Position numbers and translations under genes: made by a program. Positions 1 through 64,000 of a stretch of 64,000 bases of DNA are shown in pieces; position 1 is the stretch's first letter, and each line of letters begins with the position of its first letter. Origin of the DNA: Clostridiaceae bacterium (lineage in GTDB: Bacteria > Bacillota > Clostridia > DSM-8532). Location: assembly GCA_012719545.1 (NCBI GenBank), contig JAAYAD010000057.1, positions 1-64,000 of the forward strand, read 5' to 3'. A model generated the notes under the pieces. It did not search any database, was not told the DNA's origin, and saw only the letters and a program-made list of their open reading frames with translations.

Positions 1-13
1 AAGTGAACCCCTT

Positions 14-568
14 TTGTTAGACAAAAGAGCTAACGAAAGGGGTTTAATAATGTCAGGAAAAAAGAAATACTCTAATGAGTTCAAGTGTGCGATTGTTAAT
101 GAGTATTTAAACGGGTATACAGGAGGCTATCGTGTTTTAGCTGCAAAGTATGGAATTCATGTTTCTATGATAAAAAAGTGGGTTGCCCTTTACAAGAATG
201 GTGGAATGGATCAGCTTACTAAAGTTTGTCGTACCTATAGTGGAGAATTTAAAGTTCATGTTGTAGAATATATAAATCAGAACTCTTTGTCTACACGTGC
301 AGCGGCAGCACTTTTTGGAATTCAAAGCGCACCAACAATTTCAAAATGGGAGCGTACCTATTACGAAGAGGGCAAAGAGGCACTTTACGAAGAACGGCGA
401 GGGCGGTCACGAAAAATGAGTACTAAGAAGCCAAAATCTAAGAAGAACATCAATGAAAATGAAGATCTTCTTGCTGAAGTTCAGCGTCTTCGCATGGAGA
501 ATGAATACCTAAAAAAATTGAATGCCTTAATTCAAGAGCGGGAAAAGTCGGAACAGAAGAGAAAATAG
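14..568 (+). CDS. IS3-family transposase OrfA (helix-turn-helix)
   Basis: ORF with two HTH-like segments (YSNEFKCAIVNEYLNG..., YSGEFKVHVVEYI...) and a C-terminal coiled-coil (LLAEVQRLRMENEYLKKLNALIQE). Confidence 0.9.
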   Translation: MLDKRANERGLIMSGKKKYSNEFKCAIVNEYLNGYTGGYRVLAAKYGIHVSMIKKWVALYKNGGMDQLTKVCRTYSGEFKVHVVEYINQNSLSTRAAAALFGIQSAPTISKWERTYYEEGKEALYEERRGRSRKMSTKKPKSKKNINENEDLLAEVQRLRMENEYLKKLNALIQEREKSEQKRK

Positions 569-612
569 CCGTCATTTCTGAATTAAGGCAGAACTATCCG
601 CTTGAAGCATTA

Positions 613-1413
613 TTGAAGTTAGCTGGTGTGGTCAGAAGCACATATTATTACTACCTGAAGCGTGTTCAGCGGCCTGATAAGTATCTCGCCGAGAGGAATG
701 AAATAACAGCCATTTACCATGAGAATCAAGGACGTTATGGTTATCGCCGGATAACTCTTGAGATGCGAAACCGAGGCTATATCATCAATCATAAGACTGT
801 TCAACGCTTGATGAAGCAACTGAAACTAAAGTGTCAGGTTCGGATCAAGAAGTACAGATCCTACAAGGGCGAAATTGGTAAAGTAGCTCCGAATCTCATC
901 AATCGGGACTTCCACGCAGCAGCTCCGAACCAGAAATGGACAACTGATATTACTGAGTTTTCTCTGTTTGGCCAAAAGCTTTATTTCTCCCCAATTCTTG
1001 ATATGTACAATAGCGAGATTATCAGTTACAACATTAGTGATAAGCCACATCTTGGGCAAGTCTTAGATATGCTTGACAAGGCGTTCGTAAAGATACCTGA
1101 CGGCACTGGGCTGATATTTCATTCGGATCAAGGATGGCAGTATCAGCACAAGCATTATCAGCATCGCCTAAAAGAGAAGGGAATTGTTCAAAGTATGTCT
1201 CGTAAGGGAAACTGCTTGGACAATGCCATCATGGAGAACTTTTTCGGTCTACTCAAGTCCGAACTACTGTATTTAAGAAATTTTAAGGATATTAACGAGT
1301 TTAAAGATGAACTAGTGAAATATATCGACTACTACAATAATCGTCGAATAAAGGGCAAGCTAAAAGGTCTGAGCCCGGTTCAATACCGAGTTCAGACCCA
1401 AATAGTTGCTTAA
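613..1413 (+). CDS. IS3-family transposase OrfB (rve integrase core)
   Basis: NQKWTTDITEF..., HSDQGWQYQ, SRKGNCLDNAIMENFFGLLKSE motifs; the frame extends upstream of 613 and is probably joined to OrfA by -1 frameshifting. Confidence 0.92.
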   Translation: MKLAGVVRSTYYYYLKRVQRPDKYLAERNEITAIYHENQGRYGYRRITLEMRNRGYIINHKTVQRLMKQLKLKCQVRIKKYRSYKGEIGKVAPNLINRDFHAAAPNQKWTTDITEFSLFGQKLYFSPILDMYNSEIISYNISDKPHLGQVLDMLDKAFVKIPDGTGLIFHSDQGWQYQHKHYQHRLKEKGIVQSMSRKGNCLDNAIMENFFGLLKSELLYLRNFKDINEFKDELVKYIDYYNNRRIKGKLKGLSPVQYRVQTQIVA

Positions 1414-1497
1414 TTACGATATCCGCCTTTTGTCTAACCTTTTGGGGTCAGTTCACAAGTGTAGAGCTTTTTCCTTTGATTATTTACCATCACATCT

Positions 1498-2895
1498 TCA
1501 AAATAGCATATTATCGAACTGCAACGACTTTATAAACTCTTTTCCATTATTAATCTGAATGGTTACACTTTCTTTTGAGGGGCCTCCGGGAGCTTTTCTG
1601 TCGCTTATGCATGTTTGAAGACTTATTGCATCATATATGTCCATGTCAATCTTGTCGGAAAACTGATGGAGTTCTTCCATAGAAAGGTCATCCAGGCCTT
1701 TATTTTTCTCTATGCAATATGCCACCATTTTTCCCACTATTTTATGGGAATCCCGGAAGGGTATGCCTTTCTTTACCAGATAATCGGCCAGGTCAGTAGC
1801 ATTGGTAAAGCCACCTTTAGCAGCAAAAAGGAGGTTTTCTTTTTTAATTTTAACTGTTTCCAGCATACGAGTAAAAATGGGGAGGGACAGTTTAACCGTG
1901 TCCACCGCGTTAAAGATAGCTTCCTTGTCTTCCTGCATGTCCTTGTTGTAAGCTAAAGGCAGACCCTTCATAACAGTGAGCAGAGTAAATAGGCTTCCAT
2001 ATACTCGACCGGTCTTCCCACGCACCAGTTCAGCTATATCAGGATTCTTTTTTTGCGGCATAATAGATGAACCGGTACTATAAGCATCATCCAATTCAAT
2101 AAATGAGAATTCATGAGAGCACCACAATATTATTTCTTCACTGAAACGTGACAGATGCATCATAATTATTGAAAGGCAGGATGCCAGTTCAATAACAAAG
2201 TCCCTGTCACTTATTGCGTCAATGCTGTTTTCGGTTATCTTTGAAAAACCAAGTTCATCGGCCACCATCTGGCGGTTAATAGGATAAGTGGTTGAAGCAA
2301 GGGCTCCCGATCCCAAAGGCATAACATCAATCCTGTCGTAACAGTCGTCAAGCCGCTCCACATCCCTCCTGAACATCTGGAAGTAGGCCATAAGGTGGTG
2401 GGCGAGGGTGACGGGCTGTGCTCTTTGCAGATGGGTGTAGCCGGGAATGATAGTATCCAGATTATTTTCGGCCAGGTTAATCAATACCTCCAGAAGCTCT
2501 TTTAACATGACCTTTATTTTAATTACCTCGTCCTTAAGATACATCCTAAGGTCAAGTGCAACCTGGTCATTGCGGCTTCTTCCGGTATGCAGCTTCTTTC
2601 CAACATCGCCAATTCGCTGTATAAGAATTGACTCTATATTCATATGGATGTCTTCAGCAGACACATCAAAATCTACCCTGCCATTTTCAATATCCTCAAG
2701 AATTTGAAAAAGGGTATCGCGTATAAGGGAAGCTTCTTCTTCGGGTATAATTCCGCATTTTCCAAGCATCTTTACATGCGCAGCACTCCCCATGATGTCC
2801 TGTCTGTACATCCTCTTGTCAAAATGTATTGACGAGTTAAAATCATCTGTAATTTTGTCGGTATTCTTTGAAAATCTTCCGCCCCAAAGCTTCAT
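1498..2895 (-). CDS. argH: Argininosuccinate lyase
   Basis: [22 protein letters not shown] signature. Confidence 0.97.
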
Positions 2896-2949
2896 TTTAA
2901 TCCTCTTTCTTTAAGCTTGTTTATTTTTGATTATGTTTTCTTTTGTTAT

Positions 2950-4170
2950 TTATATTTCCTTAATATTATTTTTCTTTTTCATATTGGCCTGAACCTGCAT
3001 TGGCAGTCCAAAGAGGTTTATAAAGCCCCCTGCATCTTTGTGATCATATACATTATCGGCACCAAAGGTGCAGAGTTCTTCACTGAAGAGGGAATAGGGA
3101 GATGTAACCCCTGCAGGTATGATGTTTCCTTTATACAGCTTTAGCTTGACAGTACCTGTTACATACTTCTGGGTTGAATCCACAAAAGCAGAAAGTGCTT
3201 CACGGAGAGGAGTAAACCACTGTCCGTAGTAAACTAGTTCTGCAAAGCGCTGAGAAACCAGAGCCTTGTAATGAGCGGTATCCCTGTCAAGTGTTATGCT
3301 CTCCAGTTCCTTATGAGCAGCATAAAGAATTGCTCCGCCCGGTGTTTCATATACACCGCGTGATTTCATTCCAACAAGACGGTTTTCAACTATATCGACA
3401 ATGCCGATGCCATTTTCGCCGCCAAGCTTATTGAGATATTTAAGAAGTTCAACAGGAGAAAGAGCCTTTCCGTCAACCTTTACAGGAATGCCCTTTTCAA
3501 ATTCGATTTCTACATATGTAGCCTTGTCCGGTGCTTTTTCAGGGGTGACTGACAATTGAAGAAGCCTGTCGTATAAAGGTTCGTTAGCCGGATTTTCAAG
3601 CTCAGAACCTTCATGGGAAAGATGCCAGATGTTCCTGTCACGGCTGTAATTGTCCTTTTTGGTTACAGGAATAGGGATACCCCTTGCTTCAGCATAGTCA
3701 ATGGCATCTTCTCTGGAACGGATATCCCAGATTCTCCAGGGTGCAATAATTTTAAGATGGGGTGCAAGAGCCTTTACTGTAAGCTCAAAACGAACCTGGT
3801 CATTGCCTTTGCCTGTTGCGCCGTGGGCAATTGCCGTAGCGCCTTCTTTTTCAGCAATTTCGACAAGGCGTTTGGCTATTATGGGACGGGCAAAGGATGT
3901 TCCCAAAAGATATTTTCCTTCATATACCGCACCGGCTTTTAATGTGGGATATATGTAATCTGTTATAAACTCTTCTGTAAGGTCCTCAATATAGATTTTG
4001 CTGGCCCCGGTTTTTATGGCCTTTTCCCTTAAAGGTTCCAGTTCCTCTCCCTGACCAACATCTGCAGCCATTGCAATAACTTCTGCATTGTAATTTTCTT
4101 TAAGCCACGGTATTATTATTGAGGTATCAAGACCGCCTGAATAGGCAAGCACTATTTTTTCCTTACTCAT
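2950..4170 (-). CDS. argG: Argininosuccinate synthase
   Basis: [19 protein letters not shown]; adjacent to argH. Confidence 0.97.
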
Positions 4171-4411
4171 TTATAAACATCTCCGTTCTGTGATAATATT
4201 ATGTTGTAGCTTAATTATAAATAATTATACAACACGATGTATATATATACAATACTATATGGAATTTTTATGTCTGTTTTTACAGTCTTATGGGAATGAC
4301 TGCATAAATTATCAGCGATTTTGTGAATGGGAGCTTAAATGCTTTAAGGTATTAATATTAATTCCGATATTAACCTAGAAAAGCATATATTTTATAGATT
4401 GGAGCATAAAC

Positions 4412-4909
4412 ATGGTAATTATTGGAATAGACCCGGGTTTTGCAATAACAGGATACGGAATTATAGATTATACCGGGAACAAGTTTCGTCTTTTGGATGT
4501 AGGTGCCATAACAACCCAGCCGGATCTTGAATTGTCGGATAGGCTTTTGGTTTTGAATTTAAAACTTGATGAGCTGATATCAAAATACAAGCCTGACGCT
4601 ATGGCTGTTGAGGAGCTGTTTTTCAACACAAACGTCAAGACTGCCATTAAGGTTGGACATGGAAGGGGCGTGGCCCTGCTTTCAGCAGCCAAGGCAGGCA
4701 TTAAAGTGTATGAATATACGCCGCTGCAGGTAAAACAGGCCGTAGTAGGGTATGGCAGAGCCAAAAAGGAACAGGTTCAGCAAATGGTTAAGGTTCTTTT
4801 AAATCTTGATAAAATCCCCAAGCCCGATGATGCTGCCGATGCTTTGGCTGTTGCCATTTGCCATGCACATAGCAGTGGGACTTCAAGGCTTATGAAGATT
4901 TGGTCTTAA
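4412..4909 (+). CDS. ruvC: Crossover junction endodeoxyribonuclease RuvC
   Basis: [44 protein letters not shown]. Confidence 0.96.
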
Positions 4910-4970
4910 GAAAATCTGATTTAGAAGATGACAAATTCTGTCTTTACGTTAGCTGCAGAAGAAATGAAAA

Positions 4971-4995
4971 AAGCCGGTTCTCTGGAAACCGGCTT
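4971..4995. terminator. Intrinsic terminator-like hairpin between ruvC and tRNA-Gln
   Basis: AAGCCGGTT/AACCGGCTT arms; A-run on the left gives a T-tract for the minus-strand tRNA transcript. Confidence 0.7.
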
Positions 4996-5001
4996 ATCTT
5001 T

Positions 5002-5075
5002 TGGCTGCGGATTAAGGATTTGAACCCTAACAAACTGATCCAGAGTCAGTCGTGCTACCGTTACACCAATCCGCA
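5002..5075 (-). tRNA. tRNA-Gln (anticodon CTG), CCA encoded
   Basis: Reverse complement TGCGGATTGGTGTAACGGTAGCACGACTGACTCTGGATCAGTTTGTTAGGGTTCAAATCCTTAATCCGCAGCCA folds as a cloverleaf; anticodon loop CTCTGGA. Confidence 0.9.
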
Positions 5076-5448
5076 ACGACGAAACTTATTATAATATGAT
5101 TTTCAGATGATTTCAAGCCCTTTTTTAAAAATTTTTTTGAGAAAGAATTACCTAATTTAATCTGTACTGACAATTAATTTTGAATAGTAATCGGTTATGA
5201 ACGAACTGTTTCTACTATTAATATATCCATTAATAAAAAAATATTTCGTCTTCTATATCAAACAGGAGTAAACTTAAAAGGAACAGGAAAAACAAAAAAG
5301 GACCTGGCAGAAATTATGGCCAAGCCCTTGCTTTAGTTTAAGAGTGTATTAAGAGCCTATATAATATTGGCGGCAAACGAACATAGGCATGTATTAAATA
5401 TGTTAGGCTGCATTTTCTTATTGTAAGAACAATTAGTATATCAAGGTT

Positions 5449-6510
5449 TTATACCTTCGTTACCCAGTTGAAAGGATCGGGCTTTGTGCAGTACTGTATG
5501 CCTGTCAACTCATCATAAAGCTTCTGAGAAAGCTCACCGATGTGTCCGTTGCTTAAGGTGATTTTTCTGTCATTCCAGCAAAGTTCTCCTATAGGAGATA
5601 TAACAGCAGCGGTACCGGTGCCGAAGGCTTCTTTTAACAGGCCCTTGTCATGGGCTTCGTAGATCTCCTGTATGGATAGCCTTCTTTCAGCTACATTAAG
5701 TCCCCAGTGCTTTAAAAGCTCAATGCAGGACTTTCTAGTAATTCCGGGCAGAATGCTTCCGTTAAGCTCAGGAGTGACAATTTCATCTCCAATTACAAAG
5801 AAGACGTTCATTGTGCCGACTTCTTCAACATACTTTTTCTCTATGCCATCCAGCCAGAGAACCTGAGTATAGCCCTTTTTCTTGGCAACTTCCTGGGCTT
5901 TCAGGCTTGCTGCGTAGTTTGCGCTGGCTTTTGCCTCGCCAAGGCCACCTGCAACGGCACGGACATAATTGGACTCAACATAAATCTTGACAGGATTAAG
6001 GCCTTCCTTGTAGTATGCTCCTACTGGTCCTGTAATTATAATGAAGTGATATGTATTTGACGGGCGGACACCCAGATATGGATCAGTTGCAATAATGAAG
6101 GGGCGGATATACAATGAAGTTCCCGGCGCATTTGGTACCCAGTCCTTATCAATAGAAATGAGCTTTTTCATTGCTTCAATTGCAAATTCTTCATCAACTC
6201 TTGGAATGCACATCCTGTCACAGGACTTATTCAAGCGCTTCATGTTCTCATCGGGTCTGAACAATACTACCTGTTCATCACTTATTCTGTAAGCTTTTAA
6301 ACCTTCAAAGATACTTTGGCCATAGTGGAACACCATAATAGAAGGCTCATAGGCAATGGGCCCATAAGGAACTATTCTGGGATTGTGCCAGCCTTTACCA
6401 TCAGTATAATCCATAATAAACATGTGATCTGAAAAAATGTTTCCAAAACCTAGGTTCTCAGGATCGGGTTTTGCTTTAGGATTTTTGGTCAGTTCTACTC
6501 TTATTTCCAT
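5449..6510 (-). CDS. ilvE: Branched-chain amino acid aminotransferase
   Basis: GFGNIFSDHMFIMDYTDGKGW...; GGLGEAKASANYAASLKAQ; EVGTMNVFFV. Confidence 0.93.
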   Translation of the reverse strand: MEIRVELTKNPKAKPDPENLGFGNIFSDHMFIMDYTDGKGWHNPRIVPYGPIAYEPSIMVFHYGQSIFEGLKAYRISDEQVVLFRPDENMKRLNKSCDRMCIPRVDEEFAIEAMKKLISIDKDWVPNAPGTSLYIRPFIIATDPYLGVRPSNTYHFIIITGPVGAYYKEGLNPVKIYVESNYVRAVAGGLGEAKASANYAASLKAQEVAKKKGYTQVLWLDGIEKKYVEEVGTMNVFFVIGDEIVTPELNGSILPGITRKSCIELLKHWGLNVAERRLSIQEIYEAHDKGLLKEAFGTGTAAVISPIGELCWNDRKITLSNGHIGELSQKLYDELTGIQYCTKPDPFNWVTKV

Positions 6511-6678
6511 ACTACAAACACACTCCTTTGGTTTTATAGTTTACACCAATAATTTTTAAAAATCTATAAAAAAAGATGTAACATTACCAACAAAATCAAT
6601 AAATATTTAATGTGGCTTTAAGCACACTTGCACGAAACTGCATATTGTAAACTATAAGCATTATGGAGTGGTGATAAT

Positions 6679-7959
6679 ATGGTTATTCATGTGGTCAGGC
6701 CCGGTGATAGTATTTATTCCATAGCAAGGCAGTATGGAGTACCCTGGCAGAAAATAGTATCAGATAATGAACTTGAAAATCCCAATCAGCTTGTTGTAGG
6801 GCAGACCATAGTTATTTTGGAAGGATACAGGCAGCATGTGGTTAGGCCTGGTGAATCCCTTTATCTAATTGCCCTGCAGTACCAGCTTCCCATAAGGCAG
6901 GTTATCAGTGCAAATCCGCAGATCAGCGATCCTGCAAGGCTTATGCCGGGACAAACTGTAAATATTCCGCCCAGAACCATTAATTTTGGTCCCATTGAGG
7001 TTAACGGCTATGCTTTTCCCAATATCAACATGGAGACATTGAGAAAAACATTGCCCTATCTTACATACTTAAGCATTTTCAGCCATCAGGTAAACGCTGA
7101 TGGATCTCTTGATGAAATAAACGATACCCCACTTATACAGGCAGCCCGAAATGCCGGCGTTGCTCCTTTGATGGTTATCACCAACATAGGGGACAACGGC
7201 GGCTTTGACAGTGATCTTGCAAGCACCATATTAAACAGTGATTCGCTGCAAAATGTTCTTCTGGACAATGTTGTTAATATTCTGGGACAAAAAAATTACT
7301 ATGGACTGGATATTGATTTTGAATATATTTATCCGAGAGACAGGGAAAAGTATAATAATTTCCTTAGAAAGACCGTGGAAAGACTTCGTCCTCTTGGCTA
7401 TACAGTAACCACGGCACTTGCGCCCAAAATTTCTGCCACCCAGCAGGGAAGGTTGTATGAAGGCCATGATTATCCTGTACATGGAGAATTGGCTGACCAT
7501 GTAATTATCATGACTTATGAATGGGGATACACCTACAGCCCGCCCCAGGCTGTGGCACCATTAAATGAAGTGAGAAGGGTTCTGGAATATGCGGTAACTG
7601 CAATTCCCAGAAGAAAAATAATGATGGGTATTCCAAACTACGGATACAACTGGACTTTGCCTTTTGTTGAGGGTACTGCCGCCCAGACAATATCAAATGT
7701 TGGAGCAGTTAATCTTGCCCAGCAGGAGGGGGCCTTCATTCAATTTGATCCGGTTGCTCAGGCTCCGTATTTCAGGTATTACGATTCAAGCGGACGCCAG
7801 CATGAGGTATGGTTTGAGGATGCCAGAAGCATTCTGGCTAAGCTCTCTTTGGCCAATGAATTCAGAGTGGGAGGCATAAGCTACTGGACAATCAATCAGT
7901 TCTTCCCGCAGAATTGGCTTGTTCTGGATTCTGTATATGACATTGTAAAGGTATTATAG
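6679..7959 (+). CDS. LysM-repeat plus GH18-domain protein (spore germination protein YaaH-like)
   Basis: Two LysM repeats (HVVRPGDSIYSIARQYG; HVVRPGESLYLIALQYQ) and a GH18 core (YYGLDIDFEYI, IIMTYEWGY). Confidence 0.92.
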   Translation: MVIHVVRPGDSIYSIARQYGVPWQKIVSDNELENPNQLVVGQTIVILEGYRQHVVRPGESLYLIALQYQLPIRQVISANPQISDPARLMPGQTVNIPPRTINFGPIEVNGYAFPNINMETLRKTLPYLTYLSIFSHQVNADGSLDEINDTPLIQAARNAGVAPLMVITNIGDNGGFDSDLASTILNSDSLQNVLLDNVVNILGQKNYYGLDIDFEYIYPRDREKYNNFLRKTVERLRPLGYTVTTALAPKISATQQGRLYEGHDYPVHGELADHVIIMTYEWGYTYSPPQAVAPLNEVRRVLEYAVTAIPRRKIMMGIPNYGYNWTLPFVEGTAAQTISNVGAVNLAQQEGAFIQFDPVAQAPYFRYYDSSGRQHEVWFEDARSILAKLSLANEFRVGGISYWTINQFFPQNWLVLDSVYDIVKVL

Positions 7960-7991
7960 GCTGTCATTGTATTAAGTTGAGGTGAATACCT

Positions 7992-8543
7992 GTGAACAAT
8001 GATGGTAGATATTGTGACTTTTGGGACGAAGTCGAAGGAGAAATCCCAGGAAAACCTTTTGATGTTTTCCTGGGTCGTTCATATCCGTATAAAAAGCTGA
8101 TAGATAATTATATCCGAAATCCATGGGATATGGAAAATCAGGAGGAAGTGTTAATTGAAGAGCTTTACGAAGATGAGTATGAAATAGATTCGGACCTGTG
8201 CGAGTTGGGGCTTTCATATTTAAGAATTGCACACCTTCATTCCCATGCACAAAAAATAGACATATATATGGATGGAATCCCTTTATACATGGGATTAAAG
8301 TATAAAAACCTTACATACCGTATTCGCGTAAGGCCGGGACCCCACAGGTTCGTAATATGTCAGTCCGGACAAGTACGTCCTCTATTGTCAAAAGCGCTGA
8401 GTGTCCCCAAAAAAAGCACGGTTTACCTATTGTTTTTTGGAAGACGTTCAAAACCCGATTTAATGTATTTAAAGGATAGACCCAAAATCACAAGTGCCAG
8501 GCATGGTACTAAATTGGCATATTTTTTGCCAAAGGCTTTTTAA
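7992..8543 (+). CDS. Hypothetical protein with DUF4397-like segment
   Basis: GTG start with upstream GAGGTGA RBS; LRIAHLHSHAQKIDIYMDGIPLYMGLKYKNLTYRIRVRPGPHRFVI resembles one DUF4397 repeat. Confidence 0.6.
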   Translation: MNNDGRYCDFWDEVEGEIPGKPFDVFLGRSYPYKKLIDNYIRNPWDMENQEEVLIEELYEDEYEIDSDLCELGLSYLRIAHLHSHAQKIDIYMDGIPLYMGLKYKNLTYRIRVRPGPHRFVICQSGQVRPLLSKALSVPKKSTVYLLFFGRRSKPDLMYLKDRPKITSARHGTKLAYFLPKAF

Positions 8544-8567
8544 TCAATCATTAATCCCGTGACATAT

Positions 8568-8590
8568 CCGGCTTTGCCGGTAATTTTTTT
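8568..8590 (+). terminator. Intrinsic terminator
   Basis: CCGGCTTTGCCGG followed by TAATTTTTTT. Confidence 0.65.
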
Positions 8591-8722
8591 ATTCTCACTA
8601 ATTAGACTTTCGAAAAAAGTCGAAATTTCCATAAATCAAAGCTTGATTATAGCCCGACATTCAGGCAATATAAATTTATGGCTATAAACGATAAACTTTA
8701 AGGATACCTGAGGTGCAAAAGA

Positions 8723-9247
8723 ATGATATTATCGGGCAAAGAGATACAAAGGCGGCTTGGAAAGGACATTTTTATTGAGCCTTTTAATCCGGCACAGTTA
8801 AATCCCAACAGCTATAATCTTAAACTCCATAATGAGCTTCTTGTATATGAAAATAACCTTCTTGACATGAAGAAGGAAAATAAGGCAAAGTTGATAACCA
8901 TCCCTGAAGAGGGCCTGATATTGGAACCCAACAGGCTCTATCTTGGAAGGACAAAAGAATATACAAGGACAGAGAATCTTGTTCCTATGCTTGAGGGAAG
9001 GTCTTCCATTGGTAGACTTGGACTGTTCATACATGTAACTGCAGGGTTTGGCGATGTGGGGTTTTCCGGATACTGGACCCTTGAAATATACTGCATACAG
9101 CCCATAAAGATATATCCTGATGTTGAAATCTGCCAGATTTACTATCATTCCATAGAAGGAGACTTTGAAAAATACTCCAGCGGAAAATACCAGAACAATA
9201 CAGGAATTCAGCCTAGCCTATTGTTTAAGGACTTTGAGAAGAAATAA
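8723..9247 (+). CDS. dcd: dCTP deaminase
   Basis: MILSGKEIQRRLGKDIFIEPFNPAQLNPNSYNL; EGRSSIGRLGLFIHVTAGFGDVGFSGYWTLE. Confidence 0.95.
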   Translation: MILSGKEIQRRLGKDIFIEPFNPAQLNPNSYNLKLHNELLVYENNLLDMKKENKAKLITIPEEGLILEPNRLYLGRTKEYTRTENLVPMLEGRSSIGRLGLFIHVTAGFGDVGFSGYWTLEIYCIQPIKIYPDVEICQIYYHSIEGDFEKYSSGKYQNNTGIQPSLLFKDFEKK

Positions 9248-9250
9248 AAG

Positions 9251-9871
9251 TCACCTGTTTTTATAATAGAATATGGCAAGTTGAGTTCTGTCCCTTAACC
9301 CCAGCTTTTCAAGAATAGTGGTTATGGTATTTCTTACCGTGCCTTCACTTATGTATAGCTTTTGGGCTATTTCCTTGTTACTAAGACCTTCGGCAACAGC
9401 CTTTATTATTTCAAGCTCCTTTTCAGTAATGCCGAATGACGAAAAATCAGTATTAACGCTTTTGCTGATAAGGGATGGAATTTTTGAAACTATGTCATCG
9501 CCAAAAACATTTTGCCCCATATATACAGCTCTTAAAGACGGTACAATGCTCTCAAAATTCTGCTTTACTATATAGCCCTTGGCACCGATTTTAAGAGCTT
9601 TTATTATATACTCATCATCTGAAAAAGTAGTCAAAAACAATATTTTAGCGCCGCTATTGCTTTCCAGAATCTTTTCCGCGGCATCAAGACCTGTCATTTC
9701 ATCCATCCTGATATCCATCAAAAGAATATCAGGCTTCAATGTATTGTAAAGTTCAATGGCATCTTTGCCGCTGTGGCCAATACCTGCAACCTTAATATCA
9801 TCCTCAGCTTCCAGTATTGTTTTAAGAGCAGTACATACAAGCTTGTCATCATCAATAATTGCAATCCTCAA
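9251..9871 (-). CDS. NarL/LuxR-family response regulator
   Basis: REC domain (DILLMDIRMDEMTGLDA) and LuxR HTH (GLSNKEIAQKLYISEGTVRNTITTILEKLGLRDRTQLAIF). Confidence 0.94.
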   Translation of the reverse strand: MRIAIIDDDKLVCTALKTILEAEDDIKVAGIGHSGKDAIELYNTLKPDILLMDIRMDEMTGLDAAEKILESNSGAKILFLTTFSDDEYIIKALKIGAKGYIVKQNFESIVPSLRAVYMGQNVFGDDIVSKIPSLISKSVNTDFSSFGITEKELEIIKAVAEGLSNKEIAQKLYISEGTVRNTITTILEKLGLRDRTQLAIFYYKNR

Positions 9872-9886
9872 TTAAAATCCGCTCCT

Positions 9887-10978
9887 TTAAGTAGTCTTTC
9901 CTTTGGGGATTGAGATAAATATTCTGAATCCGTTGTCGGAAGTTATATTGACATTTCCTCCAAGGGCAGCAACTCTGTCCGAAATATTTTTAAGGCCGAT
10001 GCCGTTTTCAATATTGCAGCTTACGGATGAACCGTTGTCCTTTATTATAAGCTGATAGATTGCCGGAAGCTCCCTGACGGTTATTGATGCCTCGGTTGCA
10101 TCAGAGTGCTTTATAATATTTGCCAAGGCTTCCTTAATAACTGCAATAAAGCAGAACTTTATATTCTTAGCCAATTTGCTTTCCACGTCATAATAGAATT
10201 TGACCGGGCAAAACTCAAAGCTGTCAATTAATTTATCAATTTCTGCACGTAGGTCAATTGATTCGTCGTAGAGTCCGTGGACGCTTGCACGTATGCTGTC
10301 CATGGCTTCAGAAAGGCTGTTTTTAATTTGATGCAACTCTTCCTTTATCTTTTCATCCTTGTTTACGGCTAGAAGTGCCCCAACCTGCAGTATTGATCTT
10401 GATATTAAATGTCCCACATTGTCATGTATATCCCTTGCTATCCTGTTTCTTTCACTTAATGTTGCAAGGTGTATCTCGTAATCCTGTTTGTCCAACAGTT
10501 CCTTGTTTTGCTTCTCAAGCCTTGTGGAGATTTCAACCGCATTGTCCCGAAGCCTTTTGTATTCGTCCGTAAGTTCCTGAATTGAAGATGTACGCCTGCT
10601 TAAAATAAATACAAGAATGACCAACCCTCCAATGAGAAGGTTTGATACTAAATCTGAATCTAATGAGGTAGCAATGGGCAGAAAGGACAGGCACCAAAAC
10701 CATTTGGGTTTAGTGGATATAACATCATAAGTGATAAGGGGAAGAAAAAACCTAAATGATGGCATCAGAAAAGATACTGCTATAAAAACAACGAATGACA
10801 ATGCCTTAAATCTTTGGTTTTCCAGGTAGCTTAATAACGTGCTTAAGGTAATAGATACCAAAAACGGCACGATCAAATAAGGGTCATTCACATTGGATAT
10901 GAACAGTATGAAGGAAACTATCAAAATGCCAAGCTTGTCAAGCAATATATTCATCAGCCGTACCTTGAATAATACCAA
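9887..10978 (-). CDS. NarL-type sensor histidine kinase (HisKA_3)
   Basis: ERNRIARDIHDNVGHLISRS; C-terminal HATPase (GIGLKNISDRVAALGG); multi-TM N-terminus. Confidence 0.93.
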   Translation of the reverse strand: MVLFKVRLMNILLDKLGILIVSFILFISNVNDPYLIVPFLVSITLSTLLSYLENQRFKALSFVVFIAVSFLMPSFRFFLPLITYDVISTKPKWFWCLSFLPIATSLDSDLVSNLLIGGLVILVFILSRRTSSIQELTDEYKRLRDNAVEISTRLEKQNKELLDKQDYEIHLATLSERNRIARDIHDNVGHLISRSILQVGALLAVNKDEKIKEELHQIKNSLSEAMDSIRASVHGLYDESIDLRAEIDKLIDSFEFCPVKFYYDVESKLAKNIKFCFIAVIKEALANIIKHSDATEASITVRELPAIYQLIIKDNGSSVSCNIENGIGLKNISDRVAALGGNVNITSDNGFRIFISIPKGKTT

Positions 10979-11179
10979 GTTTTAATGAAATAACCATTAC
11001 TCTCTAAATTCTAGCATTTTGCTTTAGCTGCCTCAAGCCTGCAATGACATTCCTCATATCAGATTTGGAGCCAAATCACTAAGAAATGAGAGATGAATGA
11101 GATATCATGTTATATGTAAAATACTGATGCTCATTACAAACCCTTATATAGAAATTTAAGGTCTTTTGGGAGGTATACC

Positions 11180-12112
11180 ATGGTTATAAAGGTTAAGAAT
11201 CTGGTTAAACGTTATGGTGATTTAATTGCGTTGGATCATTTAAGTCTGGAAGTGAAGGAAGGAGAGATTTTTGGACTTCTTGGGCCGAATGGCTCCGGCA
11301 AAACCACTGCAATTAACTGCATCCTCTCCTTATTAAAGTATGACAAGGGAACCATTGAAGTCTATGGTCGCCAAATGTCCCCCGATGCATATGACATAAA
11401 AAGAAGAATTGGAATAATTATGCAAAATGTGGCTGTCTTTGATGAGTTGACGGTCTACGAAAATATAGATTATTTCTGCGGCTTGTATGTCCGGGATAAA
11501 AAAAGAAGGAAACAGCTTGTTGACGAAGCCATAGAATTTGTTGGCATCAAGGATTTTGTGAAGTTTTATCCCAAGAAATTAAGCGGAGGACTGTTAAGAA
11601 GGCTTAATATAGCATGCGGCATAGCTCACAAACCCGATCTTATAATTCTGGATGAGCCAACGGTAGCTGTTGACCCTCAGAGCCGCAACAACATACTGGA
11701 AGGGATAAAAAGGCTTAACAGCGAGGGTGCAACAATCCTGTACACATCCCACTATATGGAAGAAGTTGAGGAGATCTGCACAAGAATAGCCATTATGGAT
11801 AAAGGGAAGATAATTGCCTCAGGAACCAAAGAGGAACTTAAAGGAATGATAAATTCCGGAGAAAGGCTTACTGTGGAACTTTTTAAAACAGACAGCAGCA
11901 TCATAGACGGTGTTTTGAATCTTCCCAATATAGTGTCGGCAGAATTTGACGGCAATCTGCTAATTGTACGGTCGATCAAGGGCAAAAATAATCTGCTTAA
12001 ACTCCTGGACTATTTAAAATCAAGGGATATAGATGTAGGGAAGGTATATTCGGAGCCGCCCACCCTCAATGACGTTTTCCTTGAAATAACGGGCAAAGAA
12101 TTAAGGGATTGA
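11180..12112 (+). CDS. ABC transporter ATP-binding protein (ABC-2 type)
   Basis: Walker A GPNGSGKTT, signature LSGGLLRRLNIACGI, Walker B LIILDEPTVAVDP. Confidence 0.95.
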   Translation: MVIKVKNLVKRYGDLIALDHLSLEVKEGEIFGLLGPNGSGKTTAINCILSLLKYDKGTIEVYGRQMSPDAYDIKRRIGIIMQNVAVFDELTVYENIDYFCGLYVRDKKRRKQLVDEAIEFVGIKDFVKFYPKKLSGGLLRRLNIACGIAHKPDLIILDEPTVAVDPQSRNNILEGIKRLNSEGATILYTSHYMEEVEEICTRIAIMDKGKIIASGTKEELKGMINSGERLTVELFKTDSSIIDGVLNLPNIVSAEFDGNLLIVRSIKGKNNLLKLLDYLKSRDIDVGKVYSEPPTLNDVFLEITGKELRD

Positions 12113-12122
12113 GGAGGATTTT

Positions 12123-13275
12123 ATGGTCTTAAGAAACTACTTTTACAGGCTCAAATGTATTGTAAGAGACAGGCACTCCATGTTTTGGACCCTTATGTTT
12201 CCATTGCTTTTGGCTACGATGTTTCATATGGCGTTCCTGAATCTTTCAAATGGCTTAAACTTTTCCCAGATTAAAATTGCTATTGTTGACATTGATGAAT
12301 ACAGAAATAATACAGGCTTTGTCAGCGCCATAGAGGCGGTGTCAAACACAGATGAAAATCAGAAGTCTGACGCACTCTTTAATTTAAAATACACAACACT
12401 TGAGGAAGCCAGAAAGCTTCTTGATGACGATAAGATTGAAGGCTATATCATATGTGACAGTGAAATAAAGCTTACTGTCAAGGAAACAGGAATAAATGAA
12501 ACTATAATAAAATCATTCCTTGATTACTATCTTCAGACATCATCAACAATTGGGACAATTGCAGGAGTAAATCCGGAAGCTGTTAATAAAGGGCTTATTG
12601 AAACATTGAGCGACAAGGCTGATTATCTGAAAGAAATCGCCTATGGCAAATCTGAGCCTGACAGTACGGTTGTTTTCTTCTATTCATTAATTGCTATGAC
12701 TTGCTTTTATGGAAGCTTTTGGGGGCTGAAAGAAGTGACTGCGCTTCAGGCGGATTTATCCTATGAGGGGGCAAGGCTTAGTGTTGCTCCTGTCCATAAA
12801 ATGAAGATGTTTATTTCTTCCTTTCTTGCTGCATTTACTGTTGAGCTTATTGAAGTATTCCTTTTGATTTCTTATCTTAAGTTTATTCTTAATGTGAGCT
12901 TTGGCGGCGAGCTTTTGTATATACTTCTGGCATGCATAACAGGCACTTTCACAGGAGTAACCTACGGGACATTCATAGCTTCAGTGGTCAAAGGGGGAGA
13001 GGGTATTAAAATCGGCATCCTTATCGGTACTTCCATGACAATGTCCTTCCTTGCAGGTTTAATGTATGAAAAAATGACGTATAGTTAAAACCAATGTCCC
13101 AATTTTAGCATATCTTAACCCACTGAACCTTATATCCGACTCTTTCTATGCTTTGTATTACTATAATACTCACCAACAATTCTTTATAAATATAGCCATA
13201 CTTTGTCTATTTGCTCTGACATTCAGTACTATAACCTACCTTAGAATCAGGAGGCAGAGGTATGCAAGTCTTTAA
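12123..13275 (+). pseudogene. ABC-2 type permease, apparently frameshifted near 13080-13087
   Basis: ORF stops at 13088 (...LMYEKMTYS*). The +1 frame from about 13082 continues the family-typical C-terminus IVKTNVPILAYLNPLNLISDSFYALYYYNTHQQFFINIAILCLFALTFSTITYLRIRRQRYASL* to 13275, restoring a length close to the downstream paralogue. Confidence 0.8.
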
Positions 13276-14428
13276 AGCTTTTTTTAAGATTATAGTCAAG
13301 AATTTAGGTCAAATACTCATATATATTGTGGTGTTTTTGTCGGTAACGGTTGCTCTTACTAAGCTCAATAACACTGCTGATTATACAGGCTTTACCGAAA
13401 CAAAGGTTAATATAGCCTTTATTAATAATGATGAAGATTCATGGCTTGTTGAAGGCCTTAGAAACCAGCTTCTTAAACATACCAATATAATAAGTGTTGA
13501 TGATGATACACGTAAGCTTCAGGATGCGTTGTTTTTCAGGGAAGTTGAATACATTGTTAGGATTCCCCATGGTTTTGCAGAAAAGTTTTTAAACAAGGAA
13601 GATGTTACTATAGAAAAAACCACAATTCCCAATTCTTCCAGGGAAATTTACATTGATATGTTAATCAACAAATACTTAAATACTGCCAAAGCCTATATTT
13701 CATATTCCGATGGCTTGTCCGGGGAAACAATATTAAGTCAGATAGAAAAGGATTTAGCACAGGAAACCAAAGTATCTATGGCCTTTCCAACTGACAATAT
13801 AACATTGATTGAGCAGAGGGCATTCTTTTTTAACTACTTGGCATATGCTTTGTTTGCTGTGTTAATCTTAGGCGTAAGTTCGGTTATGATGGTTTTTGGC
13901 AAACCTGATTTAAAACGGCGTAATTTATGTTCTCCTTTAAGACAGAGGGAAATGAATTTTCAGTTGATTATTGGCAATGTAAGTTTTGCCGTAATTACAT
14001 GGTTATTGTTGAGTATTACAGGCTTTTTCCTTTTCGGAAGTTACATGTTAAGTTTAAATGGCCTGCTTTTCATGCTTAACTCTTTATTGTTCACCTTTGC
14101 AGCCCTTTCAATCAGTTTTCTTATTGGGAATGTTGTTAAAACCCAAAATGCCATGCATGCCGTTACCAATGTTGTTGCACTTGGTACCAGCTTTATAAGC
14201 GGAGTGTTTGTTCCACAGGATTTGCTTAGCGAGTCTGTACTCAGGATTGGCAGCTTTACTCCAACTTATTGGTATGTAGTCAATAATAATACCATAGCTA
14301 ATTTGGTAAATTTTAGTACAGAAAAGCTTGTGTCAATATTTGGAAATATGCTTATAATGTCAGGCTTTACGGCAGCAATTATCTCAATAACTCTGGTAAT
14401 TACAAAGCAAAGGAGAACCAGCAATTAA
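13262..14428 (+). CDS. ABC-2 type permease
   Basis: Multi-TM ABC-2 membrane protein, start overlapping the restored end of the upstream permease. Confidence 0.87.
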   Translation: MQVFKAFFKIIVKNLGQILIYIVVFLSVTVALTKLNNTADYTGFTETKVNIAFINNDEDSWLVEGLRNQLLKHTNIISVDDDTRKLQDALFFREVEYIVRIPHGFAEKFLNKEDVTIEKTTIPNSSREIYIDMLINKYLNTAKAYISYSDGLSGETILSQIEKDLAQETKVSMAFPTDNITLIEQRAFFFNYLAYALFAVLILGVSSVMMVFGKPDLKRRNLCSPLRQREMNFQLIIGNVSFAVITWLLLSITGFFLFGSYMLSLNGLLFMLNSLLFTFAALSISFLIGNVVKTQNAMHAVTNVVALGTSFISGVFVPQDLLSESVLRIGSFTPTYWYVVNNNTIANLVNFSTEKLVSIFGNMLIMSGFTAAIISITLVITKQRRTSN

Positions 14429-14505
14429 TTCAACCATACTTATGAATCTATGTATTTACGAATATTATATTTGCCTATTAAACTCATAACTTAATTTGAT
14501 ATGTT

Positions 14506-14531
14506 AAAGGCCGATTTTTTAATCGGTCTTT
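14506..14531 (+). terminator. Intrinsic terminator
   Basis: AAAGGCCGATT-TTTT-AATCGGTCTTTTT. Confidence 0.7.
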
Positions 14532-14647
14532 TTGATTCTTCAAATTTCGAAGGATTTTAACACAGATATTTCGTATGCCTTAGGTTTTTTATGATAAAAT
14601 AATATATCAGCCAATGAAATATTTACCGCAAGTTTTAGTTTGAAGGG

Positions 14648-16291
14648 ATGAGCAGATTGAGCAGCAACAAAACAGTGTATATCTTCGGGCATAAGAATCC
14701 TGACACCGATTCAACCTGTGCGGCAATAACCTATGCCTATCTTAAAAATAGGCTGGATCCGGATACAGAATATATTCCTGCCGTTTTAGGTGAAATAAAC
14801 AAGGAAGCCTTGTTCTCACTTAATTATTTTGGGGTTGAAAAGCCTATAAAATTGGACAATTTAAAGCCCAAAGCCGCAGATATGCGTTTGGAAAAGATAA
14901 CTCCTGTTCATGAACAGGATTCCATTCAGGAAGTTGCTAAAAAAATCGTCAATACAACAGGTAAAACATTGCCTGTGGTTGATGACAGCGATCGCCTTAT
15001 GGGTGTTATATCCATTACAGACCTGGTTCCTGCTTTGATTTCATCTTATCAGAGAAACAATCTTCAGGAAATGGAAATTCCTTTGGGAAACCTGTTGGAG
15101 GTTCTGCAGCTGAAAATAATCCATGGAAAGCTGGATGATGAGATTTTCAGAGGGAATGTATATATATTTAGTGACCTGACATATTACCAGAGAATCTCAA
15201 AAAACGGCCTGATAATATGCAACAAGCATGAGTATGGAGCGGGCTTTATCTTTTCACTTGAGCCTAAGTACATTATTGTTGCAGATGTGGAGGACAGCTC
15301 TGAAATTAAGACAATACCCGGTTATGACGGTGTAATTTTTACCTCCGACAAAAATATATACGAGCTTGTACAGGCAATTAACCTGGCACAGCCAATTTCT
15401 GAACTTATTAAAAAGGAAGGCCTTGAGTATTTTGCCCTTTCCGAAGACCTTGAGGACGTAAGAAAGAATATGTTGTCTTCACGGTACAGAAGATTCCCTG
15501 TTGTTAACGAGCATGGTCATGTAATGGGCATGATATCCCGAAGCAACTTAATGGATATTCGTCCAAAGGAAGTAATCCTGGTTGACCATAATGAGAGGGC
15601 CCAGTCCATAGACGGCATTGAAACAAACAGAATTCTGGAGGTTATAGACCACCACAGAATAGCGGATTTCCAGACCATGGGGCCTTTGTATTACAGGGCA
15701 GAGCCTGTGGGAAGCACCAACACCATAATTTGCAAGATGTACATGGAGAACAACGTTGAAATACCAAAAGATATGGCCGGCTTAATGCTTAGCGGAATTC
15801 TTTCTGATACACTTTTGTTTAAATCTCCTACCTGTACTCCGATTGATAAGAAACTGGCAGAGAAACTGGCTGATATCGCCGGTGTCAACATTCAGGAATA
15901 CGGGCTTAAAATGTTCTCCAATTCCGAAAATCTCACCGACGTACCGCCCAGAACCATTATTACAAGGGATATGAAGAAGTTCACAATAGGGGATTACAAG
16001 GTTTCTGTATCCCAGGTTAATGTGGGAGATATTGAAACATTTCATAATATATTTGACCAGATTAAAGAGGAGCTTGAAGATTTCCGCAAGGATAATAAAC
16101 TGGATCTCTCAATCCTCATGCTTACAAGCCTTGTTATAGGCGGAACCGAACTTATTGTAACAGGAGATGCAAGATGGCTTGCCGAAGCAGCTTTCGGACT
16201 TGAAAAAGGCAAGGAAAGCATATTCATCAAGGATATGTTCTCACGCAAAAAACAGGTTGTTCCAAAGCTTATGGAAGCTGCATATATGTAA
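14648..16291 (+). CDS. Manganese-dependent inorganic pyrophosphatase with CBS/DRTGG domains
   Basis: FGHKNPDTDSTCAAI; CBS domains (MGVISITDLV; MGMISRSNLMD); VDHNERAQS, VIDHHRIADF, EPVGSTNTI. Confidence 0.95.
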   Translation: MSRLSSNKTVYIFGHKNPDTDSTCAAITYAYLKNRLDPDTEYIPAVLGEINKEALFSLNYFGVEKPIKLDNLKPKAADMRLEKITPVHEQDSIQEVAKKIVNTTGKTLPVVDDSDRLMGVISITDLVPALISSYQRNNLQEMEIPLGNLLEVLQLKIIHGKLDDEIFRGNVYIFSDLTYYQRISKNGLIICNKHEYGAGFIFSLEPKYIIVADVEDSSEIKTIPGYDGVIFTSDKNIYELVQAINLAQPISELIKKEGLEYFALSEDLEDVRKNMLSSRYRRFPVVNEHGHVMGMISRSNLMDIRPKEVILVDHNERAQSIDGIETNRILEVIDHHRIADFQTMGPLYYRAEPVGSTNTIICKMYMENNVEIPKDMAGLMLSGILSDTLLFKSPTCTPIDKKLAEKLADIAGVNIQEYGLKMFSNSENLTDVPPRTIITRDMKKFTIGDYKVSVSQVNVGDIETFHNIFDQIKEELEDFRKDNKLDLSILMLTSLVIGGTELIVTGDARWLAEAAFGLEKGKESIFIKDMFSRKKQVVPKLMEAAYM

Positions 16292-16326
16292 TGGTTATAC
16301 ATCAATACAAGAAGTTACAGGATTTA

Positions 16327-16360
16327 AAGCCCGCATGCGTATTATGCGGGCTTAATTTTT
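16327..16360 (+). terminator. Intrinsic terminator
   Basis: AAGCCCGCAT-GCGTATT-ATGCGGGCTT followed by AATTTTT. Confidence 0.8.
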
Positions 16361-16596
16361 GCTATAAAACTGAACAGTTGACAGTACATGCTTGCCGCAT
16401 TATAGTCATGTTGTTATATTGTGGATTTGTGGTAAAATTAAAGCAGCATTTTTTAATTCAGCAAATATAATATATTATTACGCTATATGTGTGGGAAGGA
16501 AAATTGTAAACCTTGATTGATAAACGTGATTTTTATCATACAAATACCACCGAAAAAAGGATAAAATAGTATCATGAAGTAAAATGAGGTGGTAAT

Positions 16597-17307
16597 ATGT
16601 CAAAATTCTATACAGAAATATCAAGGTACTATGACTATATTTTTCCTGTTAGTGATGCTCAGCTTAAGTTAATAAAAGAGCTTGCAGGAAATCCTCCTAA
16701 GGATATTCTGGATGTTGCCTGCGGGAGCGGGGGATATTCAAAAGCATTAAGCAATGAGGGGTATACGGTAACTGCCATTGACCTTGATGAAAGCATGGTT
16801 AATTCTCTTAGAGAAGCAAACAGCAAGGTTGATGCCAGAGTAATGAACATGCTTGATATAGAAACTTTAAATAAAAAATATGACCTTATCTTTTGCATTG
16901 GCAATTCCCTTGTACACTTAAAAGATTCGGATGAAATATTGAGGTTTCTTAAAGCCTGCAAAAACTGCCTTAAAGATGAAGGACGGCTTCTTATCCAGAT
17001 TATCAATTACGACAGGATTCTGGCAAAAGACATAAAAAGCCTTCCCACAATAAAGAATGACGAGCACAATATTACTTTTGAAAGATACTATTCATACCTG
17101 CCGGATATTAATATGGTGGACTTTAAGACAATTCTGAAAACAGGACAGGAAGAATTGGAAAACCATCAGCTTCTTTACCCAGCAAAATCTGGGGAGCTTA
17201 AAGAACTGTTAAATAAGGCGGGTTTCAGTAATTCTATGTATTACGGCAGTTTCAAAAAAGATACTTATCAGCCGATGGACTTCTATGCTTTAGTCATAGT
17301 TGCATAG
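16597..17307 (+). CDS. Class I SAM-dependent methyltransferase
   Basis: ILDVACGSGGYSKAL motif I; DLIFCIGNSLVHL. Confidence 0.9.
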   Translation: MSKFYTEISRYYDYIFPVSDAQLKLIKELAGNPPKDILDVACGSGGYSKALSNEGYTVTAIDLDESMVNSLREANSKVDARVMNMLDIETLNKKYDLIFCIGNSLVHLKDSDEILRFLKACKNCLKDEGRLLIQIINYDRILAKDIKSLPTIKNDEHNITFERYYSYLPDINMVDFKTILKTGQEELENHQLLYPAKSGELKELLNKAGFSNSMYYGSFKKDTYQPMDFYALVIVA

Positions 17308-17481
17308 TCCAGATTGTTAAATCTTCATAATTTTCATAACTATATTATGTTTTTTGGTTAATACAAGCGATTTTTTTGGTATAATTGTATCAAGCACATA
17401 AGATTTATTATTTTGAAGAACAAGATCTTTAATAGTCTAATCTGTGTGGCAGCTCTGACGAATGGGGAAAGGTTGAACATC

Positions 17482-18606
17482 ATGGAAAAAATGCGATTAT
17501 TTGCAGTATTGCTGGCTTTGGTATTTGTTTTTGCCGGATGCAGTCAAGTCAAAGCCGATAAGGATACGGATACAGCTATAAAAATAGCCACGCTGGAGAG
17601 TAATGAATCCGGTCAGGCGCTACAACTGCCACAGGAAGCCCCTGGTACTTTAGCGATAACTGCTGAAGATACTTTTTTTGGTGAATGGCAAATTGCAAAA
17701 GAAATAGCATTTGCTCCTGCATCAGCATACAGTATTGATGACATAAATTCTTTAATAGGTAAGACACTGACATTTTCAGAAGAAAAAGCAACCTGTTTTG
17801 GTGACATGATAGATTATATAAACCTTACCGCAGTTAGTCCCGTTTACACAAAATCAGTCATAACAAAAGAAGATTTTGAAGAAGCTAACAGAGTAACATT
17901 TGACAAATTAGGCATAGATGGTGATTCTGTTACTCAAATTGAGGTATCAGACGTTAAGGGGAATGGAGCTACTATCTATATTAAGGATGGAGATACATTA
18001 ATTCTGTCCGGCGGAGGAGTGTATCTTGAGCTTTGCAGAGTTAAACCCCAATCCGTAATAAAGGCATACAAGGAAGTATTGCTTAACAATGCCGAATTCT
18101 TTAGTACAGATAGTCAGAAAAAGGTATTGTTTTATGATTTCCTGACTGACAGGAAAATTTATGATACTGACTTTAAGGCAGTCAATTTTACTGTACTTGA
18201 CATGGATGGCGATAATATCCCTGAAGTTATCATTGGTCTTACTGTAAACGATGAACCTCAATTCTATGAAGTCCTGCATTATTCAAATAATACTGTTTAC
18301 GGTTATCTTTTAACCAACAGGGTTTTGGGAGACCTTAAAAATGATGGGACTTTTATTTTTTCAGGCGGTGCAGCAGATACCGGAGTGGGAAAATTAAAGT
18401 TTGATTCAGATGACTTTAGCATTGACATTTTAGGATACAGTAAATCAAGTCAGGGTGAAACCGACTTAACCGTATCGTATTTCATAGCCAATAAAACCGT
18501 TGAAAAAGAATACTTTGATGTTTTCTTAAACAAACAGACAGAAAAAACAAGTGTTACATGGCATGAATTTTCTCAGAGCAATATTGAAGCGGAACTTACT
18601 GAATAA
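17482..18606 (+). CDS. Putative lipoprotein of unknown function
   Basis: MEKMRLFAVLLALVFVFAGC lipobox; start chosen downstream of the ORF-track start. Confidence 0.7.
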   Translation: MEKMRLFAVLLALVFVFAGCSQVKADKDTDTAIKIATLESNESGQALQLPQEAPGTLAITAEDTFFGEWQIAKEIAFAPASAYSIDDINSLIGKTLTFSEEKATCFGDMIDYINLTAVSPVYTKSVITKEDFEEANRVTFDKLGIDGDSVTQIEVSDVKGNGATIYIKDGDTLILSGGGVYLELCRVKPQSVIKAYKEVLLNNAEFFSTDSQKKVLFYDFLTDRKIYDTDFKAVNFTVLDMDGDNIPEVIIGLTVNDEPQFYEVLHYSNNTVYGYLLTNRVLGDLKNDGTFIFSGGAADTGVGKLKFDSDDFSIDILGYSKSSQGETDLTVSYFIANKTVEKEYFDVFLNKQTEKTSVTWHEFSQSNIEAELTE

Positions 18607-18660
18607 CCATAATTATGAGCATATTAATCATTAATCACTGAGTTCCTGCAGAACATTAAT

Positions 18661-18684
18661 AAAAGCCACTATACAGTGGCTTTT
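18661..18684. terminator. Intrinsic terminator
   Basis: AAAAGCCACT-ATA-CAGTGGCTTTT. Confidence 0.75.
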
Positions 18685-18779
18685 CTATGTATTTTTATGA
18701 AGACAGAAATTAAAACTGTCAAAAGTATTTTTGCTGATTTTAACTTTGAACTTGCATCCCAAAGATGCAGAAATATATC

Positions 18780-19256
18780 TCAGCTTGCAGTTTTATTTAT
18801 AAAGTCAATTTGATACTGAACATCTCCATACTTTCTTTCATTGTCAATTATAGTACCCTCTGTAAGTGTGATACAAAGAACAATGGAGTCGGGATTGTCT
18901 TCGTCGCCTACTTCATCGAACCAGTCGAAGACCTTTTTAAATTTAGCCCTTATTCTTGCATTTTTCTCATCTTTGACCCAGCCAAGATTTTCAGCTATGC
19001 CATTGAAAGCAAACCAATCAAGACCGGCAACGGCAACCTCGTTATTTTTCTCAATCTGCAGCATTTTGCTTTTTCTTGCATCAGTAGAAACATAAAACTT
19101 GCCGTCTTCATAGTAAGCACATACCATACGGGCAGCAGGACGGGGCATACCGGCTGCGTTTGGAGAAAGTGATATTGTTGCAAGTCCTATAAGTACTTCC
19201 TTATCGTTTCCGCAGCGTTCTTCCAATAGCTTGATTGCGTTTTCGTATTTGCTCAT
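18780..19256 (-). CDS. Pyridoxamine 5'-phosphate oxidase-family protein
   Basis: GKFYVSTDARKSKMLQIEKNNEVAVAG split-barrel flavin-binding pattern. Confidence 0.85.
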   Translation of the reverse strand: MSKYENAIKLLEERCGNDKEVLIGLATISLSPNAAGMPRPAARMVCAYYEDGKFYVSTDARKSKMLQIEKNNEVAVAGLDWFAFNGIAENLGWVKDEKNARIRAKFKKVFDWFDEVGDEDNPDSIVLCITLTEGTIIDNERKYGDVQYQIDFINKTAS

Positions 19257-19549
19257 TGTAAAACTCTCCTTTATGTTAAATATGATAAAGTGGAACCACT
19301 TGAACTTTAATTCAGCAGTATATTACAATATAACCATAAAGTAACTTGGTTGCCCGTCTTGTACTGTTGGCTGATAGTGCTTTTAAATATTTTTTTTGCT
19401 TTATTACCGTCACCATTAGTGTGGGTATAGTTTGGTTTAGTAATATATGGATAGATTATAACATAACATTTGACTCTCTGGGCTATTTAAATATTGAATT
19501 TCATATAACTTTCCAATATCCTTGGAAATTAATAAAAGGGGTTGATATA

Positions 19550-19942
19550 ATGCCACTTGTCAAAATTGAGATTTTAAAAGGCAAAAGTCCGGAGTATAAA
19601 AAAGCTTTACTGGACGGGGTACATAAGGCGCTGGTTGACTGCTTTAAAATACCTGACTACGACAGAAACCAGAGATTGTACGAATTAGACAGGGAAAACT
19701 TTGAATTTTCCTCAAACAAGACAGAGAACTTTGTGCTGATAGAATTAACCGTATTTAAAGGAAGAAGCTATGAGGCTAAAAAAAGCCTGTATAAAGCCAT
19801 AGTGGATAACCTGGAAAAGGCTCTTGGCATTAAAAGGACTGATGTATTAATAGTCATCCACGAACCTCCATTAGAGAATTGGGGAGTTGCAGGAGGAGTA
19901 CCTGCAAGCGAAGTTGATTTAGGCTTCAAGGTGGACGTATAA
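19550..19942 (+). CDS. Tautomerase-family protein
   Basis: MPLVKIEILKGKSPEYKKALLDGVHKALVDCFKIP with N-terminal Pro after Met; VLIVIHEPPLENWGVAGG. Confidence 0.85.
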   Translation: MPLVKIEILKGKSPEYKKALLDGVHKALVDCFKIPDYDRNQRLYELDRENFEFSSNKTENFVLIELTVFKGRSYEAKKSLYKAIVDNLEKALGIKRTDVLIVIHEPPLENWGVAGGVPASEVDLGFKVDV

Positions 19943-20029
19943 AATGAAATTGAATGTTATCAAATATGGATAAGTTTTTAAGGTCTGATTAAAGATTCAG
20001 ACCTTTTTGCTGTGTAAATATCTAAATTT

Positions 20030-20149
20030 TCAGGGTATCTTCTTTAATAGAAAATGAGTTTCTGTCTCACCGTATTTTTCAAATCCAAGTTTATTATAGA
20101 ACTTTTGAGCATTTAAATTGACCTTAAGTACGCGAAGCGATACCTCAAG
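20030..20149 (-). pseudogene. C-terminal remnant of a GNAT-family N-acetyltransferase
   Basis: Minus-strand reading LEVSLRVLKVNLNAQKFYNKLGFEKYGETETHFLLKKIP*; NxNAxxFYxKLGF is the GNAT C-terminal motif; no N-terminal part present. Confidence 0.75.
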
Positions 20150-20225
20150 TCTAAAATAAAATTGACCAACCCTCATGCCGAGAGATGATATAATGAGTAT
20201 AGTCTTTAAGTGAAAGGATGTACTG

Positions 20226-21020
20226 ATGAAAAATTCAAACGCTATGAATCAGGTATATTATAAAAACGGTGACTTAATGCTAATTCTTGGTGATTCAGTG
20301 GATGTGATGAAAAACATTGATGCTGAATCAGTGGATATGATTTTTGCAGATCCGCCATACTTTCTATCCAACGGTGGCATTACCTGCAGCAGCGGTGCCA
20401 TGGTATCTGTAAATAAGGCTAAATGGGATATGGGCAAAACTGTTGAGCAAATGCACGAATTTAATATGCTTTGGATTTCTGAGTGCAAACGAATTCTGAA
20501 ACCTAACGGAACAATCTGGATTTCAGGTACGTTTCACAATATATATTCCTGCGGCCTGGCTTTGCAGCTGCAAGGTTTTAGGTTATTAAACAACATTACC
20601 TGGTATAAAAGGAATGCTCCGCCAAACCTTTCCTGCCGCTATTTTACCCATTCTACCGAAACTGTTTTGTGGGCTAAAAAAAGCGAGAAAGCAAAGCATT
20701 ATTTCAACTACGAATTAATGAAAGAAATAAATGATAATAAACAGATGAGAGATGTGTGGGAGATACCTGCAATTAACAAAAAAGAGAAAAAGCATGGTGA
20801 ATTCCCCACTCAAAAACCATTGGCACTTTTAGAGCGGATAATACTTGCCTCTACCCGGGAAGGAGACTTGGTACTGGACCCATTTAATGGCAGCGGCACC
20901 ACAGGTATTGCAGCAATAAAAAACAACAGAAAATACATCGGAATCGACAATGAAAAAGATTACCTTGATTTAACCATCAGGCGGTATGAAAATATCAGCG
21001 AAATCTTGCAGTCGGTTTAA
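20226..21020 (+). CDS. DNA adenine methyltransferase, M2.DpnII (DpnA)-like
   Basis: MIFADPPYFLSNGGITC; DPFNGSGTTGIAAIKNNRKYIGID; adjacent to a DpnII-like REase. Confidence 0.9.
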   Translation: MKNSNAMNQVYYKNGDLMLILGDSVDVMKNIDAESVDMIFADPPYFLSNGGITCSSGAMVSVNKAKWDMGKTVEQMHEFNMLWISECKRILKPNGTIWISGTFHNIYSCGLALQLQGFRLLNNITWYKRNAPPNLSCRYFTHSTETVLWAKKSEKAKHYFNYELMKEINDNKQMRDVWEIPAINKKEKKHGEFPTQKPLALLERIILASTREGDLVLDPFNGSGTTGIAAIKNNRKYIGIDNEKDYLDLTIRRYENISEILQSV

Positions 21021-21127
21021 GAATTGAATCTAAGTTGGGGCTAGAAAACCTTCGCTATAAGTGAATTATCAATTCATCTGAAATTATGTATTTATTTTAT
21101 AGTTTTTTATGATTTAGGAGGACGCAC

Positions 21128-22060
21128 TTGAAAAATATATTGTTTTACCAATCCAAAAACTTATTTGCTTCTGAGGCCGTATTTAATTATCTGATGGATA
21201 CATTAAAGGACAGCATATTCACCTGGGACTATTTTGTGGACTTCAAAAAATCAATGTCAAATGCAGATAGCATAAAGACTGAATTAAAAATTCTCCAATC
21301 GCTGATAGGCGATAATGAGGATACGATAGAAACTAATTATTTAAACATTTTGAAGCGGAACCCGAGTGTCCGTAAGGTATTGCCAATTCTTATTGCTCTT
21401 CGTCCGGATAAGATTAAGGACATGCCCATAATTGACAATGTTGACAGTTTGGTTTCGGCCAACAAAAAGAATTTATTTGACCCTAAAATCGCCATTGATT
21501 CAAAAATGGAAGAAGATTTGGTCAACTTCTTTAATATGTCAGGTTTAAAGGAGTTTTTCGTAAAAAGCAAGGTCAATTCCTTAATTGATTATGTGAGGGG
21601 AATTGAAGTCGGGATGGACACAAATGCCCGAAAGAACAGAACCGGAAAGGCAATGGAGAATATACTTGAAAAGTATATAAGCAATTTCTGCAAAGAACAT
21701 GGCTTAAGGTATATCATACAGGCTACCAAAAAGAAAATTTATGATGAGTGGCATATTGATATAGAACTTGACAAGATTGACAGGCGCTTTGATTTTGCTG
21801 TTCTTAACAGGGAAAATAAAATGTTCTTCATAGAGGTCAATTACTACTCCGGCGGAGGATCAAAGTTAAAAGCGACGGCAGGAGAGTATAAGTCTCTTTT
21901 TGACTTCCTGGCTTTACAAAATGTAACTTTTATCTGGATAACCGACGGTCTTGGCTGGCATAGCGCCAGAACTGCCTTGCATGAAACATTTCTGCACAAT
22001 GACTACTTATTTAACCTTCAGATGGTTGCAGAAGGAGTTCTTGCTGAAATTCTCCTATAA
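21128..22060 (+). CDS. Type II restriction endonuclease, DpnII/MboI family (GATC)
   Basis: DYVRGIEVGMDTNARKNRTGKAMENI; FFIEVNYYSGGGSKLKATAGEYKSL; FIWITDGLGWHSA, matching the recalled DpnII core. Confidence 0.92.
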   Translation: MKNILFYQSKNLFASEAVFNYLMDTLKDSIFTWDYFVDFKKSMSNADSIKTELKILQSLIGDNEDTIETNYLNILKRNPSVRKVLPILIALRPDKIKDMPIIDNVDSLVSANKKNLFDPKIAIDSKMEEDLVNFFNMSGLKEFFVKSKVNSLIDYVRGIEVGMDTNARKNRTGKAMENILEKYISNFCKEHGLRYIIQATKKKIYDEWHIDIELDKIDRRFDFAVLNRENKMFFIEVNYYSGGGSKLKATAGEYKSLFDFLALQNVTFIWITDGLGWHSARTALHETFLHNDYLFNLQMVAEGVLAEILL

Positions 22061-22315
22061 GACTTATTACAGGTTTTATTAGGGAGATAATATCGCCACA
22101 TTTGGCCTTTTAAAAAGAATTGAAGAAGAATTGCAATACCTAAATTTATATAGGCATCAAATAAGAATAGCCTGTAAAGCCAGTTTATACTACACATGAA
22201 ATCTGAGAGAAGGCATGATAAATTTTATAAATTGATATATTCTCGTTAGTTCTTTATAATTAATCAATGAGTTCAAAAAAACGCAGCATCGCATACATAT
22301 AAGGAGAGTTTTACA

Positions 22316-23236
22316 ATGAGCCTACATGATGCAAAACCAGTATACAAATGGGCGGGCGGCAAAGGACAATTACTTCCTCAATTTGAGGCTCTCTATCCTA
22401 AAAAGCTTTTAAACAATGAGATAAAAGCTTATGTTGAACCCTTTGTAGGGGGAGGCGCTGTCTTTTTTGAACTGGTAAAACGTTTTAATTTTGACAGAAT
22501 TGTTCTGAATGATATAAATGAAGTATTGATTCTCACATATATGGTTATTAGAGATAACGTGGATTCCCTTATCCGGACTTTATCGGACCTGGAGAAAAAA
22601 TATCTGGCACTTAAAGCGGATGATCGCAAGAAAAAATACTATGAAATACGGGATAAGTTCAATGAAGAAAAGAAAAAAATAGATTACAGCCAAATAGATT
22701 CCGCTTCAGTTTTGCATGTTGCTCATTCAATTTTTCTTAACAGAACTTGCTTTAACGGGTTATACAGGCTTAATAAAAAAGGTGAGTTCAACGTACCTGT
22801 TGGGCAATACACTAATCCAACCATTTGTAATGAGCAAAACCTTCGTAATGTCAGCCATGCTTTAAATGGGGTAAAGCTACTCTGCGGAGATTTTGAGGAA
22901 GTGACAGACTTTATAGACAAAGACACTTTCGTTTATATAGACCCTCCTTACAGGCCCCTTAATGTGACATCTTCCTTTAACAGCTACCAAATAGATGATT
23001 TTGATGATGAAAGCCAGGAGAGGCTTGCAAATTGGTTCAGAAAACTTGATAAAAAAAAGAATGCATTGATAATGCTAAGTAACTCCAACCCTAAAAATAC
23101 TAACCCTGATGACGATTTCTTTGAACGGCTGTATTCAGGGTATAATATTACTGAAGTATCTGCATCACGCCAGATAAATTCAAAATCGTCTTTGCGCGGC
23201 CAAATATCTGAGCTTCTTATCAGGAATTACGATTAG
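22316..23236 (+). CDS. Dam-family adenine methyltransferase, M1.DpnII (DpnM)-like
   Basis: PVYKWAGGKGQLLPQFEALYPK; YVEPFVGGGAVFFEL; FVYIDPPYRPLNVTSSF. Confidence 0.93.
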   Translation: MSLHDAKPVYKWAGGKGQLLPQFEALYPKKLLNNEIKAYVEPFVGGGAVFFELVKRFNFDRIVLNDINEVLILTYMVIRDNVDSLIRTLSDLEKKYLALKADDRKKKYYEIRDKFNEEKKKIDYSQIDSASVLHVAHSIFLNRTCFNGLYRLNKKGEFNVPVGQYTNPTICNEQNLRNVSHALNGVKLLCGDFEEVTDFIDKDTFVYIDPPYRPLNVTSSFNSYQIDDFDDESQERLANWFRKLDKKKNALIMLSNSNPKNTNPDDDFFERLYSGYNITEVSASRQINSKSSLRGQISELLIRNYD

Positions 23237-23393
23237 CAGTATAGAAGCTCCGAGGTTTATCCGAAGTGGGTATTAGAATTTTCAATATATATTTATGTGA
23301 GGCATGGAGACAGGAAGTATTAAATTTAGTATTTTTCTAATGGAAGAATAGTGTTATATTACAGTTACTGTCGTTTCGTTATCTTTTGATACT

Positions 23394-24386
23394 TCAATCA
23401 ACAAACACTTCAGGATAGAATGCTTTTGCCAGTGTTTCGACAGTGTATGCCATACGGTTGCCTGGAAGAACACTTTCCAGGGAAATAACGGCAAAACGTT
23501 CATTTTTAACGCATTCAAGCTGGGACAGGATATCATTTGCTTTAATTTCTGCAATCTTTTCTTCAACTGAGGGTGAATCATAATCATGTATGAGGATGAT
23601 ATCAGGATTACGGGCTATGACTTCCTCATAACTTACTGTAATCCATTGTTTCTGGGTTAAATCACTGAAAATGTTTTTTCCTCCGGATAAAGAAATCAAA
23701 AGTGATTCAAAATTAGAGCCTGAGCATGTAAATACTCCGTTGTTACCGCTGTCATATACAAGAACGGTAGGGGTCTTAAGCCAGTGAACCTTGTTCTGGA
23801 CAGCCTCAATACGTGCTTTTTGGTCATTAACGTAATCCTGTGCGGTATCTTCTATGCCAAAAATCCTGCCTATGTCCAAAATCTCCTGATACTGCTCCTC
23901 TAATGTGGTGGCAGAATTCATGTAGACTTTAATCCCGTAACTCTCAAGTTCACTGATATCAAGCCCGCCATCTCCAAACTCCCAATCAATGCCATATATA
24001 AAGTCGGCACCACTTGTGATGACTGCTTCACGGGTGGCAGAGCTATAGTTAAGTTGAGGCATGTTGACATACTGCTCTTCATATTCAGGAAGCGGGCCAC
24101 GGCTGTGATTAGCAAGGGAAGTACCAATGATATAGTCCCTAAGACCAAGTGCAACAAAGAGCTCGGTACAGTTGGGCCCAAGAGTGAGCACTTTTTGAGG
24201 TTTGGAATTTATGGTAACTGTTCTGCCGTAATTTTCAAAAGTCATGGGATAACCGTTGCTTACAGAGTTATTATTGTTACTGCTTGATTCAGACTTGACA
24301 GTATTTCCGCTGCAAGCAGCAAATAAAAGGATGTAAATAAGTATAAAAGTCAAAAGTAAGAAGTTTGTAAATCTTATTTTTCTCAT
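23394..24386 (-). CDS. ABC transporter substrate-binding lipoprotein (BtuF/FepB-type)
   Basis: Lipobox LLFAACSGN; periplasmic-binding family (VLTLGPNCTELFVALGLRDYIIGTS). Confidence 0.9.
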   Translation of the reverse strand: MRKIRFTNFLLLTFILIYILLFAACSGNTVKSESSSNNNNSVSNGYPMTFENYGRTVTINSKPQKVLTLGPNCTELFVALGLRDYIIGTSLANHSRGPLPEYEEQYVNMPQLNYSSATREAVITSGADFIYGIDWEFGDGGLDISELESYGIKVYMNSATTLEEQYQEILDIGRIFGIEDTAQDYVNDQKARIEAVQNKVHWLKTPTVLVYDSGNNGVFTCSGSNFESLLISLSGGKNIFSDLTQKQWITVSYEEVIARNPDIILIHDYDSPSVEEKIAEIKANDILSQLECVKNERFAVISLESVLPGNRMAYTVETLAKAFYPEVFVD

Positions 24387-24400
24387 TTTACCCTCCTGAA

Positions 24401-25201
24401 TTAAACAACTTCTTCTTTATCTTTTTCAAATCCTGCAGGAAGAAATGTTATAGCCATTTTGCCCGTTATTGGATGCTTTGTTACCGAGCTGTGAACTCCG
24501 TATACGTTATAAATGTTTTCTTCTGTGAACACTTCCTCAGGAGTTCCATGAAGCACGATTTTACCGTCCTTAAGAACATATATTTGATCACAATATAGGG
24601 AAGCCATGTTTAAATCATGGATTGCGGCAATCACAGTGACCTTTAGTCTTTTAATAAGATCAAATACCTGTATCTGATAGCCGATATCAAGATGATTAGT
24701 GGGTTCATCAAGCAGGAATAAATCGCTTTCCTGTGCTATTGCCCGGGCAATGATAACCCGCTGTTTCTCACCGCCCGAAAGATTTTGATAATTCCGTTTT
24801 GCCATTTTTTCCATGCCCACTTGTTCAAGAGCATGGTGGACCATATACCTGTCATGGGAGTTGTCAAAATCAAATAACTTTTTATGAGGACTTCTGCCCA
24901 TGGCGACAATTTCTTCAACAAGAAAGTTAAAAGGAACCTCATTTTCCTGCCCAACAACAGCCTGCTTAAGTGCAGATTTTTTATGCTTCATTTTTAAAAG
25001 ATCCTCGCCATCGAGAAGAATTGTTCCTTTGTCGGGTGTCAAAGCGCGGTATAGATTTTTAAGCAAGGTTGATTTGCCGCTTCCGTTGGGGCCAACAAGG
25101 CCAACAAATTCACCTTCTTTAATTTTGAGCGATACATTATCAATTGCATTATTTTCGTTGTATGAATAGGATAGTCCATTTATTTCTAAACGTACATTCA
25201 T
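24401..25201 (-). CDS. ABC transporter ATP-binding protein (BtuD/FecE-type)
   Basis: GPNGSGKSTLLKNL; LSGGEKQRVIIARAIAQ; LFLLDEPTNHLDI. Confidence 0.95.
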   Translation of the reverse strand: MNVRLEINGLSYSYNENNAIDNVSLKIKEGEFVGLVGPNGSGKSTLLKNLYRALTPDKGTILLDGEDLLKMKHKKSALKQAVVGQENEVPFNFLVEEIVAMGRSPHKKLFDFDNSHDRYMVHHALEQVGMEKMAKRNYQNLSGGEKQRVIIARAIAQESDLFLLDEPTNHLDIGYQIQVFDLIKRLKVTVIAAIHDLNMASLYCDQIYVLKDGKIVLHGTPEEVFTEENIYNVYGVHSSVTKHPITGKMAITFLPAGFEKDKEEVV

Positions 25202-25215
25202 GCATTGCCTCCAAA

Positions 25216-26295
25216 TTACTGTTTTCCTGTGGTGTTTCGCTTAAGAAGCCAGATGAATATTGGTCCGCCTATCACAGCGGTCAAAATACCAACCGGTAAT
25301 TCTTCTGGAGCTATAATCATTCTTGCTGCAACGTCTACCCAAACGACAAGTATACCTCCAAGCAGTGCAGACACAGGGAGGACCTTTTTGTGGTTGCTGC
25401 CTACGATAAGACGTGTAAAATGCGGCACCATCAATCCTACAAAACCTATTTTTCCGCTGACTGAAATGGTTACGCCGGCCATCAGGGATGCAATAAGCAC
25501 AAGAAGCTTCTGAAACCTGCGGACATTAATGCCAAGAGCTCCGGCACTTTCATCACCAAGAAGCAATAAGTTTAGATTACGATAATTTATCATAAGTACT
25601 GCCATACATATAGCTAAAACTATCAATGGCAATCTGAGATATGCCCATTTGGCTCCTGCAAGGCTTCCTGACATCCAAAATTCGGCATTATGTAGTCCCA
25701 AAGCATTTGGTGCAGAGAGCTTAACGATACTGGTGAGCCCGTCCATAATCATGGATATCACAACGCCGGAAAGCAGAAGCTGAGTCATGTTAATACGGCC
25801 TTTGATGCGGGATATCACATAAACAAAAACGATTGTTACAGCAGAGCCAATAAATGCGCTTAATGGAAGGGAGTATTGGCCAAGAAATGCAAAAACACCA
25901 AACAGCATGCCAAGAGTAGCAAATGCAGTAGCACCGGATGAAACCCCCAGAATAAAAGGATCTGCCAGATGATTGCGGACAAGAGCCTGCATGGTGACGC
26001 CGCAAACTGCTAGGGATGCTCCAACCACCATTCCAAGGAAAACGCGTGGAAGCCTTAAACCGAGGACAATATTCTCATCAAGCTGTTCCCACGTTACTGC
26101 AATATTGTTGCCAATACCAGGAACTTTGCTTAATAGTATCTTTGTAACTTTATCAGGTGCCACAGATACAGGACCTAAGCCAGTTGCAAGAAAAATAGTA
26201 GCAATGGCTGCAAGCAACAAAAAAAGTATTAGTAAAGCCATATTTGGATCTTCACGGTTAAAACTCTTTCTATGATTTATTCTTATAATTTTCAT
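25216..26295 (-). CDS. ABC transporter permease (FecCD/BtuC-type)
   Basis: LGLRLPRVFLGMVVGASLAVCGVTMQALVRNHLADPFILGVSSGA; GLMVPHFTRLIVG. Confidence 0.95.
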   Translation of the reverse strand: MKIIRINHRKSFNREDPNMALLILFLLLAAIATIFLATGLGPVSVAPDKVTKILLSKVPGIGNNIAVTWEQLDENIVLGLRLPRVFLGMVVGASLAVCGVTMQALVRNHLADPFILGVSSGATAFATLGMLFGVFAFLGQYSLPLSAFIGSAVTIVFVYVISRIKGRINMTQLLLSGVVISMIMDGLTSIVKLSAPNALGLHNAEFWMSGSLAGAKWAYLRLPLIVLAICMAVLMINYRNLNLLLLGDESAGALGINVRRFQKLLVLIASLMAGVTISVSGKIGFVGLMVPHFTRLIVGSNHKKVLPVSALLGGILVVWVDVAARMIIAPEELPVGILTAVIGGPIFIWLLKRNTTGKQ

Positions 26296-26382
26296 TCCTG
26301 CTTTGATTCCTCACTTTAAGTTCAAAAGCATTCTGCAAGTTCTTTTGCTGTAAGGCTTAAGGGCACTATAATAAATTAAAAT

Positions 26383-26434
26383 TAAAAAACTGATCAGCAT
26401 GTCCTGTCGACAGGCCGATCAGTCTTCATGACTG
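26383..26434 (-). promoter_or_regulatory. Candidate transcription attenuator in the leader of the minus-strand ABC operon
   Basis: Minus strand: ACTGATCGGCCTGTCGACAGGACATGCTGATCAGTTTTTT terminator (26383-26423) overlapped by a competing CAGTCATGAAGACTG hairpin (26420-26434); about 88 nt upstream of the permease start. Confidence 0.6.
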
Positions 26435-26684
26435 TTACACTCCAAGTTTACCAAACGTTCAAAATTTAACAATAAGCCCCAACTTCTGTTGGCATAAATG
26501 TTTCATACATTCCGTCACTTATGATACTATGTTTCTGGTTAAAAGGCAATAGCCGCCTTTCCTTAATCAAGTATAAAATACTCTTTTTTATTTAAAGTTA
26601 AACATATATACTTGGCTGATGCGATATTGACAAATCATATATTTTAGCTTATCTTGCCAGTATGGTAACTTAGGAGGCAAAAAA

Positions 26685-27977
26685 ATGAAAGTTCTATATA
26701 TAGACTGCGGTATGGGAGCCGCAGGAGATATGCTTACATCAGCCCTTTTAGAGCTGTTGCCCAATCCTGATGAATTTATATTTGAGCTTAACCAGCTAGG
26801 AATTCCAGGTGTACAGTTTATCAAAAACACAGTTGTAAGTTGCGGAATTAAAGGTACACAAATATCTGTTAAGGTAAATGGGGAAGAAGAAAACCTTTGC
26901 CAACATCACCATGACAGAGGACCTCATGAAGTGAATGAACATAAGCATGGCCATGGGCATGGACATGGATATGGTCATGAACATGAACATAATCATAATC
27001 ATGGGCATAATCATGTACATACAAATGCATATGAGCATCATCATAACGGGATGCATGAAATCCAGCACATTGTATCTGCTCTTCCGGTTGATAAAAAGGT
27101 TAAAGAGGACGTACTGGCTGTATATAACATAATTGCCGCAGCAGAGAGTAAAGTCCACGGTGTGCCTGTATCTGAAATACATTTCCACGAAGTAGGTACT
27201 TTGGATGCCATTGCCGATATAACGGCTGTGTGCATGCTTGTTAACAGGCTTTCACCCGATGAAATTGTTGTTTCGCCTGTTCATGTGGGGTCGGGCCTGG
27301 TAAAATGCGCTCATGGCATTCTTCCTGTTCCTGCGCCTGCAACAGCGTATATTTTAAAAGATGTACCAATTTATGGGGGAAGCATAAAGGGCGAGCTATG
27401 TACTCCAACAGGCGCTGCACTTTTGAAACATTATGCAACACGCTTTGGCGACATGCCTGTTATGAGGACAACTGCCATTGGCTACGGTATTGGAAAGAAG
27501 GATTTTGGCACAGCTAACTGTCTAAGGGTTATGCTTGGCGAAACTGAGAATAAAACTGATACTGTATCAGAGCTTTCATGCAATGTTGATGACATGACCG
27601 CAGAGGAAATTGGCTTTGCAATAGACAGACTTTTTGAAGGCGGTGCCCTTGAAGTATATACAGTTCCTGCCGGTATGAAAAAGAACCGACCAGGAACACT
27701 TGTAAACGTACTTTGTACTGATGAAAATAAAGAAAAAATTATCTCTCTTTTATTTAAACATACAACTACCATTGGGGTACGTGAATCTATTATGCGCCGA
27801 TATGTACTTAACCGCCGCTTTGAAACCATTTCCACTCCATATGGTGAAGTACGCCGTAAAACTTCGGAAGGGTATGGCACTACCCGCTTTAAATATGAGT
27901 ATGACGATATAGCACGGATTGCCAGGGAAAAGAACATAAGCTTAACAGAAGCACGCAAACTGATTGAGGGCTGTTAA
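26685..27977 (+). CDS. larC: Nickel pincer cofactor biosynthesis protein LarC
   Basis: MKVLYIDCGMGAAGDMLTSALLEL; internal His-rich HGHGHGHGYGHEHEHNHNHGHNHVH; HFHEVGTLDAIADI. Confidence 0.93.
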   Translation: MKVLYIDCGMGAAGDMLTSALLELLPNPDEFIFELNQLGIPGVQFIKNTVVSCGIKGTQISVKVNGEEENLCQHHHDRGPHEVNEHKHGHGHGHGYGHEHEHNHNHGHNHVHTNAYEHHHNGMHEIQHIVSALPVDKKVKEDVLAVYNIIAAAESKVHGVPVSEIHFHEVGTLDAIADITAVCMLVNRLSPDEIVVSPVHVGSGLVKCAHGILPVPAPATAYILKDVPIYGGSIKGELCTPTGAALLKHYATRFGDMPVMRTTAIGYGIGKKDFGTANCLRVMLGETENKTDTVSELSCNVDDMTAEEIGFAIDRLFEGGALEVYTVPAGMKKNRPGTLVNVLCTDENKEKIISLLFKHTTTIGVRESIMRRYVLNRRFETISTPYGEVRRKTSEGYGTTRFKYEYDDIARIAREKNISLTEARKLIEGC

Positions 27978-28012
27978 TACCATTTTTGCGGAGTTTTGAG
28001 GGGAGAATATTA

Positions 28013-28630
28013 ATGAAACTAGTTGATTTATCCCATATAATTGAAGACAATATGCCGGTTTATCCCGGTGATCCAAATACTAATCTGGCTCATATAAAGC
28101 AGTTTAGCAAAGATAATTACAACAATCACAAACTGGATATTAATATGCATGCCGGCACACACATTGACTCACCAATGCACCTTACTGACAGTAGTAAATA
28201 TATTTTTGAATATCCAATTGAATCATTCATTGCAGAGGGGTGCGTGCTGGATGTAAGAAATGAGGAAAATATTAAAGTAAAGCCTGAATATCATGAGGTA
28301 GTTAAAGAGAACAGCATTGTACTCCTTTATACCGGCTTTGATAAATACTATGGTACAAAAGAGTATTATGAAATTCACCCGTGTATTGATATTGAGTTTT
28401 GTAACTTCCTGATAAAAAAGAAAATAAAAATGGTGGGAATTGACACTCCATCCCCGGATAAATATCCCTTTGAAATACACAAGTTACTTCTCAAAAACAA
28501 TATTTTTATCCTGGAGAACCTGACAAATCTTGATCAATTACTCAATGCTGACAGGTTTGAAGTTATTGCCTTTCCATTAAAGATAAAGGCCGATAGTTCA
28601 ATCACAAGAGCTGTTGCGAGGATATTATAA
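28013..28630 (+). CDS. Cyclase / kynurenine formamidase-like family protein
   Basis: VDLSHIIEDNMPVYPGDP; MHAGTHIDSPMHL metal-binding motif. Confidence 0.88.
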   Translation: MKLVDLSHIIEDNMPVYPGDPNTNLAHIKQFSKDNYNNHKLDINMHAGTHIDSPMHLTDSSKYIFEYPIESFIAEGCVLDVRNEENIKVKPEYHEVVKENSIVLLYTGFDKYYGTKEYYEIHPCIDIEFCNFLIKKKIKMVGIDTPSPDKYPFEIHKLLLKNNIFILENLTNLDQLLNADRFEVIAFPLKIKADSSITRAVARIL

Positions 28631-28703
28631 ATCAATAATACTTATTTATCTTCTGGATACATCAGCATATGATTTGAACAAATTATATAGGGATGGAATG
28701 CTT

Positions 28704-28750
28704 AAAGGTGTGTTTCGCATTATAAAATGCTAATGCGGCACACCTTTTTT
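28704..28750 (+). terminator. Intrinsic terminator
   Basis: AAAGGTGTG...GCACACCTTTTTT. Confidence 0.75.
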
Positions 28751-28891
28751 ATTGTCGGTTTTAGCAGATTTATTGCATATGAGATTTTCAAAAAAGAATA
28801 TTACAAATGTAATATCATTCTCGTTACATAATACAGGTGTAAAAAAAGGTTCAATAAATTATGATTAAGAAAAAAACAAGGAGGAATCCGA

Positions 28892-29929
28892 ATGAAGAAA
28901 AAGTTACTTAGTGTTCTTTTGTGTTCTGTTTTGGCCCTGAGCTTGCTGCTGGGCGGCTGCGGACAGCCGAAGCAAACTACAGGCAATGACGCAAATCCAA
29001 CTCCCAAGGCAGAGGAAACAGGTACTCCAAGCGGAGAAAGCAAAGGCGGCCCTCTTGGTGAAAGACCTGCAGACGGATGGACTTTTGGTTACACCTGTAT
29101 GGACGGCACAAACCCATTCTTCGTTATTCTTGAAAAGACCATAAGAGAAGAAGTTGAAAAGAGAGGGGACAAGTTAATTACCACTGACCCCGCTAACGAT
29201 GTTACTCTTCAGATTACACAGATCGAAGATATGATTACTCAGGGTATTGATGCTATCTTCTTAAACCCTGCAGAAGCAGAAGGTATTCTTCCCGCTCTTG
29301 ACATGCTGAAAGAAGCAGGAATACCCATCCTTAACTTCGATACTGAAGTAGCTGATTTGTCTTATGCATTCTCATATGTTGGTTCCGATAACTACAATGC
29401 TGGTTATGTTTGCGGTCTTGACCTTGTTAAGAAGGTTCCCGGCGGCGGAAAAGTTATTATCCTTGACTCTCCCACAATGAACTCCATCAATGACAGAGAA
29501 AAAGGCTTCAGAGATGCAATTGAAGGTAAAGGATTTGAAATCGTTGCTGAGCAGGATGCTAAGGGTAACCTCCAGGTAGCAATGGGTATTGCAGAAGACT
29601 TGCTGCAGGCACACAGCGATGTAGTAGCAATCTTCGGAGGAAACGATCCTACAGCTCTTGGTGCTTTGGCTGCTGCAAATGCTGCCGGACTTAAGGACGT
29701 TCTCATCTACGGTGTTGACGGTTCTCCCGACATTAAATCAGAACTTGCTCGTGGAGATTCTCTCATCGAAGGTACTGGTGCTCAGTCTCCTATCAACATT
29801 GCTAAGAAATCTGTAGAAGTTATGTACAAGTATCTTGCTGGTGAAAAAGTTGACAGCAGATATCCTGTTGAGACATTCCTCATTACATCTGACAACGTAA
29901 AAGAATTCGGTACAGATTCTTGGCAGTAA
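28892..29929 (+). CDS. Sugar ABC transporter substrate-binding lipoprotein (RbsB-like)
   Basis: Lipobox LSLLLGGCGQ; peripla_BP_4 motifs (AIFLNP, GSDNYNAG, GGNDPTALGALAA, LIYGVDGSPD). Confidence 0.94.
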   Translation: MKKKLLSVLLCSVLALSLLLGGCGQPKQTTGNDANPTPKAEETGTPSGESKGGPLGERPADGWTFGYTCMDGTNPFFVILEKTIREEVEKRGDKLITTDPANDVTLQITQIEDMITQGIDAIFLNPAEAEGILPALDMLKEAGIPILNFDTEVADLSYAFSYVGSDNYNAGYVCGLDLVKKVPGGGKVIILDSPTMNSINDREKGFRDAIEGKGFEIVAEQDAKGNLQVAMGIAEDLLQAHSDVVAIFGGNDPTALGALAAANAAGLKDVLIYGVDGSPDIKSELARGDSLIEGTGAQSPINIAKKSVEVMYKYLAGEKVDSRYPVETFLITSDNVKEFGTDSWQ

Positions 29930-29944
29930 TATTTTTCTGATAAA

Positions 29945-30000
29945 GGGGTTGTTGCAAAACGTACCACATATGCGGGCGTTTTGCAACGCCCTGTTTTTTA
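29945..30000 (+). terminator. Intercistronic (partial) terminator between SBP and ATPase genes
   Basis: GTTGTTGCAAAACG...CGTTTTGCAAC stem followed by GCCCTGTTTTTT. Confidence 0.75.
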
Positions 30001-30027
30001 GAAAGCCGGAGGAAAGAGGGTGATTGG

Positions 30028-31512
30028 TTGGCTAACAATGTTTTACTGCAAATGAAAAATATACATAAAACATTCCCTGGTGTCTATGCACTTAAAGCAG
30101 TTGATTTTGAATTAAGAGCCGGCGAAGTCCATGCAATACTTGGTGAAAACGGTGCCGGAAAGTCCACCTTGATGAAAGTATTAGGCGGAATCTATGCCGC
30201 TGATCAGGGTGAAATATATATTGAAGGAAAGAAAGTAGAGATAAAAAGCGTTAAAGACGCACAGAATAATGGAATTTCCATTATACATCAGGAACTTGTA
30301 TTGGTGCCCTACATGACAGTAGCTGAAAACATCTTCCTTGGAAGAGAGCCCATGAAGGGGAAATTCGTAAACGCATCAAAAATGTATGAAGATGCGCAGC
30401 AATTAATTGACAGCTACGGCATGGATATTGATGCGAAAACAATGGTCAGAGACCTGACCATTGCTCAGCAGCAGATGGTAGAAATAATCAAAGCCATATC
30501 CTATAATTCGAAAATCCTGGTAATGGATGAACCAACCTCTTCCATTTCAGAAAAGGAAGTTAAGTTCCTGTTTGAAACCATGCGTACTCTTACTGCTAAA
30601 GGGGTAGGTATTATCTATATTTCACATAGAATGAGCGAGCTGGCTGAAATTTGTGACCGTGTTACTGTAATGCGTGACGGTTCATACATCGGTACAAGGG
30701 TTGTCAAGGAAACTACCAATGATGAACTGATATCCATGATGGTAGGCCGTGAGCTCAAAAACTATTACACAAGAGATTACCAGACTGGCGGGGAAGTTAT
30801 CTTAAAGTGCGAGAATATCTGCGATTATAAAATGGTCAAAGATGCCAGCTTTGAAGTAAGAAAAGGTGAAATAGTCGGATTCGCAGGTCTGGTAGGTGCA
30901 GGAAGAAGCGAAGTGATGAAATGCCTCTTCGGCCTTACAAAGGAATACACCGGAGATATTTATATCGAAGGTAAAAAGGTAAAAATCAAGTCACCTTCCG
31001 ATGCTATGAAACATGGCATCGCTCTGGTACCCGAAGACAGAAAAGTTGAAGGACTTTATCACATTCAAAGTGTCAGATTCAATTCAACAATCGAAGTTTT
31101 GGGCGAATTTATAAAAGGTATTTCAGTCAATCGTCAGAAGGAAGAAGATATTACCCAGAAATACATCGACCTCATGTCAACAAAAACACCTTCCATGGAG
31201 CAAGCAGTAGGAAAGCTGTCAGGCGGAAACCAGCAGAAAGTCATGATTGGCAGATGGTTGGCTACTTCTCCTAAAATATTGATACTGGATGAGCCCACCA
31301 GAGGTGTGGATGTGGGTGCAAAATCTGAAATATATGCAATTATGAATAACCTTGCAAAATCAGGTATTTCAATTATCATGATATCTTCTGAAATGCCTGA
31401 AATCATCAACATGAGTGACCGTATTTATGTTATGTGCGATGGCAAAATAACAGGCTGCTTAGGACACGAAGAGGTTACTCAGGAAAAAATCATGAAATTG
31501 GCAGCAAAATAG
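30028..31512 (+). CDS. Sugar ABC transporter ATP-binding protein (RbsA/MglA-type, two ABC domains)
   Basis: GENGAGKSTLMKVLGG; LSGGNQQKVMIGRWLATSPKILILDEPTRGVDVGAK. Confidence 0.96.
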   Translation: MANNVLLQMKNIHKTFPGVYALKAVDFELRAGEVHAILGENGAGKSTLMKVLGGIYAADQGEIYIEGKKVEIKSVKDAQNNGISIIHQELVLVPYMTVAENIFLGREPMKGKFVNASKMYEDAQQLIDSYGMDIDAKTMVRDLTIAQQQMVEIIKAISYNSKILVMDEPTSSISEKEVKFLFETMRTLTAKGVGIIYISHRMSELAEICDRVTVMRDGSYIGTRVVKETTNDELISMMVGRELKNYYTRDYQTGGEVILKCENICDYKMVKDASFEVRKGEIVGFAGLVGAGRSEVMKCLFGLTKEYTGDIYIEGKKVKIKSPSDAMKHGIALVPEDRKVEGLYHIQSVRFNSTIEVLGEFIKGISVNRQKEEDITQKYIDLMSTKTPSMEQAVGKLSGGNQQKVMIGRWLATSPKILILDEPTRGVDVGAKSEIYAIMNNLAKSGISIIMISSEMPEIINMSDRIYVMCDGKITGCLGHEEVTQEKIMKLAAK

Positions 31513-31538
31513 TTCTATGTATTTAAGGAGGAGATATA

Positions 31539-32555
31539 ATGGACAGAGTGGCAAGCAGGAATAAAAAAAGTACTGGTGCTCTTCTGCTAAATGGTTTTGT
31601 TCAATGGCTGAAGGATAATCTGGGTATTATTATAGCCCTTGTAGTTTTATGCGTTCTTCTGTCTGTCAATCCTATCACCCAGAAATCATTTCTAACCATG
31701 AAAAATATATTCAATGTGCTAAGACAGATTTCAACAAACTTATTCCTGGCCTGTGGTATGACAATGGTTATTATATTAGGCGGAATAGATCTGTCCGTGG
31801 GCTCCACCATTGCATTGTCAGGATGCCTTGCCGCTGGTGCTGTTGTCCGCTATAATCTGCCTTTGGGCGCTGCTCTGGTGGTAGGAGTACTTGTAGGTTT
31901 GTTTATAGGAATTTGTAATGGATTTGTTATTTCCAAAACAACAATCCCTCCGTTTATTGTTACATTGGCTACCATGAATATTGTTAAGGGTTTGGCCTAT
32001 GTTTACACCGGAGGTTCTCCTGTAAGAGTTGTTACAAAAGAGTGGCAGTTTATAGGTGCAGGATATATTGGTTCTGTTCCTACTCCTGTTGTTATCTTAA
32101 TAGTTGTTTTAATTGTTACAACCCTTATAATGAACAAAACTAAAATGGGCCGCTACATATATGCAGTTGGTGGAAACTCTCAGGCAGCAGAATTTTCCGG
32201 TATTAAAGTATCCAAGGTTAAATTCTTTGTATACGCTTATTCCGGATTAATGGCAGGACTTGCAGGAATTGTTCTGGCATCCCGTATGTATTCCGGACAG
32301 CCTACCGCAGGTGAAGGTGCTGAAATGGATGCCATTGCAGCAGTTGTTGTTGGCGGAACCAGCATGTCTGGTGGTTACGGAAAAATTGGCGGAACATTGA
32401 TAGGCGGTTTGATTATCGGTGTTTTGAATAACGGTTTGAACCTTCTTAATGTAAACTCCTTTTGGCAGTACGTTATTAAGGGCGCAGTAATACTGCTGGC
32501 TGTATTTATCGACTACATCAGGCAGGAAAATAAAGACAAGATCAAGATAAAATAA
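31539..32555 (+). CDS. Sugar ABC transporter permease (RbsC-type)
   Basis: GMTMVIILGGIDLSVGSTIALSG; AVGGNSQAAEFSGIKV; AIAAVVVGGTSMSGGYGKIGGTLIGGLIIGVLNNGLNLL. Confidence 0.96.
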   Translation: MDRVASRNKKSTGALLLNGFVQWLKDNLGIIIALVVLCVLLSVNPITQKSFLTMKNIFNVLRQISTNLFLACGMTMVIILGGIDLSVGSTIALSGCLAAGAVVRYNLPLGAALVVGVLVGLFIGICNGFVISKTTIPPFIVTLATMNIVKGLAYVYTGGSPVRVVTKEWQFIGAGYIGSVPTPVVILIVVLIVTTLIMNKTKMGRYIYAVGGNSQAAEFSGIKVSKVKFFVYAYSGLMAGLAGIVLASRMYSGQPTAGEGAEMDAIAAVVVGGTSMSGGYGKIGGTLIGGLIIGVLNNGLNLLNVNSFWQYVIKGAVILLAVFIDYIRQENKDKIKIK

Positions 32556-32622
32556 GATTTATGTGATATTATATTACATAGGAATGACAAGGGACGCCAT
32601 GCAGTATACGAGGTATGGACAA

Positions 32623-33588
32623 ATGAAAAGGCTTAACAGAAGACTATTGCTGATTGTAGCGATAATTTCAGTTACATTAATAATTCTGCTGGGTTACATT
32701 GAATTATTCTATCAGGTTAAGGCGCCAACTGATGCCCCCAGAAAGTTTGGTGCTACCTACATGACAATGAATAATCCATATTTCGAAATACTGAACGGTG
32801 GCATTAATGAAGTAGTTGAGGCAAACGGTGATTATTTAATCACCAGAGACCCTGCACAGGATCAGGAAAAGCAAAACAGCCAGATTTATGAAATGATTGA
32901 AGAAGGGGTAGAAGCAATATTTTTAAACCCCGTTGACTGGAAAAAGGTAAAGCCGGCGTTAATTGCATGTAAAGAAGCTAATATTCCTGTATTTAACGTG
33001 GATACCATGGTCTACGACAAGGAATATGTAGTTTCAATCATTGCATCTGACAATTACAATGCAGGAGTCCAGTGTGCAACAGATATGATGTCTAAGCTGG
33101 ACTCTGCAGATATTGTAATACTGGACCAGCCAATTATAAATTCCATTACACAAAGGATACAAGGATTTATAGATACTATTAAAGGCAATCCTAATTACAG
33201 GGTTGTAGTCCAGCAACCTGCAGGAGGTGAGCTGGAGATTGCCATGGATGTAATGGAAAGCATTATTGAATCCGGAGTATCCTTTGATGTGGTAATGGGA
33301 GGCAATGACCCGACAGCACTGGGTGCGCTGGCGGCGCTGGAAGCCCGTCATATGACCGGTAATATATTGATCTATGGTGTGGATGGGTCTCCGGATGGCA
33401 AAATGATGATAAAGGAAGGATACCTTGAGGGGACCAGTGCCCAATATCCCCGTGAGATGGGAAAGATAGCAGCAGAAGTAGCCTATGCCTATTTAAACGG
33501 GGAACAAGTTGACAGAAATATAGTTGTTCCTGTAACGCTTATTACAAAAGATAATCTGGATAATTTTGCAATTGACGAATGGCAGTAG
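32623..33588 (+). CDS. Membrane-anchored sugar-binding protein paralogous to the upstream SBP; candidate co-sensor
   Basis: N-terminal TM anchor without lipobox (LLLIVAIISVTLIILLGYIELFY); shares AIFLNP, SDNYNAG, GGNDPTALGALAA, LIYGVDGSPD with 28892-29929. Confidence 0.9.
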   Translation: MKRLNRRLLLIVAIISVTLIILLGYIELFYQVKAPTDAPRKFGATYMTMNNPYFEILNGGINEVVEANGDYLITRDPAQDQEKQNSQIYEMIEEGVEAIFLNPVDWKKVKPALIACKEANIPVFNVDTMVYDKEYVVSIIASDNYNAGVQCATDMMSKLDSADIVILDQPIINSITQRIQGFIDTIKGNPNYRVVVQQPAGGELEIAMDVMESIIESGVSFDVVMGGNDPTALGALAALEARHMTGNILIYGVDGSPDGKMMIKEGYLEGTSAQYPREMGKIAAEVAYAYLNGEQVDRNIVVPVTLITKDNLDNFAIDEWQ

Positions 33589-33600
33589 GGACTTTGGCTT

Positions 33601-34923
33601 ATGCAGGGGAAAAAGTTTATTCAATTTAAAATATTAATGATAGCAATAAATTTAATTGCAGTTTTGTTTGTAACTATATTCATATATATTACAACCCAAA
33701 AAATATGCAATAACTTTATTGCCAGAGAATTTATAAACAGGGTTGATGCATTGCCCTGGAAGCCTGATAGAAATATTATTATATCAATCTGCTTATTTGG
33801 TATATTAATATTTTCTTTTATTATACGGGAGTTTATATATCCAAATAACAGCAAGGTTGTATATCTTTCCCTGCTTATCGACTTTGTTATAAGCATTATA
33901 ATTGTCTGTATTCTTAATTTTAACTATAACGGAATACTTTTCCTTGTTATTGCCAACATCATAACATACACCAAGGGAAACAAGGGAAGGTATTTATTAA
34001 TGGCCATTTCCATAATGAGTATCCTGATAGCTGACTATGAAATGATCTCAATTAACTTCAGATTATATTCCATAAATGATTACATCAGCTTTTATGATTC
34101 CATGACACAGCAGTATTTGCTGGGCTTTTTCAACACGGTAATTTCAATTAATATATTAATTTTTATCATCTATTGTATCTACGTGATCCAAAACCAAAGA
34201 GGAACCATAGATGAGGTAAATCACCTGTACGAGCAGCTTCGAAAAGCCAATGAAGATTTGCAGAAAGCTAATGAGCAGCTTAAGGAATATTCAAAGATTA
34301 CGGAAAAAATGGGTGAAACAAGAGAACGTAACCGTCTTGCAAGAGAAATCCATGATACCCTGGGCCACACCCTGACAGGAATATCGGCTGGTATTGATGC
34401 ATGCCTTACCATGGTGGATAAAAGTCCTGAGGATACCAAAAAACAGCTTGAGGTTATATCAAGGGTTACCAGGGAAGGCATTAATGAGATTCGCCGCTCC
34501 GTAAATAAACTAAGACCTGATGCTCTTGAAAGGCTGAGTCTGGAATCTGCTATTCACAAAATGATCATAGAAATTGAATCAATGACCCATACCCATATTT
34601 ACTTTGAGTCCGATGTGAAGAATCTGAAATTTGCATCTGACGAAGAAGACGCAATATACCGCGTTATACAGGAAAGCCTTACCAATGCTATACGTCATGG
34701 AAAAGCATCGCAGATATGGGTACATATCAAAGGCGGTCAGGGCGAAATAATACTTACGGTTAAAGACGATGGAATTGGCTGCAAAGACATGAAAATGGGA
34801 TTTGGTACAAGACACATTATAGAAAGAATAAAGATGCTGAACGGTACTGTTGAGTTTGATGGTACGGATGGTTTCACAGTGACTGCGAAAATACCAATAA
34901 GATGGGGTGAAGAGTATGATTAA
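33601..34923 (+). CDS. NarL-type sensor histidine kinase, multi-TM N-terminus
   Basis: ERNRLAREIHDTLGHTLTGISAGID; VKDDGIGCKDMKMGFGTRHIIERI. Confidence 0.94.
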   Translation: MQGKKFIQFKILMIAINLIAVLFVTIFIYITTQKICNNFIAREFINRVDALPWKPDRNIIISICLFGILIFSFIIREFIYPNNSKVVYLSLLIDFVISIIIVCILNFNYNGILFLVIANIITYTKGNKGRYLLMAISIMSILIADYEMISINFRLYSINDYISFYDSMTQQYLLGFFNTVISINILIFIIYCIYVIQNQRGTIDEVNHLYEQLRKANEDLQKANEQLKEYSKITEKMGETRERNRLAREIHDTLGHTLTGISAGIDACLTMVDKSPEDTKKQLEVISRVTREGINEIRRSVNKLRPDALERLSLESAIHKMIIEIESMTHTHIYFESDVKNLKFASDEEDAIYRVIQESLTNAIRHGKASQIWVHIKGGQGEIILTVKDDGIGCKDMKMGFGTRHIIERIKMLNGTVEFDGTDGFTVTAKIPIRWGEEYD

Positions 34924-35602
34924 AGTATTGATAGCAGATGATCAGGAACTAATTCGTACTAGCCTTCAGATTGTATTGAACAACCAGGACAATATTGAAG
35001 TGACTGATGTTGTTGCAAACGGACAGGAGGTAATGCGAAGCGTATACAAGAACAAACCCGATGTCATCCTGATGGATATCCGCATGCCCAAAATGGATGG
35101 GGTTCAATGCACCAAGATTATAAAAGAAAATTATCCCAATATTAAAATCATCATTTTAACTACTTTTGATGACGACGAATATGTATACAACGCTTTGAAA
35201 TATGGTGCCAGCGGATACCTATTGAAAGGTGTTTCCATAGACGAACTGGTTAAAGCCATTCACACGGTCTATAGCGGTAAAGCAATGATTAATCCTGATA
35301 TCGCCACCAAGGTTGTAAGACTATTCTCTCAGATGGCAAAGGGAGATTATACAATTGAGGTAGGAAGAAAAGGAGTAGAAGAATTAACAAAGACTGAATG
35401 GAAAATAATTGAACAGGTTGAATATGGCTTTTCCAATAAGGAAATTGCCGATAATCTGAACTTGTCCGAAGGTACTGTAAGAAATTATCTCAGCACTATA
35501 TTAAGCAAATTAAAGCTTAGGGACAGGACTCAGCTGGCCATCTGGGCTATTCAGTCGGGAGTAGGCAAAATAAAGATGGAGCGTCATTATGATGAAAACT
35601 AA
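34907..35602 (+). CDS. NarL/LuxR-family response regulator
   Basis: DVILMDIRMPKMDGVQ; GFSNKEIADNLNLSEGTVRNYLSTILSKLKLRDRTQLAIW; start overlaps HK stop. Confidence 0.95.
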   Translation: MKSMIKVLIADDQELIRTSLQIVLNNQDNIEVTDVVANGQEVMRSVYKNKPDVILMDIRMPKMDGVQCTKIIKENYPNIKIIILTTFDDDEYVYNALKYGASGYLLKGVSIDELVKAIHTVYSGKAMINPDIATKVVRLFSQMAKGDYTIEVGRKGVEELTKTEWKIIEQVEYGFSNKEIADNLNLSEGTVRNYLSTILSKLKLRDRTQLAIWAIQSGVGKIKMERHYDEN

Positions 35603-36902
35603 ATACATAATAGTTACAATAGCATTACTGGTTTTGGTGGCAGTATGTGCCGGCGCTTATATCAATACCAATTCAAGAACCATAGTTCTTGAATTCGGGA
35701 TGTTTGCCGGCAGCAACTGGGATGTTGCCAATGCCAACAGCTATGTAATTATTGACAAGGCCATTGAACGGTTTGAAAAAGAGCATAAGAATGTAAAAAT
35801 CCATTATTACAGCGGTATTCTGAAGGACGATTATTCTGAATGGTTTTCAAAGCAGGTGCTGCTGGGCAAAACACCTGATGTGTTTATGATACTTTCAAAC
35901 GACTTTAACCAGTTTGCTGAGTTAGGAATATTAAAGAACCTTGACGAACTGGTAAACAATGATAAGTCATTTGACAAGGACAAATATTTTCAGACAGCCC
36001 TCTTATCCGGAGAATACCACGGAACCCAATACGCGCTTCCATATGAAACTGTTCCTACTCTGATGTTTGTTAACAAGACCTTGCTTGAGAAAGAAGGCAT
36101 CAATGTTCCAAGAAGCGACTGGACATGGGATGATTTATACGATATCTGCGAAAAAGTAACTAAGGATATTAACGGCGACGGAATTATTGACCAATTCGGC
36201 ATATACAATTATGATTGGCTTGATGCTGCACGTACCAATGGCGCTGTCCTGTTTGACGAAAACGAAATGAAAATTGACCTTTCCAACGAAAAGGTAATTG
36301 AGGCGGTTAAGTTTATAAAATCGTTATATGCGCTTAACCGCGAACAGAATGTCACCCAGGAGGACTTTGACAGCGGTAATGTCGTATTTATGCCGCTTTC
36401 TTTCGCTGATTACCGCACTTATAAGACATATCCCTACAAGATCAAGAAATATCTGAACTTCCAATGGGATTGTATAACCTTCCCGGCAGGCAAGGACGGA
36501 GGAAATATATCTGAGGTTAATACCCTTTTGATGGGCATAAGCAGCAAAACCGCCCATGAAGAATTGGCATGGGAATTTCTGAAACTATTAACTTATGACG
36601 AAGAGATACAAATGGATATATTCAGATATTCGCAGGGTGCCTCTGTATTGAAAAATGTTACAAGCTCAATGGAAGCCGAGCTGATTTTGCAGGAAGACAT
36701 AGAAGAGAGCGAAAAGGTTATTGATAATTTACTCTTAAGCAGAGTAATCGAAGAAGGTACTGTTGCTCCAAAGATATTAAAATATAACGAAGCCATAACA
36801 ATTGCAAACGGCGGAATACAGGAGATTATCAGGTACGACAAAAACGTAGACAGTTCTTTAAAGATACTGGAAAGAAAAATCAATCAATTCCTGAAACAGT
36901 AA
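35589..36902 (+). CDS. Family-1 extracellular solute-binding protein, orphan (no cognate MalFG-type permeases here)
   Basis: Start overlaps response regulator stop; ...AIERFEKEHKNVKIHYYSG..., TWDDLYDICEKVTKDINGDGIIDQFGI typical of SBP_bac_1. Confidence 0.88.
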   Translation: MMKTKYIIVTIALLVLVAVCAGAYINTNSRTIVLEFGMFAGSNWDVANANSYVIIDKAIERFEKEHKNVKIHYYSGILKDDYSEWFSKQVLLGKTPDVFMILSNDFNQFAELGILKNLDELVNNDKSFDKDKYFQTALLSGEYHGTQYALPYETVPTLMFVNKTLLEKEGINVPRSDWTWDDLYDICEKVTKDINGDGIIDQFGIYNYDWLDAARTNGAVLFDENEMKIDLSNEKVIEAVKFIKSLYALNREQNVTQEDFDSGNVVFMPLSFADYRTYKTYPYKIKKYLNFQWDCITFPAGKDGGNISEVNTLLMGISSKTAHEELAWEFLKLLTYDEEIQMDIFRYSQGASVLKNVTSSMEAELILQEDIEESEKVIDNLLLSRVIEEGTVAPKILKYNEAITIANGGIQEIIRYDKNVDSSLKILERKINQFLKQ

Positions 36903-36932
36903 AACAGCTTTTGTAAAGCAATTATAAAGGAA

Positions 36933-37949
36933 GTGAAAATTATGGAAAGGGGCATTGCAATTGCAGGCACAATAACGGTCGATTACAATAAAGTGATTGA
37001 CCGCTATGTAGAAAAAGGAATGCTTAGCAACATTCTTGCCTGCACAAGGGGCGTAGGTGGATGTGTCACCAATACCATCGTCAACCTTGCAAAAATTGAT
37101 TCTTCCGTACCTCTGTATGCGTACGGTGGAATCGGAAACGATGAAAACGGCGAATTTATTTTAAATATTCTCAAAGAACATGGAGTCGACACACAGGGGA
37201 TAAAAATCTATGATGGTGAATTAACTGCATTCACCGATTGCATGACTGTCGAATCCACGGGAGAGAGAACATTCTTTTTTGCCAAAGGGGCAAACAGGCG
37301 CTTTTCATATGAGGATATTGATTTTGACTCCATTAATACGGACATGTTTCATATGGGATACGCTTTATTGATGGAACCTTTTGATAAGGAAGATCCCGAA
37401 TACGGAACGGTACTTGCAAGGACTTTGGCCAAAGTACAGTCAAAAGGAATAAAAACTTCTATGGATCTGGTCAGTGTTGATGATGAAAAATATTCAAAGA
37501 TAGTCCAGGCCAGTATGAAATATTGCAATTATATCATCATTAATGAAATTGAGGCAGGAAAATCTGTCAACATAAGTCCATTTGGCCCCGACGGAAAAAT
37601 AGATGAAAACCTTATAAGAAAAATATGCGAAAAAATCTTTGAGGTGGGCGTTAAGGATCTGGTTGTAATTCATGCTCCCCAGGGCGGATGGGCTATGACC
37701 TCTGATATGAAATTTTACAGTACTCCGTCTCTTAAGCTTCCGCCGGGATACATAAAAGGAAGCGTAGGAGCCGGTGATGCCTTCTGTGCGGGGATGCTGT
37801 ACTCCATTTACAAAGAATTTCCCATTGAAGAATCCCTTAAGATTGCATGTGCGGCTGCGGCCTGCAATTTATCGGAAGTAGACTCTATTTCCGGAATGAA
37901 GAATATTGAAGAAATTAGAAAGCTGTATGAAAAATATAAGGCTGAATAA
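36933..37949 (+). CDS. PfkB-family carbohydrate kinase
   Basis: RGVGGCVTNTIVNLAKI...; GSVGAGDAFCAGMLYSI signature. Confidence 0.93.
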   Translation: MKIMERGIAIAGTITVDYNKVIDRYVEKGMLSNILACTRGVGGCVTNTIVNLAKIDSSVPLYAYGGIGNDENGEFILNILKEHGVDTQGIKIYDGELTAFTDCMTVESTGERTFFFAKGANRRFSYEDIDFDSINTDMFHMGYALLMEPFDKEDPEYGTVLARTLAKVQSKGIKTSMDLVSVDDEKYSKIVQASMKYCNYIIINEIEAGKSVNISPFGPDGKIDENLIRKICEKIFEVGVKDLVVIHAPQGGWAMTSDMKFYSTPSLKLPPGYIKGSVGAGDAFCAGMLYSIYKEFPIEESLKIACAAAACNLSEVDSISGMKNIEEIRKLYEKYKAE

Positions 37950-38016
37950 GGTTGATTATATAAAGAGTTTGAAAAAATAATGACTATACAAATGGTCAGA
38001 AAGTGGAGATGAAATT

Positions 38017-38865
38017 ATGCTGGTTAATTTACAGGAAGTAATGTCTTATGCAGAAAAAAATCGATGCGCTATAGGTGCGTTCAACACGCCAAATCTGGAA
38101 AGTATTTTAGCTGTTTTGAAAAATGCTGAAACTTACAAGGTTCCGGTTATTATAGCTCATGCCCAGGTTCATGAAAGTGTAATGCCTCTGGAGACAATTG
38201 GACCCATTATGGTTCTTTGTGCCCAGAAAGCAAATGTTCCGGTATGTGTTCACTTGGATCACGGTGAATCCCTGGAGTATATAGAAAAAGCCCTTGAATT
38301 AGGATTTACTTCGGCTATGTACGACGGCTCAAAGCTGTCTTTTGAGGAAAATGTTGAGAATACCTTAAAGGCAGTTAAAATGGTAAGAAAGTTCGGTGCA
38401 GGAATTGAAGCTGAAATTGGTGTAATGGCAAGCAGCACTGAAGGAAGCAGCGAAGGTACTGCCGGAGGAAAGAGCATTTACACTGATCCTGAAGTTGCTC
38501 AAAAGTTCGTAGAACTGACTAAAGTAGATGCACTTGCCGCTTCATTTGGAACGGTACACGGCATTTATACTGAAAAACCCAATCTTGATTTTGCAAGAAT
38601 TGAAAGGATAAAAGAATTGACTAAAGTACCGTTGGTTATGCACGGCGGCTCAGGTGTAAGCAGGGAAGATTATATAACTTCAATTGAAAAAGGAATTCGC
38701 AAAATAAACTACTATACTTATATGGCCAGAGAAGGTGCATTCGCAGCAAAGGATCTGGTAAACAGCAAGGATGGCGTTCTGTTCCATGATATTGTCACTG
38801 CTGCGGTAGAAGCCATGAGAAAAGACACCGAAAACGCCATGAAAGTATTTTATAACATACCTTAA
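38017..38865 (+). CDS. Class II ketose-bisphosphate aldolase family protein
   Basis: IGAFNTPNLESILAVLKNAE; VCVHLDHGESLEYIEKALELGFTSAMYDGS; LVMHGGSGVSREDY. Confidence 0.94.
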   Translation: MLVNLQEVMSYAEKNRCAIGAFNTPNLESILAVLKNAETYKVPVIIAHAQVHESVMPLETIGPIMVLCAQKANVPVCVHLDHGESLEYIEKALELGFTSAMYDGSKLSFEENVENTLKAVKMVRKFGAGIEAEIGVMASSTEGSSEGTAGGKSIYTDPEVAQKFVELTKVDALAASFGTVHGIYTEKPNLDFARIERIKELTKVPLVMHGGSGVSREDYITSIEKGIRKINYYTYMAREGAFAAKDLVNSKDGVLFHDIVTAAVEAMRKDTENAMKVFYNIP

Positions 38866-38935
38866 TTTTCATCTCGCTGAGTTTACTGGTATTTAAGAGA
38901 ATTAAAATGTATGTTATGAAAGGATATGATTTATA

Positions 38936-39625
38936 ATGAAGCGTTCTGAGATTAATAGAATTGTTCAGGATGGAATTGAATTTTTCAAAGCCCATAAATT
39001 CGTGCTTCCTCCTTTTGCTTACTGGTCCCCTGAAGAATGGCAGACTAAGGGGAAAGAGTATGATGAAATCTGGGATAATCACCTGGGATGGGATATAACC
39101 GATTTTGGAAGCGGAGATTTCTATAACACAGGGTTATTCCTATTTACCTTAAGAAACGGAAATGTAAGCATACCAAAATATAAAAAGACTTACGCCGAAA
39201 AGATTATGATTGTAGGTGAAAATCAGGTTACTCCTTTCCATTTCCATTGGAAAAAGACAGAGGATATTATAAACCGCGGCGGCGGAAACCTGATGGTCAG
39301 GTTATACAATTCAACAAGTGATGGTAAATTTGCTGATACTTCCGTAACAGTAAACAGCGACGGAAAAGAATACGAAGTTCCGGCAGGTACGACAATTAGG
39401 CTGCAGCCTGGTGAAAGCATAACACTTTATCCTGGTCTGTACCACTCATTCTGGGGAGAAGCCGGAAAAGGCCGCGTATTGGTTGGTGAGGTTTCAGAGT
39501 GCAATGACGATTACACTGACAACCGGTTCTACGAAGAAATTGGCAGGTTCCCTTCCATTGAAGAAGATGAGCCGCCGAAATATTATCTTGTGAATGACTA
39601 TCCCAAAGCCTCTGAAGGAAAATAA
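38936..39625 (+). CDS. D-lyxose/D-mannose-family sugar isomerase (cupin)
   Basis: MKRSEINRIVQDGIEFFKAHKFVLPPFAYWSPEEW; YAEKIMIVGENQVTPFHFHWKKTEDIINRGGG. Confidence 0.9.
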   Translation: MKRSEINRIVQDGIEFFKAHKFVLPPFAYWSPEEWQTKGKEYDEIWDNHLGWDITDFGSGDFYNTGLFLFTLRNGNVSIPKYKKTYAEKIMIVGENQVTPFHFHWKKTEDIINRGGGNLMVRLYNSTSDGKFADTSVTVNSDGKEYEVPAGTTIRLQPGESITLYPGLYHSFWGEAGKGRVLVGEVSECNDDYTDNRFYEEIGRFPSIEEDEPPKYYLVNDYPKASEGK

Positions 39626-39697
39626 ATATTAAGTTGATAATATCAATGTATAAGTGCATAGATATCTGATTTTAGATAATTTATACTCAAATTTATG

Positions 39698-39729
39698 GGG
39701 AACAGGCACAGCCTGTTCCCTTATTTTTT
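39698..39729 (+). terminator. Intrinsic terminator at the end of the sugar operon
   Basis: GGGAACAGGC-ACA-GCCTGTTCCC followed by TTATTTTTTC. Confidence 0.88.
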
Positions 39730-39998
39730 CAAAACATTACCTTTTATCAACTATCAGTTGTATTAAAACACCAGCAATTGAGGAATACAACAACTATTTT
39801 ATTTGATTTTTAACTTTTTCATGAAATAATATAGATGTGATTTAGTGTTCTAAAGACAGTTTTTCATGTAATATTATTACATCAAAGGTAAGCAATATCT
39901 ATGGACAACTATCAGGTAATCATCATATTTATTCATGCGAAATACTTGCAGTTATATTAAATAAAAAACAGCAATAAGAAAGAGATAAGGAGCATTAT

Positions 39999-41039
39999 AT
40001 GAATTTAGGATTTTTTAGAGAAATTCTGTCTCGCAATGAAGAGATAAAGGTAATAGGGAAATATGCTGAAGTTGACGGAGTCATATGTAATGTAATGGGA
40101 ATATTACGCGATGTTGAGGGGATGCGGCTTTTAATTTTACTATATGACGAGATTTATCGGCAAAAAGTTGAGGAAAGTGAATTGGCTCAATTGTCTGAAT
40201 ATCCGTCAAGGCCTGAGACTAACAGGATGATGTTGAGCAGAGACAGAATAGATGTAAATAATCCATTCAAGTCAGTTTCAAAAGTGTTCATTGGAGAAAG
40301 AGAATTTAAAATAAACGGTACACATTATCGACGACTGAATGTGCAGGACTGGGAGCCTCTTTTGATTATAGCAAAATTCCTGAATAATGGGTGGCAGCCT
40401 AATGGCATTGATTATCAAAATATTGATATGTTGTTCTTAACCAGCTTGAAAATAGAAGGTGAATATGATTCCATACCTGAATTAAATCATAACCCCGAGC
40501 TATGGTTCGTAACAGGACCTAGCCATGCAGTACATCAAGTGGAGAAACCTGTTACTTTGGTTGTAGGAGATAATCCTGAAAAATTAGTGTTTCAAGACGC
40601 AGAGACTGGTACCGAACATTGGGTACAGATTAACAGAGTATATTTGACAGATATTTGGGATGATATGGATAAAATCTTTTCAAACCCTAAGCTTCTGGAG
40701 CAGATGACTCCTGAACAAATTAACAGGGCAAGATTAGATTTTGAGAAAAAATTCTCTGAAGTTTGCCCTAAGGGGATGTATCTACCTGTAATAGAGTATG
40801 AATGTGAGGAAGATATATCTCTGGAGTTCTATACTAAATCTTTTCTGGATGCAAAACCTTCAAATACAAGCAGCAGTATAGGGTTTATATATCGGCCGGA
40901 TCAACCTACAGGAATTTTGGGTCTTAAGCTTAAAGCTGCTGTTATCCAGGAACCTGTTCCGAAAGATACCAATATAATTGAGGCAGAACTGTTTCAATAT
41001 ATTGAAACTACTGACAGTAGGGATTTTATATTGAAGTAG
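39999..41039 (+). CDS. Hypothetical protein
   Basis: 346-aa ORF with in-frame start and upstream AAGGAG-type RBS (gataaggagcattatatg). Confidence 0.65.
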   Translation: MNLGFFREILSRNEEIKVIGKYAEVDGVICNVMGILRDVEGMRLLILLYDEIYRQKVEESELAQLSEYPSRPETNRMMLSRDRIDVNNPFKSVSKVFIGEREFKINGTHYRRLNVQDWEPLLIIAKFLNNGWQPNGIDYQNIDMLFLTSLKIEGEYDSIPELNHNPELWFVTGPSHAVHQVEKPVTLVVGDNPEKLVFQDAETGTEHWVQINRVYLTDIWDDMDKIFSNPKLLEQMTPEQINRARLDFEKKFSEVCPKGMYLPVIEYECEEDISLEFYTKSFLDAKPSNTSSSIGFIYRPDQPTGILGLKLKAAVIQEPVPKDTNIIEAELFQYIETTDSRDFILK

Positions 41040-41117
41040 TATGCATCGACTTGTTCTTTTCGACTATCATTGGTATTAAAAAATATTTTAGTTTGATAAT
41101 GTTAAGGGGTTTTTAAA

Positions 41118-41963
41118 TTGAAGTATATGACAAAAGAATGGTATGAAACCATGCAGAAAACAGGTTTTCATTTGTTATTAAATGTGTCAGAAGAAGCTGA
41201 GATGTTTTCTGAAGAATATTTTGAACGACTTTACAGGATGAAGGAAAATGAATATTTGCAATTACAGGAAGAGGTTTCTAAAGTAAAATTTGAAGATATT
41301 TTTCCGGAAGAATTTAATTTTGTGCCTCTTTCTGGCGAATCACTGGAGCCTGCAGAATTAGAAGAAGCAAAACGTCATTACTTTGAAATTCGTGAACAAG
41401 CACGTTTGAACTATCTAAACAGACCTGCCTTTGATCCGGAACAAGAAAAGGTGAAGTTCAGAGAAAAACTTGAGTTTAAAATACAGCATTTAGAAAAAAT
41501 GTTACCCCAGGAAATATTGCAAAAAGTTGCTGATATTCGTGTATTAGCTCTGGATTACGCTTCTGATGAAGTTAAAAAAGCATTAACAGAATACTCCGAA
41601 TCAAACAGAAAAGCAATCGAGGCCACCCAAAAGGCTTACTGGGAAGAATATAAGAAGATTTTCAAGGATGAAGAGCCATCTTTTATATCTAATTTTAAGT
41701 TCCACGATTGCAAAGTAGTATCATGCCTCCAAAAAGGCGAAGATACTGTTATAACACTCGATAATACCGGTGGATTTACTAATATCAAGGAAATTATCTT
41801 AAAAAACTGCATTATACAGAAACTGGATGCCCCTCTTGAAGGCGCTTGGTGGTTATATGATGAAATATATAAAACTGATGAAGGTTATGAAATACATGTC
41901 CTGCTGGAGAAAAAAGAATTGATTGATTTTATTGTTACTGTAACTGATGTGGAGTACGAATAA
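41118..41963 (+). CDS. Hypothetical protein, possibly DUF4085 family
   Basis: MKYMTKEWYETMQKT...; resemblance recalled, not searched. Confidence 0.6.
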   Translation: MKYMTKEWYETMQKTGFHLLLNVSEEAEMFSEEYFERLYRMKENEYLQLQEEVSKVKFEDIFPEEFNFVPLSGESLEPAELEEAKRHYFEIREQARLNYLNRPAFDPEQEKVKFREKLEFKIQHLEKMLPQEILQKVADIRVLALDYASDEVKKALTEYSESNRKAIEATQKAYWEEYKKIFKDEEPSFISNFKFHDCKVVSCLQKGEDTVITLDNTGGFTNIKEIILKNCIIQKLDAPLEGAWWLYDEIYKTDEGYEIHVLLEKKELIDFIVTVTDVEYE

Positions 41964-42224
41964 GCCTTGTCTAATAGTATCATGGAGAAATCTATATAAA
42001 GGCTCCTATTGTATAATACGGAGCCTTAAAAAGATCATGTTAAAAAATAAAATAAGTTTTAATTAAACAATGACTTTCCTCCTAACAATTAAAAATAACC
42101 GCTTGAATAGAACAGCTTATTACTGTTCGCGTCAGTTTTGGTTTGCCATAATCTGGAAATTGTGATACTATTATTATGTAACCATTTTGAATTATACAAT
42201 ATTTAGTCTCACGGAGGTGATGTT

Positions 42225-42647
42225 ATGCAGATTGAATATGAAAACGGTGTACCCAAAGGTTATTTGGAGAGAAGAAAAAAAGCCGGGATTATTTATGCCT
42301 GCTCTGTATATCTATTTTGTGTTTTTACTTTGCTGGTAAAATATCAAGTTCTCATTCTTGAAAACACGACAAGTCAAATCGTGTACAGCCTGTTAATTAT
42401 CATATCCCTCGGCTGTATGTGTTACAATGTCCTGGCACAACGGAATTTCAAAGGCCTTGTCATGTATAACCATATTAAATTCAAAGCTTTCACCGCATTG
42501 GAAAAGCTGTTATATACACTGCCTGTGATTGTGTCAGCAATCTTCATCCCGCTTAACATCATCATTTACATTCTTATGACAGGAGCATGCTATGTTGCTG
42601 TTGGCAGCATGACTGATACAAATCGTAATTACGATTCTTATATATAA
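42225..42647 (+). CDS. Hypothetical membrane protein
   Basis: Several hydrophobic segments; CACGGAGGTGATGTTATG RBS and start. Confidence 0.65.
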   Translation: MQIEYENGVPKGYLERRKKAGIIYACSVYLFCVFTLLVKYQVLILENTTSQIVYSLLIIISLGCMCYNVLAQRNFKGLVMYNHIKFKAFTALEKLLYTLPVIVSAIFIPLNIIIYILMTGACYVAVGSMTDTNRNYDSYI

Positions 42648-42729
42648 TATTGTTCAATGATTGATAGTACCATTGGGTGCTTACATATTTGCTTTCTCAG
42701 TCTGGGTATACTACCTGTAAATTACTTTA

Positions 42730-44775
42730 TTGAGGGTGATACCCATGACAAACCCAGATAGAAAATCTAATAGACTCATTAATGAGAAATCACCATATTT
42801 ATTGCAACACGCATATAACCCCGTGGACTGGTATCCATGGTGTGATGAGGCCTTTACCAAGGCAAAAACAGAAGATAAACCTATCTTTTTATCAATAGGC
42901 TATTCCACCTGTCACTGGTGCCATGTCATGGAACATGAGAGTTTTGAGGATCCGGAAGTGGCAGAAATCTTAAATAAACACTTTATATCAATTAAAGTTG
43001 ACAGGGAAGAAAGGCCGGACATCGACCATATTTATATGGAGGTGTGCCAGGCACTTAATGGACATGGCGGTTGGCCTCTTACAATCATAATGACTCCTGA
43101 TCAAAAACCATTTTTTGCAGGGACATATTTTCCTAAAAACGATCGCATGGGCATTCAGGGGCTCATGAGTATTCTTAATGCCGTAGTTAAAGCCTGGGAA
43201 ACCAAACGTGATGACCTTTTGGATTCGAGCAGGCAGATTATTGAATATATTGCAGGCAGAAAAAGAGAATGCCGGGGAGAGATTTCTAAAGATGTCGCTG
43301 ATACTGCCTTTTCATATTTTAAACAGAATTTTGACCCAGTGTATGGTGGATTCGGAACAGCACCCAAATTTCCAACACCACACAATTTAATGTTTCTTTT
43401 AAGGTACTGGAAAAGCTCCGGAAAAAAAGAAGCTTTGAATATGGTAGAGAAAACTCTTGATTCCATGTACAGGGGAGGTATATACGACCATATTGGCTTT
43501 GGCTTCTGCCGTTATTCCACCGATAATAAATGGCTGGTTCCCCATTTTGAAAAGATGCTGTATGACAATGCCTTGCTGGCAATTGCATATCTTGAAGCCT
43601 GGCAGGCCACAAAAAAGGATAAATACCGTTTTATTGCCCGGGACATATTAACCTATGTTTTAAGGACCATGACTTCACCTGAAGGAGGATTTTTCTGCGC
43701 TGAGGATGCTGATTCTGAAGGTATTGAAGGAAAATTCTATGTCTGGTCGCCGGATGAAATAGAAAAAGTTCTAGGTGAAGAAGACGGAAAAAAGTTCTGC
43801 CAATACTACGACATTACCGAAAAGGGGAATTTTGAAGGCAAAAGCATACCTAATCTTATATACAGCTCACTTCCCTACGAAAGTATTGATGAAATCAAGC
43901 CCGTAAGAGAAAAGCTCTTTTTATACAGAGAAAACAGAGTACATCCCCATAAGGATGATAAGATTCTGACATCCTGGAACGGACTTATGATAGCCGCAAT
44001 GGCCATGGCAGGTCGTATAACAGAAGATGATGCCTTTACAGAGGCCTCTAAAAAAGCCGTTGAATTTATTTTCAATAAGCTTGTAAGAAGTGACGGAAGG
44101 CTTCTTGCAAGGTATCGCGACGGAGAATCAAATTATCTTGCCTATGCTGAGGATTATGCCTTCCTAACCTTTGGACTTATTGAGCTTTATGAAACAACTT
44201 ATGATACAGATTATCTTAAAAAAGCCTTAAAGCTTTCGGATGATTTACTGAAACTTTTCTGGGATGAAAAGGACGGAGGCCTGTATGTCTATGGCAGCGA
44301 CAGCGAACAGCTTATAATGCGCCCCAAGGAAATTTATGATGGGGCAACCCCTTCTGCCAATTCGGTAACTGCCCTTAACTTTATGAGGCTTTCAAGGCTC
44401 ACCGGGCGCCATGACCTTGAAGATAAGGCAAATGAAATAATAAAAGCATTTTCTGATGAAATTGAAGGTTATCCCATTGCATATGCCTATGCATTAATGG
44501 CGCTTCTTTTTGGGCGTGCAGAAGGGCAGGAAATTGTAATTACTGCAGAGTCTTTAAATGAGGCTAAGCCATTTATAACCATACTCAACAATGATTTCAG
44601 ACCATTTACAACATCACTGCTTTTAAGTAGTGGAGGGAGGGAATTAAAAGAGATAGCACCTTTTACAGATAACTATACAACAGTAAATGGCCATGCCGCA
44701 GCCTATGTCTGCGAAAACTTTTCATGCAAGGCACCGGTTACAGATATTAAAGAGTTTTCAAGTTTATTGAAATAA
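42730..44775 (+). CDS. Thioredoxin domain-containing protein (YyaL/DUF255 family)
   Basis: [51 protein letters not shown]. Confidence 0.95.
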
Positions 44776-44871
44776 ATTTAGGGAAATATGGAATAAATAT
44801 CCTCTGGGGTAGGTTGCATAATTTTAAATTGTGTTATAAGCTTACCTTATACATTAGTACGGAGGATAAAA

Positions 44872-45375
44872 ATGAAAAAACTCTTTAAAGCCGATGCCTA
44901 TGTAAGCTCTATATTTGAAATAACTCCTGAAGGGCTAAAAAAGAGGGGAATTTACGGATTAATACTTGATATTGACAATACTTTGGTGGCAACCCATATT
45001 AAAGACCCTGATGCCAAAATAATTAAGTATATTAAATCACTCAACGATAGCGGCATTAAGACAGTTATTGTATCAAATGCAAGTAAAAAAAGGGTCGAAT
45101 TGTTTTGTGAACCTCTCAATATAGAATATATTTTTAAAGCCAGAAAGCCATTGGGTGGAGGTTTTTTAAAGGCTATAGAAAAAATGTGCCTCCCTAAAGA
45201 AAAAGTAGCTATCGTTGGTGATCAGCTGTTTACAGATGTTTTAGGCGGAAACTTAATTGGTATTCACACTATACTTCTTAAACCCATTGATTTAAATGAG
45301 CCCATTCCCATCAGGCTTAAACGGATTTTAGAAAAGCCGTTTCTTGCAAAAAGGCATTTTCAGGATAAATTTTAG
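44872..45375 (+). CDS. YqeG-family HAD phosphatase
   Basis: LILDIDNTLVATHIKDPDAKIIKYI; VAIVGDQLFTDVLGGNLIGIHTILLKPI. Confidence 0.92.
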   Translation: MKKLFKADAYVSSIFEITPEGLKKRGIYGLILDIDNTLVATHIKDPDAKIIKYIKSLNDSGIKTVIVSNASKKRVELFCEPLNIEYIFKARKPLGGGFLKAIEKMCLPKEKVAIVGDQLFTDVLGGNLIGIHTILLKPIDLNEPIPIRLKRILEKPFLAKRHFQDKF

Positions 45376-45438
45376 TGTTTTTGATTGAATTTTTATGCTA
45401 AGATTATAATTGTTAAATACTAAAGGGGAGGCTATTAT

Positions 45439-45729
45439 ATGCACCAATTAAAAAATTACATGGAAGAAATAGTTTTAAGCACTATGGAAGAAATCCTTAA
45501 GGATATTAATATGTGCAAATGCGATCGCTGCAAGCTTGATATCGCGGCCAAGGCATTAAACGATCTTCCTCCTCAGTACATAGTCACCCAGAAGGGCGAG
45601 ATTTACTCCAAGATTAACAACCTTAAGACTCAATTTGAGGTCGACATAATAGCTGCTGTTACGAAGGCGGCCATTCTTGTTAAGAGAAATCCCAACCATG
45701 ATGTAAAAAGAATAGGGGAAACTGATTAA
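45439..45729 (+). CDS. Late competence development ComFB-family protein
   Basis: MCKCDRCKLDIAAKALNDLPPQYIVTQKGEIY. Confidence 0.85.
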   Translation: MHQLKNYMEEIVLSTMEEILKDINMCKCDRCKLDIAAKALNDLPPQYIVTQKGEIYSKINNLKTQFEVDIIAAVTKAAILVKRNPNHDVKRIGETD

Positions 45730-45860
45730 TAATTTGCTTATGTCGGAATAATAAGCCTAGGTAAAGGTTGTTATTGCCTCTTAACAGGTAAGCAAATTAT
45801 TCAAGGTGAATATAAGTCTCCAAATTATCTTAAATTATGTTTCCGTAATAAAAAGTATGC

Positions 45861-45889
45861 TTGCCAAGTATTAGGCCACATGCTATAAT
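45861..45889 (+). promoter_or_regulatory. Sigma-A-type promoter for the rpsB operon
   Basis: TTGCCA - 17 bp - TATAAT. Confidence 0.75.
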
Positions 45890-45914
45890 GTTACGGGTTA
45901 ATTTTAGAACACAC

Positions 45915-45981
45915 GCTGTCTGATTTGCAAAGATGTGCTTATTAATGGAGTTAATAAGTCCTTTGCAGAGGGGAAGACGGC
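45915..45981 (+). promoter_or_regulatory. Structured leader upstream of rpsB (candidate S2-responsive element)
   Basis: Three nested helices: GCTGTCT/AGACGGC (one G-U), TGCAAAG/CTTTGCA, CTTATTAA/TTAATAAG, directly before the rpsB RBS. Confidence 0.6.
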
Positions 45982-46008
45982 GGAGGAAAAAACAAGGAGG
46001 ATTTTTTT

Positions 46009-46794
46009 ATGTCAGTTATTTCAATGAAGCAACTGCTTGAAGCAGGCGTACACTTTGGTCACCAAACCAGAAGATGGAACCCCAAGATGGCGGAATACAT
46101 CTTCACAGAAAGAAACGGAATCTACATCATCGATCTCCAGAAAACAGTCAAGAAAATTGAAGAGGCTTATTACTTTGTAAGGGATCTTGTGATGGAAGGC
46201 GGAAATATTCTTTTCGTCGGTACCAAGAAGCAAGCCCAGGATGCAATTAAGGAAGAAGCTGAACGCTGCGGTCAATTCTATGTAAATAACAGATGGCTTG
46301 GCGGTATGCTTACAAACTTCAAGACCATCAGAAGAAGCATTGATCGTCTTCTCGAACTCAAGAAAATGCAGTCCGAAGGTATCTTCGAAGTTCTTCCCAA
46401 GAAGGAAGTAAGCAAGCTTGTTCTTGAGATGGAAAAGCTTGAAAAGAACCTCGGCGGTATTGTTGAGATGAAGAAGCTGCCTGTTGCCATCTTTGTAATA
46501 GATCCCAAGAAAGAAAGAAATGCTATTCTTGAAGCCAGGAAGTTAGGTATTCCCATCATTGCTGTTGTTGATACCAACTGCGATCCTGATGAAGTTGACT
46601 ATGTAATTCCCGGAAACGACGACGCTATCAGAGCTGTTAAGCTTATCAGCTCCAAGATTGCAGATGCTGTTATCGAAGCAAGACAGGGAGAAATGGGAGC
46701 AATAGAGAAGGCTGAGGAAAACGCTGAAGAAGCTCCTTTAACTGAGGAAGCAATTGAAAAAATTGAAGAAGTAGAAGAGGCTAACGCTCAATAA
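46009..46794 (+). CDS. rpsB: 30S ribosomal protein S2
   Basis: [46 protein letters not shown]. Confidence 0.98.
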
Positions 46795-46815
46795 TCAATA
46801 ATTAGGAGGATGGCT

Positions 46816-47463
46816 ATGGAAATTAGTGCCAGCTTAGTTAAGGAATTGCGTGAACTGACCGGCGCAGGAATGATGGATTGCAAAAAGGCTCTCCAGGAAA
46901 GCAACGGAAACATGGAAAAGGCTATCGAATATCTTCGTGAAAATGGTCTTGCAAAGGCTGCTAAAAAGGCAGGCAGACTTGCTTCCGAGGGTATTGTTGA
47001 GGCATATATTCACGGCGGCGGTCGTATTGGTGTTCTTGTAGAAGTAAACATTGAAACCGACTTTGCAGCTAAGAACGAAGAATTCCGTTCCTTTGTAAAG
47101 GATATAGCAATGCAGATTGCTGCTATGAGCCCTCAGTACGTCAGAAGAGAAGAAGTTCCCGCTGAGGTAGTTGAGAAGGAGAAAGAAATCCTTAAGGCTC
47201 AGGCAATGAACGAAGGCAAGCCTGAACATATCGCTGAAAAGATGGTTGCAGGCAGACTTGAAAAGTTCTTCAATGAAGTATGTCTTCTCGAACAGCCCTT
47301 CATTAAGGACAGCGACAAGACCGTTGAGCAGGTTCTCAAAGAGAAGATCGCTCTTATCGGTGAGAACATAAACATCAGAAGGTTTGTTCGTTTTGAGAAA
47401 GGCGAAGGCCTAGAAAAGAAAGAAGAAAATTTCGCAGACGAAGTAATGAAGCAAATAAAATAA
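46816..47463 (+). CDS. tsf: Elongation factor Ts
   Basis: [37 protein letters not shown]. Confidence 0.98.
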
Positions 47464-47480
47464 GTCTATAAATAAAGTTA

Positions 47481-47518
47481 AGGGTATTTTGATTACCAAT
47501 CAATATACCCTTTTTTTC
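47481..47518 (+). terminator. Intrinsic terminator/attenuator between tsf and pyrH
   Basis: AGGGTAT...ATACCCT hairpin with T-run. Confidence 0.65.
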
Positions 47519-47551
47519 AAAATAATTTTCTTCAACTTTTACGGAGGCCAT

Positions 47552-48265
47552 ATGGGTATTAAGTATAAGCGAATAATGTTAAAGATAAGCGGTGAGGCCT
47601 TAGCCGGCTCTAAGGAGTTTGGCATAGACCATGAAGTACTGGGCGAGATTAGCGACAGAATCAAGGAAGCCTGGGAAATGGGTACGGAAATAGGTATCGT
47701 GGTAGGCGGAGGCAATTTCTGGCGCGGTCGCAGCAGTACAGGCATGGACAGAACAACGGCCGACCATATGGGCATGATGGCAACGGTGATTAATTCACTG
47801 GCTCTTCAGGATGCACTGGAAGACAGAGGGGTTCCCACCAGAGTTCAATCGGCAATTGATATGCCAAGAATAGCAGAATCCTATATCCGGAGAAGAGCCG
47901 TAAGGCATCTTGAGAAAAAGCGCGTTGTTATTTTTGCCTGCGGTACCGGTAATCCTTATTTCTCTACCGATACAGCTGCTGTATTAAGGGCTGCTGAAAT
48001 TGAGGCAGAAATCATACTTCTTGCCAAGAATGTTGATGCCGTTTATGACAGTGACCCGAAGGTAAATCAGGATGCCATACGTTTTGATAAAATCAGCTAT
48101 ATGGAAGTACTGCAGCGTCAGCTTGGAGTAATGGACACAACAGCTACTTCATTATGCATGGACAACAATATCCCGCTTTTAGTTTTCAGCATCAGGGAAC
48201 CTGAAAATATAGTTAAAGTTTTAAATGGTGAAAAAGTTGGTACATTTGTTGCTAGGGAGGTCTAA
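47552..48265 (+). CDS. pyrH: UMP kinase
   Basis: [56 protein letters not shown]. Confidence 0.97.
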
Positions 48266-48269
48266 ATGT

Positions 48270-48824
48270 ATGGAAAAGAATTATGATCAATTTAAAACCA
48301 AAATGGATAAAACTATTAGTGTTCTTAAAAGTGAGCTGAGTTCTATACGTGCCGGAAGAGCAAATCCTCATTTGTTAGATAAGATTACCATAGAGTATTA
48401 CGGCACACCTACACCAATTAACCAACTGGCCAATATTCAGGTTCCGGAAGCTCGTCAGATTGTAATTCAGCCTTGGGACGGCAAAATTCTCAACGATATA
48501 GTAAAGGCTATCCAAACCTCCGACCTTGGAATCAATCCAAACAACGACGGAAAGGTTATAAGGCTTGTATTCCCGCCTCTTACTGAGGAAAGAAGAGTAG
48601 AGCTTACCAAGGATGTTAAAAAGCTTGGTGAGCGCGATAAGGTGGCAATTCGTCAGATTCGCCGTGACGCCCTTGAGCATTTCAAAAAGCTCGAAAAGTC
48701 AAAGGAAATCACTGAGGATGACCTTAAAACTGCAGAAAAAGACATCCAGAAGATTACCGATGACTACATTGCCAAGGTTGATAAGATTATAGAAGATAAA
48801 ATTAAAGAGATTATGGAAGTTTAA
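48270..48824 (+). CDS. frr: Ribosome recycling factor
   Basis: [45 protein letters not shown]. Confidence 0.98.
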
Positions 48825-48869
48825 AATTTTAAATTAATACATCTTTACTTTGAACAGCAATATTGAATA

Positions 48870-48907
48870 GCAATAAAGACTAAGCAGTTGCTTAGTCTTT
48901 ATTGCTG
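48870..48907. terminator. Long perfect palindrome downstream of frr, likely terminator
   Basis: AGCAATAAAGACTAAGCA-GT-TGCTTAGTCTTTATTGCT, 18-bp perfect arms. Confidence 0.65.
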
Positions 48908-49080
48908 AATATGATAATTGGCGATATCTATCTTAAGGATGTTGGCAATTCTTTGATTAGCATTCCTAAAGCTAGCTAATCAGCCGTTAAGGTAAGAATA
49001 TATCCTCTTATCCATAGCATTTAACGTAAAAGCAGGCAATAGACCTGATTATTAATTAAATTTATTGGTGGGGGAACGAA

Positions 49081-50301
49081 ATGTCTTCTTTGCTGATTAT
49101 AATTATTTATCTAGCGTTTATCAGCCTGGGCTTACCAGATTCTCTTTTAGGAACAGCCTGGCCGTTGATGAGAATAGACTTCAATTCGCCCATGGAGGCC
49201 GCTGGCCTTGTTTCAATGATGATTTCCGGCTGCACAATTATATCGACATTTTCAACGGGATACATATTAAAGTGGCTGGATACAGGAAAATTGGTGCTTA
49301 TAAGCTGCATTATGACTGCAAGCGCATTATTGGGATTTTCAATGGCACCTTCAATAATATGGCTTTTTATTTTGGCCATACCCCTTGGCCTTGGCGCTGG
49401 TGCCGTAGATGCGTCATTAAACAGCTATGTGGCTTATCATTATAAATCTTATCATATGAATTGGCTTCATTGCTTCTGGGGCGTTGGAGCCTCCCTTGGA
49501 CCACTTATTTTATCATACTTTATGAGGGTTCAAAACTCCTGGAGAAATGGTTATTTAACAGTTTCAGGAATCCAGTTTGCTCTTGTGGCTTTATTCCTGG
49601 TATCACTTCCTTTATGGAAGCGTAATTCCGCCAATAAAGAAGAAGTGCAGGCACAAATTGAAGGGGAAAGTGCTGCTACACTTGAGGATTCAGATGTTAA
49701 GACCAATGTGAACCCTATAAAAATAAAGGGTGTTATATTTGCTATTTTGACCTTCCTGTTCTATGTAAGCGGCGAGGTTTCAATGGGTCTCTGGGGCAGC
49801 AGTTTCCTTGTAAATATTAAGGGAATAGCAGCATCTACAGCCGCTCAATGGATATCCTTATACTATTCGGGAATTACCATTGGCCGTTTAATAAGCGGGT
49901 TCATCTCAATAAAGGTAAGTAACCCTGCAATAATAAGACTGGGCATATTTATTTCTCTTACAGGCATTATTCTTATAATTTTACCATTGCCTTCAGTGTT
50001 TACGCTACTGGGATGTATGCTTTTGGGATTGGGCTTTGCGCCGATATTTCCCAGCATGATTCATCAAACTCCCATTAATTTTGGAAAAGAGCATGCCCAG
50101 AAGATTATTGGATGGCAAATGTCATTTTCTTACATGGGAAATACTTTTTTAACGCCGCTTTTAGGCGCTGTGGCAGCAAGAACTACTATTGGAATATTGC
50201 CATACTGCATTCTGGGATATATTTTAATGGTGTTCTTATGTACTGAACGGATAAATTTCATTGCAAGAAGCAAAGAAAGCTTAAAGACTTCAGAACAATA
50301 A
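49081..50301 (+). CDS. MFS transporter
   Basis: 12-TM-like pattern; FISLGLPDSLLGTAWPLMR; PLGLGAGAVDASLNSYVA. Confidence 0.9.
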   Translation: MSSLLIIIIYLAFISLGLPDSLLGTAWPLMRIDFNSPMEAAGLVSMMISGCTIISTFSTGYILKWLDTGKLVLISCIMTASALLGFSMAPSIIWLFILAIPLGLGAGAVDASLNSYVAYHYKSYHMNWLHCFWGVGASLGPLILSYFMRVQNSWRNGYLTVSGIQFALVALFLVSLPLWKRNSANKEEVQAQIEGESAATLEDSDVKTNVNPIKIKGVIFAILTFLFYVSGEVSMGLWGSSFLVNIKGIAASTAAQWISLYYSGITIGRLISGFISIKVSNPAIIRLGIFISLTGIILIILPLPSVFTLLGCMLLGLGFAPIFPSMIHQTPINFGKEHAQKIIGWQMSFSYMGNTFLTPLLGAVAARTTIGILPYCILGYILMVFLCTERINFIARSKESLKTSEQ

Positions 50302-50324
50302 TCTAATACATACAGACAGGGCAG

Positions 50325-50350
50325 AAAGGACGCAAACAGCGTCCTTTTTT
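50325..50350 (+). terminator. Intrinsic terminator
   Basis: AAAGGACGC-AAACA-GCGTCCTTTTTT. Confidence 0.85.
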
Positions 50351-51254
50351 AAATAAAGAATATAATAAGCCAAACATACGCAAAAGTATAGAGTAAGAGC
50401 AGCAGGAAAATAAAACGAGACATATGTATGAGTTCATGATTTAGCATGCGAAAGTATGAATGGGCAGAATAACTAAAACTTGTCCAACAGCAAGCAAAAA
50501 CTTAATTCATATATGTATAAGGAAGCAATAATTTATTTAGATGCAGATTCTTATAAATGAACTTATCAGTTTTGCTTAAATTAATTTATAAGAATTAGTA
50601 AACTTAATAAGTAAGGATTTATGAGTAAGTTGATTAGAAATAATCTTAACCATAACTATGACCAGAATATAAAACATGAATTGTTATCATGACTTTTAAT
50701 AAACATGTCTAAGATATCATTTAATTAAGTTAGTTTATTAGACGCAGAACTCCAAAAAAGGAAAAATAGTATTGTAAGTTGTTTCTAGGAATTTTTAATT
50801 GCTCACATTAGACAAAATAAAAATTTTGTATAAGAAGGAGTGGATTTTGGAATTATTTGTGCTATAATAAACTCAGGATTCGTTAGTGCCCGGACAAGCT
50901 CATATTTAACTAGACGAATTTGCTATTGATATTTAAGTTTATATAACTGTACTTTTGATTATAGTTATTTTTACTTGGATTATTGATTATTGGATTATTT
51001 ATTAATTAATTGATTAGTTATTACTTTGAGAACTTATTTCTGAAAACTTAAATATCTCTTTGCAATATCACTTTGCCTGGTTCTAATGAATCGCTTTATG
51101 TACTGCTAGTTACATTAATTAAAACCTTTTATATTTAAAATTTAGTTTTAAGAACTTATTATATTATTTTTTATAATACTTTATATCAAAGCTTTGAGTT
51201 TATATTTTTAATTACTTATGAATTTACTATGCGTTATTTTGGAGGCTGTATTTT

Positions 51255-52229
51255 ATGAGCCATAATTTTAATGATTTGCCTGACATTGTTGTTGAGTTTT
51301 TAAATTACATGCTTACTATCAAAAATAAATCTTCTAAGACTGTTTCCGAATACTACTATGATTTAAGAACATTTTTACGTTACATAAAAGTTGTCAAACA
51401 CAATGCCGATGAAACTAAATTTGATGAATTGCCGGTTATAGATGTTACCATTGATGATATAAAATCCATTGATCTATCAGATCTATACAGCTTTATGGCT
51501 TATATAAGCCGTGAACGCAATAATTCAGCCGTTACCCGTGCCCGCAAAGTCGCATGTCTGAAATCCTTTTATAAATACCTTTATACCAAGGTTAAGCTTA
51601 TAGATTCAAACCCTGCAGCTGAATTAGATTCACCAAAAATTGTAAAGAGATTGCCCAAATACCTGAAATTGGATGAAAGTATTAACCTTCTTAAGTCTGT
51701 AAGCGGCAAGAAAAATGTCGCACGTGATTATGCCATTCTGGTTTTGTTCATGAACTGCGGTTTGCGGCTTTCCGAGCTTGTAGGAATCAACGTAAACAGC
51801 ATTCGCGGCGACACTTTGACTGTTATAGGCAAAGGCAATAAGGAGCGTACAGTTTACTTAAACGAAGCCTGCCAAAAAGCCATAGCTGATTATATGGCCG
51901 AAAGAAGCAAATTAAAAGGCATTAAGGATCCAAAAGCTCTGTTTTTAAGTGAAAGAAAGGTTCGTATAAGCCCAAAAACTGTACAGTACCTGGTCAAGAA
52001 ATATATAAAGGCTGCTGGTCTTGATGCTGATAAATATTCGCCACACAAGCTCCGCCATACTGCCGCAACTCTGATGTATAAGTACGGTCATGTTGATATA
52101 AGAGCGCTGCAGGAGATACTTGGGCATGAAAGCATTTCAACAACTGAAATTTATACTCATATTGATGAAGATCAACTGAGGAATGCTGTTAAGAACAACC
52201 CTCTCTCCTCTATTGTTAAAGAGTCTTAA
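51255..52229 (+). CDS. Tyrosine recombinase (XerC/XerD-like)
   Basis: N-terminal SAM-like core-binding domain; catalytic motifs NCGLRLSELVGI, HKLRHTAATLMYKYG, LGHESISTTEIYTH. Confidence 0.94.
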   Translation: MSHNFNDLPDIVVEFLNYMLTIKNKSSKTVSEYYYDLRTFLRYIKVVKHNADETKFDELPVIDVTIDDIKSIDLSDLYSFMAYISRERNNSAVTRARKVACLKSFYKYLYTKVKLIDSNPAAELDSPKIVKRLPKYLKLDESINLLKSVSGKKNVARDYAILVLFMNCGLRLSELVGINVNSIRGDTLTVIGKGNKERTVYLNEACQKAIADYMAERSKLKGIKDPKALFLSERKVRISPKTVQYLVKKYIKAAGLDADKYSPHKLRHTAATLMYKYGHVDIRALQEILGHESISTTEIYTHIDEDQLRNAVKNNPLSSIVKES

Positions 52230-52354
52230 AGGCTGAATGAATGTCAACGCAAGTTTTACGGCTGATACATATAGGTAGATACTTGTAGATGGATACTTGT
52301 AGGTAGATAGATAATTGTAAACAGAAACCAAATTAGCTGCAATTGATTAATATT

Positions 52355-52392
52355 AAGATGGATGCCCTGTAAAAAGAGCATCCATCTTTTTT
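52355..52392. terminator. Bidirectional terminator between convergent recombinase and aminopeptidase genes
   Basis: AAGATGGATGC...GCATCCATCTT followed by TTTT. Confidence 0.8.
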
Positions 52393-52398
52393 ATAATT

Positions 52399-53925
52399 TT
52401 ATTTTACGAATGCGCAATATCCTTTGTATACTGCGTAAATGTCAGCCTTGCTTGCAATTTCAAAAGGTGAATGCATGGAAAGCACAGGCACGCCAACGTC
52501 TATAACATCAACGCCAAGGTTTGCTATCATCATTGCGATGGTTCCGCCGCCGCCCTTGTCAACTGCGCCAAGCTCTGTAATATGCCACGGAATTTTATTG
52601 TCATTGAAGAGTTTTCTTACTTCGCCCAAAAATTCAGCATTGGCGTCGCTTGCTCCGGATTTACCCCTGGTACCGCTGAATTTCATTATTGCAATACCCT
52701 TGTTCAAATATCCTGCGTTCATCTTGTCATGGGTACCTTCGTAGTTAGGATCAAGAGCCGCATTAACATCTGCAGAAAGCATCTTTGAGCGCTCAAGGGC
52801 TACTCTTAAAAGGCGGTCAGAGTATTGACCCTCAGTTGTAAGAGCGCAGAGATCTGCAATAAAGTTTTCAAGAGCTCTGGATTCTGCTCCGGTATTTCCC
52901 ACGCTTCCTATCTCTTCTTTATCGGTAAGATAGCAAATAGCAGTGTATTCCGGATTTTCTGTTTCAAGTATAGCCATAAGGGCAGGATATGCGCAAACCC
53001 TGTCATCATGGCCGTAAGCACCTATCATGCTCCTGTCAAAGCCAACATCTCTTGCCTTGAATGCAGGAACAAGCTCAAGTTCAGATGATATAAGGTCTTC
53101 TTCAACAATACCGTAGTTATCATGCAATAATGAAAGGATATTCTTCTTGAAACGATCCTTTTCATCCTTGTTGCCGTATGGTATTGCGCCAAGAAGGGCA
53201 TTCATATGTTCGCCCTGGAATGCCTCATTGAGCTTCTTTTCATACTGATCCTTTGCAAGGTGAGGCAATAAGTCAGTAATTGTGAATACAGGATCATTTT
53301 CATTCTCGCCTATATTTACTTCAACAACTGTTCCATCGGCTTTAACTACAACTCCGTGGAGTGCAAGAGGTATTGCAACCCACTGATACTTTTTAATTCC
53401 ACCATAATAATGGGTTTTAAAGAATGCCATGCCTGTTGATTCATACAGAGGATTCTGCTTAATATCAATACGTGGTGAATCCACATGCGCCCCTAATATC
53501 CTTGTGCCTTCCTGAGCCGGTTTTTTGCCGATAACGGAAAGAAGCATCATTTTACCCTTAACTACACGATAAACCTTATCACCGGGATTAAGTTTTCTGT
53601 CGCCCATTTCATCAAGGTTTACAAAGCCTTTCTTTTTAGCAAGAGCAATGCTTTCCTTAATAAATTCTCTTTCTGTTTTTGCTTTGTTCAGGAAATCCTT
53701 ATATCCTTCACTGAAGGCGAATATTTTTTCTTTATCAAAATTAGTGCTGTCCCACACGTTGGTGGTTTCATAAATTAAATCGGATATATTTTTAACGGGT
53801 GCCGAAGAAGTATTCTTTCTGGGACGCCCGCGACCTCTTTTTGTTGCAGTTGGTTGAACAGAAGAACTTTCAACAGGGTTCTTTCTGGGTCTTCCCCTTC
53901 TTCTTTTCTCAACATTTTCCATCAT
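52399..53925 (-). CDS. M18-family aminopeptidase with two N-terminal AT-hook motifs
   Basis: M18 motifs (LGAHVDSPRIDIKQNP; YGHDDRVCAYPALMAIL; CYLTDKEEIGSVGNTGAES); N-terminus RRRGRPRKNPVESSSVQPTATKRGRGRPRKN. Confidence 0.94.
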   Translation of the reverse strand: MMENVEKRRRGRPRKNPVESSSVQPTATKRGRGRPRKNTSSAPVKNISDLIYETTNVWDSTNFDKEKIFAFSEGYKDFLNKAKTEREFIKESIALAKKKGFVNLDEMGDRKLNPGDKVYRVVKGKMMLLSVIGKKPAQEGTRILGAHVDSPRIDIKQNPLYESTGMAFFKTHYYGGIKKYQWVAIPLALHGVVVKADGTVVEVNIGENENDPVFTITDLLPHLAKDQYEKKLNEAFQGEHMNALLGAIPYGNKDEKDRFKKNILSLLHDNYGIVEEDLISSELELVPAFKARDVGFDRSMIGAYGHDDRVCAYPALMAILETENPEYTAICYLTDKEEIGSVGNTGAESRALENFIADLCALTTEGQYSDRLLRVALERSKMLSADVNAALDPNYEGTHDKMNAGYLNKGIAIMKFSGTRGKSGASDANAEFLGEVRKLFNDNKIPWHITELGAVDKGGGGTIAMMIANLGVDVIDVGVPVLSMHSPFEIASKADIYAVYKGYCAFVK

Positions 53926-54096
53926 ATTATAATAGCTCCTTTCGGGGTTATGCTAATTTATTGATACGTCTAGATTATACCACTTTTATATGAAAAAAAT
54001 CCCTATAAAAATAAATTTAAATATAAATATTTATAAAAAATTATTATTTTTTATGCTTTATTATTGAAGTTTATATTGTCAGAAATGTAACAAAAA

Positions 54097-54128
54097 GGGC
54101 ATCTCATAAATTATAATTATGGATGCCC
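54097..54128 (-). terminator. Intrinsic terminator downstream of spoIVA
   Basis: GGGCATC...GATGCCC with A-run on the plus-strand left side (T-tract on minus). Confidence 0.7.
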
Positions 54129-54154
54129 CAAATTTTTACCGGGTAAAGAAACCA

Positions 54155-55636
54155 TTATAATATAATACAGATTAGACCACCGCTGCCCTCGTTAATAATC
54201 TTCTGCAATGTCTCCTGAAGTTTTAACTGTGCGTCCTCAGGCATTCTGTACAGTTTATTCTGCAATCCTTCAGTAATAAGTTCATGGAGCGATTTTCCAA
54301 ATATATTGGACTCCCACAGTTTTTCTGGCTTTCCTTCAAATTCTTTCAGAAGATAATTAACGAGCTCTTCGGATTGCTTTTCGGTTCCAACCAATGGCGC
54401 AATCTCAGTTTCTATGTCTGCTCTAATCATATGTATTGATGGTGCGCTGGCACGCAGTTTAATTCCAAATCTTGTTCCCTGACGAACAATTTCGGGCGGC
54501 TCAAGGGTAAGCTCATCAAGCCTTGGAGTTACGACACCGTAACCTTTTGTCCTAACCTCTGTCAATGCGTTCTCAACCTTCAGATATTCATTGCGGATTT
54601 CTGAAAGCTCTTTTAAGGCTTTGAACAGGCTTTGCTCTCCGTCAATTTCAAGGCCGGTGTCTTCTTTAATAATTCTGTAGAACAGCCCGTCGGCAGGTTT
54701 TATTTCTACATTAAGAATTCCTGTTCCCATTGATACGTCATTAATGGAAGCATTGCTCAGGAATTCATAGTTGCACAGCCTGCTTGCGGCATCATATGCC
54801 ATTTTGACTGTTGATTTGTCCTGGATGGAGTCACGGATGGCGCACATCATTTCTCTTCTGAGCCAATGATCACGGTCAAGGGACATCATCCAGCCAGGAA
54901 GATTGAAGCATATTTCACGGACCGGGAAGTCCATGAGAATTCCGTTCAATACTTTGTTAATTGAATTGGTGGTAAGATTCAGGCAATCTATGGGAATGAC
55001 TGTCTTTGAATATTTTTCACTCAATTCCTTAGCCAGCTGTTTTGTTTCAGGAGCATCGGGAATTGCGCTGTTAAGCAGTATAACATAGGGTTTGCCTGAA
55101 AGGTTAAGCTCGTTTATGACGCCTTCTTCAGCTTTTTCATAGTCTTCCCTGGAGAACTGGGTAAAGGATCCGTCAGCAGTTATCATGATACCTATTGTAG
55201 AATGATCACTGATAACCTTGCGGGTTCCAATAGCCGCAGCTTCCTCAAACGGAATTTCGTATTCGGACCAGGGTGTTTTCACCATCCTGGGCATTTCATC
55301 CTCCATATGGCCGATAGCGTTCTTAACCATGAATCCGACGCAGTCGACCAGCCTAACCCGTAAGGTGACATTGTCTTCCATGGTAATAGTGACCGCTTCG
55401 TTGGGGATAAATTTTGGCTCTGTTGTCATTATCATTCGTCCTGATGCACTTTGTGGCGTTTCATCAACTGCCCTTTCTCTGTCGTACGGATTTTTGATAT
55501 TGGGTATAACCAGGGTTTCCATAAATTTTTTGATAAATGTGGACTTTCCGGTTCTGACCGGCCCCACTACTCCTATGTAGATATCCCCCTTGGTCCTCTC
55601 TGCAATATCATTATATATACTGTATAATCTCTCCAC
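54155..55636 (-). CDS. spoIVA: Stage IV sporulation protein A
   Basis: VERLYSIYNDIAERTKGDIYIGVVGPVRTGKSTFIKKFMETLV; probable GTG start with AGGGGG RBS, shorter than the ORF track. Confidence 0.96.
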   Translation of the reverse strand: MERLYSIYNDIAERTKGDIYIGVVGPVRTGKSTFIKKFMETLVIPNIKNPYDRERAVDETPQSASGRMIMTTEPKFIPNEAVTITMEDNVTLRVRLVDCVGFMVKNAIGHMEDEMPRMVKTPWSEYEIPFEEAAAIGTRKVISDHSTIGIMITADGSFTQFSREDYEKAEEGVINELNLSGKPYVILLNSAIPDAPETKQLAKELSEKYSKTVIPIDCLNLTTNSINKVLNGILMDFPVREICFNLPGWMMSLDRDHWLRREMMCAIRDSIQDKSTVKMAYDAASRLCNYEFLSNASINDVSMGTGILNVEIKPADGLFYRIIKEDTGLEIDGEQSLFKALKELSEIRNEYLKVENALTEVRTKGYGVVTPRLDELTLEPPEIVRQGTRFGIKLRASAPSIHMIRADIETEIAPLVGTEKQSEELVNYLLKEFEGKPEKLWESNIFGKSLHELITEGLQNKLYRMPEDAQLKLQETLQKIINEGSGGLICIIL

Positions 55637-55885
55637 GGCCAATCCCCCTTCAGTATGAGTCGGTAACATGCATAACCCATGACCCATTCGGTCAATATAA
55701 GTATATTGGACGGTCATTGGTTATATTCAAAAATTAATAAAAAAATATCTGATTATTTTATTCAGTAATCTATATGAAACCAGAAAACTTTGTATTTTTG
55801 ATTTTCGCTTATAAAAGGAAATCTTTCTGTAAAAAATACAGATGTCTTAAGACAAAGCTTTAAAAACAATGATGGAGGTGCCCTT

Positions 55886-56170
55886 ATGAACAATATGCAG
55901 CAGCAAAATGCTCAAATGCAGCAGAACCAGCAGCAAATGCAGACTCAGCAAGGACAGGCAATGCTTTCAAGCAAAAACCTCACTATCCTTGAAGATATGC
56001 TGAATTATGAATCGCTGTATTATAAGAAGCTTAATATGTATTCCCAGAGTTGCAATGATCCTCAGCTGAAAGACGTATGCAACAGAGCAGCTCAACTGCA
56101 TAAACAGCATTTTGATTTGCTTTTCAATTACCTCAATTCTCACAATAAACCTGCACAGCAACAGCAATGA
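55886..56170 (+). CDS. Q-rich small spore-coat-like protein
   Basis: MNNMQQQNAQMQQNQQQMQTQQGQ... NLTILEDMLNYESLYYKKLNMYSQSCNDPQLKDVC; coupled with the CotF-like gene. Confidence 0.7.
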   Translation: MNNMQQQNAQMQQNQQQMQTQQGQAMLSSKNLTILEDMLNYESLYYKKLNMYSQSCNDPQLKDVCNRAAQLHKQHFDLLFNYLNSHNKPAQQQQ

Positions 56171-56185
56171 AAGGAGTGAAAATAT

Positions 56186-56470
56186 ATGCCTCATAATGCT
56201 ATCTTTACAGAGCAGGAAATGATGAATGATGCTTTAAGTGCTGAAAAGCAGCTGATTACTGCATACGGAATCTATCTTGCAGAAGCCAGCTGTGAAAATT
56301 TAAGATCCCAGCTTACAAGAATTATTACTGAAAAGCAGCAGATTCAATATCAGATATTCGATGCCATAAGGCAAAAAGGTTGGTATAACGTTAAAAACGC
56401 AAATATAAACGACGTACAAACAGCAGTACAAAAATTCCAGGGTATGCAGCAACAGATGCAGCAGCAATAG
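56186..56470 (+). CDS. CotF-family spore coat protein
   Basis: FTEQEMMNDALSAEKQLITAYGIYLAEASCENLRSQL. Confidence 0.85.
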   Translation: MPHNAIFTEQEMMNDALSAEKQLITAYGIYLAEASCENLRSQLTRIITEKQQIQYQIFDAIRQKGWYNVKNANINDVQTAVQKFQGMQQQMQQQ

Positions 56471-56480
56471 AAATTTAAAA

Positions 56481-56510
56481 GCCGGCATTTTAATGCCGGC
56501 CTATTATTTA
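56481..56510 (+). terminator. Intrinsic terminator
   Basis: GCCGGCATTTTAATGCCGGC followed by a T-rich tract. Confidence 0.75.
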
Positions 56511-56586
56511 TTTATATAATAATTCCTGTTTTAACGATGATAAGCAATACGATAATCTTTATTAATATCCGTATCAATATCAATAA

Positions 56587-57336
56587 TTATTTGTGGTTTT
56601 CAAACTGCAGCCTTGTTTTATCTGCTCTGTATTTTGTTACTATGTATTCTACAGGCTGGCCGCTTTTGGAATAAAGAATATTTTTTATGCAAATCAAAGG
56701 CTGTCCGGGCTGAACCTTTAAATATGCAGCATCCTTGTGATCTGTGCATATAACGTCAAGGGTGCTTTTTGTGTGTACCGGAATTAATGGATATTTGCCC
56801 CGCAAAACATCCCTGTTATTTGCAATATCCTCGCAGATATCAGGGAAAAAATCCTTGGGAATATATGAAATACTGAATGATAACAAATCATTGCCGAATG
56901 AATTAGAAAAAGTAATTGCGGCAAATTCATTCCTTGCATCGGGCTTTAAATTAAATGCCTCGGTTAAAAAAGACAGTTCCTGTCCTGTTATGGTTTCAAC
57001 TGATATTATATTTTTCTCTGAAGGGTTCTTGCTGTCCAGTATTGAATCGGTAAATCCGGTGTAATCCTTGATATTTATGTAAGTTTTACGAGCAGATACA
57101 AAGGTACCCTTACCCTTTAATTTATATAACTGTCCGCTTGCTGTAAGCTCATTGATTGCCTGTCTTACGGTAGGTCTAGAAATGTCGTATTGCTCACAAA
57201 AATCCTGTTCGGAAGGAATTTTGCTGTCAGCTGCAAACTCACCGCTTTCTATTTTTTCTATTATGAGATTTTTCAGCTGGCAATATAACGGTACATTGCT
57301 ATATTTATTAATTGCGACCATACCTACGGCCTCCAT
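56587..57336 (-). CDS. GntR-family regulator with UTRA domain
   Basis: VPLYCQLKNLIIEKIESGEFAADSKIPSEQDFCEQYDISRPTVRQAINELTASGQLYKLKGKGTFV. Confidence 0.95.
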   Translation of the reverse strand: MEAVGMVAINKYSNVPLYCQLKNLIIEKIESGEFAADSKIPSEQDFCEQYDISRPTVRQAINELTASGQLYKLKGKGTFVSARKTYINIKDYTGFTDSILDSKNPSEKNIISVETITGQELSFLTEAFNLKPDARNEFAAITFSNSFGNDLLSFSISYIPKDFFPDICEDIANNRDVLRGKYPLIPVHTKSTLDVICTDHKDAAYLKVQPGQPLICIKNILYSKSGQPVEYIVTKYRADKTRLQFENHK

Positions 57337-57476
57337 CTAAATAATATGATTGACAACATAATAACAAAAAGATGATAAGACAATATTACAGCATAATAAG
57401 TCCTAAAACAATAGGTAATAGTACTTAAATGCAGAAAAAAGCTAACAGTACTGAATAGTTAAGAACCTGGAGGTAA

Positions 57477-58907
57477 TTAAGCTTTTAATTCCACATGGGT
57501 TTCTTTTGTAAGATTTTTTTCGAGCAGCGGTTTAACAACTTCATTGAGGAATTCTTCAACCTGCTCTTTGCTGCGCCCTATATAATTTTCGGGGCGCAAA
57601 ACTGAAGTGAGATCATCGTAGCTTAAATCAAAGCTGGGATCATTGGCAATACGCTGCAATAAATCGTTGGGCTTTCCTTCTTCCTTAACCATGCGGGCAG
57701 CTTCCATGGAATGAACACGAATGCGCTCATGAAGCTCCTGACGGTCACCACCGCGTTTAACGGCTTCCATAAGGATATTTTCAGTAGCCATAAAGGGCAG
57801 CTCTTCCATTACCCTCTTTCTTATCATGTTGGGATATACAACGATTCCGTCTGCAATATTATTGTAGATATTTAATATAGCGTCCACAGCAAGGAATGCC
57901 TCAGGAATGCTGATACGCCTGTTGGCTGAATCATCCAGAGTCCTTTCAAGCCATTGTGTGGATGCTGTAATGGCAGGATTAAGCGCGTCAACAATGACAT
58001 AACGTGCAAGAGAAGAAATACGTTCGCTTCTCATGGGATTGCGCTTGTAAGCCATTGCCGAAGAACCAATCTGGTTCTTTTCAAAAGGCTCTTCCAATTC
58101 TTTAAGGTTAGCAAGAAGGCGCAAATCGTTGCTGAATTTGTATGCGCTTTGCGCAACTGCGCTTAATGCGTTCAATATGCGTGAATCCTGTTTTCTTGAA
58201 TATGTCTGGCCTGAAACAGGAATTACTTTATCAAATCCGATTTTTTCAGCTATGAGCTTTTCAAGCTTTTTAACTTTCTCATGGTCTCCGTCAAAGAGAG
58301 AAAGGAAGCTTGCCTGGGTACCTGTGGTTCCCTTGTTGCCTAAAAGCTTAAGATTGGATATTACAAAATCAAGCTCCTCGCAGTCAAGAACCAAATCCTG
58401 AATCCATAAACATGCCCTCTTGCCTACAGTAACAAGCTGTGCAGGCTGGAAATGTGTAAAGCCCAGGGTAGGCATGTCCTTATATTTTTCAGCAAAACGC
58501 GCAAGCTTTGATATAACAGAAAGAACCTTTTCTTTAACAAGCTTTAATGCCTTGGAATAAATGATGATATCAGTGTTGTCTCCAACGAAGCAAGATGTTG
58601 CTCCTAAATGAATTATGCCCTTTGCTTTGGGACATTGCGCTCCGTAAGCACGTACATGCGACATGACGTCATGTCGTGTTTCCTTCTCAATCTGTTCTGC
58701 CAGTTCGTAGTTTATGTCATCCTTAAAAGCCTTAAGTTCATTTATCTGCTCATCGGTAATATCAAGACCAAGTTCCTTTTCTGCTTCCGCAAGAGCAATC
58801 CAAAGCTGTCTCCATGTTTTGAACTTGGTATCCGGTGAAAAAAGTTCCAGCATTTCTGCGCTGGCATAACGTGCATTAAAAGGACTTTCATAAATATTTC
58901 TGGACAA
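57477..58907 (-). CDS. purB: Adenylosuccinate lyase
   Basis: [60 protein letters not shown]. Confidence 0.96.
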
Positions 58908-59238
58908 AACAGACTACCTCCGGACTATATTTAAGAATTTAGATAATATGTCATCATAACGTATGGACAACAGTATAATATCATATCTTGCTTGGTTTAA
59001 TCCAGACGCAGAATTAATTATATAACTAATTCCGGCAAAAATCCATACCAAAATTGCAGCCTAATTCCCCTTTATTCTTGTTAATTTGCCACATTTGCAA
59101 GCATACTTTTGAATACCGGCAACATATTACCGAAGGATATGTCGGAAAAATGTCTCAAAGCTATGATGCAATTGTGTCTTATGTGGTCCTTCCCTTACTG
59201 TCAAAGTTTCGTTTTTAAGCGGAAAAGAACGTAAAAAA

Positions 59239-59293
59239 CCCCCGGAAGCTGCTTTGAACTGACCCCAAGAGGTTCACTTCACTTCTTCCGGGG
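59239..59293 (-). terminator. Terminator hairpin downstream of the AcnX genes, containing an IS-end remnant
   Basis: CCCCCGGAAG...CTTCCGGGG stem; A-run at 59232-59238 gives a T-tract on minus. Confidence 0.75.
59255..59279. mobile_element. Remnant of the IS3-type element terminus
   Basis: Reverse complement of 59255-59274, AACCTCTTGGGGTCAGTTCA, matches the IS right end 1436-1455, AACCTTTTGGGGTCAGTTCA, at 19 of 20 positions. Confidence 0.65.
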
Positions 59294-59312
59294 ATTTATT
59301 TATTAAGCAGCA

Positions 59313-59750
59313 TTACTCAACTGTTACTGTTCCATCCTCAGAAACTGAAATAATCATACCGGTCTTAACATATTCGAGAAATTCATCTCCAAGGCTATCA
59401 ACTGTTGGCATATTTATGTCGGTCCATACATTTGCAAGTATGGCTCCCGCGGCAGCCAAAGAATCAATTGGCTTTGAGAACAGAAGGCATGCAGGTTGTC
59501 TTCCAAGGGCAGCGGCACAATACAGAACCATTCCTCCGGTTGTGGAGCCTATTGTCTGAGGCAGGCACAATGCCTTTCCGCTCATGGGTTTTCCGTACAA
59601 ATCAGGGTTATTCTGATCCGAACAGGTTGCCTTCTTATCTCCGAACATCAGGCTCTTCTGATAGCTTGCCAGTGTGTTGAAACCACCTTTTGAGACCAAG
59701 GCTTCAGCTTTTACAGTACCGGGAACCACAGGGCGACCTTTAAATTGCTT
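59313..59750 (-). CDS. Aconitase X swivel domain protein (DUF126)
   Basis: FKGRPVVPGTVKAEALVSKGGFNTLASYQKSL; LCLPQTIGSTTGGMVLYCAA. Confidence 0.9.
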   Translation of the reverse strand, partial: KQFKGRPVVPGTVKAEALVSKGGFNTLASYQKSLMFGDKKATCSDQNNPDLYGKPMSGKALCLPQTIGSTTGGMVLYCAAALGRQPACLLFSKPIDSLAAAGAILANVWTDINMPTVDSLGDEFLEYVKTGMIISVSEDGTVTVE

Positions 59751-59754
59751 CATG

Positions 59755-61038
59755 CTATATGCCCCCTTTCGTGATGATTTCAAGAATTTCATCATCGGTA
59801 TGATAACGGCATGTCGTATATGTCCTCAGCTTGTTGGAGTTTGTAATTACAGGCATTTTTCCGCACAGAGGATTGTTCATATACATAAGAGGACAGATAT
59901 ATGAAGTTATGACTCCCATTTTTACAAGCTTAAAATACTCCTCTGTTTTAGAAAATGCATTAAGTACAGGTACTGAGGCTGTAAAAATGGTAGGAATGGA
60001 CACTTTCTCTTTGTTAAGCTCATTTAGTCTTTTTTCAAGTTTTTGTGTCCATTCCTTAAGCTGAATGAGAGAAAGATGAGGACATCCTATGAAACAAAGC
60101 CTAGGAGTGGCATTGGGATCCTTCCATATGCATGGATAACTTTTTCTTACTCTTTCAAGTTCAGCATCGTCAATAACATATACTTTGGCATCGGGCTTAA
60201 TAAGCTTTTCGCCAAGCTCAACGGCCTCGGGCGTAAGACCTTCAACATGATATAGTCCTACAGCTCCGTTTGAGGCTGTGGCGGCACCCATATCCTTAAG
60301 ATATGCCTTGGTTTTATCGTTAAGTTCAGTGCCGATAAATCTTGTCAGGCCCTTTATGTATGGAACATCCTCCATAACCTTAATTCCTATGGCACTGCCA
60401 AGTATCTGTGCTTCGGGTATTTTAGTAGTTTGTATATCCACTATCCAGGTAGCCATGCGCCCTTCATCGGTTAAAAGGCCAAAGTACGGTACGCATCCGG
60501 CTATGCTTCCAAAAAGCTCTATAATGCCCGAATTGCGGTTGCACCTTGCGCCCAGGACGCTGTTGGCATATACAACGGCACTGCTCTCCGCCCAGCTTAA
60601 TACCTCACCTTTTTCGGGGATATTCCCTACCTCATCCAAATAGCAGGTACAGGTAAAGGCATGGTCATTTATAAGACCCATTTTCTTTAGCTGCTCTTCA
60701 TAGCTTTCCTGCTTGGAATACATTATTTTAAACAAAAGATTTTGCAGGAAGTTTGAAGGAACATTATTATCAAGAGGTCTTGGGTCAACAGTGAATTTTT
60801 GCCCTGAAACGGCACCGGCTTCCAATAGTTTATCAATGAGCTCATATACTGGCTTCATTACAGAGAGTCCAAAGCTGGTAACAAGATGACCGTACTTGCT
60901 TGTAACCGGAACCATGCGCTCTGCTCCAAAGGCCTCGCCATACATTACAAGGGTTTTCATAACCTTTGCCATGGCCTCACCCTTTTCACCGTTTAGCATT
61001 GCCTGCTGTTCCGGTGTAAGAACCATCTTTGTTTTCAT
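59755..61038 (-). CDS. Aconitase X catalytic domain protein (DUF521)
   Basis: LTPEQQAMLNGEKGEAMAKVMKTLVMYGEAFGAERMVPVTSKYGHLV; SSAVVYANSVLGARCNRNSG; FIGCPHLSL. Confidence 0.92.
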   Translation of the reverse strand: MKTKMVLTPEQQAMLNGEKGEAMAKVMKTLVMYGEAFGAERMVPVTSKYGHLVTSFGLSVMKPVYELIDKLLEAGAVSGQKFTVDPRPLDNNVPSNFLQNLLFKIMYSKQESYEEQLKKMGLINDHAFTCTCYLDEVGNIPEKGEVLSWAESSAVVYANSVLGARCNRNSGIIELFGSIAGCVPYFGLLTDEGRMATWIVDIQTTKIPEAQILGSAIGIKVMEDVPYIKGLTRFIGTELNDKTKAYLKDMGAATASNGAVGLYHVEGLTPEAVELGEKLIKPDAKVYVIDDAELERVRKSYPCIWKDPNATPRLCFIGCPHLSLIQLKEWTQKLEKRLNELNKEKVSIPTIFTASVPVLNAFSKTEEYFKLVKMGVITSYICPLMYMNNPLCGKMPVITNSNKLRTYTTCRYHTDDEILEIITKGGI

Positions 61039-61052
61039 CCTAAGTCCCTCCT

Positions 61053-63329
61053 TTACAGCCTTACTCCAAGTGCATAGGCGGCACGGGTTGCTTCAAGTAC
61101 TCTTCCGCCTGAGAAGCTGTCACCTATGTTGTAAAGCTCAGGAGCGATTCTTTCAGCCTGTGCTTCAAAGAAGAGTGAATCGTCGGGTTTTCCTCCGGTT
61201 GCAAACACCACAAGGTCAGCCTTTAATACAAATTCTTTTTCTTCGTTGCCAATTTTGGGTGCAAGAGGATTTTCTATGTTCTTTGGCAATATTGGCTGCC
61301 ATGTGTTATAGGGGTCGGGAACATTTTTGGATACATTCCGGATGATATGCACACCGTCCTGGTCAATGGACACAACTTTCGCATAGTTTATAAGCTCAAC
61401 CCCTGCTTTCTTCATGTAATAGATAAGATGGCCGCGGTTAGCGGTGCAGGCGCCGTCCATGAAGTAAGGAAGCATTTCTACAACCTTTACCTGGCAGCCG
61501 TGCTCATAGCTTAGCCAATAAGCTGTTTCACAGCCAACTTCACCGCCGCCTACCACAACAACGGACTTGGCATCTTTTAAAAGCTCGGGATTCAATAACA
61601 GCTCTGTCGCCTGAACAGTTCTGATTTTATCAAGACCTGAAATGGGCGGTATTGACTCTTTTGTACCTGTTGCAAATACTATGCAGTCATATGAGCCTTC
61701 CTTTAATTTATTGAGATCAACTTGTGTTTCCATATGTACCTTAAGGTCATAATCCTTTTGAGCCTTGTCAAGCATTACTTCAAGATGCTTTCTGTAATTT
61801 TCTATATCAAATTTAATTTTGGGTACGCTTCCTGGTATGGTCTTTCCGCCTATTTTACTTCCTTTTTCAAATAGCTCAACATGGTGGCCTCTTTTTGCCG
61901 CTGCTAGGGCAAATGTAACACCTGCAGGACCAGCTCCTACCACAGCTACTTTTTTGGCACGCTCAGCCTTTGGAGGATTTTCAGGATAAATATGTTCAAA
62001 GGCAGTGCGCGGATTTACGGCGCATTGCGGATGACCTCCCTCAACAAACTCGTTAATACATCCTTCCTGGCATCCAATGCATGGTGTTATTTCCTCAACT
62101 CTGCCGGAATAAGCTTTGTTTGGCCATTCAGGATCTGCAAGAAGGGGTCTTCCAAGCATGACCATGTCGCAATAACCGTCTCTTATTGCTTTTTCAGCCA
62201 AATCAGGATAACCGAGTTTTCCAACTGCCACAATGGGCACTTCAAAGCCTGCATTGGACTTAATTCCGCGTTCCTTGAACCTTTCTTTTACAATTCGAGA
62301 TACCTCAAGGAAACATCCCGCAGGCATGCCTGACGGCGGATGTGGCAGCCACCAGTTGTCATAGCAGCCAAGATCCACATCAAATATGTCAACACCTGCT
62401 TTAACCAGGTTCTCCATGTAATCTAAAGTCTCATTAATGGTCCTGCCGTTCTTGAATTTTCTAAGGGAAGGCTTGTTCATGCCTTCTTCCCCGTATGTCT
62501 CATTAAGAGCAAGGGATAAGTCTATACGGTACATAATTGGATAATGGGGTCCAACACGCCGGCGAAGTTCTTTTACAAGGTCTATGCCGAATCTCTGCCA
62601 GTCAGCGTAACGTCCAAGCTTTCTTCTGTTAAAGGCAGGATTGGTCATCTGTTCTAAGAGATACCCTTCATGGCCGTGCAGATAAACACCGTCTATTCCT
62701 GCCACCATGGCATCGGCAGCGGCCTGCCCGGCATTTCGGATAATTCTCTTAAGTTTTCTGTCTGAAAGTCTCATGCATGGTATCTGAGAAATGTAGAAAT
62801 TGGGATTGAAAGATGCCGATACCGGGAATTTGTACTGATTTACAAGACACTGAGGATTGCCCACCCTGCCCAAGCCAGGAGTAAGCTGAATGAATATTTT
62901 TGCACCAAAGCTATGTACTCCCTGTGCCAAATCGCGCCAGCCTGCAAAAACGGTTCTGCTTCTGTCTATACGCGGAAAATAAGAGAGCTTGCCCGGTTCT
63001 GTAATTGAATTGTCTATCCCGTGGCTGACGGGAACAAGACCGGTGGTAATAAGCCCTACTCCTCCCTTTGCCCTTGCAAAGAAATACTGGAGCATTTTGT
63101 CGTTTGGACGTCCTGTTTCCTCGCACATATCAATGTTGCCCATGGGTGCCATAACCAGTCTGTTTTTAATTTTTGTACGGTTAATTTGAATTGGTGAGAA
63201 CATGGCACTGTATGGGTATAAATCTTTAGTCATTCTTCCTGTTCCGCCTGCGCTGTTCTCATAATCGGGTTTTGTGAACCAATTGCCGTAGCTATCCACT
63301 AACTCTTGAATTTTAGCATCAGTTTTCAT
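61053..63329 (-). CDS. Old Yellow Enzyme / 2,4-dienoyl-CoA reductase-like NADH:flavin oxidoreductase with C-terminal FAD domain
   Basis: NRLVMAPMGNIDMCEETGRPND; ITPCIGCQEGCINEFVEGGHPQCAVNP Fe-S motif; KVAVVGAGPAGVTFALAAAKRGH. Confidence 0.93.
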   Translation of the reverse strand: MKTDAKIQELVDSYGNWFTKPDYENSAGGTGRMTKDLYPYSAMFSPIQINRTKIKNRLVMAPMGNIDMCEETGRPNDKMLQYFFARAKGGVGLITTGLVPVSHGIDNSITEPGKLSYFPRIDRSRTVFAGWRDLAQGVHSFGAKIFIQLTPGLGRVGNPQCLVNQYKFPVSASFNPNFYISQIPCMRLSDRKLKRIIRNAGQAAADAMVAGIDGVYLHGHEGYLLEQMTNPAFNRRKLGRYADWQRFGIDLVKELRRRVGPHYPIMYRIDLSLALNETYGEEGMNKPSLRKFKNGRTINETLDYMENLVKAGVDIFDVDLGCYDNWWLPHPPSGMPAGCFLEVSRIVKERFKERGIKSNAGFEVPIVAVGKLGYPDLAEKAIRDGYCDMVMLGRPLLADPEWPNKAYSGRVEEITPCIGCQEGCINEFVEGGHPQCAVNPRTAFEHIYPENPPKAERAKKVAVVGAGPAGVTFALAAAKRGHHVELFEKGSKIGGKTIPGSVPKIKFDIENYRKHLEVMLDKAQKDYDLKVHMETQVDLNKLKEGSYDCIVFATGTKESIPPISGLDKIRTVQATELLLNPELLKDAKSVVVVGGGEVGCETAYWLSYEHGCQVKVVEMLPYFMDGACTANRGHLIYYMKKAGVELINYAKVVSIDQDGVHIIRNVSKNVPDPYNTWQPILPKNIENPLAPKIGNEEKEFVLKADLVVFATGGKPDDSLFFEAQAERIAPELYNIGDSFSGGRVLEATRAAYALGVRL

Positions 63330-63477
63330 AACCGATTCCCCTTTCACCAATTATGTAGTTGTGGATTTACGAGAAGCGATAAGACAAACCGAACAATGTT
63401 CTAAAAGAAGTGTAACACATTGACAAATTATTATCAATATGGAATGGTAAAAAAAGATTATTTTGTCATAATAAAAC

Positions 63478-63502
63478 GCTCACTGTTATATATTCAGTGA
63501 GC
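63478..63502. promoter_or_regulatory. Palindromic candidate operator in the OYE/TetR divergent region
   Basis: GCTCACTG-TTATATATT-CAGTGAGC, just upstream of TATAAT at 63509-63514. Confidence 0.6.
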
Positions 63503-63558
63503 ATATGATATAATGCTGTATTAAGGGGTCATTATCCAAAAAAGCAGAGGTAATAATT

Positions 63559-64000
63559 ATGTCGGATAAAAAATTGCATCGTTCGACAGAAACTCAGTCC
63601 CGAATAATTCAGGCATTAATACGGCTTGCGCAGATAAAAAAACTTGAAGATATAACAGTCAGAAATATTTGCTCAGAAGCGGACGTATCAATAGGTTCCT
63701 TCTATCATCATTTTAGCTCAAAGCAGGAATTGCTTAATCAGGCATTTATTATTTTTGATGCTACTTTGGACGATATTATGCCAATAAATGATCTGCCGCC
63801 ATTAGCAGCAGCAAAAGAAGTTCTTATGCATCAGACCTCCTTTATTGTAAAGGAGGCCGGAAAGTTAATTACAGAATATTATAAAAACATACTTTCAGAT
63901 CCAAATCATTCTGCCGCAAATCCGCAAAGAAAGTACTACCGCGCCGTGTTGCACTGCACACGCCGGGCCGCCGACGCAGGGCTTCTAAAAGACGGTTTTG
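63559..64000 (+). CDS. TetR/AcrR-family transcriptional regulator (truncated by the window end)
   Basis: MSDKKLHRSTETQSRIIQALIRLAQIKKLEDITVRNICSEADVSIGSFYHHFSSKQELLNQAF. Confidence 0.9.
   Translation, partial: MSDKKLHRSTETQSRIIQALIRLAQIKKLEDITVRNICSEADVSIGSFYHHFSSKQELLNQAFIIFDATLDDIMPINDLPPLAAAKEVLMHQTSFIVKEAGKLITEYYKNILSDPNHSAANPQRKYYRAVLHCTRRAADAGLLKDGF

Follow-up and report, generated by a model that had tools for sequence, protein, structure and literature searches.

What decides whether transcription reads into the FecCD-type importer operon that lies divergent from larC in this Clostridiaceae genome? The window, a stretch of 64,000 nucleotides from one contig, carries a minus-strand leader between the two, in which a sequence-only reading had claimed a strong terminator before the permease start and a competing hairpin, CAGTC-ATGAA-GACTG. 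Both elements are real and far above chance. The terminator region (26440-26380) folds with -25.5 kcal/mol, compared with -12.0 kcal/mol (sd 2.6) for shuffled sequences (z -5.1; 0 of 200 shuffles as stable), and the 3' arm of the competing hairpin overlaps the 5' arm of the terminator as claimed. A simple consensus scan for terminators did not list this one, probably owing to the break in its stem and to an apical part that exceeds the length permitted by the scan. Together with P3, the competing hairpin, the terminator makes up the 3' half of a conserved leader, whose conserved signature, formed by the hairpins P1 and P2, was missing from the sequence-only reading. The leader runs from the promoter through P1 (AUGAA loop), P2 (AGAA loop) and a spacer to P3 (AUGAA loop), which is mutually exclusive with the terminator (Table 1).

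Where does the leader RNA begin? The promoter-like site upstream of P1 is likely to be the importer promoter. Given its position, the leader probably starts near 26514 and spans ~130 nt up to and including the terminator, and positions 26515-26684 would lie outside the transcript of this predicted promoter. Across 22 leaders, the best promoter-like site scores a mean of 9.8 out of 12, compared with 6.7 in shuffles, and with a single exception, 5-16 nt separate the end of its -10 element from P1. Because the -10 element adjoins P1 across leaders, we place the RNA start at P1. The sequence-only reading had left room for an upstream aptamer or leader of roughly 200 nt that reaches larC. This expectation does not agree with an RNA that appears to start at P1, nor with a leader built from small hairpins whose loops are conserved and whose stems vary freely. 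The fold of the 302-nt region contains a long-range helix (26678-26663 with 26453-26440), which would not form in the RNA from the predicted promoter. It was rejected as the P1 of an aptamer because one of its strands lies beyond the conserved promoter and because it is absent from the shared anatomy.

The genes on either side were assigned from curated models. The permease scores 241.9 and 222.5 bits in the BtuC models, below their cut-offs of 461 and 334, and also falls under the cut-off of the F420-0 permease model, so that only the general FecCD family is recognized; by these scores the importer is not assigned to the BtuFCD (vitamin B12) systems. LarC, which mediates nickel insertion for the nickel-pincer cofactor, is well above its cut-offs (TIGR00299, 214.8 versus 90 bits; NF052512, 144.7 versus 50 bits). 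Its promoter, TTGACA-17-TATCTT, is close by (26627-26684, plus strand) and its 5' UTR is short; for these reasons, the window larC has no leader copy, unlike the divergent larC of one relative (G010/L003). A putative cyclase/arylformamidase-like gene (PF04199; 27986-28630, plus strand) directly follows larC.

Table 1. Elements of the importer leader and neighboring genes in the window
Feature	Coordinates	Strand	Basis or remark
Hairpin P1, AAUGU-AUGAA-ACAUU (ANGAA loop)	26497..26511	-	First half of the module R1 match
Hairpin P2, CCAAC-AGAA-GUUGG (NGAA loop)	26479..26492	-	Loop enrichment and covariation
Hairpin P3, CAGUC-AUGAA-GACUG, antiterminator	26420..26434	-	Forms before the terminator 3' arm is present
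Intrinsic terminator, U tract included	26384..26426	-	5' arm overlaps the 3' arm of P3
Likely importer operon promoter, TTGCCT-17-TATCAT	26521..26549	-	Consensus scan and position next to P1
FecCD-type ABC permease, first gene after the leader	25216..26295	-	PF01032, 316.7 bits
ABC transporter ATP-binding subunit	24401..25201	-	PF00005
Periplasmic substrate-binding lipoprotein	23394..24386	-	PF01497
larC, divergent from the importer	26685..27977	+	TIGR00299, NF052512, PF01969 (463.7 bits)

Is this leader shared with other genomes? When relatives were searched at the DNA level, only G010 showed real homology, and a structure-based search was therefore needed. We read the regions upstream of permease relatives and tested all hairpin loops of 4-7 nt against dinucleotide shuffles. 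In this test, which scores exact loop identity and is independent of the covariation alignment, AGAA was found in 12 leaders compared with 0.2 expected, AUGAA in 11 compared with 0.15, ACGAA in 7 compared with 0.1 and AGGAA in 6 compared with 0. The module consists of an ANGAA-loop hairpin, a short linker and an NGAA-loop hairpin. Its covariance model R1, whose seed includes the window sequence itself, matches the window at 26512-26478 as the sole site in its own genome (E 2.5e-5, with such E-values being rough and the seeds containing some sequences that were later counted). The module model also matched leaders in other families. Two-sided changes occur in 10 of 10 pairs; this figure is indicative only, since some of the seed sequences had been selected with pairing as a requirement and the alignment contains four rows that are false hits. 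Outside the loops, very little sequence is conserved, and the spacing of the modules is widely variable. Other R1/R2 matches (L091-L094, L098, L100-L110, L112-L114 and window position 50260) were judged false, as they lie in coding DNA or have no leader context.

How would the leader switch? In silico, the RNA forms P1, P2 and P3 when it is cut at 26413, and addition of the 3' arm swaps P3 for the terminator. The leaders contain a second module, P3 and often also P4, that shares sequence with the terminator, and it does so in more than one way. In some leaders, including that of the ECF S component in the window's own genome, where AUGCCACGAA pairs with UUCGUGGCAU, it is the 5' arm of P3 with its loop that the terminator takes up; in others, including those of the window and L184, it is the 3' arm. 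Since different routes give the same exclusivity, we argue that the choice between P3 and the terminator is the selected switch. Upstream of ECF S components, a P3 hairpin with a T tract is present in 23 of 44 leaders, compared with 0.36 expected. A terminator and a mutually exclusive antiterminator, the hallmark of an attenuator, thus lie between the promoter and the first gene, and both are conserved in relatives; on the conservation of the terminator, the sequence-only reading had made its proposal depend. P3 formation would represent the ON state.

Spirochaete leaders present a different arrangement. Those of Treponema and other spirochaetes (L037, L040 and L042) contain several ANGAA hairpins and no obvious terminator. 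Their last hairpin, GGAG-AUGAA-CUCC, competes with a pairing that reaches the ribosome-binding/start region in three of the five spirochaete leaders, and the same fold of L038 and L047 revealed no such competition near the ribosome-binding region. For some spirochaetes, this suggests that a similar hairpin may exert its effect at the ribosome site.

Does the leader belong to a known RNA class? At the gathering threshold, Rfam 15 identified one tRNA in the window alone; in the window together with the leader-bearing loci, its matches were limited to tRNA, tmRNA and an FMN element unrelated to the leader. Relaxed thresholds yielded nothing credible, either in the leader region of the window or in the leader-bearing loci. 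Cobalamin, NiCo, Moco and other Rfam riboswitches were rejected because the gathering score was not reached. The sequence-only reading had found no match by eye to the B12, NiCo or Moco consensus. NiCo (czcD) and cobalamin riboswitches also control metal or corrinoid transport genes in Clostridia, but they are large junction or multi-helix aptamers, and the leader has no comparable fold. ANTAR targets contain two small hairpins, one over the terminator, whose formation leads to antitermination, and their hexaloops conserve A1 and G4 (PMC8934654). The leader resembles such EutV-type targets in that it has two small hairpins, with loops that are conserved and stems that are not, and in that a hairpin overlaps an intrinsic terminator. 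However, it displays ANGAA pentaloops and NGAA tetraloops, and no ANTAR-like 6-nt loop was enriched in the loop test. An ANTAR-responsive leader was thus rejected on loop size and code; the single ANTAR-domain protein of the genome has no known link to the leader. The guanidine-II (mini-ykkC) riboswitch likewise relies on small hairpins in tandem whose loops follow a conserved code, but its loop is ACGR, it controls guanidine genes and it is an Rfam family that the leader does not match. LarR of Lactobacillus plantarum regulates the lar operon and nickel transport genes, a similar set of targets, but as a DNA-binding regulator, whereas control by the leader would operate at the RNA level. RNA control of lar genes or of NPN (nickel-pincer cofactor) import was not found in the literature searched, which mostly left out subscription papers. 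Relative to that literature, the leader is best read as an RNA class without an earlier description.

The genes downstream of the leader point to a common subject. In addition to FecCD-type ABC importers, which are followed further downstream by larE, larB and larC in the same direction at L024, L052 and L057, the leader precedes larB (L013), larE-larB-larC-permease (L050), a NikA-like binding protein (L096; below the curated cut-off) and a two-gene membrane unit, with larE-larB-larC behind it at L232 and relatives at L233 and L111. In G010/L003, copies stand before both divergent genes, and larC has its own. The commonest target is a PF12822 ECF S component, and the window's genome harbors two copies, one at the importer and one at an ECF S component on contig C87 (R3 match at 8.9e-8, with this sequence belonging to the R3 seed). 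The membrane unit genes (MACFLVP... and MTLLTTV..., at 675-1000 and 216-672 past the L232 leader) have no Pfam or NCBIfam match at any of the three loci and sit between the leader and larE-larB-larC; the unit is a candidate nickel or NPN transporter. An ordinary terminator or chance hairpin with no regulatory role is a highly improbable explanation of these observations. Intrinsic terminators are common and the support here is drawn from sequence alone, but the enriched loops, the covariation, the position of the promoter, the exclusivity of P3 and the repeated occurrence ahead of functionally linked genes all speak against it.

Importer relatives that lack the leader have a C/G-tract motif (such as ATCCCCCCGGGGGGCTTGTG) over the probable -35 box, just upstream of the permease (L009, L010, L016, L017, L027, L029, L031, L034, L035, L039, L043-L046, L049, L053, L054 and L060-L062). 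The motif resembles the operator of a metal-responsive CsoR/RcnR-type repressor, and, judged by these upstream regions, the RNA leader and the operator look mutually exclusive among the importer relatives.

What does the regulon supply? Among 391 genomes of the window's class, the ECF S component is anti-correlated with LarC (OR 0.37, p 3.7e-6). LarA is encoded by 39 of 93 genomes tested. LarC or the S component accompanies it in 37 of these 39, and in 18 the S component is present and LarC absent; the two exceptions are genomes that are 73% and 79% complete. In G083, the S-component gene is immediately followed by larA in the same orientation. The S component tends to replace LarC and to accompany LarA, and the simplest reading is therefore that it imports NPN or a precursor. 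Its substrate is nonetheless uncertain because many S-component genomes lack LarA (the S component occurs in 22 of 54 LarA-negative genomes). A PDB sequence search with the ECF S component returned no match. The window's genome encodes LarA homologues, LarC and the ECF S component on contigs C13, C87 and C102. Its sole PF00731 match is PurE-like, whereas LarB from L013 scores 63 bits in PF00731; thus, the genome may lack LarB and may depend on an imported precursor. As for the proposal of a regulated leader that senses the imported metal or cofactor, the attenuator is supported by conserved architecture, covariation, promoter position and lar targets, and the sensing part is read from the regulon.

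Which factor could act on the leader? Of the 391 genomes, 135 encode DUF3842 (PF12953), and 133 of these 135 also encode LarC or the S component. In 46 of 84 genomes compared, no more than 6 kb separates the DUF3842 gene from that of the S component. By a strict rule (R3 at 20 bits or more upstream of the S component), all 35 leader-positive genomes encode DUF3842, and none of 50 DUF3842-negative genomes has the leader. An independent pattern rule, with 0.2% positives in shuffles, detects the leader in 42 of 61 DUF3842-positive and 2 of 48 DUF3842-negative genomes (p 5.8e-13). Counted by family, the strict rule yields 14/0 versus 14/16 (p 5e-4), which is weaker than the per-genome result, and the association may partly reflect common descent; within several families of mixed status, leader presence follows DUF3842. 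Some DUF3842-positive genomes are leader-negative, many of which show variant leaders by eye (a post hoc impression that was not counted). The apparent leader in the DUF3842-negative genome G303 calls for caution on the role of this protein. The AlphaFold model of DUF3842 is a confident Rossmann-like domain (pLDDT 87) with no recognizable RNA-binding domain, and a fold search yielded weak matches to generic nucleotide- or flavin-binding folds only. The model suggests that DUF3842 is probably a small Rossmann-like, nucleotide-binding protein, which could be a sensor, an RNA-binding protein, both or a co-retained NPN-dependent protein. No study of DUF3842 and none of NPN import was found in the literature searched, with subscription papers mostly outside it. 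If DUF3842 is only an NPN-dependent protein retained by the same genomes, another RNA-binding antiterminator would bind the leader. Such an arrangement would suit the near confinement of DUF3842 to LarC/ECF-S genomes, as for an NPN-dependent enzyme, and its Rossmann-like fold, but we consider it improbable given that the leader tracks DUF3842 closely among ECF-S genomes, also inside mixed-status families.

Could the RNA itself be the sensor? The tandem hairpins might bind NPN, a precursor or Ni2+ directly, as in guanidine-II, and shift the balance between P3 and the terminator, with DUF3842 as a co-regulated enzyme or carrier. The conserved loops, tandem modules and cofactor-type regulon are compatible with such a riboswitch, as are the absence of an apparent RNA-binding domain in DUF3842 and the G303 leader. 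We nevertheless regard it as rather unlikely: hardly any sequence is conserved beyond the loops, module spacing varies widely and leader presence follows a protein family. Moreover, feedback would be expected to have the ligand promote termination, yet loop binding should favor P3.

We instead propose, at slightly better than an even chance, an antitermination leader of a nickel-pincer supply regulon, in which P3 is the ON state and DUF3842, or a factor acting with it, is the likeliest partner. Transcription would start at P1, and a trans-acting partner would recognize the ANGAA and NGAA hairpin loops. By holding P3, the partner would keep a P3 arm or loop from the terminator and allow the polymerase to read into the importer; without the partner, the terminator would form and expression would be OFF. 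DUF3842 could report cofactor status. The computed support, all from comparative analysis, consists of the hairpins, their conservation and covariation, the promoter position, the P3/terminator exclusivity, the targets and the DUF3842 association; from these we infer P3 as ON, NPN or nickel as the signal and DUF3842 as the partner. A more specific and still doubtful version holds that the DUF3842 proteins form a new family of RNA-binding antiterminators, which sense NPN or a precursor in their Rossmann-like nucleotide pocket, read C-ANGAA-G and C-NGAA-G in nascent leaders and control both NPN synthesis and an ECF salvage route for NPN not recognized before.

If the proposal is true, the leader would represent a regulatory RNA class for the nickel-pincer cofactor that is new relative to the literature searched. 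It would also provide directly testable hypotheses: a function for DUF3842 across the 135 of 391 sampled class genomes that encode it, a substrate for an ECF S component that is widespread but orphan, and the salvage of NPN by LarA-containing bacteria that do not make it.
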